DNA of 64,000 bases. It comes from an uncultured Saccharospirillaceae bacterium. Lineage in GTDB: Bacteria > Pseudomonadota > Gammaproteobacteria > Pseudomonadales > Natronospirillaceae. The stretch's first letter is position 1, and each line of letters begins with the position of its first letter. The stretch lies in contig CAJXZL010000003.1 in assembly GCA_913063165.1 (NCBI GenBank), positions 1-64,000 of the forward strand, read 5' to 3'. Positions 1-64,000 of the stretch are shown piece by piece. Both the position numbers and the translations under genes were made by a program. The notes beneath the pieces were generated by a model that ran no database searches, was not told the origin of the DNA, and was given only the letters and a program-made list of their open reading frames with translations.

Positions 1-1035
1 TGGTAGGCCGGTCAGATAGCTCCGTGCGGTCAAAAATGCCAAGAGCTCGAGTTGCTCAAAAACAGACAACATGGCCGAGGCCCGCGCCAGTAGTTGTGCA
101 GCGCCCCCATCTGAAATCACAGCAACTGACGGCATGCCCTTATCTGCTAATGCCTGTATGACCCCTTCTAGGCTGTCATCGGCATAGAAATAATAGGCGG
201 TTTTCAGGGTGTCTGGGCCATCGAGCAACACCCGTCCCTCAATACCCACACGCCAAAAATCCCGTGCAGGGTCTGGTTGGTACCATCGGACTGGCGACGC
301 TTCTCTGCCCAGTGTGAAGGCGATGCCTGCAGCATCACAGCAGGTTTGCAATAGCCTGAGGTCGTCTTGAACCAACCGCCACCCCACCAAAATGTCAGGG
401 TCCCACTGTGCGATGGTCTGCAAAAAGGCACTGAGCAGTGCGGTAGGGGTGTCAAACACCTGGTCATCTGGTTGTTCGCTGTGATGGGAAGCTACCACCC
501 CGTTCCAATGCTGATCGCCGCATGCCAATGCGATGCCTCGCAGCTGCGGCTGGCTTGACGTGCGCCAACCCATCGCGCTGACAGCGATAGCGGCCACCTT
601 AAAATGGGGTGTGACCTGAAACGGTCGCACAATGGTTTTTTGACCCTGTTGACGCCATTGCAGTCCTGCCCTGATCGAGCGTTCCATGAGGTAACGTTCA
701 GTCACGACGACATCGTCTTCCCACAGGGTAATACCAAACCGCTTGAGGATCTTAATGCATACATATAGGCCGGCCTGTTGGTCACAATAAAGACCTGCCA
801 TCGGTTTGTGCTGGAAGTTCCGCAGTTGCAGCGGTTTAATCCACCAGTTAACGCCATTACCCATGAGGCATTTTTGTGCTGCGGCCACATCCTGCTGTGC
901 CAGAAAACAGACCGATGGCTCGCCCTCAATGACCAGCTTACTCGGACCAGATGCGGTGTTGAGCCACAATACCACTGCCTGCCCAGTTGGCATGGTCTCA
1001 GCATGACGTGTCAAAATCGTCCCTTCGCAGATCAT
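1..1035 (-). CDS. polB: DNA polymerase II (family B), N-terminal part, truncated by window edge; proofreading site degenerate
   Basis: The first 345 residues of a family-B DNA polymerase resembling Escherichia coli Pol II, which restarts and bypasses damaged templates. The N-terminus (GTILTRHAETMPTGQ) and the segments RYLMERSI, WDPDILVGW and FTLGRE match the Pol II N-terminal and exonuclease domains. The polymerase domain lies outside the window. The 3'-5' exonuclease residues look lost. Where Pol II has the Exo I motif DIET there is AVSA (residues 151-154). In Exo II (WRLVQDD, 219-225) the Asn and Phe are replaced. The Exo III Tyr and Asp are absent near 303-311, and about 20 residues before them are missing. 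The start ATG at 1035 gives the expected N-terminus and follows a weak AAGTGAG. The frame is open to the window edge, so it is not visibly a pseudogene. Identity is confident; loss of proofreading is inferred from an alignment by eye. Confidence 0.9.
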   Translation of the reverse strand, partial: MICEGTILTRHAETMPTGQAVVLWLNTASGPSKLVIEGEPSVCFLAQQDVAAAQKCLMGNGVNWWIKPLQLRNFQHKPMAGLYCDQQAGLYVCIKILKRFGITLWEDDVVVTERYLMERSIRAGLQWRQQGQKTIVRPFQVTPHFKVAAIAVSAMGWRTSSQPQLRGIALACGDQHWNGVVASHHSEQPDDQVFDTPTALLSAFLQTIAQWDPDILVGWRLVQDDLRLLQTCCDAAGIAFTLGREASPVRWYQPDPARDFWRVGIEGRVLLDGPDTLKTAYYFYADDSLEGVIQALADKGMPSVAVISDGGAAQLLARASAMLSVFEQLELLAFLTARSYLTGLP

Positions 1036-1054
1036 CTCACTTGCACCACTTCAC

Positions 1055-1082
1055 ATTTCAACCATAATAGACGCAGTATAAT
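1055..1082 (+). promoter_or_regulatory. Predicted sigma-70 promoter for the cyclic-nucleotide-binding protein gene
   Basis: A consensus -10 TATAAT lies at 1077-1082, with a weak -35 (ATTTCA) 16 bases upstream. It sits in the 127-base gap between the divergent polB and cNMP-domain genes and points toward the latter. The -35 is poor, so an activator may be needed. I see no LexA box (CTGT-N8-ACAG) in this gap. Confidence 0.4.
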
Positions 1083-1162
1083 CACTTTCTTTCATGATGG
1101 CGGCAACGGTTTGGCCTGATTATGGTACATTTAATCTAGCGAACATCATTGCAGGGGGCACG

Positions 1163-1963
1163 ATGTATTTACTGGGTAAAAAGTCGGAAAATTCGAGCAC
1201 GCTATTGTTGCGTATCAAAATGCTAACTGAGTATCTTTTGGCCGACATTCCCGAGCCTCAAAGCCGGTTAAACGTCAATCAAGTGGATGATTTGTATGAG
1301 CAATACAAATTGGACGCTGTCTATGTGTTGCGTGAAGGGACATTGATCGGCAATTTTGACGGCAACCCTGCCGTGGTATACGAAGCAGGAGACATTGTCG
1401 GTTTAAGTCAGTGCTATCAACTGCCCAGCCCGGTGCTAGCCTCTGATACGCCTGTGATATTAGACCGCTATGAAGCCACCCACTTCCTGAGGTTTGTGAC
1501 AGAGTCTAAGGATAAAAATGCCGTGTGGGCAAGTTACCTGATTACCCTCAATGCCGCCATTATCAATGCCTACGGGGAATTGGTTCGGGCACGTACGCAG
1601 CCCCACACAGGCTTTATTAGCTATAACAAGGGTGACACCATTATCGAAGCTGGCACCGAAGCGAAGGATGTCTACACGGTCATTAGTGGCAGTGCGGAGG
1701 CCTTTGTTGACGGGGTTAAAGTGGGCGATATCCTACAAGATGAAATTTTTGGCGCGATGGCGGTATTCACCAACAGTAAGCGGTCTGCAACGGTCATTGC
1801 TGCAGAGCAATGTACAATTTTAGCGGTACCCAGAGATGAGTTTATCTCGGTGATCAATACCCATCCAGAAACGACCTTGGTACTCATTGAAAACATGGCA
1901 CGCTGTATCAACGACCTCAATGCACGGGTATCAGACGCCGATATGGCTGCACCGATCATATAA
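1163..1963 (+). CDS. Cyclic nucleotide-binding (CNB) domain protein
   Basis: A 266-residue soluble protein. Residues about 150-258 form a cNMP-binding-like beta-barrel: YNKGDTIIEAGTEAKDVYTV, VISGSAEAFVDG, then GEIFGAMAVF-type and RSATVIA segments. The N-terminal half looks like a second, degenerate barrel (VYVLREGTLIGNF, YEAGDIVGLSQ). No DNA-binding helix-turn-helix is visible, so it is not a standard Crp/Fnr regulator; it may be a ligand sensor or scaffold. The start at 1163 has GGGGG five bases upstream; an in-frame ATG at 1094 has no such site. It is divergent from polB and convergent with radA. Whether it binds cAMP, c-di-GMP or another ligand cannot be told from sequence. Confidence 0.75.
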   Translation: MYLLGKKSENSSTLLLRIKMLTEYLLADIPEPQSRLNVNQVDDLYEQYKLDAVYVLREGTLIGNFDGNPAVVYEAGDIVGLSQCYQLPSPVLASDTPVILDRYEATHFLRFVTESKDKNAVWASYLITLNAAIINAYGELVRARTQPHTGFISYNKGDTIIEAGTEAKDVYTVISGSAEAFVDGVKVGDILQDEIFGAMAVFTNSKRSATVIAAEQCTILAVPRDEFISVINTHPETTLVLIENMARCINDLNARVSDADMAAPII

Positions 1964-1981
1964 CCCCGCGTCACCTTTGGC

Positions 1982-3349
1982 CTACCAGTCTTGGCAGGCC
2001 TCTAATGCTTGCTGCAATGTCTCAATAGCCACCACTGTCACACCACTGATCGCTGCCTTTGGGGCATTGGCTCGTGGCAGGATTATCCGCTTAAACCCAT
2101 GTTTGGACGCTTCACGGCAACGCTCTTGACCATTGGGGACAGGACGAATTTCTCCCGACAAACCCACTTCACCGAATACGGCAACGTCATGGGGAATCGG
2201 TCGGTTACGCAGGCTAGACACAATCGCCAACAGCGTAGCCAAATCGGCTGCAGTCTCTGACACCCGCACACCACCCACAATATTGAGAAAAACGTCTTGG
2301 TCACCGGTAAAAATACCGCCGTGACGGTTCAATACGGCCAACAGCATGGCCAGTCGATTGCCGTCATACCCTACTGCCACGCGACGTGGGTTTCCCAAGG
2401 CACTGTCATCGACCAAGGCTTGCAACTCCACCAATAGGGGGCGGGTGCCTTCCCAAATAACCGTCACAAGTGTGCCGGGAGATGGCGTATCGCCACGGTT
2501 TAAAAAAATTGAACTTGGGTTTTTGACTTCTTTCATGCCGGTATCCAACATGGCAAATACACCCAATTCATTAACCGCGCCAAATCGGTTTTTGATGCCG
2601 CGCAGGGTTCTAAATCGGCTGTCACCAGATGACTCAAGCATAATCGAACAATCAATCATGTGTTCTAGCACCTTGGGACCGGCCAACGAGCCATCTTTGG
2701 TGACATGGCCCACCAGAAATACTGCAGTTCCAGATTGCTTGGCGAAACGGGTCAGCCATGCCGCCGATTCACGCACCTGAGACACGGAGCCCGGTGCCGA
2801 ATCAACGTCGGCAACGTGCATCACTTGAATGGAGTCAACCACCATGATTTTTGGCATGACGGTTTCTGCAATCTGACAAATGGTTTCAATGTTGGTTTCA
2901 GATAACATTTTTAACTGACCGGTCGGTAAGCCCAATCGGTTAGCCCGCAAACCCACTTGCTGTAAAGATTCCTCTCCTGTCACATACAAGGCGCTTACTT
3001 GCTCGGCCATCAGGCACATGGTTTGCAGCAACAGGGTACTCTTACCCGCACCCGGGTTGCCGCCAATCAGCACCACCGATCCGCGCACCAAGCCGCCACC
3101 CAATACCCGATCAAATTCCTGTATGCCCGTGCTAAAGCGCACCTGGTCCGACAAATCTACTTCGGCCAATGACTGCACTTGAGCGGCGGTTTGGCCGGTA
3201 AAGCCCCCGCGTTGTTTGCCACGACTACCGGCTGATTCTCGAAATTCTTTGAGGGTATTCCAACTGTGACAAGACAAGCATTGTCCCTGCCATTTGCTGT
3301 AGTCCGCGCCACAGTCAGTGCACACAAATGACACCTTTGCTTTGGCCAT
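1982..3349 (-). CDS. radA: DNA repair protein RadA (Sms)
   Basis: RadA is a RecA-related DnaB-like helicase that drives branch migration during recombination. All hallmarks are present in 455 residues. There is an N-terminal C4 zinc finger (CTDCGADYSKW, then CLSC), a Walker A (GGNPGAGKSTLL) near residue 96, a Walker B (IMVVDSIQ) and the RadA-specific KNRFG motif followed by ELGVF. The Lon-protease-like C-terminal domain ends the protein. The length matches the family. The ATG at 3349 lies two bases after the stop of the FAH-family gene, so the two are probably co-transcribed and translationally coupled. Confidence 0.97.
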   Translation of the reverse strand: MAKAKVSFVCTDCGADYSKWQGQCLSCHSWNTLKEFRESAGSRGKQRGGFTGQTAAQVQSLAEVDLSDQVRFSTGIQEFDRVLGGGLVRGSVVLIGGNPGAGKSTLLLQTMCLMAEQVSALYVTGEESLQQVGLRANRLGLPTGQLKMLSETNIETICQIAETVMPKIMVVDSIQVMHVADVDSAPGSVSQVRESAAWLTRFAKQSGTAVFLVGHVTKDGSLAGPKVLEHMIDCSIMLESSGDSRFRTLRGIKNRFGAVNELGVFAMLDTGMKEVKNPSSIFLNRGDTPSPGTLVTVIWEGTRPLLVELQALVDDSALGNPRRVAVGYDGNRLAMLLAVLNRHGGIFTGDQDVFLNIVGGVRVSETAADLATLLAIVSSLRNRPIPHDVAVFGEVGLSGEIRPVPNGQERCREASKHGFKRIILPRANAPKAAISGVTVVAIETLQQALEACQDW

Positions 3350-3351
3350 GG

Positions 3352-4011
3352 TTACAACGCTACCGTATTGATGGCATCACCGTCTGCCAACTGCAACCGC
3401 AGTCGGTCGCCGGCCATGATGGGACCGACGCCACTGGGCGTTCCGGTTAATATGATGTCGCCGGGCGACAGCGTAAAATACTGGCTCATGGTGGCCAATA
3501 GGGTGCCGATTGGAAACAGCATGTCTTGGGTATCACCCGCTTGCTGTAACTGGTCGTTTCTGTGCAGTGTAAATTGGGTGCGAAAATCGGCTGTCAGGCC
3601 ATCGACCGGCATAAATGCAGAGACGGGGCAGGCACCATCAAAGCCTTTGGCGATATCCCAGGGCTGTCCATTGCGTTTCAACGTATCTTGAACTGTGCGC
3701 AAGGTGAGATCCAGCGCCAGACCCACACCAATAACCGCATCCAGACATTCTGCCTCTGAGGCGCGCGTTAATGGCGCACCAATCAGCAAGGCCAATTCCA
3801 ATTCATGGTGTACCTCACCGACATCGCGAATCAACGAAAATGCAGGTGCCAAGGGCACGACCGCAGTCGCTGGCTTTAAAAATAATAGGGGTGCACTGGG
3901 CATGGGGTTGTTGAGCTCACGGACATGCTCGGCATAATTACGGCCCACACACACCACTTTTGCGACAGTGAGTGTCGAGGAGGCTTGGCCAACAATAACG
4001 GGATGATGCAT
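3352..4011 (-). CDS. Fumarylacetoacetate hydrolase (FAH) family protein
   Basis: A 219-residue member of the FAH fold, which covers fumarylpyruvate hydrolases, oxaloacetate tautomerases/decarboxylases and acylpyruvases such as YcgM. Visible signatures are VVCVGRNYAEHVREL, LLFLKPATAVVPL, the metal-binding region VHHELELALLIG, then GPGDIILTGTPSGVGP-like sequence near the end. I chose the start at 4011 (MHHPVIVG) because the fold begins there; an in-frame ATG at 4107 would add an atypical 32-residue extension. Its stop lies two bases before radA. The actual substrate is not shown by sequence. Confidence 0.85.
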   Translation of the reverse strand: MHHPVIVGQASSTLTVAKVVCVGRNYAEHVRELNNPMPSAPLLFLKPATAVVPLAPAFSLIRDVGEVHHELELALLIGAPLTRASEAECLDAVIGVGLALDLTLRTVQDTLKRNGQPWDIAKGFDGACPVSAFMPVDGLTADFRTQFTLHRNDQLQQAGDTQDMLFPIGTLLATMSQYFTLSPGDIILTGTPSGVGPIMAGDRLRLQLADGDAINTVAL

Positions 4012-4099
4012 GAGAAATCTCGGTGACAATGATGCCCTTACTGTAGAGATTTTTAGCCATGAATGCGAGCCTATCATGGCCCGCATGGCGTAAATCTCA

Positions 4100-4116
4100 G
4101 GGGGCATAGGCCCCCC
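4100..4116 (-). other. GC-rich hairpin downstream of the lpoB-like gene
   Basis: GGGGG at 4100-4104 pairs with CCCCC at 4112-4116 around a short loop. It lies between the lpoB-like stop and the FAH-family start. No U-tract follows on the minus strand, so it is more likely an mRNA-end or processing structure than an efficient intrinsic terminator. Confidence 0.3.
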
Positions 4117-4127
4117 AGATCAACGGC

Positions 4128-4703
4128 CTATTTTGTCATGAGTTTTTGTATTTTCTTGGTTCCGATCCACACTTCTCGGTTGGTCAACAGTTCGATCAGC
4201 TTGAGGTCAACTTGGTAATAGGTCACCCGCTTGTCTTTGAGTTGATCAACATAGGAATTAATCACGCCTGTGAGCACATAGTCAGCCCCAATTTCTTGTC
4301 CCAAGGCCTTTTGTGTGGCGGCTGTTGCGTTACCGGCTTGGTCCGCTTTTTCGTCACGAATATCAACCCGTTCTGCGCCACCAGCAACAAATTCAATCTT
4401 GCCTGACATCATCAAACTTCTTTTGATGTCGTTCACAAAGGTATCGACTGCTATGTGCTCATGTGACGCGTTGCGAATTTGTTGCACCAATACCGTCGGT
4501 CGCTGGTTATTATGTTGGGCCAAGTAGCTGCCATACCAAGGGAAACTCAGCATATCTCCCATCATGCCTTCTGACACCTCCCGGGAGTCGCGGGCGTTCC
4601 AGCCATCAGTCAGTTCCATCTCGACTGAAGCGTCTAGCCGCTCAACACGTGGACCACTGCAGGCCGTTAATACCAATACCATTATTGCCACTATATATTT
4701 CAT
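4128..4703 (-). CDS. lpoB: LpoB-like outer-membrane lipoprotein, putative activator of a penicillin-binding protein
   Basis: A 191-residue lipoprotein with a short signal peptide ending in the lipobox LTAC near residue 14. Next come a linker and the LpoB fold: PTVLVQQIRNASHEHIAVD, TFVNDIKRSLMMSGKIEFV, then GADYVLTGVINSYVDQL and VYWIGTKKIQK-type sequence at the end. In Escherichia coli LpoB is anchored in the outer membrane and spans the periplasm to stimulate PBP1B. It follows a COG3014 lipoprotein gene, a pairing seen in many gammaproteobacteria. I chose MKYIVAIM (4703) rather than the upstream ATG at 4715. Assignment to the family is firm; the partner PBP is inferred. Confidence 0.8.
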   Translation of the reverse strand: MKYIVAIMVLVLTACSGPRVERLDASVEMELTDGWNARDSREVSEGMMGDMLSFPWYGSYLAQHNNQRPTVLVQQIRNASHEHIAVDTFVNDIKRSLMMSGKIEFVAGGAERVDIRDEKADQAGNATAATQKALGQEIGADYVLTGVINSYVDQLKDKRVTYYQVDLKLIELLTNREVWIGTKKIQKLMTK

Positions 4704-4730
4704 ATCACGCCTCACTGTTACTCATTGATG

Positions 4731-6380
4731 TTACCTGGCTTTATTAGCCAATCCTGCGCTGTTTCCCGTTGCGGTATACAGACTATAAAACTGTACCTGT
4801 TGCGGCTGCACATTAACCAGGATGGACTGGGTTATCACGCCGATCCCCCCGCGCGTGCGGGTGGTAATGTCTAATCGCTGCTGTCCGATAGGCAATCTCA
4901 ACCGAACCATGTTGACTTCTTTGGGGAGCGTCAGCCATGACCGGGTATCGGCCTGTGCGCCTAAAGACGCGCCCAATTGTGCGATTGAACCAAATAATTT
5001 CGCGCCGTCTGACACATTCTCGCCTTGCGTCCCTTGGTACAGGGCTTCGGCCAACATCTGTTGCGCCAATTCTCGAGCAAAGGCCAAATAGAAATCACGC
5101 ACGGCATGGTCAGCATGGTCTTCCATCGCTTTGCGCGCAATAGACAATCCCATGGGCATTGCCGCGGTACCGCCCGCCCATCCCACCTGGGTCTCAGTAT
5201 CGATGCTGTAATCTCTAGAGCGGTAATAGGCAATGGGCACTCTAAACCCTTTCAATATGGCTGTCAGCATTAAGGATTCAGACCGAATACGTTCTGGCTG
5301 CTGGGTTCTCACCGTTACTGACGTCCGCCGATAATCCTTGGCATGCTCTTTGCCACTGGCGCTTCGTGCCCAGTAACCACGCTTCTTTGGACCACCAATG
5401 GTACTCTGAAACCAGATCTGCTGTTCTTGTTCACGGCCGTCGGATGCATACTGGGGAGAATAGGTGAATTCTTGCGTTAGGCCTTGAAAGCCCACAAAAA
5501 TATTCATTTCGTGTTGTTCGGGCACCAAGCCTGCCAATTGCAGCAACACCACATCACCCATGCCATCGACAGCCTTTGGCTCAGGCAGCCACGATTGCAT
5601 GGCGGCGGCAGACCCCCATGAGTGGTCATACCCCATGTTATATCCGGTGAGTGCCTGTTGCGATGCGATGCGCGCATCGTCTGTTTCTCCCAACATTTCG
5701 TAGACCAATGCGGTCATCCAGTCGAGTAGGGGAATCGCACTGGGTGGCACAGGAGGTAATGCATCCACGGCCATCAGATCCGCAACCAAAGCCGTCACCC
5801 CACTCTGGCCATCGGCATCTATGGCTTGCTCGTCTTCCGCTCGCTCTAGCGCCAAGCGTATACGGCGCGCTTCCACACGTGCGTCGCGTAAGAATTGCTC
5901 CCGCGTTTGTGTGCTATCAGTCTGTGTGGCCAGATTCAGGTAGTTGATGATTTTGATAAAACTCACCATGGCCTGTTCAAAGTCATTACCGCGATAAAGG
6001 TTGTTGCGCGGACTCGAGACCACTGATTTGAGTTGGTCGACCACAGGGGTTCTAAATAAGGGATCCATTAAACCATAGGCGGTCTCTAACTGGACATTTG
6101 AGCCGACAAAGTCGCCTTGAAGGTGCTTGATCATCCCCCGTTCTAAATAATACAACACGCGGTCGGCGCCGGTCGGTGACAGGGCCTTGTCCAGATGATC
6201 GCTGGCCGCTTGCCACCGTTGCGTCTCGACATCTTGGCGCACTGCTTGGATACCATTGCCATAGGTGGCGCAACCCGTAAGGCCAAAACCCACCAACAAC
6301 AACGCAGCCGCGCGCCACCAAGCCAGTGGGCTATTGTGGAATCGCAGTGCGTAACGCCATGGCTGGTTTAGATAAGTCAC
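4731..6380 (-). CDS. COG3014-family lipoprotein with helical repeats
   Basis: A 549-residue predicted lipoprotein. A hydrophobic segment after WWRAA ends in the lipobox LTGC near residue 36. The following region looks like TPR-type helical repeats (RWQAASDHLDKAL, YYLERGMIKHLQGDFVGSN), matching the uncharacterised COG3014 family that travels with lpoB. The start codon is GTG at 6380; no in-frame ATG lies closer to the signal peptide. It sits 27 bases upstream of lpoB and 20 bases downstream of the unknown exported protein, suggesting one transcript. Function is unknown; the context points to the cell envelope or peptidoglycan synthesis. Confidence 0.75.
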   Translation of the reverse strand: MTYLNQPWRYALRFHNSPLAWWRAAALLLVGFGLTGCATYGNGIQAVRQDVETQRWQAASDHLDKALSPTGADRVLYYLERGMIKHLQGDFVGSNVQLETAYGLMDPLFRTPVVDQLKSVVSSPRNNLYRGNDFEQAMVSFIKIINYLNLATQTDSTQTREQFLRDARVEARRIRLALERAEDEQAIDADGQSGVTALVADLMAVDALPPVPPSAIPLLDWMTALVYEMLGETDDARIASQQALTGYNMGYDHSWGSAAAMQSWLPEPKAVDGMGDVVLLQLAGLVPEQHEMNIFVGFQGLTQEFTYSPQYASDGREQEQQIWFQSTIGGPKKRGYWARSASGKEHAKDYRRTSVTVRTQQPERIRSESLMLTAILKGFRVPIAYYRSRDYSIDTETQVGWAGGTAAMPMGLSIARKAMEDHADHAVRDFYLAFARELAQQMLAEALYQGTQGENVSDGAKLFGSIAQLGASLGAQADTRSWLTLPKEVNMVRLRLPIGQQRLDITTRTRGGIGVITQSILVNVQPQQVQFYSLYTATGNSAGLANKAR

Positions 6381-6400
6381 AAGGCAATCTCTGTAATGGG

Positions 6401-7756
6401 TTAATAGACCCCAAAAACCTGGTCTTTGGTTAAGCCCAGTGTATCTTGTCGGATGTGAACAACCACTGACCTATTGCCGATATTGAGCAATTCATAAGGG
6501 GCGCCCAATATCTGTGTTGTCCGATCACTTTCTATCTCGGCACGGATGGCAAGGGTGAGGGTGTCGCCTGAGGCGATCACCACCATCTGTTGATAGCCAT
6601 TCAATGACAGCAAACGTTTTAAGATATAGGTACGTAAGCTGGACATATTTAAGGGAACAGGCAGGCCGCTGGCGACCGATAGCAAAGCCACGTCTCTGTC
6701 TTCGTTATCTGGAAAAAAGGCATCTACGAACCGCACCAATTTCTCATGGGTCGCGATGTTTGGCTCGTTCTTCACCGTCTTGCCCGATGCCGCTGCCATG
6801 ATTCGGTCCAGATACCCCGGCCATTGCAGCGCCAAATAGTCTTGACTGTTGAATAACGGCACGGTTGCTACCGCCTGAATCCGTGCATATTCGATCGGCA
6901 CACCCAAGCGCGCTTCGCCAGTACCCAGATACAGTTGTCGCCAATCACTGCCATAATAGGCATCAGGATGGGGTGCAAGATTCAGCCGGCTGCCGGTAGG
7001 CGATTCGGCTTGCCACACTTGCAGGGCACTGTCTTGTGCCATACCGATTCCCTGATCGATATAATACCGCCCGCGCGCGGTTGTCACAGACGGCAATCCC
7101 ACCAGCGCTTGTTTGCTTCGAAACAGCAGGTACCAGCCATTTTGTTGTCGCCCAAGTGCCACATCCAAATCCAATGCCGACAGTATCGCCCATTGCATCA
7201 TCGCAGGGCTTTGTTCCGGTTGCAGATCAATGCTCAGTTTTGCGACCAATCGCATGAGGTCCCAGTGGCTCCACTGGTAATGCTGACGCACGGTATTGAG
7301 TTGGTAGGCAACCGCCTGTGTTACCGCGCGCTCTTTTCCGGAGGGTGGCCTTTTGACTGACGCTTTATCAGACCAATACTGATCAAAGGCTGCTGGAATA
7401 TGAATGGCCGATGTGACATTGAAATAGCTCAGATACGCCGTGCGGTAGGGGGTGGTTAAAACGGGTGGTTGATAGGGCGAGGGTGCCACTACATGCACTG
7501 GTGTCTCGATCCGTTCGTGAAGATTGTCGTGATCTTGCAGCACAGGACGAGACAGGCCCCTATCAACTGAATAAATCTGGGTAGGCGGTTGTGACCAATC
7601 AATCGGATTCGCTGACAGGGCCAACGGCAAGCGCTGTTGCGCCAACCATTGCTGATATTCTGGACTCGCCAACACAGGCAGGGCGGGCATAGCGAGCAGG
7701 GCAGCCAAACAGCCGCGCCACAGTCGTTTCGACAGCCTCGTCCTCATTACCCGCAT
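6401..7756 (-). CDS. Exported protein of unknown function upstream of the COG3014/lpoB pair
   Basis: A 451-residue protein I do not recognise with confidence. It has a clear signal peptide (basic start, CLAALLAMPALPVLAS) with likely cleavage after ASA-type sequence near residue 31, so it should be periplasmic. The central part (HWDLMRLVAKLS, QWAILSALDLDVALGR, GWYLLFRSK, YYIDQG) recalls transglutaminase-like folds, but no convincing Cys-His-Asp triad is visible, so any such domain is probably non-catalytic. The ATG at 7756 has GAAGG just upstream. It shares a transcription unit with the two envelope lipoproteins, which suggests a related role. Confidence 0.6.
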   Translation of the reverse strand: MRVMRTRLSKRLWRGCLAALLAMPALPVLASPEYQQWLAQQRLPLALSANPIDWSQPPTQIYSVDRGLSRPVLQDHDNLHERIETPVHVVAPSPYQPPVLTTPYRTAYLSYFNVTSAIHIPAAFDQYWSDKASVKRPPSGKERAVTQAVAYQLNTVRQHYQWSHWDLMRLVAKLSIDLQPEQSPAMMQWAILSALDLDVALGRQQNGWYLLFRSKQALVGLPSVTTARGRYYIDQGIGMAQDSALQVWQAESPTGSRLNLAPHPDAYYGSDWRQLYLGTGEARLGVPIEYARIQAVATVPLFNSQDYLALQWPGYLDRIMAAASGKTVKNEPNIATHEKLVRFVDAFFPDNEDRDVALLSVASGLPVPLNMSSLRTYILKRLLSLNGYQQMVVIASGDTLTLAIRAEIESDRTTQILGAPYELLNIGNRSVVVHIRQDTLGLTKDQVFGVY

Positions 7757-7771
7757 AGCGCCTTCATCCTC

Positions 7772-7801
7772 AAAACACCTGCCCGCCGTTAGGATGGCAG
7801 G
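7772..7801 (-). terminator. Predicted intrinsic terminator after serA
   Basis: On the minus strand CCTGCC (7801-7796) pairs with GGCAGG (7783-7778) across a 12-base loop and is followed by TGTTTTG. It lies just after the serA stop and before the unknown exported gene. The stem is short, so termination may be partial. Confidence 0.45.
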
Positions 7802-7807
7802 ATAGGC

Positions 7808-9037
7808 TTAGAATAAGATACGTGATCGAATGGTGCCCTTAACCGCCTTGATCATATCCAGTGCTTTAGCGCCACAATCTTGATCTACTTCAATCACAAC
7901 GTAACCGACACTGGCATTGGTCTGCAAATACTGCGATGAAATATTGATATTGCTTTCCGATAACACCGAGTTAATTTCAGACATGACACCGGGAATGTTG
8001 CGGTGGATATGCAAAATACGGTGCTTATCGTGGTGCGCCGGCAGTGCCACTTCAGGGAAGTTTACCGCAGACACCGAGGTGCCGTTATCCGAGAAGGTAG
8101 CCAGTTTTTCGGCGACTTCTGCCCCAATGTTACGCTGGGCTTCCAAGGTGGAACCCCCAATATGCGGCGTTAAAAAGACATTATCAAAGGCTTGCAAAGG
8201 CGAGACAAAGGGGTCGTCATTACCCCGTGGTTCGACCGGAAATACGTCTACGGCAGCACCCAACAACTTGCCACTGCCCAGCGCGGCAGCTAAGGCGTCA
8301 ATATCGACAACCGTGCCACGAGACGCGTTAATCAGTACTGCGTCTTGTTTCATCAACGCAAATTGTTCGGCGCCCATCATCCATTCGGTAGAGGCGTTTT
8401 CCGGAACATGCATGGTCACCACATCCGACATGGCTAGCAAGGAATTTAAGTCACCGACCGGTTGTGCATTGCCTAACGGCAGTTTATTGGCGACGTCGTA
8501 GTAGCGCACGTGCATGCCCAAACCTTCCGCCAAAATGCCTAGCTGCGTGCCAATGTTACCGTAGCCGATAATACCGAGAACTTTACCGCGACTTTCAAAA
8601 GACTTTTTGGCGTCTTTCATCCAACCGCCACGATGGCATGACGCACTGCGCTCGGCCACACGCCGCAGCAACAGGATCGATTCGGCCAACACCAACTCTG
8701 CCACAGACCGCGTGTTTGAATAGGGGGCGTTGAAGACCACCACGCCCTTTTCAGTCGCGGCGTTGAGATCGACTTGGTTGGTACCAATGCAAAAGCAGCC
8801 TACCGCAATGAGCTTGTCTGCTGCGTCAAATACCGCTTGGGTCAACTGGGTTCGGGACCGAATACCCACAAAATGCGCGGTACGCATTTTTTCGATTAAC
8901 TCTGCTTCAGGCAGCGCCGTGGCCACTTGTTCAATATTGTCATAGCCCGCTCGTAGGAGGACGTCGACAGCCGACTGGTGGATGCCTTCAAGGAGTAAAA
9001 TGCGGATTTTGTTTTTCTTCAGAGACTTGTTGTTCAT
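7808..9037 (-). CDS. serA: D-3-phosphoglycerate dehydrogenase
   Basis: Catalyses the first step of serine synthesis, oxidising 3-phosphoglycerate with NAD+. At 409 residues it matches the Escherichia coli enzyme. Visible are the Rossmann motif GIIGYGNIGTQLG, the catalytic-site segments INASRGTVVD and FLTPHIGGST, and a C-terminal ACT domain (HIHRNIPGVMSEINSVLSES) that mediates serine feedback inhibition. The start at 9037 (MNNKSLKKNKI) has GGAAAG seven bases upstream; an ATG at 9076 lacks this. It is monocistronic or at the head of its unit, followed by a likely terminator. Confidence 0.97.
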   Translation of the reverse strand: MNNKSLKKNKIRILLLEGIHQSAVDVLLRAGYDNIEQVATALPEAELIEKMRTAHFVGIRSRTQLTQAVFDAADKLIAVGCFCIGTNQVDLNAATEKGVVVFNAPYSNTRSVAELVLAESILLLRRVAERSASCHRGGWMKDAKKSFESRGKVLGIIGYGNIGTQLGILAEGLGMHVRYYDVANKLPLGNAQPVGDLNSLLAMSDVVTMHVPENASTEWMMGAEQFALMKQDAVLINASRGTVVDIDALAAALGSGKLLGAAVDVFPVEPRGNDDPFVSPLQAFDNVFLTPHIGGSTLEAQRNIGAEVAEKLATFSDNGTSVSAVNFPEVALPAHHDKHRILHIHRNIPGVMSEINSVLSESNINISSQYLQTNASVGYVVIEVDQDCGAKALDMIKAVKGTIRSRILF

Positions 9038-9136
9038 GTTGACGCTTTCCAATTGGCTTATGTGGTGGCGATTCAAAAGTGGCTTGTGGTTGCCGCACAG
9101 TTTAGCACGGCCAACACAATCCCTACAGGCGTCTTG

Positions 9137-10633
9137 TTAGTACGCATTGCGTAAATAACGCGCATGTACATGGTCTATAAAATACTGCGGATCGGTAGTC
9201 TGACCCGTTGCCTGCGTCATCAATTCAGGGGTTGATAACAAGGAGGCTTTTTTCCAAATATGGGTGCTGAGCCAATCACGCACAAACGAGACATCGCCAG
9301 CCGCGAGTCTGGCTTCCCAATCACCGTGCACCTGTTTGATCTGGGCGAACTGTTGGGCTGCGTTAAGGGCACCCAGTGTATAACTCGGGAAGTAGCCAAA
9401 GGCACCACCGGCCCAATGCACGTCTTGCATACAGCCATCTTTGAAATTACCACGGGTATCTAGCCCCAAATAATGCATCATGCCGTTGTCCCATAGCTCA
9501 GGAATATCACGGGTCTTGATGCCGCCATTCATCAGTGCGCTTTCAATCTCATGGCGCAGAATGACATGCAGCGGATAGGTAACTTCATCTGCCTCAACGC
9601 GAATCAAGCCAGGCGCAACATGGGTATAATGGCGCCACAGTTGCGCAGCACTGATCGATTGGGTGCTGGGTAAATGCTGGTGCACCTGAGGCGCAAAGTG
9701 GGCCACAAAGGGTTTCGCCAAGAACACTTGTTTTTCAAACAACAGGCTTTGGCTTTCATGAATACTCATAGACCGCGCTTGGCCGACCGGTAATCCCGAC
9801 CAGGCCAATGGCAATCCGGCTTCATAGCTGGCATGACCGGTTTCATGAGCGGTGGCCAACAGGGCCTCTGCAAATTCTGTGGTGCGGTAGCGCGTAGTAA
9901 TACGCTGATCACCCAAACCGCCTGTGCTGAACGGATGCGCGCTCACGTCTAAGCGGCCACTGTCGAAATTAAAGCCCAGCACCGCCATCAGTGCGCGACT
10001 GAGCTGCTCCTGCTGTGCAATGTCGAAAGGACCCTGTAGGGGTTCCAATGGAGTCTGTTTCTGTTGGATTTCTTGTAACAGTGGCGGCAGCGCTTCTTTG
10101 AGCGTGGTAAACACCGAGCCAATAAGTGCGCTGGTATCACCGGTTGAATACAGGTCGAGCATGGCATCATAGGGGGTTTCGAAACGGCCGTTTCCAGCTT
10201 CTTTGCGAATCGCCGCTTCTTGCTGCGCCAAGCCCACGACGGTGTCTAGCTTCGGTAAAAATCCCGCCCAATTGTTGTCGGCTCGCAAGCCCCGCCAATC
10301 ATGCTCACAGTGCGATGCCGCCAGTGACTGCGCTCTTACCAAATCACCGGGCATACAGGCTGCTTGCTGCCATTGACGCCGCATTTCAAACAGGCTGACC
10401 TGCTGATCTGCTGTTAAGGCTTCTTCCTCGGCGGACGCAAACCAATCGGACAACTCGGGGCTGGTCAGTAGCTCATGCCCCATGCCCGCCAACTCTGACA
10501 GTGCCTCACTGCGGGCTGCGTTGCCGCCATTGGGCATCATGACCTGTTGGTCCCACGACAGAAATGTTTGCGCGTGCTGTAAGTGGCCTAATTTTTTAAA
10601 ACGCCCTACCAGTGCATCGTAGTGTTTGCTCAT
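9137..10633 (-). CDS. M32-family metallocarboxypeptidase (carboxypeptidase Taq type)
   Basis: A 498-residue cytosolic zinc peptidase that removes C-terminal residues from peptides. The zinc motif is HETGH (in ATAHETGHASYE), followed by the family segment SIHESQSLLFEKQV that carries the third ligand and catalytic residues. RVEADEVTYPLHVILR and the C-terminal GYFPSYTLGALNAAQ are also typical of M32. Start chosen at 10633 (MSKHYDALVGRF) after GAGGAA; a Met directly before it is an equal alternative. It lies between serA and the Nudix gene with no overlap. Confidence 0.92.
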   Translation of the reverse strand: MSKHYDALVGRFKKLGHLQHAQTFLSWDQQVMMPNGGNAARSEALSELAGMGHELLTSPELSDWFASAEEEALTADQQVSLFEMRRQWQQAACMPGDLVRAQSLAASHCEHDWRGLRADNNWAGFLPKLDTVVGLAQQEAAIRKEAGNGRFETPYDAMLDLYSTGDTSALIGSVFTTLKEALPPLLQEIQQKQTPLEPLQGPFDIAQQEQLSRALMAVLGFNFDSGRLDVSAHPFSTGGLGDQRITTRYRTTEFAEALLATAHETGHASYEAGLPLAWSGLPVGQARSMSIHESQSLLFEKQVFLAKPFVAHFAPQVHQHLPSTQSISAAQLWRHYTHVAPGLIRVEADEVTYPLHVILRHEIESALMNGGIKTRDIPELWDNGMMHYLGLDTRGNFKDGCMQDVHWAGGAFGYFPSYTLGALNAAQQFAQIKQVHGDWEARLAAGDVSFVRDWLSTHIWKKASLLSTPELMTQATGQTTDPQYFIDHVHARYLRNAY

Positions 10634-10728
10634 CATTTCCTCGGCATATCCGCATGCAATTATGGGCAAAGACTGTGCCTAACCTTGCACAACATTGCAA
10701 GACAACAGGCTGGGCTAGTCGGGCTTGT

Positions 10729-11295
10729 TTACCGGTTTGTTAGGGTTTTATTCACCATGCGCCAAATGGACGCTTCATGGGTGACTCGGTCAATGGCTTC
10801 ACGGTCCATCCAAGCCAATTCATGCGACTCATCACTGAGGATCGTGTGAGTTTGCGATGACTCGAACCAAAATCGGATATCCATGTGGTCGTGCGCCGCC
10901 AATGACCCACGCGCAGGGATACCGTGTATGTCGATATCAAAAATACCCTCTGATACCAACCGGGCATCCGCCAAGCCAGTTTCTTCGCGCAGTTCACGCA
11001 GGCTAGCAGCGGGAAGGCTGGTGTCATTGGATTCAACATGCCCGCCGGGCTGCACCCAGATATCAAGCTTCTTATGGTGCAGTAGCAGCGCCTTTTGTCG
11101 GCTAGGGTCTGTAACCCAAGCCGATGCTGTGATGTGCGCTATCGGAGTCAGTCGGTCTGCAAAGGCAGGGGTCTCACTCACAAATTGCACGATTCGCTCC
11201 AGTGCGTGCAACTCATCCGCATCCTGTGGACGATACGCTGCTAACAAAGCCAACACTGGGGCGGTATCGAGGTGCATCGGGTCTAGCTCTGACAT
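10729..11295 (-). CDS. Nudix hydrolase
   Basis: A 188-residue hydrolase of the Nudix superfamily, which cleaves nucleoside diphosphates linked to another moiety. The Nudix box is GGHVESNDTSLPAASLRELR followed by EETGL, the variant with one extra residue between the glycine and the RE pair. Its ATG at 11295 directly abuts the pspC stop (TAA at 11298-11296), so translation is probably coupled to the psp operon and the gene would be induced with it. The substrate is not predictable from sequence. Confidence 0.85.
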   Translation of the reverse strand: MSELDPMHLDTAPVLALLAAYRPQDADELHALERIVQFVSETPAFADRLTPIAHITASAWVTDPSRQKALLLHHKKLDIWVQPGGHVESNDTSLPAASLRELREETGLADARLVSEGIFDIDIHGIPARGSLAAHDHMDIRFWFESSQTHTILSDESHELAWMDREAIDRVTHEASIWRMVNKTLTNR

Positions 11296-11748
11296 TTAAC
11301 GTTCCTTTTTATCTAGGTCAGCGAAGGCTTGATCGACACTGAATTTTGATGAAGTGACATATCGTTCCATCGCTTCTACGCGCTGCAACGCCTCTTTTAA
11401 GCGCTTTTGCGCCGATTGTAATCGGTCAGAGGCGGCATCCGAGTACTTAAACATTTTTTTTGGGCGATACTGGTGCCTCTTTTCATCGTATTCATAGGCC
11501 AAGGGTGCTTCGTCGCTGCGATCAGCCAACAGCACCCAACCAGCGACGTAGGCAAATACCGCTAGACCATTAAGAAAAATGAATCCTGCCAAAAACGCCA
11601 AGCGGACTACCCAGTTGTCGACATCAAAATGCTCAGCAATGCCGGCACACACGCCAGCGATATGGCCTTCTTCTTTGTTGCGATAGAGGTTCAAGCCCCA
11701 GCCTTCACGCTTGCGTTCATCGATCGAATATTTACGTTGTGTTTTCAT
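11296..11748 (-). CDS. pspC: Phage shock protein C
   Basis: A 150-residue inner-membrane protein. The PspC domain is plain: LYRNKEEGHIAGVCAGIAEH, then the transmembrane stretch VRLAFLAGFIFLNGLAVFAY. The rest is a cytoplasmic or periplasmic helical tail ending in a predicted coiled coil (SDRLQSAQKRLKEALQRVEA). With PspB it senses envelope stress and releases PspF from PspA. It is third in pspA-pspB-pspC-nudix. Confidence 0.93.
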   Translation of the reverse strand: MKTQRKYSIDERKREGWGLNLYRNKEEGHIAGVCAGIAEHFDVDNWVVRLAFLAGFIFLNGLAVFAYVAGWVLLADRSDEAPLAYEYDEKRHQYRPKKMFKYSDAASDRLQSAQKRLKEALQRVEAMERYVTSSKFSVDQAFADLDKKER

Positions 11749-11773
11749 TGTCTGTTTCCCCTGGTCATGGCCG

Positions 11774-11995
11774 TTATCGGCTTTTCCATTGCGGTGAGTC
11801 GGCGTCGAGGATGCGCTCTAACGCATCAATGCGGTCAGTCAGCTTGTCGACGGTGCGCAACATATCATCGATAACCACACGGTCTTGTTCATTGAGGCCC
11901 TTGCTCGAACGGCCGGCACTCTTGTAATGCATGACAATCCAAATGGGCGCAACAACAACCATAAACAATACGGTGGGTACAAAAATAAAGTCCAT
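11774..11995 (-). CDS. pspB: Phage shock protein B
   Basis: A 73-residue PspB, the usual length. One N-terminal transmembrane helix (VPTVLFMVVVAPIWIVMHY) is followed by a cytoplasmic coiled coil (DDMLRTVDKLTDRIDALERI). It works with PspC as the membrane sensor of the phage shock response. It lies between pspA and pspC on the same strand. Confidence 0.93.
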   Translation of the reverse strand: MDFIFVPTVLFMVVVAPIWIVMHYKSAGRSSKGLNEQDRVVIDDMLRTVDKLTDRIDALERILDADSPQWKSR

Positions 11996-12045
11996 GTCCT
12001 ATCTCCTCATTATGCGGTTTATCTTACAGCGCAAACGCCATCAGT

Positions 12046-12717
12046 TTAGCTTTTGGATGACATTTTGGCTTTTAATGCGTCAAGTTCGGCATTGAGTGCA
12101 TCGTTTTGGGCCAAGGTTTCAAATTCTGACGCCAAATCCTGCCGCTGTACGTCGCCCAATGACATGGCTTCCAACTGCCCTTCTAAATCATCCACGCGGC
12201 GTTCAAAATGTTCAAATTTTTCAAAGGCGGCATCTAGGGCATCTCGGTGCAATGCGCGTTTGACGCGAATCCGGCTTTGTACACTGGTTTGGCGTAAGTT
12301 GACCGCTTTTTGCTTGGCCTTGGCATCCTGTAACTTCACCTGTAGCTGTTCAACTTCTTCCTGTAAGTGCTGGACATGCCCATCTAGGTGCTGCAGTTCT
12401 TCCGACAGTGCCGCATGGTCTTGCTCAATCAATTTCTTTTCACTCAAGGCGGCACGCGCCAAATCATCGCGGCCTTTCTCGATGGCCAATTCTGCTCGGG
12501 CTTCCCAAGAGCTAATGTCCTCTTGCATGCTAGCCAGTTTGCGCGACAGCGTTTTGCGATCTGCGATTACCCGCGCACTGCTGGTGCGCACTTCGATCAG
12601 GGTGTCCTCCATTTCTTGAATAATCAGGCGGATCATTTTCTTTGGATCCTCGGCCTTATCCAGAAGGGCGGTGAGGTTGGAATTCACAATATCAGTCATT
12701 CTTGAAAAAATACTCAT
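12046..12717 (-). CDS. pspA: Phage shock protein A
   Basis: A 223-residue PspA/IM30-family protein that binds stressed inner membranes and, when free, inhibits PspF. The conserved N-terminal amphipathic helix (MSIFSRMTDIVNSNLTALLD) and the EDPKKMIRLIIQEME segment are present, followed by long coiled coils. Start at 12717 is preceded by CAGGAGATACACC; the ATG at 12738 would add seven atypical residues. It is first in the operon, downstream of a predicted sigma-54 promoter. Confidence 0.95.
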   Translation of the reverse strand: MSIFSRMTDIVNSNLTALLDKAEDPKKMIRLIIQEMEDTLIEVRTSSARVIADRKTLSRKLASMQEDISSWEARAELAIEKGRDDLARAALSEKKLIEQDHAALSEELQHLDGHVQHLQEEVEQLQVKLQDAKAKQKAVNLRQTSVQSRIRVKRALHRDALDAAFEKFEHFERRVDDLEGQLEAMSLGDVQRQDLASEFETLAQNDALNAELDALKAKMSSKS

Positions 12718-12765
12718 GGTGTATCTCCTGTCTTTCAATCAATTGGTACCACTGCCAATAGGCAT

Positions 12766-12782
12766 TTCAGGATTCGTGCCAA
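12766..12782 (-). promoter_or_regulatory. Predicted sigma-54 promoter of the psp operon
   Basis: On the minus strand TTGGCACGAATCCTGAA has a perfect -24 element (TTGGCAC) and a weak -12, spaced as in the Escherichia coli pspA promoter, which also departs from consensus at -12. It lies about 50 bases before the pspA start and faces away from pspF. Confidence 0.55.
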
Positions 12783-12850
12783 CTCTGCCATTTATCCGCT
12801 GAAGCCAGACCCACACTGGCGCTCGTTAGGCGACCAGCTAGGCCATTGGT

Positions 12851-12879
12851 TTGTCATATTGGTAATAAAAACCTATAGT
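12851..12879 (+). promoter_or_regulatory. Predicted sigma-70 promoter of pspF
   Basis: TTGTCA and TATAGT are separated by 17 bases, close to consensus, about 35 bases before the pspF start. The flanks carry repeated TTGGT/ACCAA elements (ATTGGTTTG, ATTGGTAATAA, AACCAAATAA, CTGGTAATAA). These may be PspF enhancer sites that would also autorepress pspF, as known in Escherichia coli. Confidence 0.6.
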
Positions 12880-12915
12880 TGGCATAAATAACCAAATAAA
12901 CTGGTAATAAATCCC

Positions 12916-13920
12916 ATGAAGAAACCCAATATGGTAGGCACATCGGCCGCATTGGCGGCGGTTTTAGAGCACACCTCGTTGCTGGCTACCATTGATCGGC
13001 CCATATTGATTCAGGGCGAACGTGGCACTGGGAAAGAGTTGATCGCTGAGCGGCTGCACTATTTATCGGCACGCTGGGGCCACCCCTTCATTAAAATCAA
13101 TTGCGCGGCTTTTACTGAGACCCTGTTAGATTCAGAATTGTTCGGGCATGAAGCCGGGGCGTTTACCGGGGCGCGAAAGGCCCATATTGGACGATTTGAA
13201 CGCGCACAGGGCGGCACCCTCCTGCTCGATGAATTGGGCACCATGTCGGCGCAATTACAGGAAAAGCTGTTACGGGTGATCGAGTATGGTGAATTTGAAC
13301 GGGTCGGTGGCACACACACCCGCACCTGCGACGTGCGCGTCATTGGCGCTACCCATGACCACTTGCCGACACTGGCAGATCAGGGGCGCTTTCGGTGGGA
13401 TTTACTGGATCGGCTGTCGTTTGATGTCATTGCTGTACCGCCGTTACGCATGCGCGCAGAGGACATTGCAGAACTGGCCGATTACTTTGCCATTCGATTG
13501 AGCCATGAGCTCCAGTGGGCTGATTTTCCCGGTTTCTCCCAAGCAGCCTATCAACAGCTCGCCGAACACCGGTGGCCTGGCAATGTGCGAGAGTTGCGAA
13601 ATGTGGTCGAGCGCTCGGTGTTTCACCACAACGATCCTGACCACTTGGTCGACCAGTTGATAATGAATCCATTTGCAACCGCCAGCACCACGACATCAGC
13701 ACCCGCGGTGGTTGATAAAAGCGAGGTGGCAACCTTGTCGGAACAGGCATTACCCGCTGACTTTAATCTAGCGGTAGATCACTATAAGAAAGGGTTGCTA
13801 GTCGCGGCACTTCGACAGCATCGCTACCAACAAACACGCACTGCAGACGCTCTGGGTTTAAGCTATGACCAATTGCGTCATCTGATTCGCAAATACCAGC
13901 TCAGCACGTCTGCTGACTAA
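12916..13920 (+). CDS. pspF: Phage shock operon transcriptional activator PspF
   Basis: A 334-residue sigma-54-dependent activator without a regulatory N-terminal domain, as expected for PspF. It begins directly with the AAA+ core: Walker A GERGTGKE, the sigma-54 contact loop GAFTGA, and Walker B-type GGTLLLDELG. The arginine-finger region is RFRWDLLDRLSFDV. A C-terminal Fis-type helix-turn-helix follows (RYQQTRTADALGLSYDQLRH). It is divergent from pspA. PspA normally binds the AAA+ core to keep it inactive. Confidence 0.95.
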   Translation: MKKPNMVGTSAALAAVLEHTSLLATIDRPILIQGERGTGKELIAERLHYLSARWGHPFIKINCAAFTETLLDSELFGHEAGAFTGARKAHIGRFERAQGGTLLLDELGTMSAQLQEKLLRVIEYGEFERVGGTHTRTCDVRVIGATHDHLPTLADQGRFRWDLLDRLSFDVIAVPPLRMRAEDIAELADYFAIRLSHELQWADFPGFSQAAYQQLAEHRWPGNVRELRNVVERSVFHHNDPDHLVDQLIMNPFATASTTTSAPAVVDKSEVATLSEQALPADFNLAVDHYKKGLLVAALRQHRYQQTRTADALGLSYDQLRHLIRKYQLSTSAD

Positions 13921-13926
13921 TCCGGT

Positions 13927-16104
13927 CTAGATCGCCGTCAGCTTGGCGTACTGCAACATCAACTCTTTGGTGCCTTCATTTTCAAATGCCACGGTTACCG
14001 AGGTGTTGGCACCTGCGCCGGCCGCGGCAAGGATGATACCGTCTCCGAAAATAGGATGACGTACCGCGCTGCCGAGCTGAAAGCCTGCTTGTCCCATGGC
14101 CATCGGCATGGGTTCTGCCAGCCGGCCACCCATGCTGCTAAAGGTGGGCTTTACGCTTAGGGTAGGACGCACCGCTTCAATCAATTCCGACGGGATTTCT
14201 TCGATAAAACGTGACGGCCGGTTGCGGTTGTCATTGCCATACAGACGCCGACTCTCGGCATAGGTCAAACACAGGTGTTTCTTAGCACGGGTGATACCCA
14301 CGTAACACAGTCGCCGCTCTTCATCGACGCCTTCGCGCACATCCAAACTCATGCGGTGAGGAAACAGATTTTCTTCCAGGCCCGCAATAAACACATGATC
14401 GAACTCCAATCCTTTGGCGGCATGCAAGGTCATCAGGTGGACACTGTCTTCATGTTCAGCCGCCTGTCCTTCGCCTGCATCGAGTGAGGCTTCTGACAAA
14501 AAGGCATCCAAAGGGGTGAGTTCGCCGGCGACATCTTCGTAGTTGCGACTGGCGTTGACCACTTCCTGCATGTTTTCGAGTCGCGAACGGGCCTTGTCTG
14601 CGCCCTCTTTTTCGAAATGCTGAGCCAAACCGGTGGTTTCAATCACCACTTTACAGAGCGCACTCAGGGTCAGCTCACTCTCTGATGCCTGAGGATCTAG
14701 GCTTTTGATCAATTCTTGGAACGCATGCGCAGACCCACCGGCTCGGCCTTTTAGCTGGCCTTTTTGGAGCAACAACAGGGTGGCATCCCACAGCGAACAG
14801 CCTTCATCTCTGGCTGTGCTGCGTAACAGTTCCACCGACTTTGCACCAATACCTCGGGCTGGCACATTGATCACGCGCTCAAACGCCGCATCATCGTTTC
14901 GGTTGGCAATAAGTCGCAAATAGGCCAACACATTGCGTACCTCAAGGCGCTCATAGAAACGCACCCCGCCATAAATTCGGTAAGGAATTTGGCCACGAAT
15001 GAGTGCTTCTTCCAGCACACGCGACTGTGCGTTTGAACGATAGAGCAGCGCCACATCACTGGCAATTACCCCACCGTCGAGCTGCGATTCAATGCTGTCT
15101 GCAATATAGCCCGCTTCGTCTTGTTCGTTATAGGCCGCATAAAGGCGAATCGGTTCACCACCATCGTCCTCTGTCCATAAGTCTTTTCCAAGCCGCTTGC
15201 TGTTGTTGCTGATGACCGCATTGGCAGCTTTCAGAATGACCGCGGTGGAGCGGTAATTTTGCTCAAGCTTGACCATTTCGGTGTCTGGATAGTCATCCTG
15301 TATCTGCCAGATATTTTCAACCCGGGCGCCACGCCAACCATAAATAGATTGGTCGTCGTCACCGACGACGGTCAACCCAACGGTGTCGCCGCACAGCACG
15401 CGTAGCCAGGCATATTGAATCCGGTTGGTATCTTGAAACTCGTCGACCAACACATGCTGAAATTGCTGCTGGTAATGGGCCAATACCGTTGGGTTGTTGA
15501 GCCACAATTCATGCGCCCGCAACAGCAGCTCGCCAAAATCGACCAAACCACTGCGGAAACACAGTGCCTCATAGGCGACATAAATGCGGCGCTGCCAACT
15601 CAGGTGCACATCGGCTGTTTCTGGCACATATTGGGCGCGCAGCCCTTCGTCTTTATAGCCATTAATGGTCCACTGCATCTGCTTGGCATCGATGAGGTCA
15701 TCGGGTACAGCCAACTCGCGGATAATCCGCTTTACCAGACGCAGTTGGTCGTCGCTGTCCAGTACTTGAAAGTTTTCAGGCAGATTGACAGCACGCCAAT
15801 GGGCTTTCAGTAACCGGTGCGCGATGCCATGAAAGGTGCCAATCCACATGCCATAAGGCTGGTGCGGCAGCAGTTCCTCCACCCGCGACTTCATTTCTCT
15901 TGCAGCCTTGTTGGTAAAGGTCACCGCCATCACACCATGCGGCGTAGCCTGCCCCGTTTCGACCAACCACGCGATACGGTGTGTTAACACCCGCGTTTTA
16001 CCACTGCCAGCGCCGGCCAATACCACCACATGCTTTGAATCGGTCTTTACCGCTTGCTGCTGCGGCGCATTGAGCTGTGCGATTTTTTCAACAATGTCAG
16101 ACAT
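13927..16104 (-). CDS. uvrD: DNA helicase II (UvrD)
   Basis: A 725-residue SF1A helicase of nucleotide excision and mismatch repair, close to the length of Escherichia coli UvrD. Motifs are in order: AGAGSGKTRVLTHR (Walker A), VMAVTFTNKAAREMK, VDEFQDTN, VVGDDDQSIYGWRGA, QNYRST, VHLMTLHAAKGLEFDHVF and CYVGITRAKKHL. The C-terminal tail carries the UvrD-type GSAVRHPIFGDGII segment. Start at 16104 (MSDIVEKIAQ) follows AGGAAGG; an ATG at 16200 would overlap the regulatory region. A LexA box lies about 80 bases upstream. Convergent with pspF. Confidence 0.97.
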   Translation of the reverse strand: MSDIVEKIAQLNAPQQQAVKTDSKHVVVLAGAGSGKTRVLTHRIAWLVETGQATPHGVMAVTFTNKAAREMKSRVEELLPHQPYGMWIGTFHGIAHRLLKAHWRAVNLPENFQVLDSDDQLRLVKRIIRELAVPDDLIDAKQMQWTINGYKDEGLRAQYVPETADVHLSWQRRIYVAYEALCFRSGLVDFGELLLRAHELWLNNPTVLAHYQQQFQHVLVDEFQDTNRIQYAWLRVLCGDTVGLTVVGDDDQSIYGWRGARVENIWQIQDDYPDTEMVKLEQNYRSTAVILKAANAVISNNSKRLGKDLWTEDDGGEPIRLYAAYNEQDEAGYIADSIESQLDGGVIASDVALLYRSNAQSRVLEEALIRGQIPYRIYGGVRFYERLEVRNVLAYLRLIANRNDDAAFERVINVPARGIGAKSVELLRSTARDEGCSLWDATLLLLQKGQLKGRAGGSAHAFQELIKSLDPQASESELTLSALCKVVIETTGLAQHFEKEGADKARSRLENMQEVVNASRNYEDVAGELTPLDAFLSEASLDAGEGQAAEHEDSVHLMTLHAAKGLEFDHVFIAGLEENLFPHRMSLDVREGVDEERRLCYVGITRAKKHLCLTYAESRRLYGNDNRNRPSRFIEEIPSELIEAVRPTLSVKPTFSSMGGRLAEPMPMAMGQAGFQLGSAVRHPIFGDGIILAAAGAGANTSVTVAFENEGTKELMLQYAKLTAI

Positions 16105-16181
16105 GAACCTTCCTAAAAATGATACGGGCGCGCGCGTCGGCATATTCGGCGCATTGACTCTGCCTATCATAACGGATGCGC

Positions 16182-16197
16182 CTGTATATGAATACAG
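16182..16197. promoter_or_regulatory. LexA (SOS) box upstream of uvrD
   Basis: CTGTATATGAATACAG is a full match to CTGT-N8-ACAG with an AT-rich core. It lies about 80 bases upstream of the uvrD start, just upstream of a TATGAT -10-like element on the minus strand (16166-16171). SOS control of uvrD is known in Escherichia coli. Confidence 0.75.
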
Positions 16198-16303
16198 CAT
16201 TTGTGTGGTAAATGTGCCTCAGGAGCACCGATTAGGCCAACCCTTTGCTGGCACCCTGAACGATTTGGATTCTCTGCTTTGCGTCAATTTTGCTGTGCCA
16301 AAA

Positions 16304-16332
16304 TTTTAACATTTCCGTTTTTGTGGTATAGT
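16304..16332 (+). promoter_or_regulatory. Predicted promoter of the PA3496-like gene (extended -10)
   Basis: An extended -10 (TGGTATAGT, hexamer 16327-16332) with an upstream TTTTAA/TTAACA -35-like element 15-17 bases away. The start codon is about 145 bases downstream, so the mRNA would have a long 5' leader containing the 40-base-spaced repeats. Confidence 0.45.
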
Positions 16333-16393
16333 ATCGCGCGATTGACCTATACCTAAAAAAATAATGAATACTATCGGGCAATTGACATAGACG
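16330..16393 (+). repeat. Imperfect 24-base direct repeat, 40-base period
   Basis: Copies at 16330-16353 and 16370-16393 share the pattern A[G/C]TATCG[C/G]GC[G/A]ATTGAC, then [C/A]TA[T/G]AC, with 18 of 24 positions identical. The second copy contains a perfect TTGACA. The period is close to four helical turns. It lies in the 371-base gap between uvrD and the PA3496-like gene. Confidence 0.6.
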
Positions 16394-16475
16394 ACGAAGC
16401 CACTGGCTTTATTCGGGTCACAGGATTTACCTGAACGTCTACTGCCTGCGAACATGAAAAAAGGAGCTGTCTTTC

Positions 16476-16667
16476 ATGACTCAGAATCTGTTTGAATTAG
16501 AACTGGCCAATATCGAAGATAATACCATGCACCGCGCAACGGAATCTTCGGCGACCAAGAGAGAAAACAACCACCGTAAATTGGCCGCTCGCCGGGCAAT
16601 TGAAGACCACTTAGAAGAATTGCGCTTACGTCGTGATGTCGGTGCAGCGGAGCTCAACTTCCTGTAA
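16476..16667 (+). CDS. Small basic protein, PA3496-like
   Basis: A 63-residue protein with a disordered, polar N-terminus and a basic C-terminal helix (KLAARRAIEDHLEELRLRRD). The C-terminal pattern resembles the PA3496 family of short gammaproteobacterial proteins, sometimes labelled putative envelope integrity proteins; I am recalling this and cannot confirm it. AGGAG lies nine bases before the ATG. There is no signal peptide or transmembrane helix. It stands alone between uvrD and cysQ. Confidence 0.65.
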   Translation: MTQNLFELELANIEDNTMHRATESSATKRENNHRKLAARRAIEDHLEELRLRRDVGAAELNFL

Positions 16668-16694
16668 CAAACGACCGACGGTACGCTATGTTTG

Positions 16695-16729
16695 CCTGTA
16701 CAAGTCAGCTTCTCGTTGGCTTGTACAGG
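16695..16729. other. Inverted repeat CCTGTACAAG / CTTGTACAGG
   Basis: Two perfect 10-base arms (16695-16704 and 16720-16729) around a 15-base loop, 27 bases after the PA3496-like stop. No U-tract follows on either strand. Each arm itself contains the palindrome TGTACA. It could be an mRNA 3'-end stem or a protein-binding site. Confidence 0.5.
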
Positions 16730-16799
16730 GGATCCTATATTTCTGTGCCAATGAAACGCCTACCCAGTGTCGCCCAGTGTGGCTACAATAGAAGTCTGT

Positions 16800-16829
16800 A
16801 GCCCAGATACCTGGCAGCGGGCTTTTTTT
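16800..16829 (+). terminator. Weak terminator-like stem before cysQ
   Basis: AGCCC (16800-16804) can pair with GGGCT (16819-16823), followed by seven T. The 5-base stem with a 14-base loop is weak. If real it ends the PA3496-like transcript, but it lies only 17 bases before the cysQ ATG. Confidence 0.3.
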
Positions 16830-16845
16830 AGGGTGAATCATCGAC

Positions 16846-17646
16846 ATGACACAGGACCTCGTTTTTTCAATCATCCCCATTGCACGATTGGCAGGTGAGG
16901 CGATTCTCTCTTTTTATCGCCATGACTTGATCGTGCAGCAGAAACCTGACCACAGCCCGGTCACTGAAGCCGATTTGGCTGCCAACAAGGTCATTACTGA
17001 TGCGCTCATTGCCCAGTTTCCCTGGCCCGTGTTATCAGAAGAACAAACAGATCCCGGCAAGACCATTCGTCAATCCTGGCCAACCTACTGGCTGGTCGAC
17101 CCTTTGGATGGCACCAAAGAATTTATCAAAGGCAATGATGAATTCACGGTGAACATTGCGTTGATCGAAAACGGCCGCCCCACACTCGGGGTTGTGTATG
17201 CGCCAGCACTGGATATTCTGTATTACGCCGCGCACGGTAGTGGCGCCTTTGTGGTAAGGGCAGGCCACACTACCCCGCTGTCGGTGCGAGAAGACCCCCG
17301 TAATGACTGGCATCTCATCACCGGACGCTCTACCCCAAAGCCCCGATTGGCGGCCTTTATCGCAAAAATCACGGTAGGCCAGGTTTCGCATCTGGGCAGC
17401 TCGCTGAAAATCTGTCATATCGCCGAAGGCCTTGCTGACCTGTATCCACGTTTGGGCAAGACGGGGGAATGGGACACCGCAGCAGCACAGGTTATTCTGG
17501 AAGCGGTCGGTGGCCATGTGGTGGATTTCGATGGCGAACCGCTGCGGTATAACCAAACCGATAGCCTCTATAACCCTGAGTTTATTGCGATAGGCTTTTT
17601 ACCTGCAGACCTAATCACCACACTAAAACAGCTGGCTCTAGAATAA
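16846..17646 (+). CDS. cysQ: 3'(2'),5'-bisphosphate nucleotidase CysQ
   Basis: A 266-residue inositol-monophosphatase-family enzyme that removes 3'-phosphoadenosine 5'-phosphate left over from sulfate assimilation. Metal and catalytic motifs are present: SPVTEADLAAN, LSEEQ, VDPLDGTKEFI near residue 86, and the second-half GEWDTAAAQVILEAVGG. The long DGTKEF variant separates CysQ from SuhB. It is followed 96 bases later by glpX, another member of the same phosphatase clan. Confidence 0.93.
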   Translation: MTQDLVFSIIPIARLAGEAILSFYRHDLIVQQKPDHSPVTEADLAANKVITDALIAQFPWPVLSEEQTDPGKTIRQSWPTYWLVDPLDGTKEFIKGNDEFTVNIALIENGRPTLGVVYAPALDILYYAAHGSGAFVVRAGHTTPLSVREDPRNDWHLITGRSTPKPRLAAFIAKITVGQVSHLGSSLKICHIAEGLADLYPRLGKTGEWDTAAAQVILEAVGGHVVDFDGEPLRYNQTDSLYNPEFIAIGFLPADLITTLKQLALE

Positions 17647-17742
17647 TCACTATGGCCAAACACGCTGATGATGACACACACCGCTACCATTCTTGCGACA
17701 CAGAGATACAATGGAACCAACACACATACGAGGCAATCTGTC

Positions 17743-18756
17743 ATGGATCGGGGCTTAGCATTTCATTTTTCACGGGTAACTGAAGCAGCAGCATTGGCCG
17801 GTTATCAATGGTTGGGACGTGGTGACAAAAACAAAGCGGACGCCGCTGCGGTTGAAACCATGCGCATCATGCTCAATGGCATGGATATCGATGGTGAAAT
17901 CGTTATTGGGGAAGGCGAAATTGATGAAGCGCCGATGCTGTTCATTGGTGAGAAAGTCGGCACTGGAAAAGGCGAAGCAGTGGATATCGCTGTCGATCCC
18001 ATTGAAGGTACCCGCATGACGGCCATGGGGCAGAGCAATGCCATTGCTGTGCTGGCGGCAGGTGAAAAGGGATCGTTTTTAAAAGCCCCCGATATGTATA
18101 TGGAAAAGCTGGTGGTCGGACCACTGGCACGGGGCTGTATCGACCTCAATAAGCCCCTAGAAGAAAACATTCAAGCCGTGGCCACGGCCCTCAATAAGCC
18201 GCTGAGCCGTTTGACCATTGTGACCCTAGCCAAACCCCGCCATGACGCTACCATTGCGGCCATGCAAGCGATGGGCTGTCGCGTATTTGCTTTGCCTGAT
18301 GGTGATGTCGCGGCCTCTATTTTGGCCTGTATGCCACTGAGTGAAGTGGATTTGATGTATTGCATCGGCGGCGCGCCCGAAGGCGTCATCTCTGCGGCTG
18401 TGGTCCGTGCGTTGCAGGGTGACATGCAAGGTCGCTTGATGTTGCGTCACATTGCCAAAGGCGACACCCCGGAAAACCGTGCCCTGTCAGAATGGGAAGC
18501 CAAGCGCTGTGAAGAAATGGGGGTGGTACCCGGCAAGGTATTGTGCCTAACAGACATGGTAAGCAGCGACAATCTGGTATTCTCGGCCACAGGGATCACC
18601 AAGGGTGACCTGCTGGACGGCATTACCTCCGATGGCAACATCGCCCAAACCGAAACCCTGATGATTCGGGGTAAATCCCGCACGATACGTAAAATTCAGT
18701 CCACCCATTATTTGGATCGCAAAGACAACAATGTGAAACCCTTTGTGATGACCTAA
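17743..18756 (+). CDS. glpX: Fructose-1,6-bisphosphatase class II
   Basis: A 337-residue GlpX, virtually the Escherichia coli length, acting in gluconeogenesis. Conserved blocks are FSRVTEAAALAGYQWLGRGD, VIGEGEIDEAPMLFIGE, VDPIEGTRMTAMG, KAPDMYMEKLVVGP and ATGITKGDLLDGI. I chose ATG 17743 (MDRGLAFHFSRV), which has GAGG upstream; the ATG at 17668 would add 25 unrelated residues. Together with the linked fructokinase and the plentiful amino acid and acid uptake genes, it fits growth on non-sugar carbon. Confidence 0.95.
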   Translation: MDRGLAFHFSRVTEAAALAGYQWLGRGDKNKADAAAVETMRIMLNGMDIDGEIVIGEGEIDEAPMLFIGEKVGTGKGEAVDIAVDPIEGTRMTAMGQSNAIAVLAAGEKGSFLKAPDMYMEKLVVGPLARGCIDLNKPLEENIQAVATALNKPLSRLTIVTLAKPRHDATIAAMQAMGCRVFALPDGDVAASILACMPLSEVDLMYCIGGAPEGVISAAVVRALQGDMQGRLMLRHIAKGDTPENRALSEWEAKRCEEMGVVPGKVLCLTDMVSSDNLVFSATGITKGDLLDGITSDGNIAQTETLMIRGKSRTIRKIQSTHYLDRKDNNVKPFVMT

Positions 18757-18783
18757 GCAGACTTACCCTACAGGATGTAATCC

Positions 18784-19791
18784 ATGCAGCATGACGCCAT
18801 TACCGTCAACGTCACCCGTGGTGGGATCGTTGAAAGCAGACATACCCTTCACGCAGCGATCGTCGCCAGTGATGGCACCCGGCTAGACACCTGGGGCGAT
18901 GTTGCGACGCCGGTATATCCGCGCAGCGCGATCAAAGCCATGCAGGCATTGCCCATGATTGAATCCGGTGCTGCCGCCCATTTTGGTTTTAATCAAGCTG
19001 AAATCGCGCTCTGTTGTGCATCCCATACTGGCGAGCCTGAGCATGTGAGTACCGTGCAGCACATGCTAGAGAAAATCGGATTTCAGGAACAGCATTTGGC
19101 CTGCGGTTGTCATTGGCCCACCTACCCACAAGCGGCCTACCAACTGTCTGCTCAGCAGAGAAAGCCCGATCAGCGACACAACAATTGCTCGGGCAAACAC
19201 GCGGGTATGCTCGCCCATGCGGCTATGCTCAAGGTGTCGCCTGAAGGCTATGTGGGCATCAACCACCCCATTCAGCAGCGCATTGCCCAAGCAATGAGCG
19301 AGATGTGTGAGGTCGACTATAGCCAATGCGCGTGGTCACCCGATGGCTGTTCAGCACCCACCTGGGCCATTCCATTGGATCACCTCGGCTTGGCCTTCGC
19401 TAAATTTGCTGACCCCAGCGCCTTGGCAGCCGACCGTCAGCTAGCCTGCAAGACGCTATTTGATGCCGTGGTTAAACACCCCTTTATGGTGGCGGGCACT
19501 GGACGCTATTGCACCGATATGATGCGTCTTTTGGGCGACAAGGTCTTTCTAAAAGTCGGGGCAGAGGGTGTCTATGTCGCTGCCATACCCGAATTGAAGC
19601 TAGCGATTGCGCTAAAATGCGTCGATGGTGCGACCCGTGCAGCTGAATCCGTGATGACCGCGTTGTTAGACCGGGTTGGCATTACGCGGGACATTTCTGA
19701 CGCACAGATGGCTCCCTATCGACAGGTGCCGATAAAAAATTGGCAGACCCTACATACTGGCAACCTTGAATGCCAATTACCTGATGCCTAA
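18784..19791 (+). CDS. L-asparaginase, Rhizobium type II (COG4448) family
   Basis: A 335-residue protein of the thermolabile asparaginase family, distinct from AnsA/AnsB and beta-lactamase-related in origin. Signatures are YPRSAIKAMQALPM (Ser-x-x-Lys), CCASHTGEPEHV, the cysteine-containing LACGCHWP, RHNNCSGKHAGML and SPDGCSAPTWAIPL. It would hydrolyse asparagine to aspartate and ammonia in the cytosol; there is no signal peptide. It is 27 bases after glpX with CAGGATG ahead of the ATG, so co-transcription is likely. Confidence 0.88.
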   Translation: MQHDAITVNVTRGGIVESRHTLHAAIVASDGTRLDTWGDVATPVYPRSAIKAMQALPMIESGAAAHFGFNQAEIALCCASHTGEPEHVSTVQHMLEKIGFQEQHLACGCHWPTYPQAAYQLSAQQRKPDQRHNNCSGKHAGMLAHAAMLKVSPEGYVGINHPIQQRIAQAMSEMCEVDYSQCAWSPDGCSAPTWAIPLDHLGLAFAKFADPSALAADRQLACKTLFDAVVKHPFMVAGTGRYCTDMMRLLGDKVFLKVGAEGVYVAAIPELKLAIALKCVDGATRAAESVMTALLDRVGITRDISDAQMAPYRQVPIKNWQTLHTGNLECQLPDA

Positions 19792-19815
19792 TCGCACCGC
19801 AAACGGAGCCTGACC

Positions 19816-20232
19816 ATGACCGCCACGCTGGCCGATATTCAAACCCTTTTTGCCACCGACTTTCCGCACAGCCAGGTATCGGTGGTTGCTGTGTCAGGGG
19901 GTACCGCACGCGTCAAGCAAGTCATCGACCACTCACACTTACGTCCAGGGAATACGGTGTCTGGTCCAACGATGATGGCGCTGGCCGACTGCGCCTTGTA
20001 TGCCGCGATATTGAGTGACTATGGCTTAATTCCCTTGGCCGTGACCACCCAACTCAATATCAATTTTTTTAATAAACCGCCGGCTGGCCATGACCTGTAT
20101 GCCGAATGCACCTTGCTCAAAGCGGGCAAGCGACTCGCGATTGGGGAAGTCTCTATTTATTCGGAAGGCCGCCCCGAATTGATCGCGCATGCGACCGGCA
20201 CCTATGCCATTCCACCCAAGACGGTAGCCTAG
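19816..20232 (+). CDS. PaaI/YiiD-type hotdog-fold thioesterase
   Basis: A 138-residue single-domain hotdog protein, expected to cleave acyl-CoA thioesters. LRPGNTVSGPTMMALADCAL gives the core helix, followed by PLAVTTQLNINFFNKPPAGH and GEVSIYSEGRPELIAHATGTYAIP. The DC in ALADCALYAA occupies the position of the usual catalytic Asp. GGAG precedes the ATG by about eight bases. It closes the glpX-asparaginase-thioesterase run, ahead of a terminator. Confidence 0.85.
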   Translation: MTATLADIQTLFATDFPHSQVSVVAVSGGTARVKQVIDHSHLRPGNTVSGPTMMALADCALYAAILSDYGLIPLAVTTQLNINFFNKPPAGHDLYAECTLLKAGKRLAIGEVSIYSEGRPELIAHATGTYAIPPKTVA

Positions 20233-20237
20233 CGTTT

Positions 20238-20269
20238 GCTGAGATGGTTTTTACGGTCTCAGCCCTTTT
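20238..20269 (+). terminator. Predicted intrinsic terminator after the thioesterase gene
   Basis: GCTGAGA (20238-20244) pairs with TCTCAGC (20257-20263), followed by CCTTTT. It begins six bases after the thioesterase stop codon. Confidence 0.6.
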
Positions 20270-20334
20270 GGTGTAAACTGTCTCTAGCGACAAAACAGCC
20301 GATCTACGAATTGATGATACGAGCCTAACTGACT

Positions 20335-21285
20335 ATGACACAGCACAACCCCAGCCCCATTTCACCTTGGATGAGTTTTGCCGATCCCGTGCAAGCCAGT
20401 GCTCAGTATGTTTTACAGTGGTTATCTGAAATATATCCTCAATGTGCCGAGCAATTGCCTGCAGCCACGCGCAGGGCCGTTCCTTTATATGACAAGGGAC
20501 TGAATGCCCATTGGCAAGATTTATTGGATCATGAGCCCATCGCAACGCACATCAACATGCTGCATTGGGCAGCCGGCCAGTTAACCCAAGATCAGCGGCC
20601 GTATTTGATAGAAGCCTGTTGGTATTTGTTGTTATCAACCTATGTCATGCCGAGCCAACTCCCCGCACCGTTACAGGTATTGGCCAAGGCACTGGGTATC
20701 GATAACGCTGAGATGTTGGCTCTGGGTGGTCGGGTATGGGATACCCTGTCACAGGATGGCTTGGCTGGAAAATCAGCTCTCGAACAACAGCACTCCGACT
20801 ATTTAACCGCGTTAAAACTCAGCTTGATTCCTCAGGGCAGTGCTGACCGAGACCCTTGGAACTGGCGCAGCCTCGATGCGTGGCGCGACCTGATCCGTTT
20901 TTGGCCGATTGGACTGGCCACGTTAGTGGTCGTCAGCTTGTTTGCAGCGACACTGTGGCCCGCATCAGACACCGCCATTCAGCCAGAAGTCACCGCGACG
21001 AATGGCACCAACACGCAACCTGTTAGTGACACCCCGGCGCCTGCACCCGTCGACGAGGTGGCATTGCCCGTGATTAGCCTGATACCGAGCGACCACTATC
21101 TGGTGACAGCGAACCTGCTGAACCTCCGGGAGCGTCCGCAATCGGGTAGCACCATACTCCTCATCCTACCGATGGATACCATTGTTTCTTTGATCTCGGT
21201 GACTGAAAACGGTGACTGGGCCCAGGTATCGGTGGCCGAAAAGACCGGTTATGTGAGCATGGAATATCTCAAGCCGCGGCAATAA
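20335..21285 (+). CDS. Membrane-anchored bacterial SH3-domain protein
   Basis: A 316-residue single-pass protein. The N-terminal 180 residues are cytoplasmic and helical, of unknown fold. One transmembrane helix follows near residues 198-214 (FWPIGLATLVVVSLFAATLW), then a Pro/Thr-rich linker, then a C-terminal SH3b domain (VTANLLNLRERPQSGS, GDWAQVSVAEKTGYVSMEYL) at about 258-316. SH3b domains often bind peptidoglycan, so the C-terminus is probably periplasmic. It is transcribed alone after a terminator. Confidence 0.75.
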   Translation: MTQHNPSPISPWMSFADPVQASAQYVLQWLSEIYPQCAEQLPAATRRAVPLYDKGLNAHWQDLLDHEPIATHINMLHWAAGQLTQDQRPYLIEACWYLLLSTYVMPSQLPAPLQVLAKALGIDNAEMLALGGRVWDTLSQDGLAGKSALEQQHSDYLTALKLSLIPQGSADRDPWNWRSLDAWRDLIRFWPIGLATLVVVSLFAATLWPASDTAIQPEVTATNGTNTQPVSDTPAPAPVDEVALPVISLIPSDHYLVTANLLNLRERPQSGSTILLILPMDTIVSLISVTENGDWAQVSVAEKTGYVSMEYLKPRQ

Positions 21286-21316
21286 TTCGAATCCCTATCT
21301 TTGAGAGGCCAGCACC

Positions 21317-21982
21317 ATGTCCCTGCTTTCCTGCGTTGAAATTGAACCCGCTGCGCCCGCTGTTGCGACCGTTATCTGGCTACACGGCTTGGGCGCGTCT
21401 GGCCATGACTTTGAACCTATCGTGCCAGAACTGCGATTGCCCGCATCTTTACCCGTCAGGTTTCTGTTTCCGCACGCGCCGCAACAGCCTGTCACTATCA
21501 ATGGCGGCATGGTTATGCCCTCATGGTATGACATCTACAGCATGGATCTGGACCGCAAAATTGACCAGCAACAACTGCGCGTCGCGGCAGATGGGGTCCA
21601 TGCATTGATTGAACGCGAAATCGCTCGTGGTATTCAGAGCGAACGCATTGTCATCGCAGGGTTTTCCCAAGGTGGCGCAGTCGCGTACGAAGCGGCATTA
21701 AGTTATGACAAGCCTTTGGCAGGTTTGATGGCGTTATCGACCTATTTTGCAACCCATGACACCGTGGCCTTATCCCCAGCCAATGCAGCATTACCCATCA
21801 AGATTGACCACGGTTTGAGCGATCCAGTGGTACCTGAATTATTGGGACAACAAGCCGTCGCCCACCTCACTGCCAAAGGATTCAAGCCGACCTATCACAC
21901 CTATGCCATGCAACATGAGGTGTGCTGGCCCCAGATCGCCGACATCAGCCAGTGGCTTCAGCGTTGTGTGGCGTCATCCTGA
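21317..21982 (+). CDS. Carboxylesterase / phospholipase family alpha/beta hydrolase
   Basis: A 221-residue esterase of the phospholipase/carboxylesterase family (related to YpfH and acyl-protein thioesterases). The oxyanion loop is WLHGLGASGHDF, the nucleophile elbow GFSQGG (Ser near residue 116), the acid lies in DHGLSDPVVPE, and the histidine in YAMQHEVCW. No signal peptide, so cytosolic. GAGAGG precedes the start. Its 3' end overlaps the convergent methyltransferase gene by 25 bases. Confidence 0.9.
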   Translation: MSLLSCVEIEPAAPAVATVIWLHGLGASGHDFEPIVPELRLPASLPVRFLFPHAPQQPVTINGGMVMPSWYDIYSMDLDRKIDQQQLRVAADGVHALIEREIARGIQSERIVIAGFSQGGAVAYEAALSYDKPLAGLMALSTYFATHDTVALSPANAALPIKIDHGLSDPVVPELLGQQAVAHLTAKGFKPTYHTYAMQHEVCWPQIADISQWLQRCVASS

Positions 21983-22761
21983 GTCAGGCACACCAATTGT
22001 GGTAAAACCTTGGATAGCGAAAACCCCAACTTTTCTGAGACTGCCTTCATAGCGTCCTTGGTCGGCTGGGGTGCTGGGTGGGCCGAACGGTGGGCCGATG
22101 GTTGGGCTGATGGTTGGGCTGATTGCTGCGTTGCATACACGACCCAATTGCCGGTACTAATGCGGGCAGCCCATACCTGTTGGAATGCTTGTTGGAGTCG
22201 GCCAATGAGGTCCGGATTGCGGTGTTCATCCCAAAAATTCAACACCAACCAACCCTGCGGGGTTAAGTGACGTTTGCAGGCGGCAATATAGTCTTGTTGC
22301 TGTTGTCGCTGATCCATGCCCGCCGATGAATAAATATCACTCATGACGAGATCAAAGCGAGGATTATCTGTTCGCTGAAGGTAGGCATGGGCATCGGATT
22401 GCAGCACTTGCAGCCGCTTGTCGCGGGGCAACTGTAAATACCGATAGGCCAATCGAATCACCTGCGCCCGCCATTCGACCACCACCAGTTCAGTCTGTGG
22501 ACAGTGCGCATACAGCGCGTGGGTCAGTGCACCTGCGCCCAAACCCAACAGCAAGCAACGTGTTGGCTCAGGCTGAAACAGCACGCCAAGCATCATGGCT
22601 TTGCTATAGGCATATTGCAGCTGTGACGGTTTCGCCTTGAGGATACAGCCTTGTTCATCCTGTGTACCAAACGACAGATGGCGGCACACCCCATCATCAA
22701 ATATCTGAATCGGTCCGTCAGGGTCATAGACCCGATGAATTTCCTTGCCTAACACTGTCAT
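21958..22761 (-). CDS. Spermidine-synthase-like SAM-dependent methyltransferase fold protein
   Basis: A 267-residue protein with the spermidine synthase/methyltransferase fold. The SAM or dcSAM-binding region is CLLLGLGAGALTHALY, followed by ELVVVEWRAQVIRLA and DLVMSDIYSS. The polyamine synthase catalytic Asp context is only partly kept, so the reaction is open; such stand-alone proteins are often annotated as fused-type or orphan spermidine synthases. The C-terminus contains a low-complexity insert of tandem SAQP/SAHP units encoded by a 12-base repeat. Start taken at ATG 22761; an in-frame GTG at 22785 is possible. Confidence 0.75.
   Translation of the reverse strand: MTVLGKEIHRVYDPDGPIQIFDDGVCRHLSFGTQDEQGCILKAKPSQLQYAYSKAMMLGVLFQPEPTRCLLLGLGAGALTHALYAHCPQTELVVVEWRAQVIRLAYRYLQLPRDKRLQVLQSDAHAYLQRTDNPRFDLVMSDIYSSAGMDQRQQQQDYIAACKRHLTPQGWLVLNFWDEHRNPDLIGRLQQAFQQVWAARISTGNWVVYATQQSAQPSAQPSAHRSAHPAPQPTKDAMKAVSEKLGFSLSKVLPQLVCLTQDDATQR
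22076..22123. repeat. Four tandem 12-base units inside the methyltransferase-like gene
   Basis: Consecutive units on the plus strand are gggtgggccgaa, cggtgggccgat, ggttgggctgat and ggttgggctgat, the last two identical. Being a multiple of three they keep the frame and encode SAQP/SAHP-type repeats on the minus strand. This is a likely site of copy-number change. Confidence 0.85.
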
Positions 22762-22827
22762 ATTCAGGTCCAGATGAACGGCCACAATTCATTTTGTTGA
22801 CCGAGATTGCTTCGTAACAATCTAGGA

Positions 22828-22857
22828 TTGCATCGCTTCAATGCTGCAAGGCATAAT
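22828..22857 (+). promoter_or_regulatory. Predicted sigma-70 promoter of azlCD
   Basis: TTGCAT and CATAAT separated by 18 bases, about 100 bases before the azlC start, in the divergent gap between the methyltransferase-like gene and azlC. Confidence 0.4.
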
Positions 22858-22958
22858 CAGGCTTCACTGTTGCGTTGCATCCAGTGGCACAGCACCGGAC
22901 GATGCCATTGGTCGTTCACTGTTATTTCGGAAACAACCACCATTGGAACCCATGCACC

Positions 22959-23678
22959 ATGCAAAATGACAGGATCAGTATTTTATTTCAAGGGATGCGC
23001 GACACACTGCCTTTGATTTTAGCTGCAATACCCTTTGGGATTCTATTTGGTGCCGCCGCGATCAGCCAAGGACTCAGTGCTTGGACCACCATGGCCATGT
23101 CACTATTTGTATATGCCGGCGCATCGCAGTTTATTGCCGTTACCCTATTGGCGAGCTCTACCGCCTTGCCGGTTATTTTAATGACGGTGTTTATCGTCAA
23201 TTTACGCCACATGCTGTATTCCGCCGCCTTGATGCCGCACGTCAGCAAGTTGAAACAATGGATTCGTGTGCCCTTGGCTTTTTGGCTGACCGACGAAACC
23301 TTTGCGGTGGTGAGTCACCGTGACATCGTAAAACCCGGTGCGCCCGGGTGGACATCCTATTATCTGGGTTCTGCACTGGCCATGTATGGCAACTGGGTGC
23401 TGTGTACCTGGATTGGTATGACCATTGGGCAACAGATTCCTGACATGACCAATTGGGGTCTGGATATTGCACTGATCGTGGCCTTTGTGGCCATCGTGGT
23501 GCCGGCCTTACAACAACGTGCCGACTGGGCCTGTGCGGTCACCGCAGCCGTCACTGCGGTACTCTGTTATGACTGGCCGAACCAGACTGGCTTGTTGTTT
23601 TCAGCACTATTGGCCATTGCCGTCGGGCTCATGTTAGATCCCAAGACGGCCACGAAACAGGCGCCTCACCATGAGTAA
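22959..23678 (+). CDS. azlC: AzlC-family branched-chain amino acid exporter, large subunit
   Basis: A 239-residue polytopic inner-membrane protein. AzlC with AzlD forms an exporter for branched-chain amino acids (YgaZ/YgaH in Escherichia coli). Family segments are LPLILAAIPFGILFGAAA, YAGASQFIAV, and VNLRHMLYSAALMPH, with several further transmembrane helices. I chose ATG 22959 (MQNDRISILFQG); an upstream ATG at 22875 would give a non-hydrophobic extension unlike the family. The stop overlaps azlD by eight bases, so translation is coupled. Confidence 0.9.
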   Translation: MQNDRISILFQGMRDTLPLILAAIPFGILFGAAAISQGLSAWTTMAMSLFVYAGASQFIAVTLLASSTALPVILMTVFIVNLRHMLYSAALMPHVSKLKQWIRVPLAFWLTDETFAVVSHRDIVKPGAPGWTSYYLGSALAMYGNWVLCTWIGMTIGQQIPDMTNWGLDIALIVAFVAIVVPALQQRADWACAVTAAVTAVLCYDWPNQTGLLFSALLAIAVGLMLDPKTATKQAPHHE

Positions 23679-23985
23679 TTCCTTGTTCATTGTCGGCATG
23701 GTGGCGCTAACCTTTATCCCGCGGTACATCCCGTTCTTATTGGCCGGCAAAATAGCCCTGCCCCAGTGGGCAAAGCGGGCACTGCATTATGTGCCTATCG
23801 CCGTGCTCACTGCCATTGTGTCCCAAGCCAGCCTGATCCAGCAGGGAGCCGTTCAATTTGATATTGCCAACCACCATCTGCTCGCTGCTTCGGTGTCCTT
23901 TTTGGTTGCGCTAACCACCCGGCACATGTTCTTGACCATATCCATTGGTCTGGTGGTCTTTGCACTGGCGCGTTGGTTGTTGTGA
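23671..23985 (+). CDS. azlD: AzlD-family branched-chain amino acid exporter, small subunit
   Basis: A 104-residue membrane protein with about four hydrophobic helices and the AzlD start MVALTFIPRYIPFLLAGKI, in which the TFIPR(Y/F) motif is characteristic. It overlaps the end of azlC and is the expected partner of that protein. Confidence 0.9.
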   Translation: MSNSLFIVGMVALTFIPRYIPFLLAGKIALPQWAKRALHYVPIAVLTAIVSQASLIQQGAVQFDIANHHLLAASVSFLVALTTRHMFLTISIGLVVFALARWLL

Positions 23986-24014
23986 TCTGCCCGTCATTTT
24001 CACAGCGCGCCCCA

Positions 24015-24023
24015 TGCTATAAA
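24015..24023 (+). promoter_or_regulatory. Predicted extended -10 element upstream of the small exported protein
   Basis: TGCTATAAA, an extended -10 motif, about 30 bases upstream of the start codon. No good -35 is visible, which is usual for this promoter type. Confidence 0.35.
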
Positions 24024-24054
24024 GGGCCCACAATCACCAGGAAGGATCGATAAG

Positions 24055-24510
24055 ATGAAAAAATTAATGGTTGTCTCCTTGATCTGGCTGGCTTCGCTGT
24101 CGACGCCAGCAAACGCCGCCGATTTCGACTGGACGGTGGCATTCAATGCCAAATACCAGCTGGCTTCGGACCAGTTTTTTGACCGCATGGCGGTGCGCTT
24201 TTCAATGAGCAATGACGGCATTTCCGCCGTGGTCTCTGCGTCAAAGGACTATGCCGATGCCTATATTATTTTTAGGTTGGCTGAAATCTCTGAAAAGCCC
24301 GTTGACCGTGTGATGGACCTATACCAAGGCAGAAAGGGCAATGGTTGGGGCGTGTTGGCCAAGCAGTTGGGTATCAAGCCCGGTTCTGACGCCTTCAAGG
24401 CACTCAAGGCAGGGCACGACTTGGACATGCCCAAGAAACAGGACACCAAGGCGTCAGTGACCATTAACATCAATGCCACGGTTGGTGCTGGCAGTAAAAA
24501 AGACAAATAG
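24055..24510 (+). CDS. Small periplasmic protein of unknown function
   Basis: A 151-residue protein with a clear signal peptide (KKLMVVSLIWLASLSTPANA, cleavage near residue 21). The mature part is helical. A conserved-looking block, GNGWGVLAKQLGIKPGSDAF, recalls gammaproteobacterial hypothetical proteins in which a helix-turn motif precedes a KPGS signature, but I cannot name the family. The C-terminus is a Thr/Asn/Ala-rich strand followed by a Lys tail. AGGAAGG precedes the start. It is a single-gene unit. Confidence 0.65.
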   Translation: MKKLMVVSLIWLASLSTPANAADFDWTVAFNAKYQLASDQFFDRMAVRFSMSNDGISAVVSASKDYADAYIIFRLAEISEKPVDRVMDLYQGRKGNGWGVLAKQLGIKPGSDAFKALKAGHDLDMPKKQDTKASVTININATVGAGSKKDK

Positions 24511-24551
24511 CCCCTGCGCGGTATCGGCTGGTCTAAAAAGTAAAAGTTTTC

Positions 24552-24580
24552 TGGCAAAAGTCCAAGCGCTTGCTGATAAT
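24552..24580 (+). promoter_or_regulatory. Predicted promoter of the cupin gene
   Basis: TGGCAA and GATAAT separated by 17 bases, about 50 bases before the cupin start. The -35 is weak. Confidence 0.3.
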
Positions 24581-24630
24581 AGAATCCAGTCATCACCAAG
24601 CCCTTCATTAAGAATAATAAAAGGTACTCT

Positions 24631-25011
24631 ATGTCTATCATCAAGTTTACGCCCGATCAGCTAACCTATGATGCGTCACCTATTGATGCCACCAAAGTGA
24701 TTTCAGGCAATCCGCATCAAGAGCTGTCCAATGTTTTTACCAATGTAAAAGACAATTTCTTCTGTGGCGTGTGGCGCTCTACGGTAGGTAAATGGACTAT
24801 CCAATATACTGAAGATGAGTTTTGTTTGCTGACCCGTGGATTGGTCATCCTTACCGATGCTGATGGCATAGAAATCACCATCAAAGCGGGCGATGCCTTT
24901 ACTATTCCTGCCGGTTTTGATGGCACCTGGGAAACCTTGGAAGATTGTGAAAAGTATTACGCGATCTATGAAGACAGCGCTGCCCACTCGGAACACCAAA
25001 CGTTCCCCTAG
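24631..25011 (+). CDS. Cupin-domain protein (EutQ-like / DUF861)
   Basis: A 126-residue single cupin barrel. The order of elements (FFCGVWRSTVGKWTIQYTED, EFCLLTRGLVILTDADG, IKAGDAFTIPAGFDGTWETL) matches the small EutQ-like cupins, in which a Trp-rich strand replaces the metal-binding His motif. No metal ligand set is obvious, and the function is unknown. It is 66 bases upstream of the fructokinase gene with a stable hairpin between them. Confidence 0.8.
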   Translation: MSIIKFTPDQLTYDASPIDATKVISGNPHQELSNVFTNVKDNFFCGVWRSTVGKWTIQYTEDEFCLLTRGLVILTDADGIEITIKAGDAFTIPAGFDGTWETLEDCEKYYAIYEDSAAHSEHQTFP

Positions 25012-25027
25012 CCATATCCCAGTCGGT

Positions 25028-25048
25028 TGCGCCTCTGCATGAGGCGCA
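25028..25048 (+). other. Stable hairpin between the cupin and fructokinase genes
   Basis: TGCGCCTC (25028-25035) and GAGGCGCA (25041-25048) form an 8-base perfect stem with a 5-base loop. No U-tract follows, so it is a weak terminator or an mRNA-stabilising structure. Confidence 0.4.
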
Positions 25049-25077
25049 GTTGATCTCTCTCCAAGCAGGATGGTCCT

Positions 25078-26043
25078 ATGAAAACCGTGCTTTGTTTTGG
25101 CGAAGCTCTAATCGATTTTTTACAGATTAATCAGACTGAAGCCGACGGTTTGTCACTACCCGAGTACCGACAATTTCCTGGTGGCGCCCCTGCGAATGTG
25201 GCGGTCGCTATTGCCAAGTTGGGCGGTGCATCCCGTTTTGCTGGACAGGTAGGCCAAGATGCCTTTGGGGCGTTTCTGACGCAAGCGCTAGACCGCTATG
25301 GTGTCGACACCCAGTCTGTGTTGCATCACCCGACCGCACAAACGGCCATGGCATTTGTCAGTCTTGATGCCACTGGCGAACGGACCTTCTCATTTTATCG
25401 GCGACAAACCGCCGATGTGGTGATCACACCTGATCAAATACAAGACCATTGGTTTCACAACGTTGGATGCTTGCACCTCTGTTCCAACACCCTGACCGAT
25501 GCTGATATTACCAAAACCACCCAACAGATGATCACGACAGGAAAGGCAATGGGTTGCCTCATCAGTGTGGACGTGAACTTACGTCCTTCATTGTGGCCAA
25601 ATAGCCACATAGACCGCCAACGGGTCGTGGATGTGATGCACCAAGCCGACATCATCAAGTTATCGCGCGAAGAATTGGAGGCTCTGGACACCGTGGTGCC
25701 AGGCACGCTCTGTCAGCAACTCTTGGATCAGGGCGTATTGGCCTTGTTGATTACCGACGGCCCGCATCCTATTGAGGTGCTGACCCGCGATACCGCCTGG
25801 ACTCAGGCAACGCCACAGGTCACGGCGGTTGATACCACGGCGGCCGGCGATGCATTCAGTGGTGGACTGCTCTATGGTCTGGCGGCACTGGCGGATCCAC
25901 GTGCCGGACTTGCCGACGCGGCCAGCTTACGATCAATGGTGGCTTTTGCCAGTGACTGCGGTGCGCTCACAGTCACACGACAGGGCGCTTATCCCGCGCT
26001 CCCCACTCATGACGAGGTGGCATTATTTCAATCCCAACGTTAA
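25078..26043 (+). CDS. Fructokinase, PfkB-family carbohydrate kinase
   Basis: A 321-residue ribokinase-fold sugar kinase. The N-terminal PfkB signature is GGAPANVAVAIAKLGG with GQVGQDAFGAFL. The C-terminal signature is DTTAAGDAFSGGLLYG, where the Asp of AAGD is the catalytic base. Sequence style and length fit bacterial fructokinase, giving fructose 6-phosphate. The following gene is an AGE-family isomerase, so the pair could convert mannose to fructose and then to fructose 6-phosphate. Family certain, substrate inferred. Confidence 0.85.
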   Translation: MKTVLCFGEALIDFLQINQTEADGLSLPEYRQFPGGAPANVAVAIAKLGGASRFAGQVGQDAFGAFLTQALDRYGVDTQSVLHHPTAQTAMAFVSLDATGERTFSFYRRQTADVVITPDQIQDHWFHNVGCLHLCSNTLTDADITKTTQQMITTGKAMGCLISVDVNLRPSLWPNSHIDRQRVVDVMHQADIIKLSREELEALDTVVPGTLCQQLLDQGVLALLITDGPHPIEVLTRDTAWTQATPQVTAVDTTAAGDAFSGGLLYGLAALADPRAGLADAASLRSMVAFASDCGALTVTRQGAYPALPTHDEVALFQSQR

Positions 26044-26096
26044 TCCCCAAGGCCGCAAGGTCGCCTGCATTTTTACAGCAGCATATTGCCGATATC

Positions 26097-27239
26097 TTGG
26101 CGTTTTATGCACCTCAGGTACGAGACCCAGCCAGCGGTTTTCATCAGAATTTTTATGATGATGGCACCGTGTTTTCGCCAGACGTCAAGCACCTGGTAAG
26201 CAGTTGTCGCATGGTAGTGAACTATTGCATTGCCGAACGTCTGTTTGATGACCCGTCCTATCGCAGCCTCTGGCAACATGGTCTTGAAGCTATTCGTTCG
26301 GTCCATTGGCAGTCTGAACACAAGGGGTATATCTGGACGTTAGACGCCACGGGCGCAACCGATCAAACCCATTATTGCTATGGCTTGGCCTTTACGCTGT
26401 TGGCATTTTCTGCCGCGGTGCAGCAAGGGGATGTGCAAGCAAAAAGCGAATTGTATCGGACCTGGGACTGTTTAGAGGCCCATTTCTGGCAAGCTGACAT
26501 CGGTCTGTATGCTGACCACATCAGTCTGGATTGGCAGATTACCGATCCCTACCGCGGCCAAAATGCCAACATGCATTGCTGCGAGGCGCTGATACTGGCC
26601 TATGAAGCCACCCAAGACCTGCAGTTCCTAGAACGCGCCCTACAGTTGGCCGAGACGGTAGCCGTGACCCTCGCCGACCGGTCGGGCGGTTTTATTTGGG
26701 AGCATTTTCACGCTGATCTGAGCATCGACTGGGACTATAATCGGGATGATCCGAAAAACCTCTATCGCCCGTGGGGTTTTCAGCCGGGTCACCAAACCGA
26801 GTGGGCCAAATTGTTGTTACAGCTGTACCAACACCGCCCAGAACCCTGGTTACTGAGTCGCGCCCGCGCCCTGTTTGATACCACGCTACCCCTGGCCTGG
26901 GATGATAAAAATGGCGGCCTCATTTATGGCTTTGCGCCTGACCATAGCCTGTGCGACGGAGACAAATACTTTTGGGTGCAGGCTGAGACGCTGGCAGCTG
27001 CCGGATTATTGGCGCAGCTAACCGGTGAACAGGCATATTGGGATTGGTATGATCGCATCTGGGATTATTGCTGGATGCACTTTATCGATCATGACGTTGG
27101 GGCTTGGTATCGCGTGTTGACACAGGATAACCGCAAGACCAGTAACCGCAAAAGTGAAGCCGGCGCCAAATGCGATTATCACACCATCGGCGCCTGCTAT
27201 TTGCTACAGCAGCATTTATCGGGTGTTACGCCTGTCTAA
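26097..27239 (+). CDS. AGE-family sugar isomerase/epimerase (mannose isomerase-like); true start uncertain
   Basis: A member of the N-acylglucosamine 2-epimerase superfamily, an (alpha/alpha)6 barrel that interconverts sugars such as mannose and fructose. Visible blocks are DPASGFHQNFYDDG, FAPDHSL-type and the catalytic-site His segments HCCEALILAYEA, WGFQPGHQTEWAKLL and KYFWVQAETLAAAGLL. Only a TTG at 26097 is available as a conventional start, and it has no ribosome site. The frame is open back to 26013 and residues upstream (LQQHIADILAFYAP) look like real family sequence. GAGG at 26014-26017 lies seven bases before an in-frame ATT at 26025, inside the end of the fructokinase gene. Starting there would give 404 residues, the usual length. 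Confidence 0.8.
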   Translation: MAFYAPQVRDPASGFHQNFYDDGTVFSPDVKHLVSSCRMVVNYCIAERLFDDPSYRSLWQHGLEAIRSVHWQSEHKGYIWTLDATGATDQTHYCYGLAFTLLAFSAAVQQGDVQAKSELYRTWDCLEAHFWQADIGLYADHISLDWQITDPYRGQNANMHCCEALILAYEATQDLQFLERALQLAETVAVTLADRSGGFIWEHFHADLSIDWDYNRDDPKNLYRPWGFQPGHQTEWAKLLLQLYQHRPEPWLLSRARALFDTTLPLAWDDKNGGLIYGFAPDHSLCDGDKYFWVQAETLAAAGLLAQLTGEQAYWDWYDRIWDYCWMHFIDHDVGAWYRVLTQDNRKTSNRKSEAGAKCDYHTIGACYLLQQHLSGVTPV

Positions 27240-27255
27240 GACCGGCAAAGGTCAC

Positions 27256-28488
27256 TCATTCGTAGGTGCGTTGGTCATCAATCACGATACCGTCTTTCGG
27301 CAATGCGCCTGGCGCTACCATGACCACGTCACCGCGCACCTTGCACAGGTCTCGAATGGCTGTGGTGACTTGCGCTGCAAAAGCGTCACCCGTTTCGGTG
27401 GTTTCGATATGAAGTGCCATTTGATCGGCATGATCCAAGGTTTCTACCACCATACGGGCAGCTGAAATGCTCGGAAAGCGGCCAACAATGGCGCCCACTT
27501 GGTGCGGATGCACAAACATACCCCGCACCTTGGCAGACTGATCGGCCCGTCCCATCCATCCCACAATACGCTTACCCGTACGGCCACACGGACTCTCAGT
27601 GCTCATAAAAGCGGACAAATCACCCGTCGCAAACCGAATCAGCGGATAGTCGGCATTGAGGGTGGTAACCAATATTTCACCGACCTCACCGGCAGCGACT
27701 GGCTCTCCAGTGCCGGGATTGACCAATTCTACGATAATGCCTTCATTGACGATCATGCCTTCTAAGGCGTCACTTTCGTAAGCCACAATGCCCAGTTCAG
27801 CGGTACCATAGCATTGAAAGGTTGCGATGCCGCGGTCTTGAAACCAAGCCCTCAGGCTCGGTGGCAGCGCTTCTCCCGTCACCAAGGCGCGCTTGATGCA
27901 ACTCACATCAACCGCCATTTCCTCGGCTTTTTCGATAATCATTTTTAAAAATGACGGTGTGCCGACATACCCATTGGGCTGCACATCATGGATGGTGACA
28001 ACCTGCAATTCGGTTTGGCCAACGCCCGCAGGAATAACCGCGCAACCCAAAGCATGAGCGCCTGAGTCGAACATGCGCCCAGCCGGCGTCAAGTGATAAC
28101 TAAAACAATTGTGGACAATATCCCCAGCACGAAAACCGGCCGCATAGAGCGCACGCGCTGACCGGAAATAGTCGGCACGGTAGGATTCCGGTTCGTAAAT
28201 TGGTCCTGGCGAGCTAAAAACATATTTAATTTGGGGCCATTTAGCTGCTACCAATCCCCCAAAGGGTTTTTGCTTGTCTTGCAGTGCTTTCAAATCAGAC
28301 TTACGCAACACAGGAATGTCCGACATATCGTCGGGCGTTAGGATATTTTGAGGTGTTACGTCCTGCAGTAACGGCCCCCAAGAGGTGTGGGCTTTCACGT
28401 GGGAAAGCTGCACCTGTAGCGCAGTGAGCAACTCCTGCTCTCGTTCGGCAGGCAAACGCGTTTCTAATACATCATAGAAGCGGCTCAT
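27256..28488 (-). CDS. PaaK-like AMP-forming acyl-CoA ligase family protein with atypical nucleotide loop
   Basis: A 410-residue member of the phenylacetate-CoA ligase family. LRKSDLKALQ, HNCFSYHLTPAGRMFD, GYVGTPSFLKMIIEKA, CYGTAELGIVAYE and the C-terminal GRADQSAKVRGMFVHPHQV follow the PaaK order, including the adenylate-binding YGTAE. The usual Ser/Thr/Gly-rich P-loop (SSGTTG) is replaced by FSSPGPIYEPE. It is last in the importer operon, after livF; GAGGA precedes its ATG. It may activate an aromatic or other carboxylic acid, or have lost ligase activity. Confidence 0.82.
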   Translation of the reverse strand: MSRFYDVLETRLPAEREQELLTALQVQLSHVKAHTSWGPLLQDVTPQNILTPDDMSDIPVLRKSDLKALQDKQKPFGGLVAAKWPQIKYVFSSPGPIYEPESYRADYFRSARALYAAGFRAGDIVHNCFSYHLTPAGRMFDSGAHALGCAVIPAGVGQTELQVVTIHDVQPNGYVGTPSFLKMIIEKAEEMAVDVSCIKRALVTGEALPPSLRAWFQDRGIATFQCYGTAELGIVAYESDALEGMIVNEGIIVELVNPGTGEPVAAGEVGEILVTTLNADYPLIRFATGDLSAFMSTESPCGRTGKRIVGWMGRADQSAKVRGMFVHPHQVGAIVGRFPSISAARMVVETLDHADQMALHIETTETGDAFAAQVTTAIRDLCKVRGDVVMVAPGALPKDGIVIDDQRTYE

Positions 28489-28519
28489 GCTGCGGTCCTC
28501 AAAAAGAATGTGGTTGCTG

Positions 28520-29341
28520 TCATAACCAACGCTTGCGGCGTTTGAATGACTTCAAATTTTTAAAAGATTTTCTATCGCCATCACCACCACCGAGATAGAA
28601 CTCTTTCACGTCGTTGTTGTTCATCAATTCTTCACTGGTTCCGTCCATCACAACCTTACCTGACTCCATAATGTAGCCGTAGGTGGAGTGTTTTAACGCC
28701 ATGGTGGCATTTTGCTCAACGAGCAACATGGTAATGCCCTGCTCTTGGTTGATTTTCTTAATAATGCCAAACACTTCTTTCACCAACAGCGGAGACAAGC
28801 CCATTGACGGCTCATCCAATAAAATCATTTCTGGGCGCGCCATAATGGCTCGACCAATGGCTAACATTTGCTGCTCACCGCCTGACAAATAGCCGGCCAA
28901 TCCCGTTCGCTCTTTGAGGCGCGGGAAGTATTCAAATACCAATTCAATGTCTTGATTGACTTGGTTGTCTTTGCGCGTAAAGGCGCCTAATCGGAGATTC
29001 TCAATAACCGTCATGTCTTCGATAATGCGACGGCCTTCCATGACCTGAAAAATGCCTTTTCGGACAATTTTTGCAGGATCTTGGTTGCCAATACTTTCAC
29101 CCTTGTAGGTGACTTCACCCTTGGTGATTTCTCCATCTTCGGTAGACAACAGGCCAGATATGGCTTTCAGCGTTGTTGACTTACCCGCACCATTGGGACC
29201 CAAAAGGGTCACAATTTCGCCCCTTGGTACATTCAGACTGACGCCCCGTAACACCAAGATCACGTCATCGTAGACGACCTCAATGTTGTTGACGTTCAGA
29301 AGGATGTCTTTAGATTCTGATTCTAAAGCCGCATCGGTCAT
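28520..29341 (-). CDS. livF: ABC transporter ATP-binding protein, LivF type
   Basis: A 273-residue ATPase of the branched-chain amino acid family (HAAT). Walker A GPNGAGKST, Q-loop QVMEGRRI, signature YLSGGEQQMLAIGRA, Walker B MILLDEPSMGLSP and H-loop region LLVEQNATMAL are intact. RGIFQVMEGRRIIEDMTVIE is typical of LivF. Start at 29341 (MTDAALES) with GGAG upstream. Interposed between the binding-protein gene and the PaaK-like gene, it completes the importer. Confidence 0.9.
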   Translation of the reverse strand: MTDAALESESKDILLNVNNIEVVYDDVILVLRGVSLNVPRGEIVTLLGPNGAGKSTTLKAISGLLSTEDGEITKGEVTYKGESIGNQDPAKIVRKGIFQVMEGRRIIEDMTVIENLRLGAFTRKDNQVNQDIELVFEYFPRLKERTGLAGYLSGGEQQMLAIGRAIMARPEMILLDEPSMGLSPLLVKEVFGIIKKINQEQGITMLLVEQNATMALKHSTYGYIMESGKVVMDGTSEELMNNNDVKEFYLGGGDGDRKSFKNLKSFKRRKRWL

Positions 29342-29360
29342 AACCTTGCTCCAGGTACTC

Positions 29361-29395
29361 AAAATAAATAGCGGAGGCGGGCAACGCCCGCCTCC
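29361..29395 (-). terminator. Strong hairpin with U-rich tail between the binding protein gene and livF
   Basis: GGAGGCGGGC (29373-29382) and GCCCGCCTCC (29386-29395) form a perfect 10-base stem with a 3-base loop. On the minus strand it is followed by TATTTATTTT. It lies right after the binding-protein stop and before livF, so it probably causes partial termination and raises binding-protein mRNA over downstream genes. Confidence 0.75.
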
Positions 29396-29401
29396 TCAGG
29401 A

Positions 29402-30649
29402 TTACCAGCCTAACCAGTCAGCACGACGAGGTAGGTTAGCTTCATACACGCGGCTCATTGATGGCTTGCCACCGTTCCAACGTGTCTGATAAACCAAGAC
29501 TTCGGTCATGCCACGGTGGTCATCAGCAGTCCAAGTTGATGGACGGCAAACACCTTCAAGACCTGCAGGCACATGGTTTACAAAAGTTTCCATAGCGTCT
29601 TTCAGGGTAGTACCCGTCAATTCACCTTTCATTTGTGCTACTTTCATGGCATCAACCATGTTAGACGCCGCACAGACACCACGGATGTAGTGAACAGAAC
29701 GGTAGTCGTCATCTGTTGCTGTCATCTTAGAAATGGCAGACAGTTTGGTAAATCCAGCAGTAGCAGCGGCATCATTCCAAGACGCAGTACTGTTCACGAA
29801 TACCACACCATCACCGGCTTCACCGGTAGCAGCAAAGGCATTCATATCCCAGCCCCATACGTTCGCGAGGAATTGCGTTTTAACACCCACAGTAGAACAG
29901 GCTTTAATCAAAGAAATGTTAGAGCCACCGGTGTTACCCAAGTAAGCGTATTGCGCACCGCCATCCTTGAGTGACAAACACTGTGCTTTAAAGTCGCCTG
30001 GGCTCAAGCTGTATTCGATTGGATTCAATATTTCAAATCCTAGCTCTTCTGCATAGGCAGCACAGGATTCCTTAGGTGCATTTGGATAAGGGTGATTCAT
30101 GCCCATGTGGACAAACTTAGGTGTACCTGCTTCGCCACGTTTTTTCCAATCATCCGCCGCAAAGGCTACCAAACCACGACAGCCGTCTGAGTAAGATGGG
30201 CCATAGAAGAAGTTATAAGGTGCTGGGCTCTTCGTGCGCTCAGACGTACCCTTTGGATCGGTAAGGTGTGCAGAAAACGATGCTGACATCGTAAATACTT
30301 TGTCTTTAGCAACAAAGCCTACCAAGGCTTCAGTGTCTGCCGTTCCCCAACCCTGTAGCGCAACGAGTTGATTTCTAGACATGGCTTTTTTATACAGGGC
30401 TACGGCTTGTGGTGCGTTATAACCATAGTCGACTGATTCAAAGTCGAGCATGTTGCCGTTAATGCCACCGTTTTGGTTGGTGTATTTCAGAACATCTGCC
30501 ACACCCATGCCGTAAGGCTGGCCAACATCAGAGGTTGGACCACTGAATGCCGAGATGTGAAGGACAGGGATGCCCTCAGCTAGGGCACCCATCGAGAGTA
30601 CCGATGTCAGTGCAATCGTGCTGCACAATCCTACGAGTTTCTTATTCAT
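29402..30649 (-). CDS. livK: Periplasmic substrate-binding protein of the LivK type
   Basis: A 415-residue type I periplasmic binding protein. The signal peptide is KKLVGLCSTIALTSVLSMGA with cleavage after ALA near residue 24. The mature start VLHISAFSGPTSDVGQPYGM and GGINGNMLDFESVDYGYN resemble Leu/Ile/Val and aromatic acid binding proteins. I chose ATG 30649, which has GGGAAG seven bases upstream. It lies after livM and before livF in an operon with two acyl-CoA ligases, so a carboxylic acid ligand is more likely than a branched-chain amino acid. Confidence 0.88.
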   Translation of the reverse strand: MNKKLVGLCSTIALTSVLSMGALAEGIPVLHISAFSGPTSDVGQPYGMGVADVLKYTNQNGGINGNMLDFESVDYGYNAPQAVALYKKAMSRNQLVALQGWGTADTEALVGFVAKDKVFTMSASFSAHLTDPKGTSERTKSPAPYNFFYGPSYSDGCRGLVAFAADDWKKRGEAGTPKFVHMGMNHPYPNAPKESCAAYAEELGFEILNPIEYSLSPGDFKAQCLSLKDGGAQYAYLGNTGGSNISLIKACSTVGVKTQFLANVWGWDMNAFAATGEAGDGVVFVNSTASWNDAAATAGFTKLSAISKMTATDDDYRSVHYIRGVCAASNMVDAMKVAQMKGELTGTTLKDAMETFVNHVPAGLEGVCRPSTWTADDHRGMTEVLVYQTRWNGGKPSMSRVYEANLPRRADWLGW

Positions 30650-30678
30650 AACCATACTTCCCATTTTTGTTTTTGTTT

Positions 30679-30711
30679 GGGGCTGGCCCCAGGGTTTGTG
30701 CCCGTGGGCAC
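30679..30711 (-). other. Two adjacent hairpins in the livM-livK intergenic region
   Basis: GGGGC-TG-GCCCC (30679-30690) and GTGCCC-GT-GGGCAC (30698-30711) are perfect short stems just upstream of the binding-protein ribosome site. Neither has a U-tract. They probably protect or demarcate the binding-protein mRNA segment. Confidence 0.5.
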
Positions 30712-30718
30712 GATTGTG

Positions 30719-31780
30719 TTAATAACTAAACGGATACAGTTTCCAATACGCTTTGGTCATTCTCCACCTGTGCGCCAGTCCGTCTGGCTCAAAGATAAGG
30801 AATAGGATAATCGCAATGCCAATCGACATTTGCTTTAGATAGGTCATGCTGTGCGCCAGTGACGGAAATACATCCCGTAAACCACCGGCCGCAAATTCCA
30901 TCACTTCCGGTAACAAGACCATGAAGATGACACCCATGAGTGAGCCCATTACCGAGCCCAAGCCGCCAATAATGATCATGGCGAGGAACTGAATCGACAA
31001 TAGAATGTTAAAACCTTCTGCCGAGATGAAGCCCAAATAGTGGCCAAACAGGGCGCCACCGATACCAGCAAAAAATGAGCTGATACCGAACGACATAATG
31101 CGGTACTTGGTGAGGTTGATCCCCATGATTTCAGCACTCAGATAGTGATCGCGGACCGCTACCAGCGCCCGTCCATCTCGGCTGCGCATCAGGTTGGCAC
31201 CTAGCACGAAGCTCAACACCAGCCAGAAAAGTACAATATAGAAAAACGACTGGTCGCTATCAAATGCAAAGCCAAAGATGCTCACTGGGTTGGCCATGGC
31301 GCCATAAGGGCCACCGGTAAACCAGCCTGCGCGACCGAAGAAATCTTCCAGAATATACTGGGAAGCCAAGGTCGCAATGGCCAAATACAGGCCTTTAATA
31401 CGACCCGCGGGAACGCCGAACATCAAACCCACTGCCATGGTGAGCAAGCCCGCTAGGGGAATAGAAAAGAATACGGGGATGCCGGTGCTGTTGTTGATCC
31501 AAGCAGAAGCAAAGGCACCAAACCCAAAGAAAGCCGCATGACCCAAAGATATTTGGCCGGTGAATCCCACCAATATATTCAAGCCCAACGCAGCAACCGC
31601 GTAATAGCCGATTTGAATCGACAGGTTCAGCACATAGCTGTCGGCAAATATTGGCATGATCAATAGAAAAGCAATGCTCGCCAATACCATCTTTCTGGAG
31701 AAAGGGGTCGGGAATATCGTGCTGTCTTTCTCGTAGGTGGTACGAAAATCGCCACACTTCATCGTGTTATGACTGGCCAT
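30719..31780 (-). CDS. livM: ABC transporter permease, LivM type
   Basis: A 353-residue inner-membrane permease with about nine to ten hydrophobic helices. GLNILVGFTGQISLGHAAFFGFGAF is the LivM hallmark in the N-terminal half, and IGGLGSVMGSLMGVIF marks the second half. Its ATG lies two bases after the livH stop (TAG), so the two permeases are translationally coupled. GAGAGG, overlapping the livH end, serves as ribosome site. Confidence 0.92.
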   Translation of the reverse strand: MASHNTMKCGDFRTTYEKDSTIFPTPFSRKMVLASIAFLLIMPIFADSYVLNLSIQIGYYAVAALGLNILVGFTGQISLGHAAFFGFGAFASAWINNSTGIPVFFSIPLAGLLTMAVGLMFGVPAGRIKGLYLAIATLASQYILEDFFGRAGWFTGGPYGAMANPVSIFGFAFDSDQSFFYIVLFWLVLSFVLGANLMRSRDGRALVAVRDHYLSAEIMGINLTKYRIMSFGISSFFAGIGGALFGHYLGFISAEGFNILLSIQFLAMIIIGGLGSVMGSLMGVIFMVLLPEVMEFAAGGLRDVFPSLAHSMTYLKQMSIGIAIILFLIFEPDGLAHRWRMTKAYWKLYPFSY

Positions 31781-31782
31781 TG

Positions 31783-32676
31783 CTATATCCTCTCAATATC
31801 TTTGGTGCCAAACAGACCGTATGGCTTAATCATCAAAATAATCACCATGACGTAGAATGGTGCGATGGTGTATAGGTTGCCCCACTGCAGATATTCGTAG
31901 TCGACGAACTGCGCCATGTTTTCCAACACACCGATGGCAATACCACCAACAATGGCACCCACAATGGAATCCAGTCCGCCTAAAATAACGGCCGGGAACA
32001 CTTTAATGCCGAAGAAGGCCAGCGCCTGTGACACACCATTGACCATGCCGACTACCACACCGGCCAGCGCCGATACCATGGCAGAAATGGCCCAGGCCAT
32101 CGCAAATACTGTCTTAACAGAAATACCCAAACTCTGGGCGACTTGTTGGTCAAATGCCGTTGCCCGCATCGCCAAGCCCATTTTTGAATACTTAAAGAAG
32201 AAGTAAAAACCCACCATGATTACCACGGAAATCACCAGGCTCATCATGTAGGCCGTTTGCACGTTCAAACCAAATATGACGACACTTTCTTGTTCGAACA
32301 CTTGTGGAAAGGGCTTGGCGAATACACCAAACATCCAATTCATCAAGGCTTGAAAGGTAATAGACAGTCCAATGGTTAACATGATGACCGAAATAATGGG
32401 TTCACCAATCATTGGCCGCAGCACCAAGACTTGCAGCACCACACCAAACACCATCATAAAGACCAGCGTGAGCGAGAAGCCCAACCAAAATGGCAGTTGG
32501 TATTCAACCAAGAAGGCCCAACATACCCAGGCACCAATCAGTAAGAATTCGCCTTGGGCAAAGTTGACCACCTGAGTGGATTTGTAAATCAGGACAAAGC
32601 ACATCGCCACAACCCCATACAGGGTGCCGACAATGAGGCCATTGACCAAAAGTTGTGTGAACAATTCATAATTCAT
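31783..32676 (-). CDS. livH: ABC transporter permease, LivH type
   Basis: A 297-residue permease with the LivH start LVNGLIVGTLYGVVAMCFVL, followed by VNFAQGEFLLIGAW. AVILGGLDSIVGAIVGGIAIG is the C-terminal cytoplasmic-loop signature that contacts the ATPases. It lies between the long-chain-type acyl-CoA synthetase gene and livM on the same strand. Confidence 0.92.
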   Translation of the reverse strand: MNYELFTQLLVNGLIVGTLYGVVAMCFVLIYKSTQVVNFAQGEFLLIGAWVCWAFLVEYQLPFWLGFSLTLVFMMVFGVVLQVLVLRPMIGEPIISVIMLTIGLSITFQALMNWMFGVFAKPFPQVFEQESVVIFGLNVQTAYMMSLVISVVIMVGFYFFFKYSKMGLAMRATAFDQQVAQSLGISVKTVFAMAWAISAMVSALAGVVVGMVNGVSQALAFFGIKVFPAVILGGLDSIVGAIVGGIAIGVLENMAQFVDYEYLQWGNLYTIAPFYVMVIILMIKPYGLFGTKDIERI

Positions 32677-32704
32677 AATATCGACTCCAATTCTCGCTTC
32701 CGCA

Positions 32705-34624
32705 TTAGCCTGCAGAAGGTGTCGTATCTAAATCCACTACCTGCAGGTCGGTCACAACCTGAGATTTGGTACCGTCTTGGAAGGTGATCATGGTGTCGAT
32801 GTGCACACTCTCATCACCCGCATAAATGGCATCAATAATGTCTGCGTATTTCTCATTGATCACATTGCGGCGCACCTTGCGTGTTCGGGTGAGCTCGCCG
32901 TCATCGGCATCCAATTCTTTGTAGAGCAACAGAAAGCGTTTGACCTTCTGGGTGTCTGGCAAGGAGGCATTCACGTCTTGCAGTTCTTGTTGCAAGACCT
33001 TGATCACTTCCTGTTGTCCGGACAAACTGGTGTAGTTGGTGAACGGAATAGAGCGCTGCTCTGCCCACTTGGACACAATAGAAAAGCGGATACAGATAAT
33101 GGCAGTCAAAAAGGGTTTTTCATGACCCAAGATAACGGCCTCAGCCACAAAGGGTGAAAACTTGAGTTTGTTTTCAATATACATCGGCGAGAATCTGAAT
33201 CCGGTCGATGTGGTGGCCATGTCTTTGATCCGGTCAATGACCACCAAATGGCCGTTTTCTTTCTTGAAATAGCCCGCATCACCCGTGTGCATCCAACCAT
33301 CACGCACGTCTTCTTTGGTGGCGTCTTCATTCTTGTAATAGCCTTTAAACATACCGGTGGTTTTGGCGACAATCTCACCAATTCCCTGTGCGTCTGGGTC
33401 TTTGATATAGATTTCGGCATTTTCAAAAGGCAAGCCCACCGATTCAAAATCAATATCACCGGTGCGGTGGATGGTATAAGAACCAGCCAATTCGGTCTGG
33501 CCATAGAGCTGTTTGAGCGGCATGCCCATGGCAAGGAAAAACTTAAAGGTATCCGGTCCTAATGCAGCACCGCCAGTGGCAGACGACCGCAAAAAGGTAA
33601 AGCCCAAGCGGTCTTTTAGTGCGCGAAACAACAGCCAATAAGCCAGTTTTGACTCTTTGCCGGCTTCTAACGCCTGCATACCCATTTTCATGCCCCAATT
33701 GAACATGAATTGTTTAAATGGGGTGGCATCCATCATCCGGGCCTTCACATCCGCTGCAATCGACTCCAATACCCGAGGCGCCAACAGCGCAAAGTTCGGG
33801 CCGATTTCACGCATGTCACTCATCATGGTTTCGGCTTCTTCAACGAAGTTGACCGTGATACGTGCGATTAAGGCCTGCGCCAACACATAGACCTGTTCCA
33901 TAATCCAAGGCAGCGGCAAGATAGACACATAGTTGTCACCCGGGAATTTGTGGTCAGCATTCAAATAGGCCAGGCAGTGGTCAAGGAATTGCGCTGATTG
34001 CAGCATGGCCAGCTTGGGATTCGACGTGGTGCCGGAGGTGGTACAGAGAATAGACACATCGGCGCCATCGGTTGCTGCTACCAACTGGTTGTAAAGCTCT
34101 GGCTGATCGGCCAATAATGCCGCGCCACGATCCATCATGTCCTGTTGACTGATTAACCGGGGGTCATCGTATTTACGCATGCCACGTGGGTCGTGATAGA
34201 TGATGTGCTCGACACAGGGGCAGTCTTCAGTAATTTCGAGTAATTTATCTACCTGCTCCTCGTCTTCGGCCATGATGATGCGCACCTGGGCATAGTTAAT
34301 CAGGTAGGCGACTTCACCATTGAGTGAGTCTTGATAAATACCCAAACTCATGGCTTTTAAGGCATGGGCTGCCACTTCAAAATGGACCCATTCCGGGCGG
34401 TTATCACCCATCAGGCCAATCACATCACCCGGCTTCACGCCGAGATCGGTGAGACCCAAAGAAATGAGGCGCACGCTGTCGTGGTAATCCGCCCACGTCA
34501 TCTCGTTCCATATACCAAATTCTTTTTCTCGCATCGCGATTTCAGTGGGGTACTGTTGCGCGTTGTAGGCCAAGAGTTTTGGAAAGGTATCGTATTGTTT
34601 AATGTCTGCGTATTGATGTGTCAT
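32705..34624 (-). CDS. Long-chain-type AMP-forming acyl-CoA synthetase (COG1022)
   Basis: A 639-residue adenylating enzyme of the FAA1/FadD15 type. Core motifs: P-loop CTTSGTTSNPKLAM (the usual TSGTTGxPK with Gly changed to Ser), adenine motif LYGQTELAGSYT, GDIDFESVGLPFENAEI, TGDAGYFKKENGHLVVIDRIKDM and the C-terminal lid lysine region. It should convert a free carboxylic acid to its CoA thioester. Start at 34624, after GAGG. It begins only seven bases after livG ends and precedes livH, so it belongs to the importer operon and probably traps the imported acid. Confidence 0.9.
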   Translation of the reverse strand: MTHQYADIKQYDTFPKLLAYNAQQYPTEIAMREKEFGIWNEMTWADYHDSVRLISLGLTDLGVKPGDVIGLMGDNRPEWVHFEVAAHALKAMSLGIYQDSLNGEVAYLINYAQVRIIMAEDEEQVDKLLEITEDCPCVEHIIYHDPRGMRKYDDPRLISQQDMMDRGAALLADQPELYNQLVAATDGADVSILCTTSGTTSNPKLAMLQSAQFLDHCLAYLNADHKFPGDNYVSILPLPWIMEQVYVLAQALIARITVNFVEEAETMMSDMREIGPNFALLAPRVLESIAADVKARMMDATPFKQFMFNWGMKMGMQALEAGKESKLAYWLLFRALKDRLGFTFLRSSATGGAALGPDTFKFFLAMGMPLKQLYGQTELAGSYTIHRTGDIDFESVGLPFENAEIYIKDPDAQGIGEIVAKTTGMFKGYYKNEDATKEDVRDGWMHTGDAGYFKKENGHLVVIDRIKDMATTSTGFRFSPMYIENKLKFSPFVAEAVILGHEKPFLTAIICIRFSIVSKWAEQRSIPFTNYTSLSGQQEVIKVLQQELQDVNASLPDTQKVKRFLLLYKELDADDGELTRTRKVRRNVINEKYADIIDAIYAGDESVHIDTMITFQDGTKSQVVTDLQVVDLDTTPSAG

Positions 34625-34631
34625 TGTGGCC

Positions 34632-35447
34632 TCACGCGTTCGCTTCAGCATTGAGATCATCTTGATCCAATTCAATTTCTTCGCCCAAATAGGCGCTCTT
34701 CACATAGGGGTTTGCCATCACTTCTTCAGGTGTACCCATGGCAATTTTTTTGCCAAAGTCCAACACCATGACGCGATTGGAGATATCCATCACCACACCC
34801 ATATCATGTTCAATCATAATCACGGTCATGCCCCATTCTTCATTGAGGTCGATAACGTAACGCGCCATATCCTCTTTCTCTTCGAGGTTCATACCGGCCA
34901 TGGGCTCGTCGAGCAAAATCATATCGGGCTTTAAGGCCACAGCCCGCGCCAGCTCAACCCGCTTACGCAAACCGTAGGACAGGGTGCCGGCCACGCTTTT
35001 ACGAATGTGGGTGATTTCAAGAAAATCGATGATTTCTTCTACTTCCCGGCGGTGTGCTAATTCTTCTTTTTGTGCGCCAGTAAACCAATACAGCGAGCCG
35101 CTCAGCGCATTGTTTTTCAATTGGTGGTGGCGGCCGACCATAATGTTTTCTAATACGGTCATGTGGTTAAACAAGGCGAGGTTTTGGAAGGTTCGGCCCA
35201 TGCCCAATTCGCAACGCTGGTTGGGTTTCAGACCGATCATTTCTTTGCCTTTATAAATAATCTGGCCTTCGTTGGGTTGATACCGTCCTGAAATACAGTT
35301 CAGCATCGAGGTTTTACCGGCACCATTGGGGCCAATAATCGAAAACACTTCGCCTTTTTTGACTGAAAAGCTCACGTCTTTCAGGGCGCGTACGCCGCCA
35401 AAAGACAGGGCGATATTTTTTACGTCAAGTAGCACGTCATCCGTCAT
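34632..35447 (-). CDS. livG: ABC transporter ATP-binding protein, LivG type
   Basis: A 271-residue ATPase. Walker A GPNGAGKTSML, Q-loop/LivG segment GMGRTFQNLALFNHMTVLEN, signature LSYGLRKRVELARA (Gly-Gly-Gln replaced by Tyr-Gly-Leu), Walker B MILLDEPMAGMNLEE and MIEHDMGVVMD are visible. AGGAAG precedes the ATG. First cistron of the importer cluster proper, 73 bases after the UspA-family gene. Confidence 0.9.
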   Translation of the reverse strand: MTDDVLLDVKNIALSFGGVRALKDVSFSVKKGEVFSIIGPNGAGKTSMLNCISGRYQPNEGQIIYKGKEMIGLKPNQRCELGMGRTFQNLALFNHMTVLENIMVGRHHQLKNNALSGSLYWFTGAQKEELAHRREVEEIIDFLEITHIRKSVAGTLSYGLRKRVELARAVALKPDMILLDEPMAGMNLEEKEDMARYVIDLNEEWGMTVIMIEHDMGVVMDISNRVMVLDFGKKIAMGTPEEVMANPYVKSAYLGEEIELDQDDLNAEANA

Positions 35448-35487
35448 AATCTTCCTGCCTTATTCTTGTCGTTGCAGGTACAGGTTT

Positions 35488-35502
35488 GTCCACCCAGTGG
35501 AC
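35488..35502. other. Small hairpin between the usp gene and livG
   Basis: GTCCAC-CCA-GTGGAC, a 6-base perfect stem, in the 73-base gap downstream of the usp gene. No U-tract, so transcription probably reads through into livG. Confidence 0.3.
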
Positions 35503-35520
35503 CCCTTTCGCGCGAAGTCA

Positions 35521-36309
35521 TCAATGTGACATCAACACCGGCACAGGCATCTGTGCCAACAAATCTTTGGTAACACCACCCAGCACCGTTTCTCTCAAAC
35601 GGGCATGGCCATAGCCGCCCATGACCACCATATCGATGTCACCATCGGTAATGATCGACAACAACAGGTTGGCGATATCAATGTCACGCGCAATCAAGTT
35701 GTTGGTGACAGCGGTAATGCCGTGGTAGCCCAGATGGGTAGCCAAATCGGCACAGCGGTCAAATTTGCGGTCTGGCGCGGGCTTCTTCGAGGTCACCGCA
35801 ACCAACTCTACCAATGAAGCCTGCTGCAATAGGGGGAGCGCGTCGTTCACGGCGCGGGTCGACTCGCGCTTACGGTCCCAGGCCACCATGACGCGATCAC
35901 CTAGGGTCGCTAGTTTCCAAACATGAGGAATGACCAATACCGGGCGTCCGGATTCCAACATCATTTGCTCAACCAAGGTTTTGGGAGCAAAGCCATGGTC
36001 ATGTTCGTTGTATTGTCCGACGATCACCATGTCCGAGTGGCGCGTATGCCACAATAATTGATCCACCAAGTTCTTATCAGGATTAAAGGCGTCAGCCTCA
36101 ACCCATTCGGCATCAACACCGGCCATCAACGTCTGGAATTCTGCCTTCGCATCCTGTGCCGATTCGCTAATGGACTCTTTCCAGCCACCGCGAGCAAAGA
36201 CCACCTTGATATGGGCTCCGTGCTGCTTGCCAATCGCGGCAGCCACTTTTAATCGTGTCGCACAATTCTTCGTTCTGTCTTGGTGTACCACTATATTTTT
36301 TATTGCCAT
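35521..36309 (-). CDS. Universal stress protein, tandem UspA domains
   Basis: A 262-residue protein with two Usp-like halves. The second half carries the nucleotide-binding signature GGYGHARLRETVLGGVTKDL (G-2x-G-9x-G-S/T type), while the first half is more degenerate. No membrane segment. Start at 36309 (MAIKNIVVHQDR); an ATG at 36342 would add eleven residues. It heads the minus-strand run that continues into the importer operon and is divergent from a Crp/Fnr-type regulator. Role unknown; Usp proteins often act in stress survival and energy limitation. Confidence 0.85.
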   Translation of the reverse strand: MAIKNIVVHQDRTKNCATRLKVAAAIGKQHGAHIKVVFARGGWKESISESAQDAKAEFQTLMAGVDAEWVEADAFNPDKNLVDQLLWHTRHSDMVIVGQYNEHDHGFAPKTLVEQMMLESGRPVLVIPHVWKLATLGDRVMVAWDRKRESTRAVNDALPLLQQASLVELVAVTSKKPAPDRKFDRCADLATHLGYHGITAVTNNLIARDIDIANLLLSIITDGDIDMVVMGGYGHARLRETVLGGVTKDLLAQMPVPVLMSH

Positions 36310-36352
36310 GAGACGCTCACCATCTAGTGTCAATCGCTTCAACTTCAGGGCC

Positions 36353-36400
36353 TTTTACGGGTAGAAATAGACTAATGTCTAATGATGAATAACCGTAAAA
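36353..36400. promoter_or_regulatory. Nested inverted repeats in the usp / regulator divergent region
   Basis: TTTTACGG (36353-36360) and CCGTAAAA (36393-36400) are perfect 8-base arms. Between them AGAC-TAAT-GTCT (36369-36380) is a smaller dyad. A second copy of its core in inverted orientation, ACATTAGTC, lies at 36536-36544 near the regulator start. These are candidate operators for the adjacent Crp/Fnr-type protein. Confidence 0.4.
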
Positions 36401-36586
36401 AACACCGATTTTTAGGCCAAATCCGTTGGTTTGTAACGCTGGACAACCCTGTGTCCGAATACCTACAAAACCTGGAGCTCAGTAACTACGTGGCTTTCAG
36501 TTATTTTTATTCGCCACAACCAGTCAATGACAATAACATTAGTCCTAATAGTTGAACCTATCTGTCATCTAACCGACAATTACTAC

Positions 36587-37267
36587 ATGACACACAACCT
36601 ACTCAATCTCGCCGACTTCCCCTGGTTTTGCTCATTGAATCAGCATGAGCAAGACAAAGTGCGCCAAGCCGTGACGTGCAAAACTTTTGCCGAGGGAGAG
36701 TTTATTGCCCGAAAGGGCGATGCGACGAATGCATGGGTGGGCGTGGTGGACGGCCTGGTAAAAATCAACACTTTTTCTGCGAGCGGCAAGTGCATTACCT
36801 TTACCGGAGTCCCTACGGGTGGCTGGATTGGCGAGGGCTCGGTAATCAAACGAGAAGACCGCAAGTACGACATCATTGCTTTGCGCCAGTCTTATATTGC
36901 TTTTCTACCTACTGAAACCTTTCATTGGTTGCTGGATAACAGCCTTCACTTTAATCGCTTTGTGATTCAGCATCTCAATGAGCGCCTGTCGCAGGTATTA
37001 GGCACCCTTGAAAGTGATCGCTTACACAACCCTGATGCTCGGGTCGCTCATGCGCTCTGCGCCATGTTTAACCGCCAGTTATTTCCAGATGCCGCACCCC
37101 AGGTACACATTTCTCAGGAAGAATTGGGCTACATCGTCGGCACGTCTCGACAGCGGGTCAATCAGTCATTAAAGACGTTGGAAGAGCGCGGCCTCATTCA
37201 TCTAGGATACGGTTTTATCGGCATCCTAGATTTGGCAGGGCTTCAGCAATGTGAGTTTGAGGAATAA
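36587..37267 (+). CDS. Crp/Fnr-family transcriptional regulator
   Basis: A 226-residue regulator. An N-terminal cNMP-binding-type barrel (KTFAEGEFIARKGDATNAWV, GVVDGLVKINTFSASG) is followed by a dimer helix and a C-terminal winged helix (ISQEELGYIVGTSRQRVNQS, LKTLEERGLIHLGYG). The four-Cys iron-sulfur ligand set of Fnr is absent, and the cAMP contact residues of Crp are not evident, so the effector is unknown. Start at 36587 (MTHNLLNLADF); the ATG at 36527 lies in the regulatory region. It is divergent from usp and the importer operon and is the obvious candidate regulator of both. Confidence 0.85.
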   Translation: MTHNLLNLADFPWFCSLNQHEQDKVRQAVTCKTFAEGEFIARKGDATNAWVGVVDGLVKINTFSASGKCITFTGVPTGGWIGEGSVIKREDRKYDIIALRQSYIAFLPTETFHWLLDNSLHFNRFVIQHLNERLSQVLGTLESDRLHNPDARVAHALCAMFNRQLFPDAAPQVHISQEELGYIVGTSRQRVNQSLKTLEERGLIHLGYGFIGILDLAGLQQCEFEE

Positions 37268-37280
37268 CCCACCAAGGCGG

Positions 37281-38333
37281 TCAGTCTGTTGCTATGCGAA
37301 TAACTGGCGCACCCGGTGTGTGCGGTTCGACAAAACCAATGGACTGCACAAACTGTCCTGCAGTTTCACACACACGCAAGAAATCCATCCGCGCATCACT
37401 GTCAACCGCTACCAATAAACCGCCACTGGTTTGTGGATCGCACAGCAAATCCCTGGCTGCCTCACTCATAGGCCCGAGTTTATGACCGTAACTGGCAAAG
37501 TTGCGGGTGGTACCGCCAGGCACACAGCCTAATTTGAGGTACTCAATGGCTTCAGGGAAAATCGGCACCTTGGAGAGCGCTACCACTGCGGAGACACCAC
37601 TGCCCTCACAGAGTTCCAATAAATGGCCCATCAACCCGAATCCGGTAACGTCCGTCATGGCCTGTACTTCAGGGATTTCAGACAGCGCCGTGCCAATGGC
37701 ATTCATTTTACACATAGATTCTGATGCAATCGTGGCGTGTTCCTGACGCAGACGACCCTGTTTCTGTGCGGTAGACAGGATGCCTACGCCCAATGGCTTG
37801 GTTAGAAACAATTCACTACCCGGCAAGGCGCGGTTATTGCGCTTTACGCGATCGGTTGGCACGATGCCGGTGACCGCCAAACCAAAAATCGGTTCAGGGG
37901 CATCAATTGAATGGCCCCCTGCCAAACGGATACCTGCATCGAAACATGCCTTGCGGCCACCTTCGATCACCAAGGAGGCGACCTGCGCTGGCAAGATGTT
38001 CACCGGCCAGCCTAAAATCGCGATCGCCATGATGGGTTTGCCACCCATCGCATAAATGTCGCTAATCGCGTTGGTTGCAGCGATGCGGCCAAAGGTTTCG
38101 GGATCGTCAACAATGGGCATGAAAAAATCGGTGGTACTGATAATAGAGGTGCCATTGCCCAGATCGTATACCGCGGCATCATCGCTACTCTCATAACCTA
38201 CCAACAGATTTGGGTCAGTTGGAAACTGCTGATAACTCTGCAAGATCTCTTTTAAAACGGCTGGGGCGATTTTACAGCCGCATCCGGCACCATGACTGTA
38301 TGCCGTCAATTTGATATCTGAATGTGTCGTCAT
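37281..38333 (-). CDS. selD: Selenide, water dikinase (selenophosphate synthase)
   Basis: A 350-residue SelD that makes selenophosphate from selenide and ATP. The active-site loop [20 protein letters not shown] contains Cys and Lys in the Escherichia coli positions, so it is the cysteine form and needs no selenocysteine. [40 protein letters not shown] and [19 protein letters not shown] are also conserved. No selA, selB, selC or mnmH is in the window, so it is unclear whether it serves selenoproteins or 2-selenouridine in tRNA. Convergent with the Crp/Fnr-type gene, 13 bases apart. Confidence 0.97.
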
Positions 38334-38540
38334 TGGCTTCCTGTGGCGCTTAGTCTGGAGGCAGAGCGCCTCAAGGTTATTCTGAGTTGCTGGTCAATGG
38401 AGTATCAACCAGCGTGTGATGCCCTTATTCTATGTTTTATCCCGCAGATCACAACCTTTAACCACGCGATGACAGTGCCATTTATCGGTGGGACCGTTGC
38501 ATTTATTGGGCTCGCCATGGTTCGATTACCCGACAATAGG

Positions 38541-38559
38541 CGTCAACTTTACGTTGACG
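38541..38559. promoter_or_regulatory. Palindromic operator overlapping the leu -35
   Basis: CGTCAAC (38541-38547) and GTTGACG (38553-38559) form a perfect 7-base dyad with a 5-base spacer. The right arm contains the whole -35 hexamer TTGACG, so a bound protein would block or recruit polymerase. Confidence 0.5.
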
Positions 38560-38582
38560 GTCGGTTTGAATGTCCTTATTCT
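38554..38582 (+). promoter_or_regulatory. Predicted sigma-70 promoter of leuL-leuA
   Basis: TTGACG and TATTCT separated by exactly 17 bases. Transcription would start near 38589, giving a 90-base leader before the leader-peptide ATG. Confidence 0.6.
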
Positions 38583-38678
38583 ATGTTTGATACGCGTGAT
38601 GGTGGCTACTTTACCTAGGCCGACAGGCGCTTAAGGCCACTGAATCTCTCGACTGATTTCAACAAACGGCACAAAACG

Positions 38679-38747
38679 ATGACACCCAATACATCGATCT
38701 ACTACAGCAAGCACAGTCGCCTACTGCTCCTTATGATCGGTTACTAG
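38679..38747 (+). CDS. leuL: leu operon leader peptide
   Basis: A 22-codon reading frame starting MTPNTSIYY and ending SRLLLLMIGY. It contains four consecutive Leu codons, CTA CTG CTC CTT, which are all four members of the CUN box. It lies 90 bases upstream of leuA, downstream of a good promoter. This is the standard design of an attenuation leader in which ribosome stalling at Leu codons signals leucine starvation. After it, two mutually exclusive stems are possible: GTGGCG (38757-38762) with CGCCAC (38786-38791), or GGTTAAC (38766-38772) with GTTAACC (38813-38819). No U-tract is seen, so control may act on leuA translation. The peptide is inferred from position and composition, with only a weak ribosome site. 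Confidence 0.7.
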   Translation: MTPNTSIYYSKHSRLLLLMIGY

Positions 38748-38756
38748 GCCTTGTTC

Positions 38757-38819
38757 GTGGCGCCTGGTTAACCTTCACCGAAAACCGCCACACCGACAGT
38801 TTCCGTATAAAAGTTAACC
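38757..38819 (+). promoter_or_regulatory. Alternative leader stems between leuL and leuA (putative attenuator)
   Basis: Stem A pairs 38757-38762 with 38786-38791; stem B pairs 38766-38772 with 38813-38819. The 5' arm of B lies in the loop of A and its 3' arm outside, so a simple fold permits only one. B ends 17 bases before the chosen leuA start and could limit ribosome access. The leader-peptide stop region (GGTTACTAG) could also compete for the 3' arm of B. Confidence 0.4.
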
Positions 38820-38836
38820 AAATGAGATCAGCAATC

Positions 38837-40498
38837 ATGTCGCAGCCCACCGCTTCAACGTCTAAATATCAAGCCGTTCACCCTGTCACCCTGTCAGACC
38901 GTACCTGGCCCGACAAGCAAATCACTCAGGCACCCCTCTGGTGCTCAGTCGATTTGCGGGATGGCAATCAGGCGCTTATTGAACCGATGACGGTAGACCA
39001 AAAAACCCGACTCTGGACTTTGCTGGTCAACATGGGTTTTAAGGAAATCGAAATTGGATTCCCTTCAGCGTCCGAAACCGAGTATGAATTTACCCGCAAA
39101 CTGATTGAAGAAAACCTGATTCCTGATGATGTGACGGTACAGGTATTGGTGCAGGCCAGAGACCACCTGATCAAACGCACCTTTGCAGCTTTAAAAGGCA
39201 TTCGCCGTGCCGTGGTCCACGTCTATAACTCAACGTCCACGATCCAGCGTGAACGGGTTTTTGCCATGGACACCGATGGCATCGAAGACATAGCGGTAGC
39301 GGGCGCGAAGTTACTGCAAGAACATGCCGCACTCAACCCTGAAACCGAATGGGTGTTTCAGTACTCACCTGAAAGTTTTACTGGCACGGAACTGCCCGTT
39401 GCGCTCCGCATTTGTAATGCAGTGATCGAGCAATGGCAGCCAACGGCTGACCATCCTTGCATCATTAATCTGCCGGCTACCGTTGAAATGTCCACGCCGA
39501 ACATCTTTGCTGACCAAGTGGAATGGATGCACCGCAATCTAGCCCGTCGCGATGCGGTGATTCTGTCTGTGCACACCCACAACGACCGGGGTACCGGTGT
39601 CGCTGCTACTGAGTTGGCATTGATGGCCGGCGCTGATCGCGTCGAAGGCACCTTGATGGGCAATGGTGAACGTACCGGTAACCTGGATATCGTCACCTTG
39701 GGTTTGAATCTGTTTTCACAGGGTATTGATCCCAAGCTCGATTTTACGGATATCCAACACATTGTGTCGGTCTACCAAGAATGTACCCAAATGGAAGTAC
39801 ACCCGCGGCATCCCTATGCGGGCGAATTGGTATTTACCGCCTTTAGCGGTAGCCATCAGGATGCCATCCGTAAATGCCTCAAGATTCAGAAAGTGGATGA
39901 GAACTGGCAGGTCGCGTACCTGCCTATCGATCCTGCCGATATTGGCCGTCGCTATGACGAAGTGATTCGCATTAACAGCCAGTCAGGTAAGGGCGGGGTG
40001 GCCTATATTCTTGAACAGGACTATGGCTATCGCTTGCCACGTCCGTTCCAAATTCATTTTAGCCAAATCGTACAAAAGACCTCTGAACTGGCCGCAAAAG
40101 AAGTGAGCCCTGACACCATTGCCGCACTGTTTGAGCGGTCTTATATGGCGTGGGATACCCCCTTCACGTTGCGCGAGTACTGCATCAAACGCAACAACGA
40201 CAAGCAGGTTGACCAACTCGATATTGTGTTGGCGACTGACACCGATGATGTGTCACTCACCGCACAGGGTAAAGGCCCCATCGCTGCGTTTATCGACGCA
40301 TTGAAGCAGCACACTGGGCGCGAAATTGTGGTGGTGACCTATGATGAACATGCCATGAGCTTAGGTGAAAATGCCCAGGCTGCCACCTACATGCAACTGC
40401 GGATCGATGGGGAAGCCTATTTTGGTGTGGGCGTGAATGACGACATCTTAATGGCATCGTTCAAAGCGATATTGAGCGCGGTGAATCAGGCGGTATAA
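38837..40498 (+). CDS. leuA: 2-isopropylmalate synthase, long (LeuA type 2) form
   Basis: Condenses acetyl-CoA with 2-oxoisovalerate, the committed step to leucine. At 553 residues it belongs to the long form shared with actinobacteria and fungi rather than the enterobacterial type. DRTWPDKQITQAPLWCSVDL, LRDGNQALIEPM, GFKEIEIGFPSAS and the HTHNDRGTG metal site are present, then a C-terminal LeuA dimer domain that binds leucine for feedback inhibition. Start at 38837 (MSQPTAST); ATG 38822 is an in-frame alternative. leuB, leuC and leuD are not adjacent. Confidence 0.95.
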   Translation: MSQPTASTSKYQAVHPVTLSDRTWPDKQITQAPLWCSVDLRDGNQALIEPMTVDQKTRLWTLLVNMGFKEIEIGFPSASETEYEFTRKLIEENLIPDDVTVQVLVQARDHLIKRTFAALKGIRRAVVHVYNSTSTIQRERVFAMDTDGIEDIAVAGAKLLQEHAALNPETEWVFQYSPESFTGTELPVALRICNAVIEQWQPTADHPCIINLPATVEMSTPNIFADQVEWMHRNLARRDAVILSVHTHNDRGTGVAATELALMAGADRVEGTLMGNGERTGNLDIVTLGLNLFSQGIDPKLDFTDIQHIVSVYQECTQMEVHPRHPYAGELVFTAFSGSHQDAIRKCLKIQKVDENWQVAYLPIDPADIGRRYDEVIRINSQSGKGGVAYILEQDYGYRLPRPFQIHFSQIVQKTSELAAKEVSPDTIAALFERSYMAWDTPFTLREYCIKRNNDKQVDQLDIVLATDTDDVSLTAQGKGPIAAFIDALKQHTGREIVVVTYDEHAMSLGENAQAATYMQLRIDGEAYFGVGVNDDILMASFKAILSAVNQAV

Positions 40499-40515
40499 AC
40501 ACCTGTGGTTACAGC

Positions 40516-40544
40516 GGATAACGGCTGCCACCGTTATCCCCTTT
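40516..40544. terminator. Hairpin between convergent leuA and LysR genes
   Basis: GGATAACGG (40516-40524) and CCGTTATCC (40531-40539) form a perfect 9-base stem with a 6-base loop, followed by CCTTT on the plus strand. It lies between the leuA stop and the convergent regulator stop and probably ends leuA transcription. Confidence 0.5.
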
Positions 40545-41460
40545 AGCTGCCGTAATAGGCCAAGGTTTCAGACATAAACGATTGTTCCAATGCCGTCTGT
40601 AACCAATCGATAAAAATCTTGTTCTTTCCTTTGTCAAAGTGCGCATCAGGCGCAACCAAGTAATAGGAAAACGGCGTCGGTATTTCGCTGTTTAATAATT
40701 GCACCAGACGATTTTGCCGAATCTGCTCTTGCGCCAGCGATTGTCTAACCAACCCAACCCCCTGCCCGTTGACTGCCGCATCGATCACCAAACGTGAATC
40801 TTCAATGGTCAACGCAATGCGAAAATCATCGGGATGGCAGCCTTGTCCTTCAAGCCATTGGTGCCAATCGACACTGCCACGACTGACATCCTCGAGCAAA
40901 GGCAATGTTTTTAGCTGCTCTAGGGTCAAGTGACCGTCACCTACCATCTCAGGCGAGGCCACCACAATCATGGCGTCACGAATCAATAACTGTGACTTCA
41001 AGCCTTCATACTGCCCCAGCCCAAAGCGTATGGCCAAATCCACTTCCTGACTGGAAAAATCCTCTAACGCGGTCGATGGCCGAATGTTGACGTGGATTTC
41101 AGGGAATTGCTGCTGGAAGTCTTTTAAATGGTGCACCAACCAACTCGAAGCAAAGGCAGGCGACACGCTCAGTGTTAAGCGGTTGGGCAGGGTCTCATCT
41201 TTAAGTTGATCGACGCCATTTTTGAGTGATCGAAAGCCAGACCGCACATAGGGCAGTAGCCGCATCCCCTCAGGTGTCAGTCGTACTTCGCGATTCATGC
41301 GTTGAAACAGCTGGGTTTCGAGCGTGTCTTCAAGCAACCGAATTTGGTGGCTAACAGCCGCCTGAGTCACAAACAGACGCTCGGCTGCCCGCTTGAAACT
41401 TTGGGTTTCAGCGGCATACAAAAAAGTTTTCAACGCGTTGAGCGGCGGTAAGTCTGCCAT
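40543..41460 (-). CDS. LysR-type transcriptional regulator, GcvA-like
   Basis: A 305-residue LysR-type regulator. The N-terminal winged helix is typical of the GcvA group: PPLNALKTFLYAAETQSFKR, AAERLFVTQAAVSHQIRLLE. A substrate-binding domain follows (SVSPAFASSWLVHHLKDFQQ). GcvA controls glycine cleavage in Escherichia coli, but many GcvA-like paralogs have other targets, and no gcv genes are here. It is divergent from amtB and convergent with leuA. Confidence 0.88.
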   Translation of the reverse strand: MADLPPLNALKTFLYAAETQSFKRAAERLFVTQAAVSHQIRLLEDTLETQLFQRMNREVRLTPEGMRLLPYVRSGFRSLKNGVDQLKDETLPNRLTLSVSPAFASSWLVHHLKDFQQQFPEIHVNIRPSTALEDFSSQEVDLAIRFGLGQYEGLKSQLLIRDAMIVVASPEMVGDGHLTLEQLKTLPLLEDVSRGSVDWHQWLEGQGCHPDDFRIALTIEDSRLVIDAAVNGQGVGLVRQSLAQEQIRQNRLVQLLNSEIPTPFSYYLVAPDAHFDKGKNKIFIDWLQTALEQSFMSETLAYYGS

Positions 41461-41582
41461 AGTGTTGTGCCCATGTTGTGGTTTTTCATTCCGTGCTGAT
41501 TGCGCCTAATTGCGGCGGTATTCTGCTCCGCCTGTGCCCATTGGCCTAGGATGCATCCGCTGAGTGCCTCGGCGACATTCAC

Positions 41583-41597
41583 GCACCACGCCTGTGC
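41583..41597. promoter_or_regulatory. Putative NtrC binding site upstream of amtB
   Basis: GCAC-N7-GTGC (GCACCACGCCTGTGC) matches the core dyad of NtrC sites such as those at glnA. It lies about 65-80 bases upstream of the sigma-54 promoter, a workable enhancer position. Confidence 0.5.
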
Positions 41598-41660
41598 CTC
41601 AATCGCCTGACAAAAATTCCGTAATTCTCTAACTCTTTGAAATTATTGAGTTTTTAAGAC

Positions 41661-41676
41661 TGGCACGCTTTGTGCA
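41661..41676 (+). promoter_or_regulatory. Sigma-54 promoter of amtB-glnK
   Basis: TGGCACGCTTTGTGCA matches the -24/-12 consensus with GG and GC exactly ten bases apart. Transcription would start near 41687, about 135 bases before amtB. The rest of the 360-base gap holds the LysR gene promoter region and an NtrC-like site. Confidence 0.75.
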
Positions 41677-41820
41677 ATTCACCTCTATAGCAACGGAAGC
41701 TAGATACCCTTCGCTGCCTAGGCAGATAACCAACACAGTGTATCAAGAGTCGCCGCCGATTCGTGCATAAAATCATGAACGCGCAGCCGACCTGTTACTT
41801 TCGCTTTAGAGGACATACCG

Positions 41821-43444
<1,624 letters not shown>

Positions 43445-43460
43445 TTCACCGACACAGCGG

Positions 43461-43488
43461 TTGAACCTGTCGCTCGAGCCAGTATGAT
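43461..43488 (+). promoter_or_regulatory. Predicted promoter of the gamma-carbonic-anhydrase-like gene
   Basis: TTGAAC and TATGAT separated by 16 bases, 37 bases before the start codon and just after glnK. Confidence 0.4.
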
Positions 43489-43524
43489 GCTGAGTCAATT
43501 GGATTGAACGACAGGAGCACAAGC

Positions 43525-44058
43525 ATGAATCTTCGACCCTATAAAGGCATTCAGCCGAAGTTAGACAGCAGCGTGTGGGTAGATCCCATGGGCGTGGTGA
43601 TTGGGGATGTCGTGATGGGTGCCGATTGTTCGGTGTGGCCAATGGCCGTGATCCGCGGTGATATGCACCGCATTCGCATCGGCGAACGGGTGTCGGTACA
43701 AGATGGCGCCGTACTTCATATCACCCATTCTGGCCCAGAAACCGGGGACGGCCATCCACTCATTATTGGCAACGATGTCACCATTGGCCATCAGGCCTGT
43801 TTGCATGGCTGCACCCTAGGCAATGAAATTTTGGTGGGCATTGGTGCCACCGTATTGGACGGGGCGGTTATCGAGGATCGGGTGGTCATTGGGGCAGGGG
43901 CTTTGGTGCCGCCGGGCAAGGTATTACAGTCGGGATTTTTGTATGTGGGGACACCAGCGAAAGCGTCTCGGCCGCTCAGTGACAAAGAGCTGCGGTATTT
44001 TACTTACACGGCAGCCAATTATGTCGCGCTGAAAAATACCTACCGCGATCAGGATTAG
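43525..44058 (+). CDS. Gamma-carbonic anhydrase family protein (YrdA-like)
   Basis: A 177-residue left-handed beta-helix of hexapeptide repeats (VGADCSVWPMAVIRGDMHRI, VTIGHQACLHGCTLG). Metal-binding histidines are placed as in gamma-carbonic anhydrases: HITHSG, then the IGHQACLHGC pair. Such YrdA-like trimers bind zinc but often lack measurable anhydrase activity. AGGAG lies seven bases before ATG 43525. Its stop overlaps the convergent sensor-kinase stop by four bases. Confidence 0.88.
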   Translation: MNLRPYKGIQPKLDSSVWVDPMGVVIGDVVMGADCSVWPMAVIRGDMHRIRIGERVSVQDGAVLHITHSGPETGDGHPLIIGNDVTIGHQACLHGCTLGNEILVGIGATVLDGAVIEDRVVIGAGALVPPGKVLQSGFLYVGTPAKASRPLSDKELRYFTYTAANYVALKNTYRDQD

Positions 44059-45368
44059 GCCTGGGTGATGACCCTAAAACAGGCGCCACCCAGATCAGAG
44101 GATTCGATTTTCAACTCGAATTCATAGCTGTGTAAGATATCTGAGACTACCGCCAAACCAATGCCTTGACCCCGGTCGAGGCTATCCAGTCTCACCCCAC
44201 GTTGCATGACACGCTCATAGTGGTAGGGCGCGATGCCGCCACCATTGTCGGCAATTGAAAATTGCTGTCTATCCCCAGTGATCCTGACCCGTGACCGTCC
44301 ATATTTACAGGCATTTTCAATCAGGTTACCCAGCACTTCCATCAGGTCTTTTTCATCCATGCGCAACATCACAGGGTATTGTGGAAAGTCCCATTCAAAG
44401 GTCACGTCCGGATAAACCCGTCCAATAGCCGATACCAGTCGCTGTGCCTGTACCTTCAGATCGACTTCAGCACCGACGTACCCCGTGGTACGGCTAATAA
44501 TGGCACGGTTCAGCTGGTAACCAATGATTTGGTCCATACGCTCAACCTGATCGTGCATGTCCGACAGTTGGTCAGTCGATTTGAGCACCGCTAACGGGGT
44601 TTTTAGGCTGTGTGCCAGGTCTGCCATGGTTTGCTTGTAGCGCTCTCGCTGCACCAGTTCCGCTTCTAGCACCCGATTTAGGTTGCGAGACACCGGTATA
44701 AATTCGTCAGGGTATTCATGTTCTAAGCGACTTTGTTTGCCAATCTCGATCCGCAACAATTCAACCGCCAAGCGCCTAAGGGGTTGCAGCCCCCAACGCA
44801 ATACCAATAGCCAGGTCGCCAACAGACCCAAGCCGAGCAGGGTCAGCGAAATCCATAGACTCCGGCGGAAGTCAGTTAGCTGGGATAAAAAGGGTGACTG
44901 GGTTTGCATGATCACAAACTGTACCGACAAAGGTGCGTTCGGGTCGGTTTGAAAAGTCACTTGGTAACGGCGGTAAAAATAGGGTGTCGTGCCAATTTGC
45001 CAGGTACCACTGTCTGACGTTTCGTTGTCGATGGAGCCCAGATTAAAGAAGGCCTCCATCTCATTGGACCAACGGGCGGATCCACTTTTCCACAGCAGAC
45101 GGCTGTCAGTAAAGGCAAAGGCAAAAAAGCCACTTTTGGGGTCGTTTAACCGGTCATCTTTGAGGGTAAAGGGCAGTTCAATGCGGTTATCAGTTAACGT
45201 GGTAACCGACAGCAGGTTAAATATTTGTAGCTGTAACTGTTCTGAAATGCCGGCTTCCATGCTCAATCGAAAGGCACGCTCGACCACCACCGCGGTGATC
45301 AAGGTAAACATCAAAGTCGCCAAAAAAGTGGCTGACAATAACCGCGCCTTTAATGATCGAATCTTCAT
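44055..45368 (-). CDS. Sensor histidine kinase, PhoQ-like
   Basis: A 437-residue membrane kinase with two transmembrane helices (about residues 8-29 and 166-190) flanking a periplasmic sensor of about 135 residues. A HAMP-like linker follows. The H-box LAHSLKTPLAVLK has the Ser-Leu-Lys form typical of PhoQ. The ATPase part has NLIENACKYG (N box), ADNGGGIAP (G1) and GQGIGLAVV (G2). Its ATG overlaps the regulator stop (ATGA). The signal is unknown; PhoQ senses low Mg2+ and cationic peptides. Confidence 0.88.
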   Translation of the reverse strand: MKIRSLKARLLSATFLATLMFTLITAVVVERAFRLSMEAGISEQLQLQIFNLLSVTTLTDNRIELPFTLKDDRLNDPKSGFFAFAFTDSRLLWKSGSARWSNEMEAFFNLGSIDNETSDSGTWQIGTTPYFYRRYQVTFQTDPNAPLSVQFVIMQTQSPFLSQLTDFRRSLWISLTLLGLGLLATWLLVLRWGLQPLRRLAVELLRIEIGKQSRLEHEYPDEFIPVSRNLNRVLEAELVQRERYKQTMADLAHSLKTPLAVLKSTDQLSDMHDQVERMDQIIGYQLNRAIISRTTGYVGAEVDLKVQAQRLVSAIGRVYPDVTFEWDFPQYPVMLRMDEKDLMEVLGNLIENACKYGRSRVRITGDRQQFSIADNGGGIAPYHYERVMQRGVRLDSLDRGQGIGLAVVSDILHSYEFELKIESSDLGGACFRVITQA

Positions 45369-46039
45369 AGGTCGGCATTGATCCGATAGCCCTGACCGCG
45401 CACAGTCAAGATGGGTTTGACGCTGTTGTCAGGATCAATTTTCTTCCGGAGGCGGCCAATAAACACTTCGATCACGTTGCTGTCACGGTCAAAGTCTTGG
45501 TCATACAGGTGCTCGGTCATTTCAGTTTTTGAAATCACTTTGTCGCGGTTTAACACCAAATATTCAAGGCAGTTGTATTCATAGGAGGTCAACTCAACCA
45601 CCTTGCCCTGCTGCTTGAGCTCTTTACGCGCGGTATTCAATGACAAATCACCAAAACGAATTTCAGGCGATGCCATACCAGCGGCCCGTCGCAATAGGAC
45701 ATTCAAGCGCGCCAGCAATTCTTCATTAATAAAGGGTTTAACCAAATAGTCATCGGCGCCACTTTCAAGACCCAACACCTTGTCCTGCCAGTTACTGCGC
45801 GCCGTGAGAATTAAAATAGGGTAGGTTTTACCCAGCGCCCGCAACTCTTTTATCAGGCTTACGCCATCCAACTTGGGCAAGCCTAGGTCGATAATGGCCA
45901 AATCATATTGGTGTTCTCTGCCATGAAAGAGCCCCGCCTCACCGTCCATAACCCAATCGACCGCATATTTTCGCTGCACAAGGGTGTCTTTTAGGGTGCT
46001 GCCTAAACGCTCGTGATCTTCAACTACCAGAATACGCAT
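45365..46039 (-). CDS. OmpR/PhoP-family response regulator
   Basis: A 224-residue regulator. The receiver has the acidic pair ED near residue 7, the phospho-acceptor Asp in DLAIIDLGLPKLDG (residue 51), Thr in ILTARS and Lys in YLVKPF. A winged helix follows (LTSYEYNCLEYLVLNRDKVI, VFIGRLRKKI, TVRGQGYRI). The ILTARSNWQDKVLGLESGAD segment is PhoP-like. It is the partner of the overlapping kinase gene downstream. Confidence 0.9.
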   Translation of the reverse strand: MRILVVEDHERLGSTLKDTLVQRKYAVDWVMDGEAGLFHGREHQYDLAIIDLGLPKLDGVSLIKELRALGKTYPILILTARSNWQDKVLGLESGADDYLVKPFINEELLARLNVLLRRAAGMASPEIRFGDLSLNTARKELKQQGKVVELTSYEYNCLEYLVLNRDKVISKTEMTEHLYDQDFDRDSNVIEVFIGRLRKKIDPDNSVKPILTVRGQGYRINADL

Positions 46040-46122
46040 CTGTGTTTATTCCGTATGGCTCAAATTCTGTTGTTATCCTGCTGTCCAGAATACCCCTGCG
46101 GCAGGCATCGGGCAACTGTAAG

Positions 46123-46144
46123 CCGACTGGAAGTCGGGGGTTTT
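46123..46144 (+). other. Hairpin in the response-regulator / peroxiredoxin divergent gap
   Basis: CCGACT-GGA-AGTCGG followed by GGGTTTTG. It is terminator-like on the plus strand, but no plus-strand gene ends here. The 297-base gap (46040-46336) otherwise holds the palindrome at 46202 and promoter-like AT stretches; no riboswitch was recognised. Confidence 0.35.
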
Positions 46145-46201
46145 GCACCCGCGCACGGCTTGTTTTCAGGACTTGAAGGCCCATTGCGTTAGAACACCCA
46201 A

Positions 46202-46215
46202 CTGGCAATTGCCAG
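46202..46215. promoter_or_regulatory. Perfect 14-base palindrome CTGGCAATTGCCAG
   Basis: A perfect dyad without spacer, about 120 bases upstream of the peroxiredoxin gene. It could be a repressor or activator site for the divergent pair. It does not match the OxyR or PhoP patterns I know. Confidence 0.45.
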
Positions 46216-46336
46216 AGCGTCACAGGTATGACATAGTGCATCGAAATCGACAGGCTCGATAATCACGCTCACAGGTTACCTATATCGGGCGACTGAGCAG
46301 GCAATATACAATTTTAGATACCCCCTGAGGATCTCT

Positions 46337-46806
46337 ATGACGATCAAAATTGGAGACAACCTGCCAGAAGGCAGCTTTAAGATTTGGAATGGTGATGGCA
46401 TGGAAGTAGTCACACAGTCGGATTATTTTGCAAACAAGAAAGTGGCGGTATTCGGCCTTCCAGGCGCATTCACCCCGACTTGTTCAGCTGCCCATTTGCC
46501 GGGTTATGTGGTGAAATCTGATGAATTGGCCGCCAAGGGTATCGACGCTGTTGCCTGCCTTTCTGTCAATGACGCCTTTGTGATGTCAGCGTGGAAAAAC
46601 GCAAGCAATGCCGAGTCCATTACCATGCTCGCTGATGGCGACGGCAGTTTCTGCACCGCATTGGGATTAGAACAGGTCATTCCTTCCATGGGTATTCGCA
46701 GCCAGCGTTTTTCAATGGTCGTGGATAATGGGCAGGTCACGCATCTGAACATCGAAGCCCCAGGCAAGTTTGATGTCAGCGATGTAGACACGCTGCTAGG
46801 CCAGCT

Positions 46807-46810
<4 letters not shown>
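46337..46810 (+). CDS. Peroxiredoxin, Prx5-type
   Basis: A 157-residue thiol peroxidase of the Prx5 subfamily that reduces hydrogen peroxide and organic hydroperoxides. The peroxidatic Cys lies in LPGAFTPTCSAAHLPGYV, with the expected PxxxTxxC signature. The resolving partner is probably glutaredoxin or thioredoxin, as no fused glutaredoxin domain is present. Its stop overlaps the convergent aroE stop by four bases. Confidence 0.92.
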
Positions 46811-48533
<1,723 letters not shown>

Positions 48534-48549
48534 TTATCCCTCATGGTTA

Positions 48550-49098
48550 CTAACGAATCACAGCGCCTGACACTGCATGTCTAATGTGACTGGGTTGCGT
48601 GCGCCCAGCCGTTTTTCCTGCCAATACATAGTCGAGGTCTCGCCCAAATACCTTTTGTACCCGCACGCGGTCTGTCGCAGGGGGACGTCCGGCGCGGTTT
48701 GCTGATGTTGACACAATCACATGCCCCACTGCCAAGCAGAGCGCCTGAAGCTGCGGATGGTTGGTCACACGTATCGCCACGCTGGCATGGTGCCCCGTTA
48801 TCCATTCGGGCACCAGACCGGACACGGGTACAATCCAGGTATTGGGGCCTGGCCAGCTGTCTACAACAACTTGGCGTTGCACGTCGGTTAGCTGCTGCAA
48901 CAGTGGCAAAACCTGAGCGATGGAACCTGCCACCAGAATTAAGCCTTTGGATACCGGTCGCTGCTTGAGTTCAAGGATACGCAGCACGGCTTGGCGGTCG
49001 TAAGGATCACAGCCCAACCCCCAGACACCTTCGGTCGGGTAGGCAATAACACCACCTGTTTGAATGGTATGCGCCGCTTTGGCGATTCGTAGGTTCAT
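48550..49098 (-). CDS. tsaC: L-threonylcarbamoyladenylate synthase TsaC
   Basis: A 182-residue YrdC-domain protein, the short TsaC form, that makes threonylcarbamoyl-AMP for the t6A37 tRNA modification. GGVIAYPTEGVWGLGCDPYD carries the ATP/bicarbonate-site residues, with LKQRPVSKGLILV, WPGPNTWIVP and VSTSANRAGRPP following. ATG 49098 gives the normal N-terminus; an ATG at 49191 would overlap dprA and add 31 unrelated residues. Its position next to dprA and hemF is conserved in many gammaproteobacteria. Confidence 0.94.
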   Translation of the reverse strand: MNLRIAKAAHTIQTGGVIAYPTEGVWGLGCDPYDRQAVLRILELKQRPVSKGLILVAGSIAQVLPLLQQLTDVQRQVVVDSWPGPNTWIVPVSGLVPEWITGHHASVAIRVTNHPQLQALCLAVGHVIVSTSANRAGRPPATDRVRVQKVFGRDLDYVLAGKTAGRTQPSHIRHAVSGAVIR

Positions 49099-49153
49099 GC
49101 GCCGATAATAACACGCACCTGAATCGGTCGGTAGAACCTGCCATGCACAAACT

Positions 49154-50275
49154 TTAGCGCAGCCGACAAAAACCTCCCTGCTGGGCGCCAATGGCGCCGT
49201 CTAATTCAAGGGCCATTAGGTCGCGCATCAGCACATCAGCGGCCAACCCACTGTCGGCCTCAATTTGCGCAAAACTGCTGCCATCATAACTAACCCACTG
49301 TAAAACAGGGGATGCAGACGGTTCGGTCGGCGTCTGTACATGGGTGATAGGACGCGGTTGTTGGCCACCCATCGGATGGTCACCCAACACATCCAACAGG
49401 TCTTGGGTGTCTGCCACCAAGCCAGCCCCTTGCTGTATCAAACGATGGCAGCCACGTGACAAGGGGTTTAGCGGATTGCCTGGCACCGCAAACACCTCTT
49501 TGCCACCATCCACTGCCATCTGTGCGGTAATCAATGACCCCGATTTCTCTGCTGCCTCAACCACCAACAGACCTTGGCACAGACCAGCGATAATGCGATT
49601 GCGCTGCGGAAAGTGGTAAGGCTTAGGGCCAGCATGGACCGGAAACTCTGACACCAAGGCACCCTGTTCCACAATGGCATCCGCCATCCATTGGTGGCTA
49701 TGCGGGTAAATGCGTTCGAGGCCAGCGCCTAGCACCGCGAGGGTGGGGTAGCCAGCATCGAGACAGCCTTGGTGGACCGCTCCATCAATACCCAGCGCCA
49801 AGCCGCTCGTTACCAGCCAGCCCTGTTCGCTCAATGATCGACCAAATTGACGGGCCAATTGCAGTCCCGTTCGGGAGGCTGCCCTGGCACCCACCACGGC
49901 AATTTGTGGCTGCGACAACGCCGCTACCGCGCCCCGAATATAGAGCAGATTCGGTGGATCATGCAGCACAGCCAACTGGGGCGGGTAATCAGCGTGGTGT
50001 CGGTGGATGATATGGTGAATCGGCGCAGCAGCTTGCCACTCGGCGTCTCTAGCAGCGCTCTGATACAGGTCCGACTGTTGGGGATGCTGCTGCCACTGCG
50101 CAATGGCTTGCCAACCAGCGAGGGGCAGCCGCACTTTGTTTTGCCAGAAATCGGCATCCTGTACCAGCAAATGACTGGGGTTGGTAATGAATTGCTGTGC
50201 GCGCTGCAGGGTTTTAGGGCCAAGACCTGGTACATGATGCAGCAACAGGTAAGGCCATTCTGCGGAGAATGTCAT
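49154..50275 (-). CDS. dprA: DNA-processing protein DprA (Smf)
   Basis: A 373-residue protein that loads RecA on incoming single strands during natural transformation. An N-terminal SAM/HhH-like region is followed by the Rossmann DprA core: YPPQLAVLHDPPNLLYIRGA, IAVVGARAASRTGLQLARQF, TSGLALGIDGAVHQGCLDAG, FPQRNRIIAGLCQGLLVVEA, and a C-terminal winged helix (ADSGLAADVLMRDLMALELD). ATG 50275 has AAGGA seven bases upstream. It is preceded by the terminator of the LysM gene, so it probably has its own promoter or depends on readthrough. Confidence 0.95.
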   Translation of the reverse strand: MTFSAEWPYLLLHHVPGLGPKTLQRAQQFITNPSHLLVQDADFWQNKVRLPLAGWQAIAQWQQHPQQSDLYQSAARDAEWQAAAPIHHIIHRHHADYPPQLAVLHDPPNLLYIRGAVAALSQPQIAVVGARAASRTGLQLARQFGRSLSEQGWLVTSGLALGIDGAVHQGCLDAGYPTLAVLGAGLERIYPHSHQWMADAIVEQGALVSEFPVHAGPKPYHFPQRNRIIAGLCQGLLVVEAAEKSGSLITAQMAVDGGKEVFAVPGNPLNPLSRGCHRLIQQGAGLVADTQDLLDVLGDHPMGGQQPRPITHVQTPTEPSASPVLQWVSYDGSSFAQIEADSGLAADVLMRDLMALELDGAIGAQQGGFCRLR

Positions 50276-50302
50276 CGTCACGTCCTTGTAGAGTGGCTAT
50301 AT

Positions 50303-50330
50303 AAAAAAAGAAGGCATCCTGCCTTCTTTT
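50303..50330 (-). terminator. Intrinsic terminator after the LysM gene
   Basis: An 11-base perfect stem (AAAAGAAGGCA at 50306-50316 with TGCCTTCTTTT at 50320-50330) and 3-base loop, with a run of seven T following on the minus strand. It ends the LysM-gene transcript ahead of dprA. Confidence 0.85.
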
Positions 50331-50365
50331 GGTTGTTGGCGAACTAACGCCCAACGCGCGGGCGA

Positions 50366-51418
50366 TTAAAAGCCCGGTGCGCGAACCTCATCGCCGATGC
50401 TTAATGGACGTCTCGCGTCCAGCACCAAACCATACGACATCTTGTCGAAGGCTTTAAATACCATCAGTACACCACCGACTTCCGACGGCAAGCGTACCAA
50501 CTCTTCTGCAATCGGGTCGTTAACCAATTCGCCACGACGCCAAATATTGAAGACATGCCCGGCTTCTAAACCTTCGCGTAGGCCACGATTCAGCAACACC
50601 ACGTCATACTGGCCAATCGAGCTGACGCCTCGCAATACCGCCAAAATCTCACCCCGAATGTCTTCCTCTGGTGCCTTAGGGTAGTAGGTGCCTATCAATA
50701 CGTCCTGTGCTGAACTCATCAAACGGTCTTTGAGACGAATGTTTTCTGTTGAGCGCTGAATTTTGAGTGTCGCGACGGTGTTTTCAAGGCTTATAAACGA
50801 CGCCATGCCCAACCCGCGTACCTCTAAGCCCAATTCCTCACCCGTCTCTGGGTCGACATAAGACACGCCCGGTCTAAAAACTTCATAGGCAGGTAATGCT
50901 TGGTCACCAAAGTCACCGCGCGCATAAATCTTGTCGTTCATACCCAATACCAAACGACCTTCATAGCCGCCAATGATATAGGGTGATGCGGTGATTTCTG
51001 CTTGGGTCATGATGCGGTTGTTCGATAAGAAACTGGCAATCTTGTCCCGTGGGATCGCGGGGATAGCGCCTTGAATCTCTGAACTGCGCACTTGCGGCTT
51101 AAGGGTCACTGGGCCGGTGTCTTCTGGCACAACCACCACCGTGCGTGAAATCGTGGTGATTTTGGTTTCACCATCGACCACCACAAAACCCAACACATCC
51201 CCAGGATAGATCAAATGGGGATTCGCTATCTGTGGATTGATATACCAAATATCTGACCAACGCCACGGATCTTCTAGATACAGCCGTGAAATATCCCAGA
51301 GTGTATCGCCCTTTTGAACGACATAACGTTCAGGCACACCTGGCTTTAATGTTACGACTTCGGCGATAGCAGCAATGGACATCAACAGTCCCATCACTAA
51401 AACCCATAATTTCCGCAT
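50366..51418 (-). CDS. Exported LysM-domain protein, TsaP-like (type IV pilus secretin-associated)
   Basis: A 350-residue secreted protein with a signal peptide (MRKLWVLVMGLLMSIAAIAE) and an N-terminal LysM domain (RYVVQKGDTLWDISRLYLED, then NPQIANPHLIYPGDVL) that should bind peptidoglycan. The C-terminal part resembles the FlgT-C-type region of TsaP, which anchors the pilus secretin ring. The syntenic Pseudomonas gene next to dprA and def is tsaP (PA0020), supporting this. ATG 51418 has AAGGG nine bases upstream. It is divergent from def. Confidence 0.82.
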   Translation of the reverse strand: MRKLWVLVMGLLMSIAAIAEVVTLKPGVPERYVVQKGDTLWDISRLYLEDPWRWSDIWYINPQIANPHLIYPGDVLGFVVVDGETKITTISRTVVVVPEDTGPVTLKPQVRSSEIQGAIPAIPRDKIASFLSNNRIMTQAEITASPYIIGGYEGRLVLGMNDKIYARGDFGDQALPAYEVFRPGVSYVDPETGEELGLEVRGLGMASFISLENTVATLKIQRSTENIRLKDRLMSSAQDVLIGTYYPKAPEEDIRGEILAVLRGVSSIGQYDVVLLNRGLREGLEAGHVFNIWRRGELVNDPIAEELVRLPSEVGGVLMVFKAFDKMSYGLVLDARRPLSIGDEVRAPGF

Positions 51419-51591
51419 GGACGTCATCCCTTAAAAGTTCCACGTATTCACATAGGAATCTCATAAAATGGCAGGACAAACACTGTCCTCGCCTGTTATT
51501 CTACGCAATTCGGTACAATACTAATTAATACCCTAGTCTACAGCAGTATTTTATGCCATTGGCAATAAACTACACTGATTCTGGTGTCATA

Positions 51592-51633
51592 ATGTTAACA
51601 AATTCAACTTTTATGTTAACAGTCAATAAACTA
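51592..51633. repeat. Direct repeats in the tsaP-like / def divergent region
   Basis: ATGTTAACA occurs at 51592-51600 and 51613-51621, exactly 21 bases (two helical turns) apart; each contains the palindrome GTTAAC. A second repeat, CAATAAACTA, occurs at 51563-51572 and 51624-51633. The AT-rich 240-base gap should hold the promoters of both genes. An extended -10-like TGTCATAAT lies at 51585-51593. Confidence 0.55.
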
Positions 51634-51658
51634 AGCAACTAATGTAAACTAAATTCTT

Positions 51659-52162
51659 ATGGCAAAACTAGAAATACTTGAATTTCCGGACCCTCGATTA
51701 CGCACGGTAGCCACCCCGATAGAACAGGCTGGCCCGAAATATCAGCAGATGGCAGCCGATATGCTTGAGACCATGTATGACGCGCCAGGTATTGGCCTCG
51801 CAGCGTCGCAGGTCAACATTCATGAGCGTTTAATCGTAGTGGACATATCCGAAGACCAAGACGCGCCATTGGTGTTGCTCAATCCCACCTATGAAGTACT
51901 GGGTGAAGCGATTGATTACCAAGAAGGCTGTTTGTCGGTGCCGGGTTTTTATGAATCGGTTACCCGATTCGATAAAATTCATGTTACCGCGATGGATGCG
52001 TCCGGTGCGCCAATCGATATGATTGCCGACGACTTGCTGGCGATTTGTATTCAACATGAAATTGACCACCTCGATGGTAAACTTTTTGTTGATTATCTTT
52101 CGACCTTAAAGCGCACCCGTATTCGCAAAAAACTTGAAAAGAGCCAACGCGACAAAGCCTGA
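51659..52162 (+). CDS. def: Peptide deformylase
   Basis: A 167-residue metallohydrolase that removes the N-formyl group from nascent proteins. All three motifs are intact: [15 protein letters not shown] and QHEIDHLDG. The metal is bound by the Cys and the two His residues. Length matches type 1 deformylases. It is 24 bases upstream of fmt, the classic def-fmt pair. Confidence 0.97.
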
Positions 52163-52186
52163 TAATAGCCTCGGCTAGGAGATCGC

Positions 52187-53137
52187 ATGAGCAACCCCCT
52201 TCGCATCCTGTTTGCTGGCACGCCTGAATTCGCGGCAAACCACTTGCAGGCGCTGATCGACTCAGGGCATCAGATCGTGGGTGTCCTTTCCCAGCCAGAC
52301 CGCCCGTCAGGTCGCGGCCGCAAAACCCAGCCGACGCCGGTCAAATCTGTGGCCGTTGCACACGGCATCCCTGTGTGGCAACCGCTCAGTCTACGAACTG
52401 AAGAAAGCCAAGCCAGCCTACGTGATTACCAAGCCGATGTGATGGTAGTGGTTGCCTATGGTCTGTTGTTGCCCAAAGCGGTACTGGATACACCCCGTCT
52501 AGGCTGCATCAACGTGCACGGTTCAATATTGCCACGTTGGCGCGGCGCAGCGCCCATTCAGCGCGCCATTATGGCGGGTGACACCGAATCTGGGATCACC
52601 ATTATGCAGATGGATGTTGGACTCGACACCGGTGACATGCTGGACATCACCACCTGCCCGATTGCGCCTAACGATGCCTCTCATGACTTGCACGACCGCC
52701 TCATTACCCTGGGTTGCCCTGCCTTAATTTCGGTACTGGATCAGCTTGCCCAAGGCACTGCCAAGCCAGTCAAACAAGACGATGCATTGGCGGTTTACGC
52801 ACACAAACTCAGTAAAGACACCGCACACATTGATTGGACCGCGCCCGTGCAGATCTGTCACAACCTGATCCGCGGTTTGAATCCCTGGCCCATCGCCACC
52901 ACCCTATTGGGTGAGGCAACTTTACGGGTCTGGTCGGCTGAGATAGAAGCAACCGATGGCAGTGCCAAACCACCCGGCACCTTGCTGACCCTGAACAAAA
53001 AAGGTATTTCGGTACAATGCGGCACCGGCATTTTGCGTATCACCTCCGCCCAGTTACCGGGTGGCAAGGCATTGAGTGCTGCAGACCTGCTAAACAGCCG
53101 CAGGGCATTGTTTGAAAGCCAAACGAGGCTCGGATAA
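52187..53137 (+). CDS. fmt: Methionyl-tRNA formyltransferase
   Basis: A 316-residue enzyme that formylates initiator Met-tRNA. FAGTPEFAANHLQALI, the formyl-folate site NVHGSILPRWRGAAPIQRAI with catalytic Asn/His/Asp, and MQMDVGLDTGDML are typical, followed by the C-terminal tRNA-binding domain (RGLNPWPIATT). TAGGAG lies five bases before the ATG. It is three bases from rsmB, so def-fmt-rsmB form one operon. Confidence 0.97.
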   Translation: MSNPLRILFAGTPEFAANHLQALIDSGHQIVGVLSQPDRPSGRGRKTQPTPVKSVAVAHGIPVWQPLSLRTEESQASLRDYQADVMVVVAYGLLLPKAVLDTPRLGCINVHGSILPRWRGAAPIQRAIMAGDTESGITIMQMDVGLDTGDMLDITTCPIAPNDASHDLHDRLITLGCPALISVLDQLAQGTAKPVKQDDALAVYAHKLSKDTAHIDWTAPVQICHNLIRGLNPWPIATTLLGEATLRVWSAEIEATDGSAKPPGTLLTLNKKGISVQCGTGILRITSAQLPGGKALSAADLLNSRRALFESQTRLG

Positions 53138-53140
53138 CTC

Positions 53141-54421
53141 ATGCATTTGCGCGCCGTTGCTGCCCAAACCCTTGCTGAAGTGGTGCGAGATGGTCGTTCA
53201 TTGGGCGACCTCCATGCCGAGGCCGAAGACCAATTGCCAGCCAATCAGCTGTCTGCCTTTAAGCACCTGACCTTTGAAGGTTGTCGTTATTGGCACCGAT
53301 ACCAAGCGGTATTGGACCAATTAATGGACAAACCGTTAAAAGCCAAGGACGCCGATTTAACCGCCTTATTGGTTTTGGGCATGATTGCCCTCAGCCAAGA
53401 CCAAGACGCCGATCATGCTGCCATTAACGAAACCGTGGCGGCCGTGCGCGAACTCAAAAAAGATTGGGCGGCCAAACTGGTGAACGCCATTTTGCGCCAA
53501 TGGCAGCGCCAACAGTCTGATCCTGAAGCCCCGTGGCTTGAGGACATGCGGTTTCAATCGGCGCACCCGGGTTGGATCACCAAACGCCTTACCAAAGATT
53601 GGGGTGAAGCGGCCGCTGGCATGTTGGCTCAGAACAATGCGCGTGCGCCGATGACCTTACGGGTCAATACCCAAAAAACCACCCGTGACGCCTACCTTGC
53701 CTTGCTGACCGCAGCCGGTATTTCGGCGACCGCGACGGTCCATTCGCCCGATGGTATTAGTCTCGATACACCTTGCCCAGTGTCAGAACTGCCGCAGTTT
53801 GCAGCCGGCTGGTGCAGTGTGCAGGATGAAGCCGCACAGCTCGCGGCACGATTACTGGACGTTGCGCCCCAACACAGAATACTCGATGCCTGTTGCGCTC
53901 CTGGGGGTAAAACCTGTCATATTGCAGAATTGGGCGGCGCAGATTTAATGGCGGTGGATGTGAGTCCAGCCCGATTAAAGCGGGTGTCGGAGAATTTGAC
54001 GCGACTGGGCTTACAGGCGCAATTAGCCACGGCTGACCTCAGTACTGCCGCGTGGTGGGATGGTCAAACATTTGATCGCATCTTGCTGGATGCACCCTGC
54101 TCTGCTACTGGTGTTATCCGCAGGCATCCCGATATAAAATTACTGCGCCGACCAACCGACATTGCACCCTTGGTGGCGTTACAACGGCAAATATTGGCCC
54201 AGCTCTGGTCAATGCTGGCGCCGAATGGCATTCTAGTTTATGCCACCTGCTCGTTGTTCGGGGCCGAAAACCGCGACAACATTGCATGGTTCTTAAGCCA
54301 AACACCGGATGCGGAGCAGCTGCCATTAACGGCAAGCCTTGATGAAACAGGTGGCCAGATGTTTCCACAGCCTCACGGAAACGACGGTTTCTTCTATGCC
54401 AAACTGAAAAAGGTTGGGTAG
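53141..54421 (+). CDS. rsmB: 16S rRNA m5C967 methyltransferase
   Basis: A 426-residue RNA methyltransferase. An N-terminal NusB-like RNA-binding domain (LAEVVRDGRSLGDLHAEAED, HAAINETVAAVRELKKDWAA) is fused to a SAM domain with CCAPGGKTCHIAEL. The two catalytic cysteines lie in LLDAPCSATG and VYATCSLF. Start three bases after fmt, seven bases before trkA. Confidence 0.96.
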   Translation: MHLRAVAAQTLAEVVRDGRSLGDLHAEAEDQLPANQLSAFKHLTFEGCRYWHRYQAVLDQLMDKPLKAKDADLTALLVLGMIALSQDQDADHAAINETVAAVRELKKDWAAKLVNAILRQWQRQQSDPEAPWLEDMRFQSAHPGWITKRLTKDWGEAAAGMLAQNNARAPMTLRVNTQKTTRDAYLALLTAAGISATATVHSPDGISLDTPCPVSELPQFAAGWCSVQDEAAQLAARLLDVAPQHRILDACCAPGGKTCHIAELGGADLMAVDVSPARLKRVSENLTRLGLQAQLATADLSTAAWWDGQTFDRILLDAPCSATGVIRRHPDIKLLRRPTDIAPLVALQRQILAQLWSMLAPNGILVYATCSLFGAENRDNIAWFLSQTPDAEQLPLTASLDETGGQMFPQPHGNDGFFYAKLKKVG

Positions 54422-54427
54422 TCTGAC

Positions 54428-55801
54428 ATGAAAATTATTATTTTGGGTGCCGGCCAGGTGGGTAGCACATTGGCTGAGAATCTTGCCAGTGAGTACAACG
54501 ACATCACGATTGTCGATACCAAAATTAAAAAATTACGCGATTTGAGTGATCGACTCGATATTCAAATTGTAGAGGGTGAGGCATCGCATCCGGATATCTT
54601 GGTGCAAGCTGGTCTTGATGATGCCGACATGCTGGTAGCCGTTACCAACAGTGATGAAGTGAACATGATTGCCTGCCAGTTGGCCTGGAGTCTGTTTCGC
54701 ACACCCCGAAAAATCGCCCGTATCCGTGCCAATGCCTACCTCGAAAAACGCGATGAGCTTTTTAACACCAATGCCATTCCCATCGACGTCTTGATCAGCC
54801 CAGAGCAAGTGGTCTGTGACTATATCACCCGTTTGATTGAAACTCCGGGCGCACTACAGGTACTCGATTTCGCGGATAATTTGGTGCAGCTGGTCGGCAT
54901 GAAGGCTGTTACCGGCGGACCCTTGGTTGGCCAAGAATTACGCTACCTCAGGCAGCACATCCCGTCGGTTGATACCCGCGTGGCGGCTATTTTCAGAAAA
55001 GACCGCTCCATTTTTCCAGTCGCATCTACCGTGGTTGAGTCGGACGACGAAGTGTTCTTTATTGCCGCCAAAAACGACATTCGCTCGGTGATGAACGAGC
55101 TTCGCCGCCATGAAAAACCCTATAAGCGCATTGTGATTGCAGGCGGCGGCAACATCGGTTTTCGCCTTGCCAAGTCGTTAGAAAAGCACTTTTTTGTGAA
55201 AATTATCGACCGCGGCATAGAGCGCAGCCAATGGCTGTCAGAGAATTTGTCTGCCACCGTATTGCTCGGTAATGTCGCCAACCAAGAATTATTGATTCAA
55301 GAAGACATTGAAAATGCGGATGTTTTTATTGCGGTCACCAATGATGACGAGGCCAATATCATGGCCAGCATGTTGGCGAAACGTTTGGGCGCACGCAAGG
55401 TCATGACCCTGATTAACAATTCGGCCTATGTCGACTTGGTGCAGGGTGGCGACATCGATGTAGCCATTTCACCCTCGCAAGCCACCATCGGCAGTCTATT
55501 AACCCATGTGCGGCGTGCCGATATTGTTAGTGTCCACAAGCTACGCCGTGGCGCAGCCGAAGCCATTGAGGCCATTGCTCATGGTGATAAGAAAAGCTCC
55601 CGGGTGGTCGGTCGGTGCATCGAAGATCTCGATTTACCTGAAGGCTGTACCATTGGTGCCATCGTGCGTGACGGCAAAGTGTTGATTGCCCACGACGACG
55701 TTGAAATTGCGTCAGAAGACCATGTGATTATGTTCTTAACTGATCGCCGCCTGATCCCTGACGTAGAGCGCCTCTTTCAGGTTGGCTTTACGTTCTTTTA
55801 A
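54428..55801 (+). CDS. trkA: Trk system potassium uptake protein TrkA
   Basis: A 457-residue peripheral regulator of Trk potassium channels. It has two RCK halves, each with a NAD-binding Rossmann motif ([20 protein letters not shown] at the start and [20 protein letters not shown] near 235) followed by a TrkA-C domain. It binds nucleotide and gates TrkH, encoded next with an 18-base gap. Confidence 0.97.
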
Positions 55802-55819
55802 GGAGCACCACACACCGCC

Positions 55820-57268
55820 ATGCAATTTAAAACGATATTGAGGATCTCAAGCATTCTGCTGATGTTATTCAGCGTTACCATGCTGCCTTCTGCATTGGTG
55901 AGCTTGTTGTACAGTGACGGTGCGCACATGACCTTCATTCTGTCGTTTTTGGTATTGTTGGCTATCGGTTTTGTGTTGTGGCTGCCGGTCTACCGCTATC
56001 GCGGCGAACTGCGAACCCGCGATGGTTTTGTGATTACCATTGCCTTCTGGTTAGTACTGGGGCTAGCAGGGTCCTTCCCATTTTATATGGCGACGGCGAC
56101 CGACCTGTCCTTTACCGATGCGTTTTTTGAATCCTTTTCAGGTCTCACCACCACGGGCGCCACGGTGATCACTGGCTTGGATGATTTACCCAAATCCATT
56201 CTATTTTATCGCCAGCAACTTCAGTGGTTGGGTGGCATGGGTATTATTGTGTTGGCAGTCGCCATTTTACCCATGCTCGGCATCGGTGGTATGCAGCTGT
56301 ACCGCGCTGAAACGCCGGGTCCGGTAAAAGACAGCAAATTAAAACCCCGTATTACCGAAACCGCCAAGGCGCTGTGGTATATCTACCTCACCCTCACCAG
56401 TATTTGTGCCTTTTCTTATTGGGTGGTCGGCATGGACGTGTTTGATGCCATTACCCATGCCTTTAGTACCGTCGCCATCGGCGGTTTTTCGACCCATGAT
56501 GCCAGCATTGGGTATTTCGATAGTGCTGCGGTGGAAAGTGTCGCCATGGTCTTCATGCTGCTGTCAGCCGCCAACTTCGGCCTGCACTTTCTGACCTGGC
56601 AAAACCGCTCAATCAAACACTACTTTCTTGACCCCGAATACCAATATTTTCTGATGATTTTTGGCGCGGTTGTCATGCTGTGTGTTGGCATGCTGTGGCT
56701 GACCAGCACCTATGACACCCTTGGCAGTCTGCGCTATGGCATGTTTGAAACCGTATCGATCTTAACGACCACAGGGTTCGCAGCCGCCGACTTCTCAATA
56801 TGGCCGTTATATGTGCCATTCTTGCTGATATTGGCGTCCTATATTGGTGGTTGTGCGGGCTCAACGGCCGGTGGCATCAAGGTGATTCGCTTCGCACTGC
56901 TCTTTAAGCAAGGGGTCCGTGAGATTAAGCGTTTGATTCATCCACAGGGTGTGTTCCCCATTAAAATTGGCAACAAAGCAGTCAACGACAATGTGATTCA
57001 GTCGGTATGGGGCTTTTTTGCAGTCTATGTCATGATGTTCAGTATTCTGATGATCATTTTGCTGGCCAGTGGCATGGACTTCTTAACCACCTGGTCTGCG
57101 GTTGGCGCCAGCCTCAACAACCTAGGTCCTGGTTTAGGCGAGGTGGCGTTGGACTACGGCAGCATCAGCGATGTTGCCAAATGGACGCTGACCTTTGCCA
57201 TGCTGCTAGGCCGTCTGGAAATATTTTCATTGTTGGTATTGCTGACACCCATGTTCTGGCGTAACTAG
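55820..57268 (+). CDS. trkH: Trk system potassium uptake channel TrkH/TrkG
   Basis: A 482-residue polytopic membrane protein with the four-fold M1-P-M2 design of Trk channels. Selectivity-filter segments are visible: SGLTTTGATVITGLD, FSTVAIGGFSTHDASIG, ETVSILTTTGFAAADF and GASLNNLGPGLG. RQQLQWLGGMGIIVLAVAIL is the family signature. AAGGAG precedes it. A terminator follows. Confidence 0.96.
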   Translation: MQFKTILRISSILLMLFSVTMLPSALVSLLYSDGAHMTFILSFLVLLAIGFVLWLPVYRYRGELRTRDGFVITIAFWLVLGLAGSFPFYMATATDLSFTDAFFESFSGLTTTGATVITGLDDLPKSILFYRQQLQWLGGMGIIVLAVAILPMLGIGGMQLYRAETPGPVKDSKLKPRITETAKALWYIYLTLTSICAFSYWVVGMDVFDAITHAFSTVAIGGFSTHDASIGYFDSAAVESVAMVFMLLSAANFGLHFLTWQNRSIKHYFLDPEYQYFLMIFGAVVMLCVGMLWLTSTYDTLGSLRYGMFETVSILTTTGFAAADFSIWPLYVPFLLILASYIGGCAGSTAGGIKVIRFALLFKQGVREIKRLIHPQGVFPIKIGNKAVNDNVIQSVWGFFAVYVMMFSILMIILLASGMDFLTTWSAVGASLNNLGPGLGEVALDYGSISDVAKWTLTFAMLLGRLEIFSLLVLLTPMFWRN

Positions 57269-57349
57269 CAGGCTAGGGTGGTGGCTCTGTTCGCTGGGCT
57301 GCCAACGCCGCACGCTGCATGACCTCAGATCAAATACCCCTAAAATGGT

Positions 57350-57369
57350 GGCGCAAGCGCCCTGTTTTT
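57350..57369 (+). terminator. Predicted terminator after trkH
   Basis: GGCGC-AA-GCGCC followed by CTGTTTTT, about 80 bases after the trkH stop. A second dyad, CGCCCA-CTTT-TGGGCG, follows at 57393-57408 without a U-tract and may belong to the glyQ leader. The rest of the 250-base gap shows no gene. Confidence 0.55.
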
Positions 57370-57518
57370 CAGGTATGCTATCCGCCTTTAAACGCCCACT
57401 TTTGGGCGAATACAACCCGATTCAACACCCTTGGAACTGAGCCGACAGTTGCAGCAAGGCTGCGGATGTTTTTGTCGAACAGTATCCCTGGGTTAACCAC
57501 ACATAAAACGTACAGGTA

Positions 57519-58472
57519 ATGACCGTGAAACCAGACGCGCTAACTTTTCAAGGCCTCATTCTGACCCTACAACAATATTGGGCGGATCAAGGCTGTGTCA
57601 TCTTGCAACCTTTGGATATGGAAGTGGGCGCTGGCACCTCGCACCCAGCAACGTTTTTGCGCGCGATTGGTCCTGAAACCTGGAACTGTGCCTATGTGCA
57701 GCCTAGCCGCCGTCCAACCGATGGCCGCTACGGTGAAAACCCCAATCGCCTACAGCATTACTACCAATATCAGGTTATTTTGAAGCCAAGCCCGGGCGAC
57801 ATTCAGGAACTGTATCTGAACAGCCTGCGGAAAATTGGTGTAGACCCCTTGGTTCACGACATCCGCTTTGTTGAAGACAACTGGGAAAACCCCACCTTGG
57901 GTGCCTGGGGTCTTGGCTGGGAAGTCTGGCTCAACGGCATGGAAGTCACGCAGTTCACGTATTTCCAGCAGGTTGGTGGCATCGAGTGTTACCCCGTCGC
58001 GGGTGAAATCACTTATGGCCTAGAACGATTGGCCATGTACATTCAAGACGTCGATTCGGTCTATGACTTGGTCTGGACCATCGGGCCTGACGGCACACCA
58101 GTGACCTACGGCGACGTATTCCACCAGAACGAAGTAGAGCAGTCGACCTACAACTTCCAACATGCGGATACCGCTGCGTTGTTCGCACAGTTTGAAGCGT
58201 GCGAAACCAATGCGGCCCGCATGATTGAAGAAAAGCTGCCGTTACCTGCCTATGAATTGATCTTAAAGGCCGGCCATACATTCAACCTGTTGGACGCCCG
58301 TAAAGCCATTTCAGTGACCGAACGTCAACGCTATATTCTGCGCATTCGTACCCTGTCTCGTAACGTGGCACAAACCTATTTGAATGCCCGTGCTGCCCTC
58401 GGCTTTCCTATGGCACCCGATGCCTTAAGAGACGAAGTCTTAGCCCAATTGGCACAGGAGGCAGCACGATGA
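57519..58472 (+). CDS. glyQ: Glycyl-tRNA synthetase alpha subunit
   Basis: A 317-residue catalytic subunit of the bacterial alpha2beta2 glycyl-tRNA synthetase. [60 protein letters not shown] and [20 protein letters not shown] are near-invariant in the family. It overlaps glyS by four bases (ATGA). It is preceded by a leader of about 110 bases after the trkH terminator. Confidence 0.98.
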
Positions 58473-60544
58473 GCACCTTTGATTTTTTGGTTGAGATCGG
58501 CACAGAAGAATTGCCACCTAAAACCCTCAAAACCCTGTCAGACGCGTTTGCCGCACAGTGTGCTGACCAGTTACAGACCAGCAACATTGCTTTTGACAGC
58601 ATCGTGGCCTATGCCGCACCCCGCCGTTTGGCGTTGTGGGTTAAGGGACTCGGTGCTGCCCAGCCCGACGAAGCCTTTGAACGCAAAGGCCCTGCTGCCA
58701 AAGCCGCTTACGACAAAGAAGGCAATCCGTCACGCGCGGCATTGGGATTTGCTGGTAGCTGTGGTGTCGCATTCGCCGATCTGGAAACCATCGATACCCC
58801 CAAGGGTGAGTGGTTGGTATACCGAGGCGTGAAGACCGGCGCAGCCACCATCGACCTGCTGCCCCAGCTGGTACAAACCAGCCTCGATAATCTACCCATT
58901 GCCAAGCGCATGCGGTGGAGCAGCAACCGATTTGAATTTGTACGGCCACTACAGTGGTTGGTTATGTTGGCCGATAGTCAGGTGATTCCATGCAGCATGA
59001 TGGGCATCGAAGCGGGCAACCACACCCGTGGCCACCGTTTCCACAGTACCGGCACTCTCACCATCAGCCACCCAGCGGCCTATGAATCGACCCTACTGGA
59101 TCAAGGCCATGTTATCGCCAGCTTTGAAAAGCGCCGCGATGTGATTCGTGCTGAAGCCCAACGTGTCGCTGCTGGAAAAGGCGTGACCGTGGTCATTCCT
59201 GATGGCTTGTTAGACGAAGTGACCGGACTGAATGAATGGCCAGTGGCCCTCATTGCTCAGTTTGAAGAACGCTTTTTATCGGTGCCATCCGAAGCCTTGG
59301 TGTCGTCGATGGAAGACCACCAGAAGTATTTTCATACCGTGGATGCTGCGGGCGCCATGCAGCCTTATTTTGTGTTTATTGCCAACATCGAATCTAAGGA
59401 TCCGAGTGCTGTGATTGCAGGCAATGAAAAAGTCATTCGTCCCCGTTTGGCAGACGCAGCGTTCTTTTGGGATACCGATAAGTCGATGCCTTTGGCTGAC
59501 CGTGTTGCCCGCTTGGACAGCGTGATGTTTCAAAAAGACTTGGGCACCACCGGTGATAAACGCCGGCGTTTAGAGCAGACCGCTGCCGCGATTGCGACCA
59601 AAATTGGTGGCAACCCTGAATGGGCTGCCCGTGCAGCGCAGTTAGCTAAAGCCGATTTGGTGACTGATATGGTCGGTGAGTTTCCCGAATTACAGGGAAT
59701 CGCAGGTTCCTATTACGCCTTGCATGATGGCGAAGCGGATGAAGTGGCACAGGGCATTCGGGAACATTATTTACCCGCTGGTGCCGGTGATCCATTGCCA
59801 GAATCGCTGACCGGTATGGCCGTTGCCATGGCCGACCGCCTCGATAACCTCACCGGTTTGTTTGGTATTGGTCAGCCGCCAACGGGTACGCGAGACCCCT
59901 TTGCGTTGCGTCGCGCAGCCCTTGGCCTGTTGCGCATACTGGTCGAAAAGCGCATCGATTTAGACATCGGTGAGTTATTGGATATTGCATTGGCGCAGCA
60001 CGACTTTGATGCCGACACCACCGCCACAACACGCCAACAGGTCACCGAGTATCTGCTCGACCGCTTTGGCGCCTGGTATGCTGATGATGGTATTGCCGCC
60101 GAGGTCATACAATCGGTGCGCTTCAACCACATCACCAAGCCCATGGATTTCGACTTACGGGTCAAGGCCGTACATGCCTTTAGCCAGTTGCCTGAAGCCG
60201 CTGCGCTTGCCGCTGCCAACAAACGTGTCGGTAACCTGTTGGGCAAGGTATCACTCGCTGATTTGCCCGGCTCAGTGGACACCGCATTGTTGTCTGAAAG
60301 CGCAGAGATTCAGCTGTCAAAGGATATTGCCGCTTGCTTGGCTGCGACAGCACCCCTTGTGGCGGCACACGCCTATACGGATTGCCTGAGCACCTTGGCG
60401 ACCTTGCGCGCTGCAGTCGACACCTTCTTTGATGATGTGATGGTGATGGCAGAGGATCCAGCGGTACGCAATAACCGACTGGCGCTGCTGAAACAATTAC
60501 GCGATGCGTTTTTACAGGTGGCCGATATTTCCCACCTGTCTTAA
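58469..60544 (+). CDS. glyS: Glycyl-tRNA synthetase beta subunit
   Basis: A 691-residue subunit that recognises tRNA-Gly. [20 protein letters not shown], the [20 protein letters not shown] block, [15 protein letters not shown] with [20 protein letters not shown] and the C-terminal DALR-like domain ([20 protein letters not shown]) are typical. The ATG overlaps the glyQ stop, so the subunits are coupled. A strong terminator follows. Confidence 0.98.
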
Positions 60545-60565
60545 GCGCATCCGGCGTGGCAATCA

Positions 60566-60597
60566 CCCCCAGTGGCTTAGGCTACTGGGGGTTTTTT
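60566..60597 (+). terminator. Intrinsic terminator after glyS
   Basis: CCCCCAGTGGC (60566-60576) pairs with GCTACTGGGGG (60581-60591), 11 pairs including one wobble, with a TTAG loop and six T. It lies 22 bases after the glyS stop. Confidence 0.9.
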
Positions 60598-60753
60598 ATG
60601 TCCAGCGCAAACACCCAGTCTTGATGCTGGTGTCGGTGAGCAACAGCAGAATGTCTTCCTGATAACCTCATGCAAAACGCGGTCTGAATGCTTTTTATCC
60701 TCGGGCTGGTTGTGTTACAAAGGAGGTATTGGATTTATCGTGCGGGGTAGGTG

Positions 60754-62367
60754 ATGGCGATCGCTGAATATGACTATGTGATTGTAGGTGGCGGCTCGGC
60801 CGGCTGCGTATTGGCTGGGCGTCTGTCAGAAGACCCCCATGTCACTGTGTGTTTGATTGAAGCGGGCAGCCGCGGCGATAGCTGGCTTACCCGCATTCCC
60901 GGCGCTATCTTTCTTACTGTACCCACTCGGCTTCACAATTGGGCGTTTGAAACGGTTCCGCAAGCGGGACTAAACGGTCGCAAAGGCTATCAGCCACGCG
61001 GCAAGGTCTTGGGTGGCTCGAGCGCCATCAATGCCATGATGTATGCGCGCGGACACCGTGCCGACTATGACCATTGGGCCTCCCTAGGTAATCCCGGTTG
61101 GTCCTTTGAATCGGTATTGCCCTATTTTAAACGGTCCGAACATAACACCAGCCATCAAAACGATTTACACGGTCAGGGCGGCCCACTGCACGTCACTGAA
61201 CTGCAGCGGCCCAGCACCTTGCTCGACGTTTTCATTGCTGCCGCTGCCACCCAAAATATCCCGTACAACCCAGACATCAATGGGGTGCAGCAGCATGGCG
61301 TTGGCATCACTCAGGTCACCCAAAAAAAGGGCGAACGGCACAGTGCCTATTCAGCCTACTTGAAAGACCATGTGGGTCGCCCTAACCTCAAGGTGATTAC
61401 CCATGCCATTGTCGACCGGGTGATGTGTGAAGATCAGGTGGCTGTCGGTGTCCAATATGAAACACCAGGACAGGTAGTGCAGGTGCGGGCCCGGCGGGAA
61501 GTATTGCTCAGTGGTGGCGCCTACGGCTCGCCGCAGGTGTTGCTGCGGTCTGGTATTGGCCCAGCTGAGGCGCTGATCGATTTAGACATCCCCGTGGTAT
61601 GTGACCGGCCCGGAGTCGGAGAAAACCTACAGGACCATATCGATCTGATCGAGGCGGTAAGAACCGATACCAATACCGATACCATTGGCATTTCAGTGCG
61701 CGGCGCGTGGAAAATGACCTATGGGCTCTGGCAATGGTGGCGGCACAAAAAGGGCGCGTTAACCAGCAACTATGCTGAAGGTATTGGCTTTGCGTATTCT
61801 GATCCGCAGGTCCAACAACCGGATTTGGAATTGATCTTTCTCCCTGGGCTGGAAGATGACCACAACCGCAGGCTTCATTGGGGTCATGGATATTCCTGCC
61901 ACGTCAGCGTCTTGCGTCCAAAAAGCCGTGGTAGCGTACGCTTGGCCAATAAAGACACTGCTGCTGCGCCGTTGATAGACCCACAGTATTTGTCGCATCC
62001 AGACGATCTCGACCTGATGGTGAAGGGTTGGCATTTACAACACGCCTTGTTGGCCAGTGAACCCTTTGACCCCTATCGGCGAGCAGCGCTGTATCCAGTC
62101 GATGCCAATGACCCTGAGGCGGTCATTGCCGACATACGCAACCGTTCAGACACCCAATATCATCCAGTAGGCACCTGCAAAATGGGGCCTGCTGATGATC
62201 TGATGGCGGTGGTGGACAGCCGTTTGCGGGTGCATGGCGTTAAGCGTCTGCGAGTGGTAGATGCGTCGATCATGCCGACGCTAATCTCTGGCAACACCAA
62301 TGCACCCACCATGATGATCGCCGAAAAAGCAGTGGATATGATACTGGAAGATCAGTCAGCCACCTGA
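60754..62367 (+). CDS. GMC-family FAD-dependent oxidoreductase (choline/alcohol dehydrogenase-like)
   Basis: A 537-residue flavoprotein of the GMC family (BetA, AlkJ and relatives). The FAD motif is [23 protein letters not shown] signature 1 is [20 protein letters not shown], and signature 2 is [16 protein letters not shown]. The C-terminal catalytic region is [11 protein letters not shown], then [13 protein letters not shown]. It probably oxidises an alcohol to an aldehyde; lack of betB/betI neighbours argues against a dedicated choline pathway. Start at ATG 60754, after GGGGTAGG; a GTG directly before it is equivalent. It overlaps the convergent EamA gene by 16 bases. Confidence 0.9.
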
Positions 62368-63239
62368 ACGGGACGCGATTGGCTGCGGCTGGCGATGAAG
62401 GCACCCAGCGTGATCGCAACACAGGCAAGCAGTAGTGTGATGCTAAATGGCGCTTTATTCATAGCCACCAATATGATGGTAGACAACAGCGGGGCGCCAA
62501 AAGCCAATACCCCCAGTAACTGAATATTGCCGTGTTTGATGCCATGATCCCAGGTAAAAAATGCCAAGCCAACCGGACCCAAGCCCAAGCCGATAACGCC
62601 AATCCACTGAAGGCTATTGGCCGGCCATTGGGTCTGTTCCAACATCAGATGAAAAATACCGGCCAACACGGCCGTCACAGCACAAAACCAACCCACCGCG
62701 TCAGTTGGTACCGATTTCACCAAACGGCTCAACACCGAATAGGAAGACCAGGTTAGGGCCGCCACCACAGCTGCGCCATAACCCAGTATGTATTGGCTGT
62801 CAAAGCCGGTCGCCTTACCGCCTAATAGCATCCAACAACCAGCCAACGCCAGCAATGCCCCGACCACATGCTGCCAACGAAAGTGCTCACCCGGTAAAAA
62901 GGCTGCAAACAACACAATCAACAGGGGCCAGAGGTAATTAATCAGATTGGCTTCTACAGCGGGAGCATGGGCAAAGGCAATAAACAGCGCCAGGTGGTAA
63001 CCAAACAAACCACCCACACCTAACAGCCACGCCAACACAGGTTGCTTGAAATGATGCAAGCCAGAATGGCCTTCAATGCGCCACTTTACCCACATCAGCG
63101 CAAATGCGATGAAAAAGGTCATCGACAGCAATTGAAACGGCGGAATGTGGTTTTCGGTGAACAAGACCAAAATGGCCAAGGTGCTCCACAGCAATACCGA
63201 ACTGGCACCGATCACCGTGGCTCTTCGTACGTGGGTCAT
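62352..63239 (-). CDS. EamA/DMT-superfamily transporter
   Basis: A 295-residue inner-membrane protein with ten hydrophobic helices in two EamA repeats (LLWSTLAILVLFTENHIPPF; GYGAAVVAALTWSSYSVLSR). NLINYLWPLLIVLFAAFLPG is typical of the amino acid or aromatic efflux branch (YddG-like). The substrate cannot be told. ATG 63239 (MTHVRRATVIGASS) gives the usual N-terminus; an ATG at 63305 lies in the potI terminator region. Confidence 0.85.
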   Translation of the reverse strand: MTHVRRATVIGASSVLLWSTLAILVLFTENHIPPFQLLSMTFFIAFALMWVKWRIEGHSGLHHFKQPVLAWLLGVGGLFGYHLALFIAFAHAPAVEANLINYLWPLLIVLFAAFLPGEHFRWQHVVGALLALAGCWMLLGGKATGFDSQYILGYGAAVVAALTWSSYSVLSRLVKSVPTDAVGWFCAVTAVLAGIFHLMLEQTQWPANSLQWIGVIGLGLGPVGLAFFTWDHGIKHGNIQLLGVLAFGAPLLSTIILVAMNKAPFSITLLLACVAITLGAFIASRSQSRPVQVAD

Positions 63240-63292
63240 CAATACATCCGTGTCGTTGAGATTGACGCAAGCGCGTCGGATTGGGGAAGGGC

Positions 63293-63324
63293 GAAAACAC
63301 GCCAAGGGGATCCCCTTAGCGTGT
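63293..63324 (-). terminator. Intrinsic terminator after potI-type gene
   Basis: A near-perfect 28-base dyad (63297-63324): ACACGC and AAGGGG pair with CCCCTT and GCGTGT around one mismatch. It is followed on the minus strand by TTTT (the last T of GTGT plus TTT). It begins 15 bases after the permease stop. Confidence 0.7.
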
Positions 63325-63338
63325 TAGATCACTGTTGG

Positions 63339-64000
63339 CTATTCGATCAGAAAATCGTCTGCCATGGCCTTTTGACGGTTCTTTTCTAAACGTCTGCTCA
63401 CGTACCACACAGTAAAGGTCACCATGGATACCGCAAATATTATCAAAGATGCCAAGACGTTAATTTTAGGGGACACGCCACGACGCACTGAGGATAACAC
63501 CTCAATCGGTAAGGTTGTCGCACCCGGTCCAGTAACAAAGCTGGCAATCACCACGTCATCAAGCGACAGCGTAAAGGCCAACAACCAAGCAGAGGCAACG
63601 GCAGGAGCTATGAGCGGCAGGGTGATAGCAAAGAATACTTTCAGAGGTGGTGCACCCAAGTCCATAGCGGCTTCTTCAATGCTGGCATCCATTTCTCGCA
63701 ATCGGCTACTGATAACCACCGTTGCGTATGCCATGCCGAACGTGGTGTGTGCGATCCAAATGGTCAGCATGCCACGTTCTCTTGGCCAGCCGGTCAATTG
63801 CGTAAAGGCCACAAAAAGCAACAATAGCGACAGACCGATGATCACGTCAGGCATTACTAAGGGTGCGGTAATCATGCCACCGAACAGGGTCTTGCCCCGA
63901 AACTTGGCAATACGCACCATGGCCCAACTCGACAACATGCCAAAAAACACCGCGGAGGTGGCTGATAAAAAGGCCACTTCCAACGAACGCTTTACGGCAC
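63339..64000 (-). CDS. potI: Putrescine/spermidine ABC transporter permease, PotI/PotC type, C-terminal part truncated by window edge
   Basis: The last 219 residues of a binding-protein-dependent permease. MITAPLVMPDVIIGLSLLLL, then ISSRLREMDASIEEAAMDLG, APPLKVFFAITLPLIAPAVA (the EAA loop that contacts the ATPase) and FTLSLDDVVIASFVTGPGAT closely follow Escherichia coli PotI. The frame is open through the edge at 64000, so the start lies outside; an internal TTG at 63983 is not a credible start. Upstream partners (potF, potG, potH) should lie beyond the right edge. PotI versus PotC rests on resemblance only. Confidence 0.88.
   Translation of the reverse strand, partial: AVKRSLEVAFLSATSAVFFGMLSSWAMVRIAKFRGKTLFGGMITAPLVMPDVIIGLSLLLLFVAFTQLTGWPRERGMLTIWIAHTTFGMAYATVVISSRLREMDASIEEAAMDLGAPPLKVFFAITLPLIAPAVASAWLLAFTLSLDDVVIASFVTGPGATTLPIEVLSSVRRGVSPKINVLASLIIFAVSMVTFTVWYVSRRLEKNRQKAMADDFLIE

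Follow-up and report, generated by a model that had tools for sequence, protein, structure and literature searches.

DNA polymerase II (Pol II) is a bypass polymerase of bacteria with a built-in proofreader. According to a survey of more than 3,000 bacterial genomes, Pol II orthologs (PolB group G1) conserve both the exonuclease and the polymerase active sites (PMC12926913). An inactivated exonuclease is typical of G2/PolB2 (PMC12926913; PMC7544198), and in archaeal PolB2 and bacterial G2 (Dpo2) Exo I is not conserved and Exo III is missing (PMC7544198). Pol zeta is another B-family polymerase with an inactivated exonuclease, with a role in lesion extension (PMC7544198). The effect of wild-type Pol II is mostly antimutagenic (PMC2680738). 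The exo-minus Pol II of E. coli leaves mutational signatures in vivo, and its loss of proofreading acts synergistically with the corresponding loss in Pol III (PMC11253446).

The stretch of DNA analyzed here, referred to as the window, spans 64 kb and is the start of contig C3 (89,184 bases) in a 2.55-Mb, 112-contig Saccharospirillaceae assembly that is 98.1% complete. A reading frame on the minus strand begins with ATG, stays open for 345 codons, and is cut off at position 1 of the window, which is also the contig edge. An earlier note on this DNA had identified the frame as Pol II and as intact over 345 codons, and both points are borne out: the frame is open throughout, its product matches E. 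coli Pol II (3k57) at E 3.4e-35, and the NCBIfam Pol II models match it at E 2.5e-54. The N-terminal and insertion domains that characterize group G1 are both present (PF21474 and PF22587). The features of the polB frame and its neighbors are as follows.

1-1035, minus strand: polB (DNA polymerase II), first 345 codons, assigned by Pol II profile and structure-sequence matches; the 3' half lies beyond the contig edge
598-1035, minus strand: N-terminal domain including the Pol II insertion domain (residues 1-146), conserved as usual; PF21474 and PF22587 pass their cut-offs
1-597, minus strand: remainder of the polB frame; the exonuclease domain model PF03104 is below cut-off
574-585, minus strand: Exo I position, AVSA (residues 151-154) in place of D-I-E-T by alignment to relatives
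361-384, minus strand: Exo II position, GWRLVQDD (residues 218-225) in place of GWNxxxFD; Asn to Arg, invariant Phe to Asp, catalytic Asp225 kept
58-138, minus strand: Exo III region (residues 300-326); Tyr and Asp of YNxxD lost, with a deletion of about 13 residues; a helix is still predicted at 313-328
1094-1963, plus strand: Crp-like cyclic-nucleotide-binding (cNMP) gene, divergent from polB; conserved polB neighbor and rate control
1982-3349, minus strand: radA; conserved synteny and rate control

Three of the four metal-ligand acids of the exonuclease and the catalytic Tyr are lost in the alignments, and the Exo II Asp alone remains. The conserved DEDDy 3'-5' exonuclease active site of group G1 is accordingly not found in the window polB. 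The earlier claim that every exonuclease motif is altered stands for Exo I, for the Phe of Exo II, and for the YNxxD of Exo III, and fails for the catalytic Asp of Exo II, which is kept. The loss of the Exo II Asn had also been read as damage to the motif; this position varies naturally among relatives (S, A, H, T), so the change from Phe to Asp is alone diagnostic in Exo II. The deletion reported before Exo III is present, located before or through the motif, with a size of about 13 residues in the alignments instead of about 20. Displaced acids, which would have spoken against a dead site, are unlikely as Exo I ligands because there is no acidic residue at positions 131-173 around Exo I. A local double frameshift with compensating shifts at the exonuclease motifs was rejected, as no other reading frame restores them. 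Sequence evidence gives good support to a Pol II whose proofreading site is dead but which is otherwise under constraint.

The survey of relatives covered the order, other Gammaproteobacteria, and Betaproteobacteria. All 136 relatives carry the Exo I Asp and Glu, the Exo II Asp, and YN..D, save one fragment that does not cover Exo I. About 18 further loci, picked partly for matches that were broken around the exonuclease region, are also intact save one fragment. The overall number of about 150 relatives is approximate, since a few loci are the identical sequence in two collections and two fragments are unscorable at Exo I; none of the catalytic losses of the window polB occurs in any of them where the region is present. 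The nearest relative, the polB of genome G002 (39% identity), is an exo-intact sister. AVSA turned up in no relative whose locus was read, be it from the order search (few of its weaker hits included), the viral scan, or the GTDB contig scans, and a GTDB contig scan with the window protein alone gave no close relative. With all of these relatives exo-intact and none of them a congener, the non-proofreading Pol II lineage proposed earlier is not upheld, and the predicted exo-dead Pol II is a singleton from one genome with no clade demonstrated. The literature searched, which omits most subscription journals, contained no account of a naturally exo-dead Pol II ortholog.

The loss is concentrated in the motifs. 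Among 41 near-invariant positions, the window protein keeps 9 of 9 in the N-terminal domain, 16 of 19 in the exonuclease domain outside the motifs, and 3 of 13 in the motifs. With the assignment of positions to motif blocks made in view of the alignment, by the usual Exo I-III definitions, 10 of 13 are lost in the motifs versus 3 of 28 elsewhere (Fisher p 5.5e-5). This imbalance, together with the fact that no relative shares the catalytic loss, makes the motif loss more than chance. Pairwise identities also reveal an exonuclease domain far more diverged than the N-terminal domain predicts (mean residual -0.155; next lowest taxon -0.065). The window lineage accounts for 0.41 of the three-branch total in the N-terminal domain, 0.38 in the non-motif exonuclease region, and 0.54 in the whole exonuclease domain, and the control shares are 0.45 for radA, 0.46 for the cNMP gene, and 0.41 for a lipoprotein gene; the bootstrap intervals are wide and overlapping, and "no sign of acceleration" is all that these shares can say. 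Outside the motifs, the window polB thus appears to evolve no faster than its neighbors, which argues against long decay. The intact frame had already been offered as an argument against decay, and the rate test strengthens it, with non-motif branch shares like those of neighboring genes. The codon-position G+C of the window polB matches that of the neighboring genes as well.

In a Pol II tree built without the motif blocks and with no G2 sequence among its taxa, the window protein is sister to the G002 polB (98/89), followed by that of G009 (99/95) and then the family (99/97). G002 and G009 have the window's arrangement, with polB flanked by the divergent cNMP gene and radA, and G014 shares the cNMP gene; no match to the cNMP gene was found in G013. 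Both phylogenetic placement and synteny therefore group the window gene with the Pol II orthologs of group G1. By these sequence comparisons, the window polB is a product of vertical descent at the ancestral locus, and it is a Pol II ortholog by descent in the form of a putatively exonuclease-dead variant, not a standard Pol II. In the window, G002, G009, and G014, polB and the cNMP gene form a divergent pair, suggesting a possible functional or regulatory link. No LexA-like box was detected upstream of polB in the window or upstream of the genes of four relatives.

The AlphaFold model of the window polB fragment (35-row alignment) reaches a pLDDT of 91.6 and a pTM of 0.87, and Foldseek ranks E. 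coli Pol II structures at the top for the predicted fold (TM 0.89 on query). The alignment included exo-intact relatives, and the model speaks for compatibility with the fold, not for the dead site, which is read from the residues themselves. The exonuclease fold is predicted to be intact as a scaffold.

The polymerase half was searched for with the PF00136 profile, which detected E. coli as a control, and with the C-terminal half of the sister protein, and neither gave a match anywhere in the gene's own 98%-complete assembly. The polymerase motifs A, B, and C and the beta-clamp binding motif that also characterize group G1 belong to this missing part. In G014, a convergent gene with the motif KxYTWTDxxGxxxFGDRPP lies directly downstream of polB, with mrcB further on. 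In the window's genome, mrcB is located on contig C86 and is adjoined by a homolog of this convergent gene.

G000:C86 (L183) 5248-5700: homolog of the convergent polB neighbor of G014, running off the end of C86

Judged by synteny with this one relative, C3:1 and C86:5702 probably flank a gap. A plausible reading is that the missing half sits in about 1.4 kb that did not assemble, the length expected with a full-length polB; this is below the smallest contig sampled (C112, 2,367 bases, in an assembly whose contigs are numbered by length), as in a length-filtered bin. Because synteny places C3:1 and the C86 end around the gap, the arrangement suggests that an assembly gap is likelier than a truncated polB gene. 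Both presumed flanking contig ends stop within normal coding sequence. No repeat or second copy was found at the polB contig edge, and the first 20 bases of C3 have no match in C86.

No polB match (E 0.001) was obtained in 5 of the 22 family genomes (G004, G006, G007, G012, and G020), and matches occur in 172 of 391 order genomes. In this family, then, the gene has often either gone missing or diverged too far for the search to match it. In G008, polB (L033, G008:C263 about 63713-64501) has a frameshift between an exo-intact N-terminal half, in a 430-aa frame, and the polymerase half with DTDS, which lies in another frame; a lexA-like gene lies in the same locus. Given the absences and this frameshift, polB seems dispensable in the family and may be on its way out. 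The window's genome keeps two Y-family genes, one DinB-like and the other matching the ImuB-like proteins of relatives in size, so Pol II need not be the sole bypass enzyme. The idea of Pol II as a replacement for lost translesion polymerases is not supported, since these Y-family genes are present.

Collectively, we consider it fairly probable that the Pol II of this Saccharospirillaceae bacterium was inherited vertically, that its 3'-5' proofreading disappeared along its own branch, and that selection then maintained it for what it could still do. Exo I and Exo III have lost their metal ligands, the exonuclease fold is predicted to stay as a scaffold, and the sequence outside the motifs is about as constrained as that of neighboring genes; the unseen C-terminal half would still polymerize. 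Provided that the polymerase half is intact, such a non-editing Pol II would extend primer ends that are mismatched or carry damage, rather than idle at them or excise them, a logic that may be likened to that of eukaryotic Pol zeta, archaeal PolB2, and laboratory exo-minus Pol II. Whether evolution has here made a bacterial Pol II into a polymerase devoted to lesion extension without proofreading, in convergence with Pol zeta and PolB2, we regard as a nearly balanced question, and we propose it tentatively by analogy with those enzymes. Counting against a retained, non-editing Pol II are its occurrence in a single genome, the dispensability of polB in the family, the missing LexA-like box, and the overlapping bootstrap intervals of the rate test. 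Gene decay would give a different account, in which Pol II is being lost, the exonuclease site went first, and the polymerase half is broken or deleted. The missing polymerase-domain match in a nearly complete assembly, the patchy occurrence of polB in the family and the order, and the frameshifted G008 gene are all in keeping with such decay. Against it, the 345 codons contain no stop, the branch length outside the motifs resembles that of neighboring genes, the presumed flanking contig ends lie in normal coding sequence, and the polB end holds no repeat. Uniform neutral drift, moreover, would not keep 25 of 28 non-motif positions and lose most of the motif positions, and we consider decay rather unlikely.

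The constrained parts are the N-terminal domain and the exonuclease scaffold, which would also suit a Pol II that has lost both activities and is retained in a structural or recruiting role, as the C-terminal half of Pol epsilon is; no such case is described among the bacterial Pol II orthologs of the survey (PMC12926913), and we judge this account improbable. An exonuclease that still works with displaced or replacement ligands could draw on the kept Asp225 and on the new Asp224 beside it. This is very doubtful when the region around Exo I offers no acid, the Asp and Tyr of Exo III are gone, and no relative uses such a set. An artefact of assembly or sequencing, for instance a chimera or a set of compensating indels, might produce a contig that ends inside polB, as C3 does. 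Relatives align without a break up to the last codon, however, no alternative frame brings the motifs back, codon-position G+C is like that of the neighbors, and synteny and phylogeny agree, leaving an artefact scarcely credible.

If an inherited Pol II has indeed had its proofreader erased with the rest constrained, editing would be separable from the selected role of Pol II, and the gene would be a natural counterpart to the exo-minus laboratory mutants for asking whether the loss of proofreading favors lesion bypass. E. coli Pol II (group G1) has the same domain order as the window protein, with the N-terminal and insertion domains and the exonuclease fold, and the window protein is nested among the Pol II orthologs; E. 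coli Pol II and all relatives checked have the full catalytic set, whereas the window polB has only the Exo II Asp. Archaeal PolB2 and bacterial G2 (Dpo2) are matched by the window polB in their inactivated Exo I and missing Exo III, a likeness in state only. The window polB does not belong to the PolB2/G2 clade: it groups with the Saccharospirillaceae Pol II proteins in the tree, which holds no G2 taxa, and is matched by the Pol II models. Eukaryotic Pol zeta is likewise a B-family polymerase with an inactivated exonuclease, in an independent lineage and with partner subunits that are not in evidence for the window polB. The laboratory exo-minus mutants of E. coli Pol II have the same class of catalytic loss, which in the window polB is natural, extends over multiple sites, and is accompanied by a deletion.
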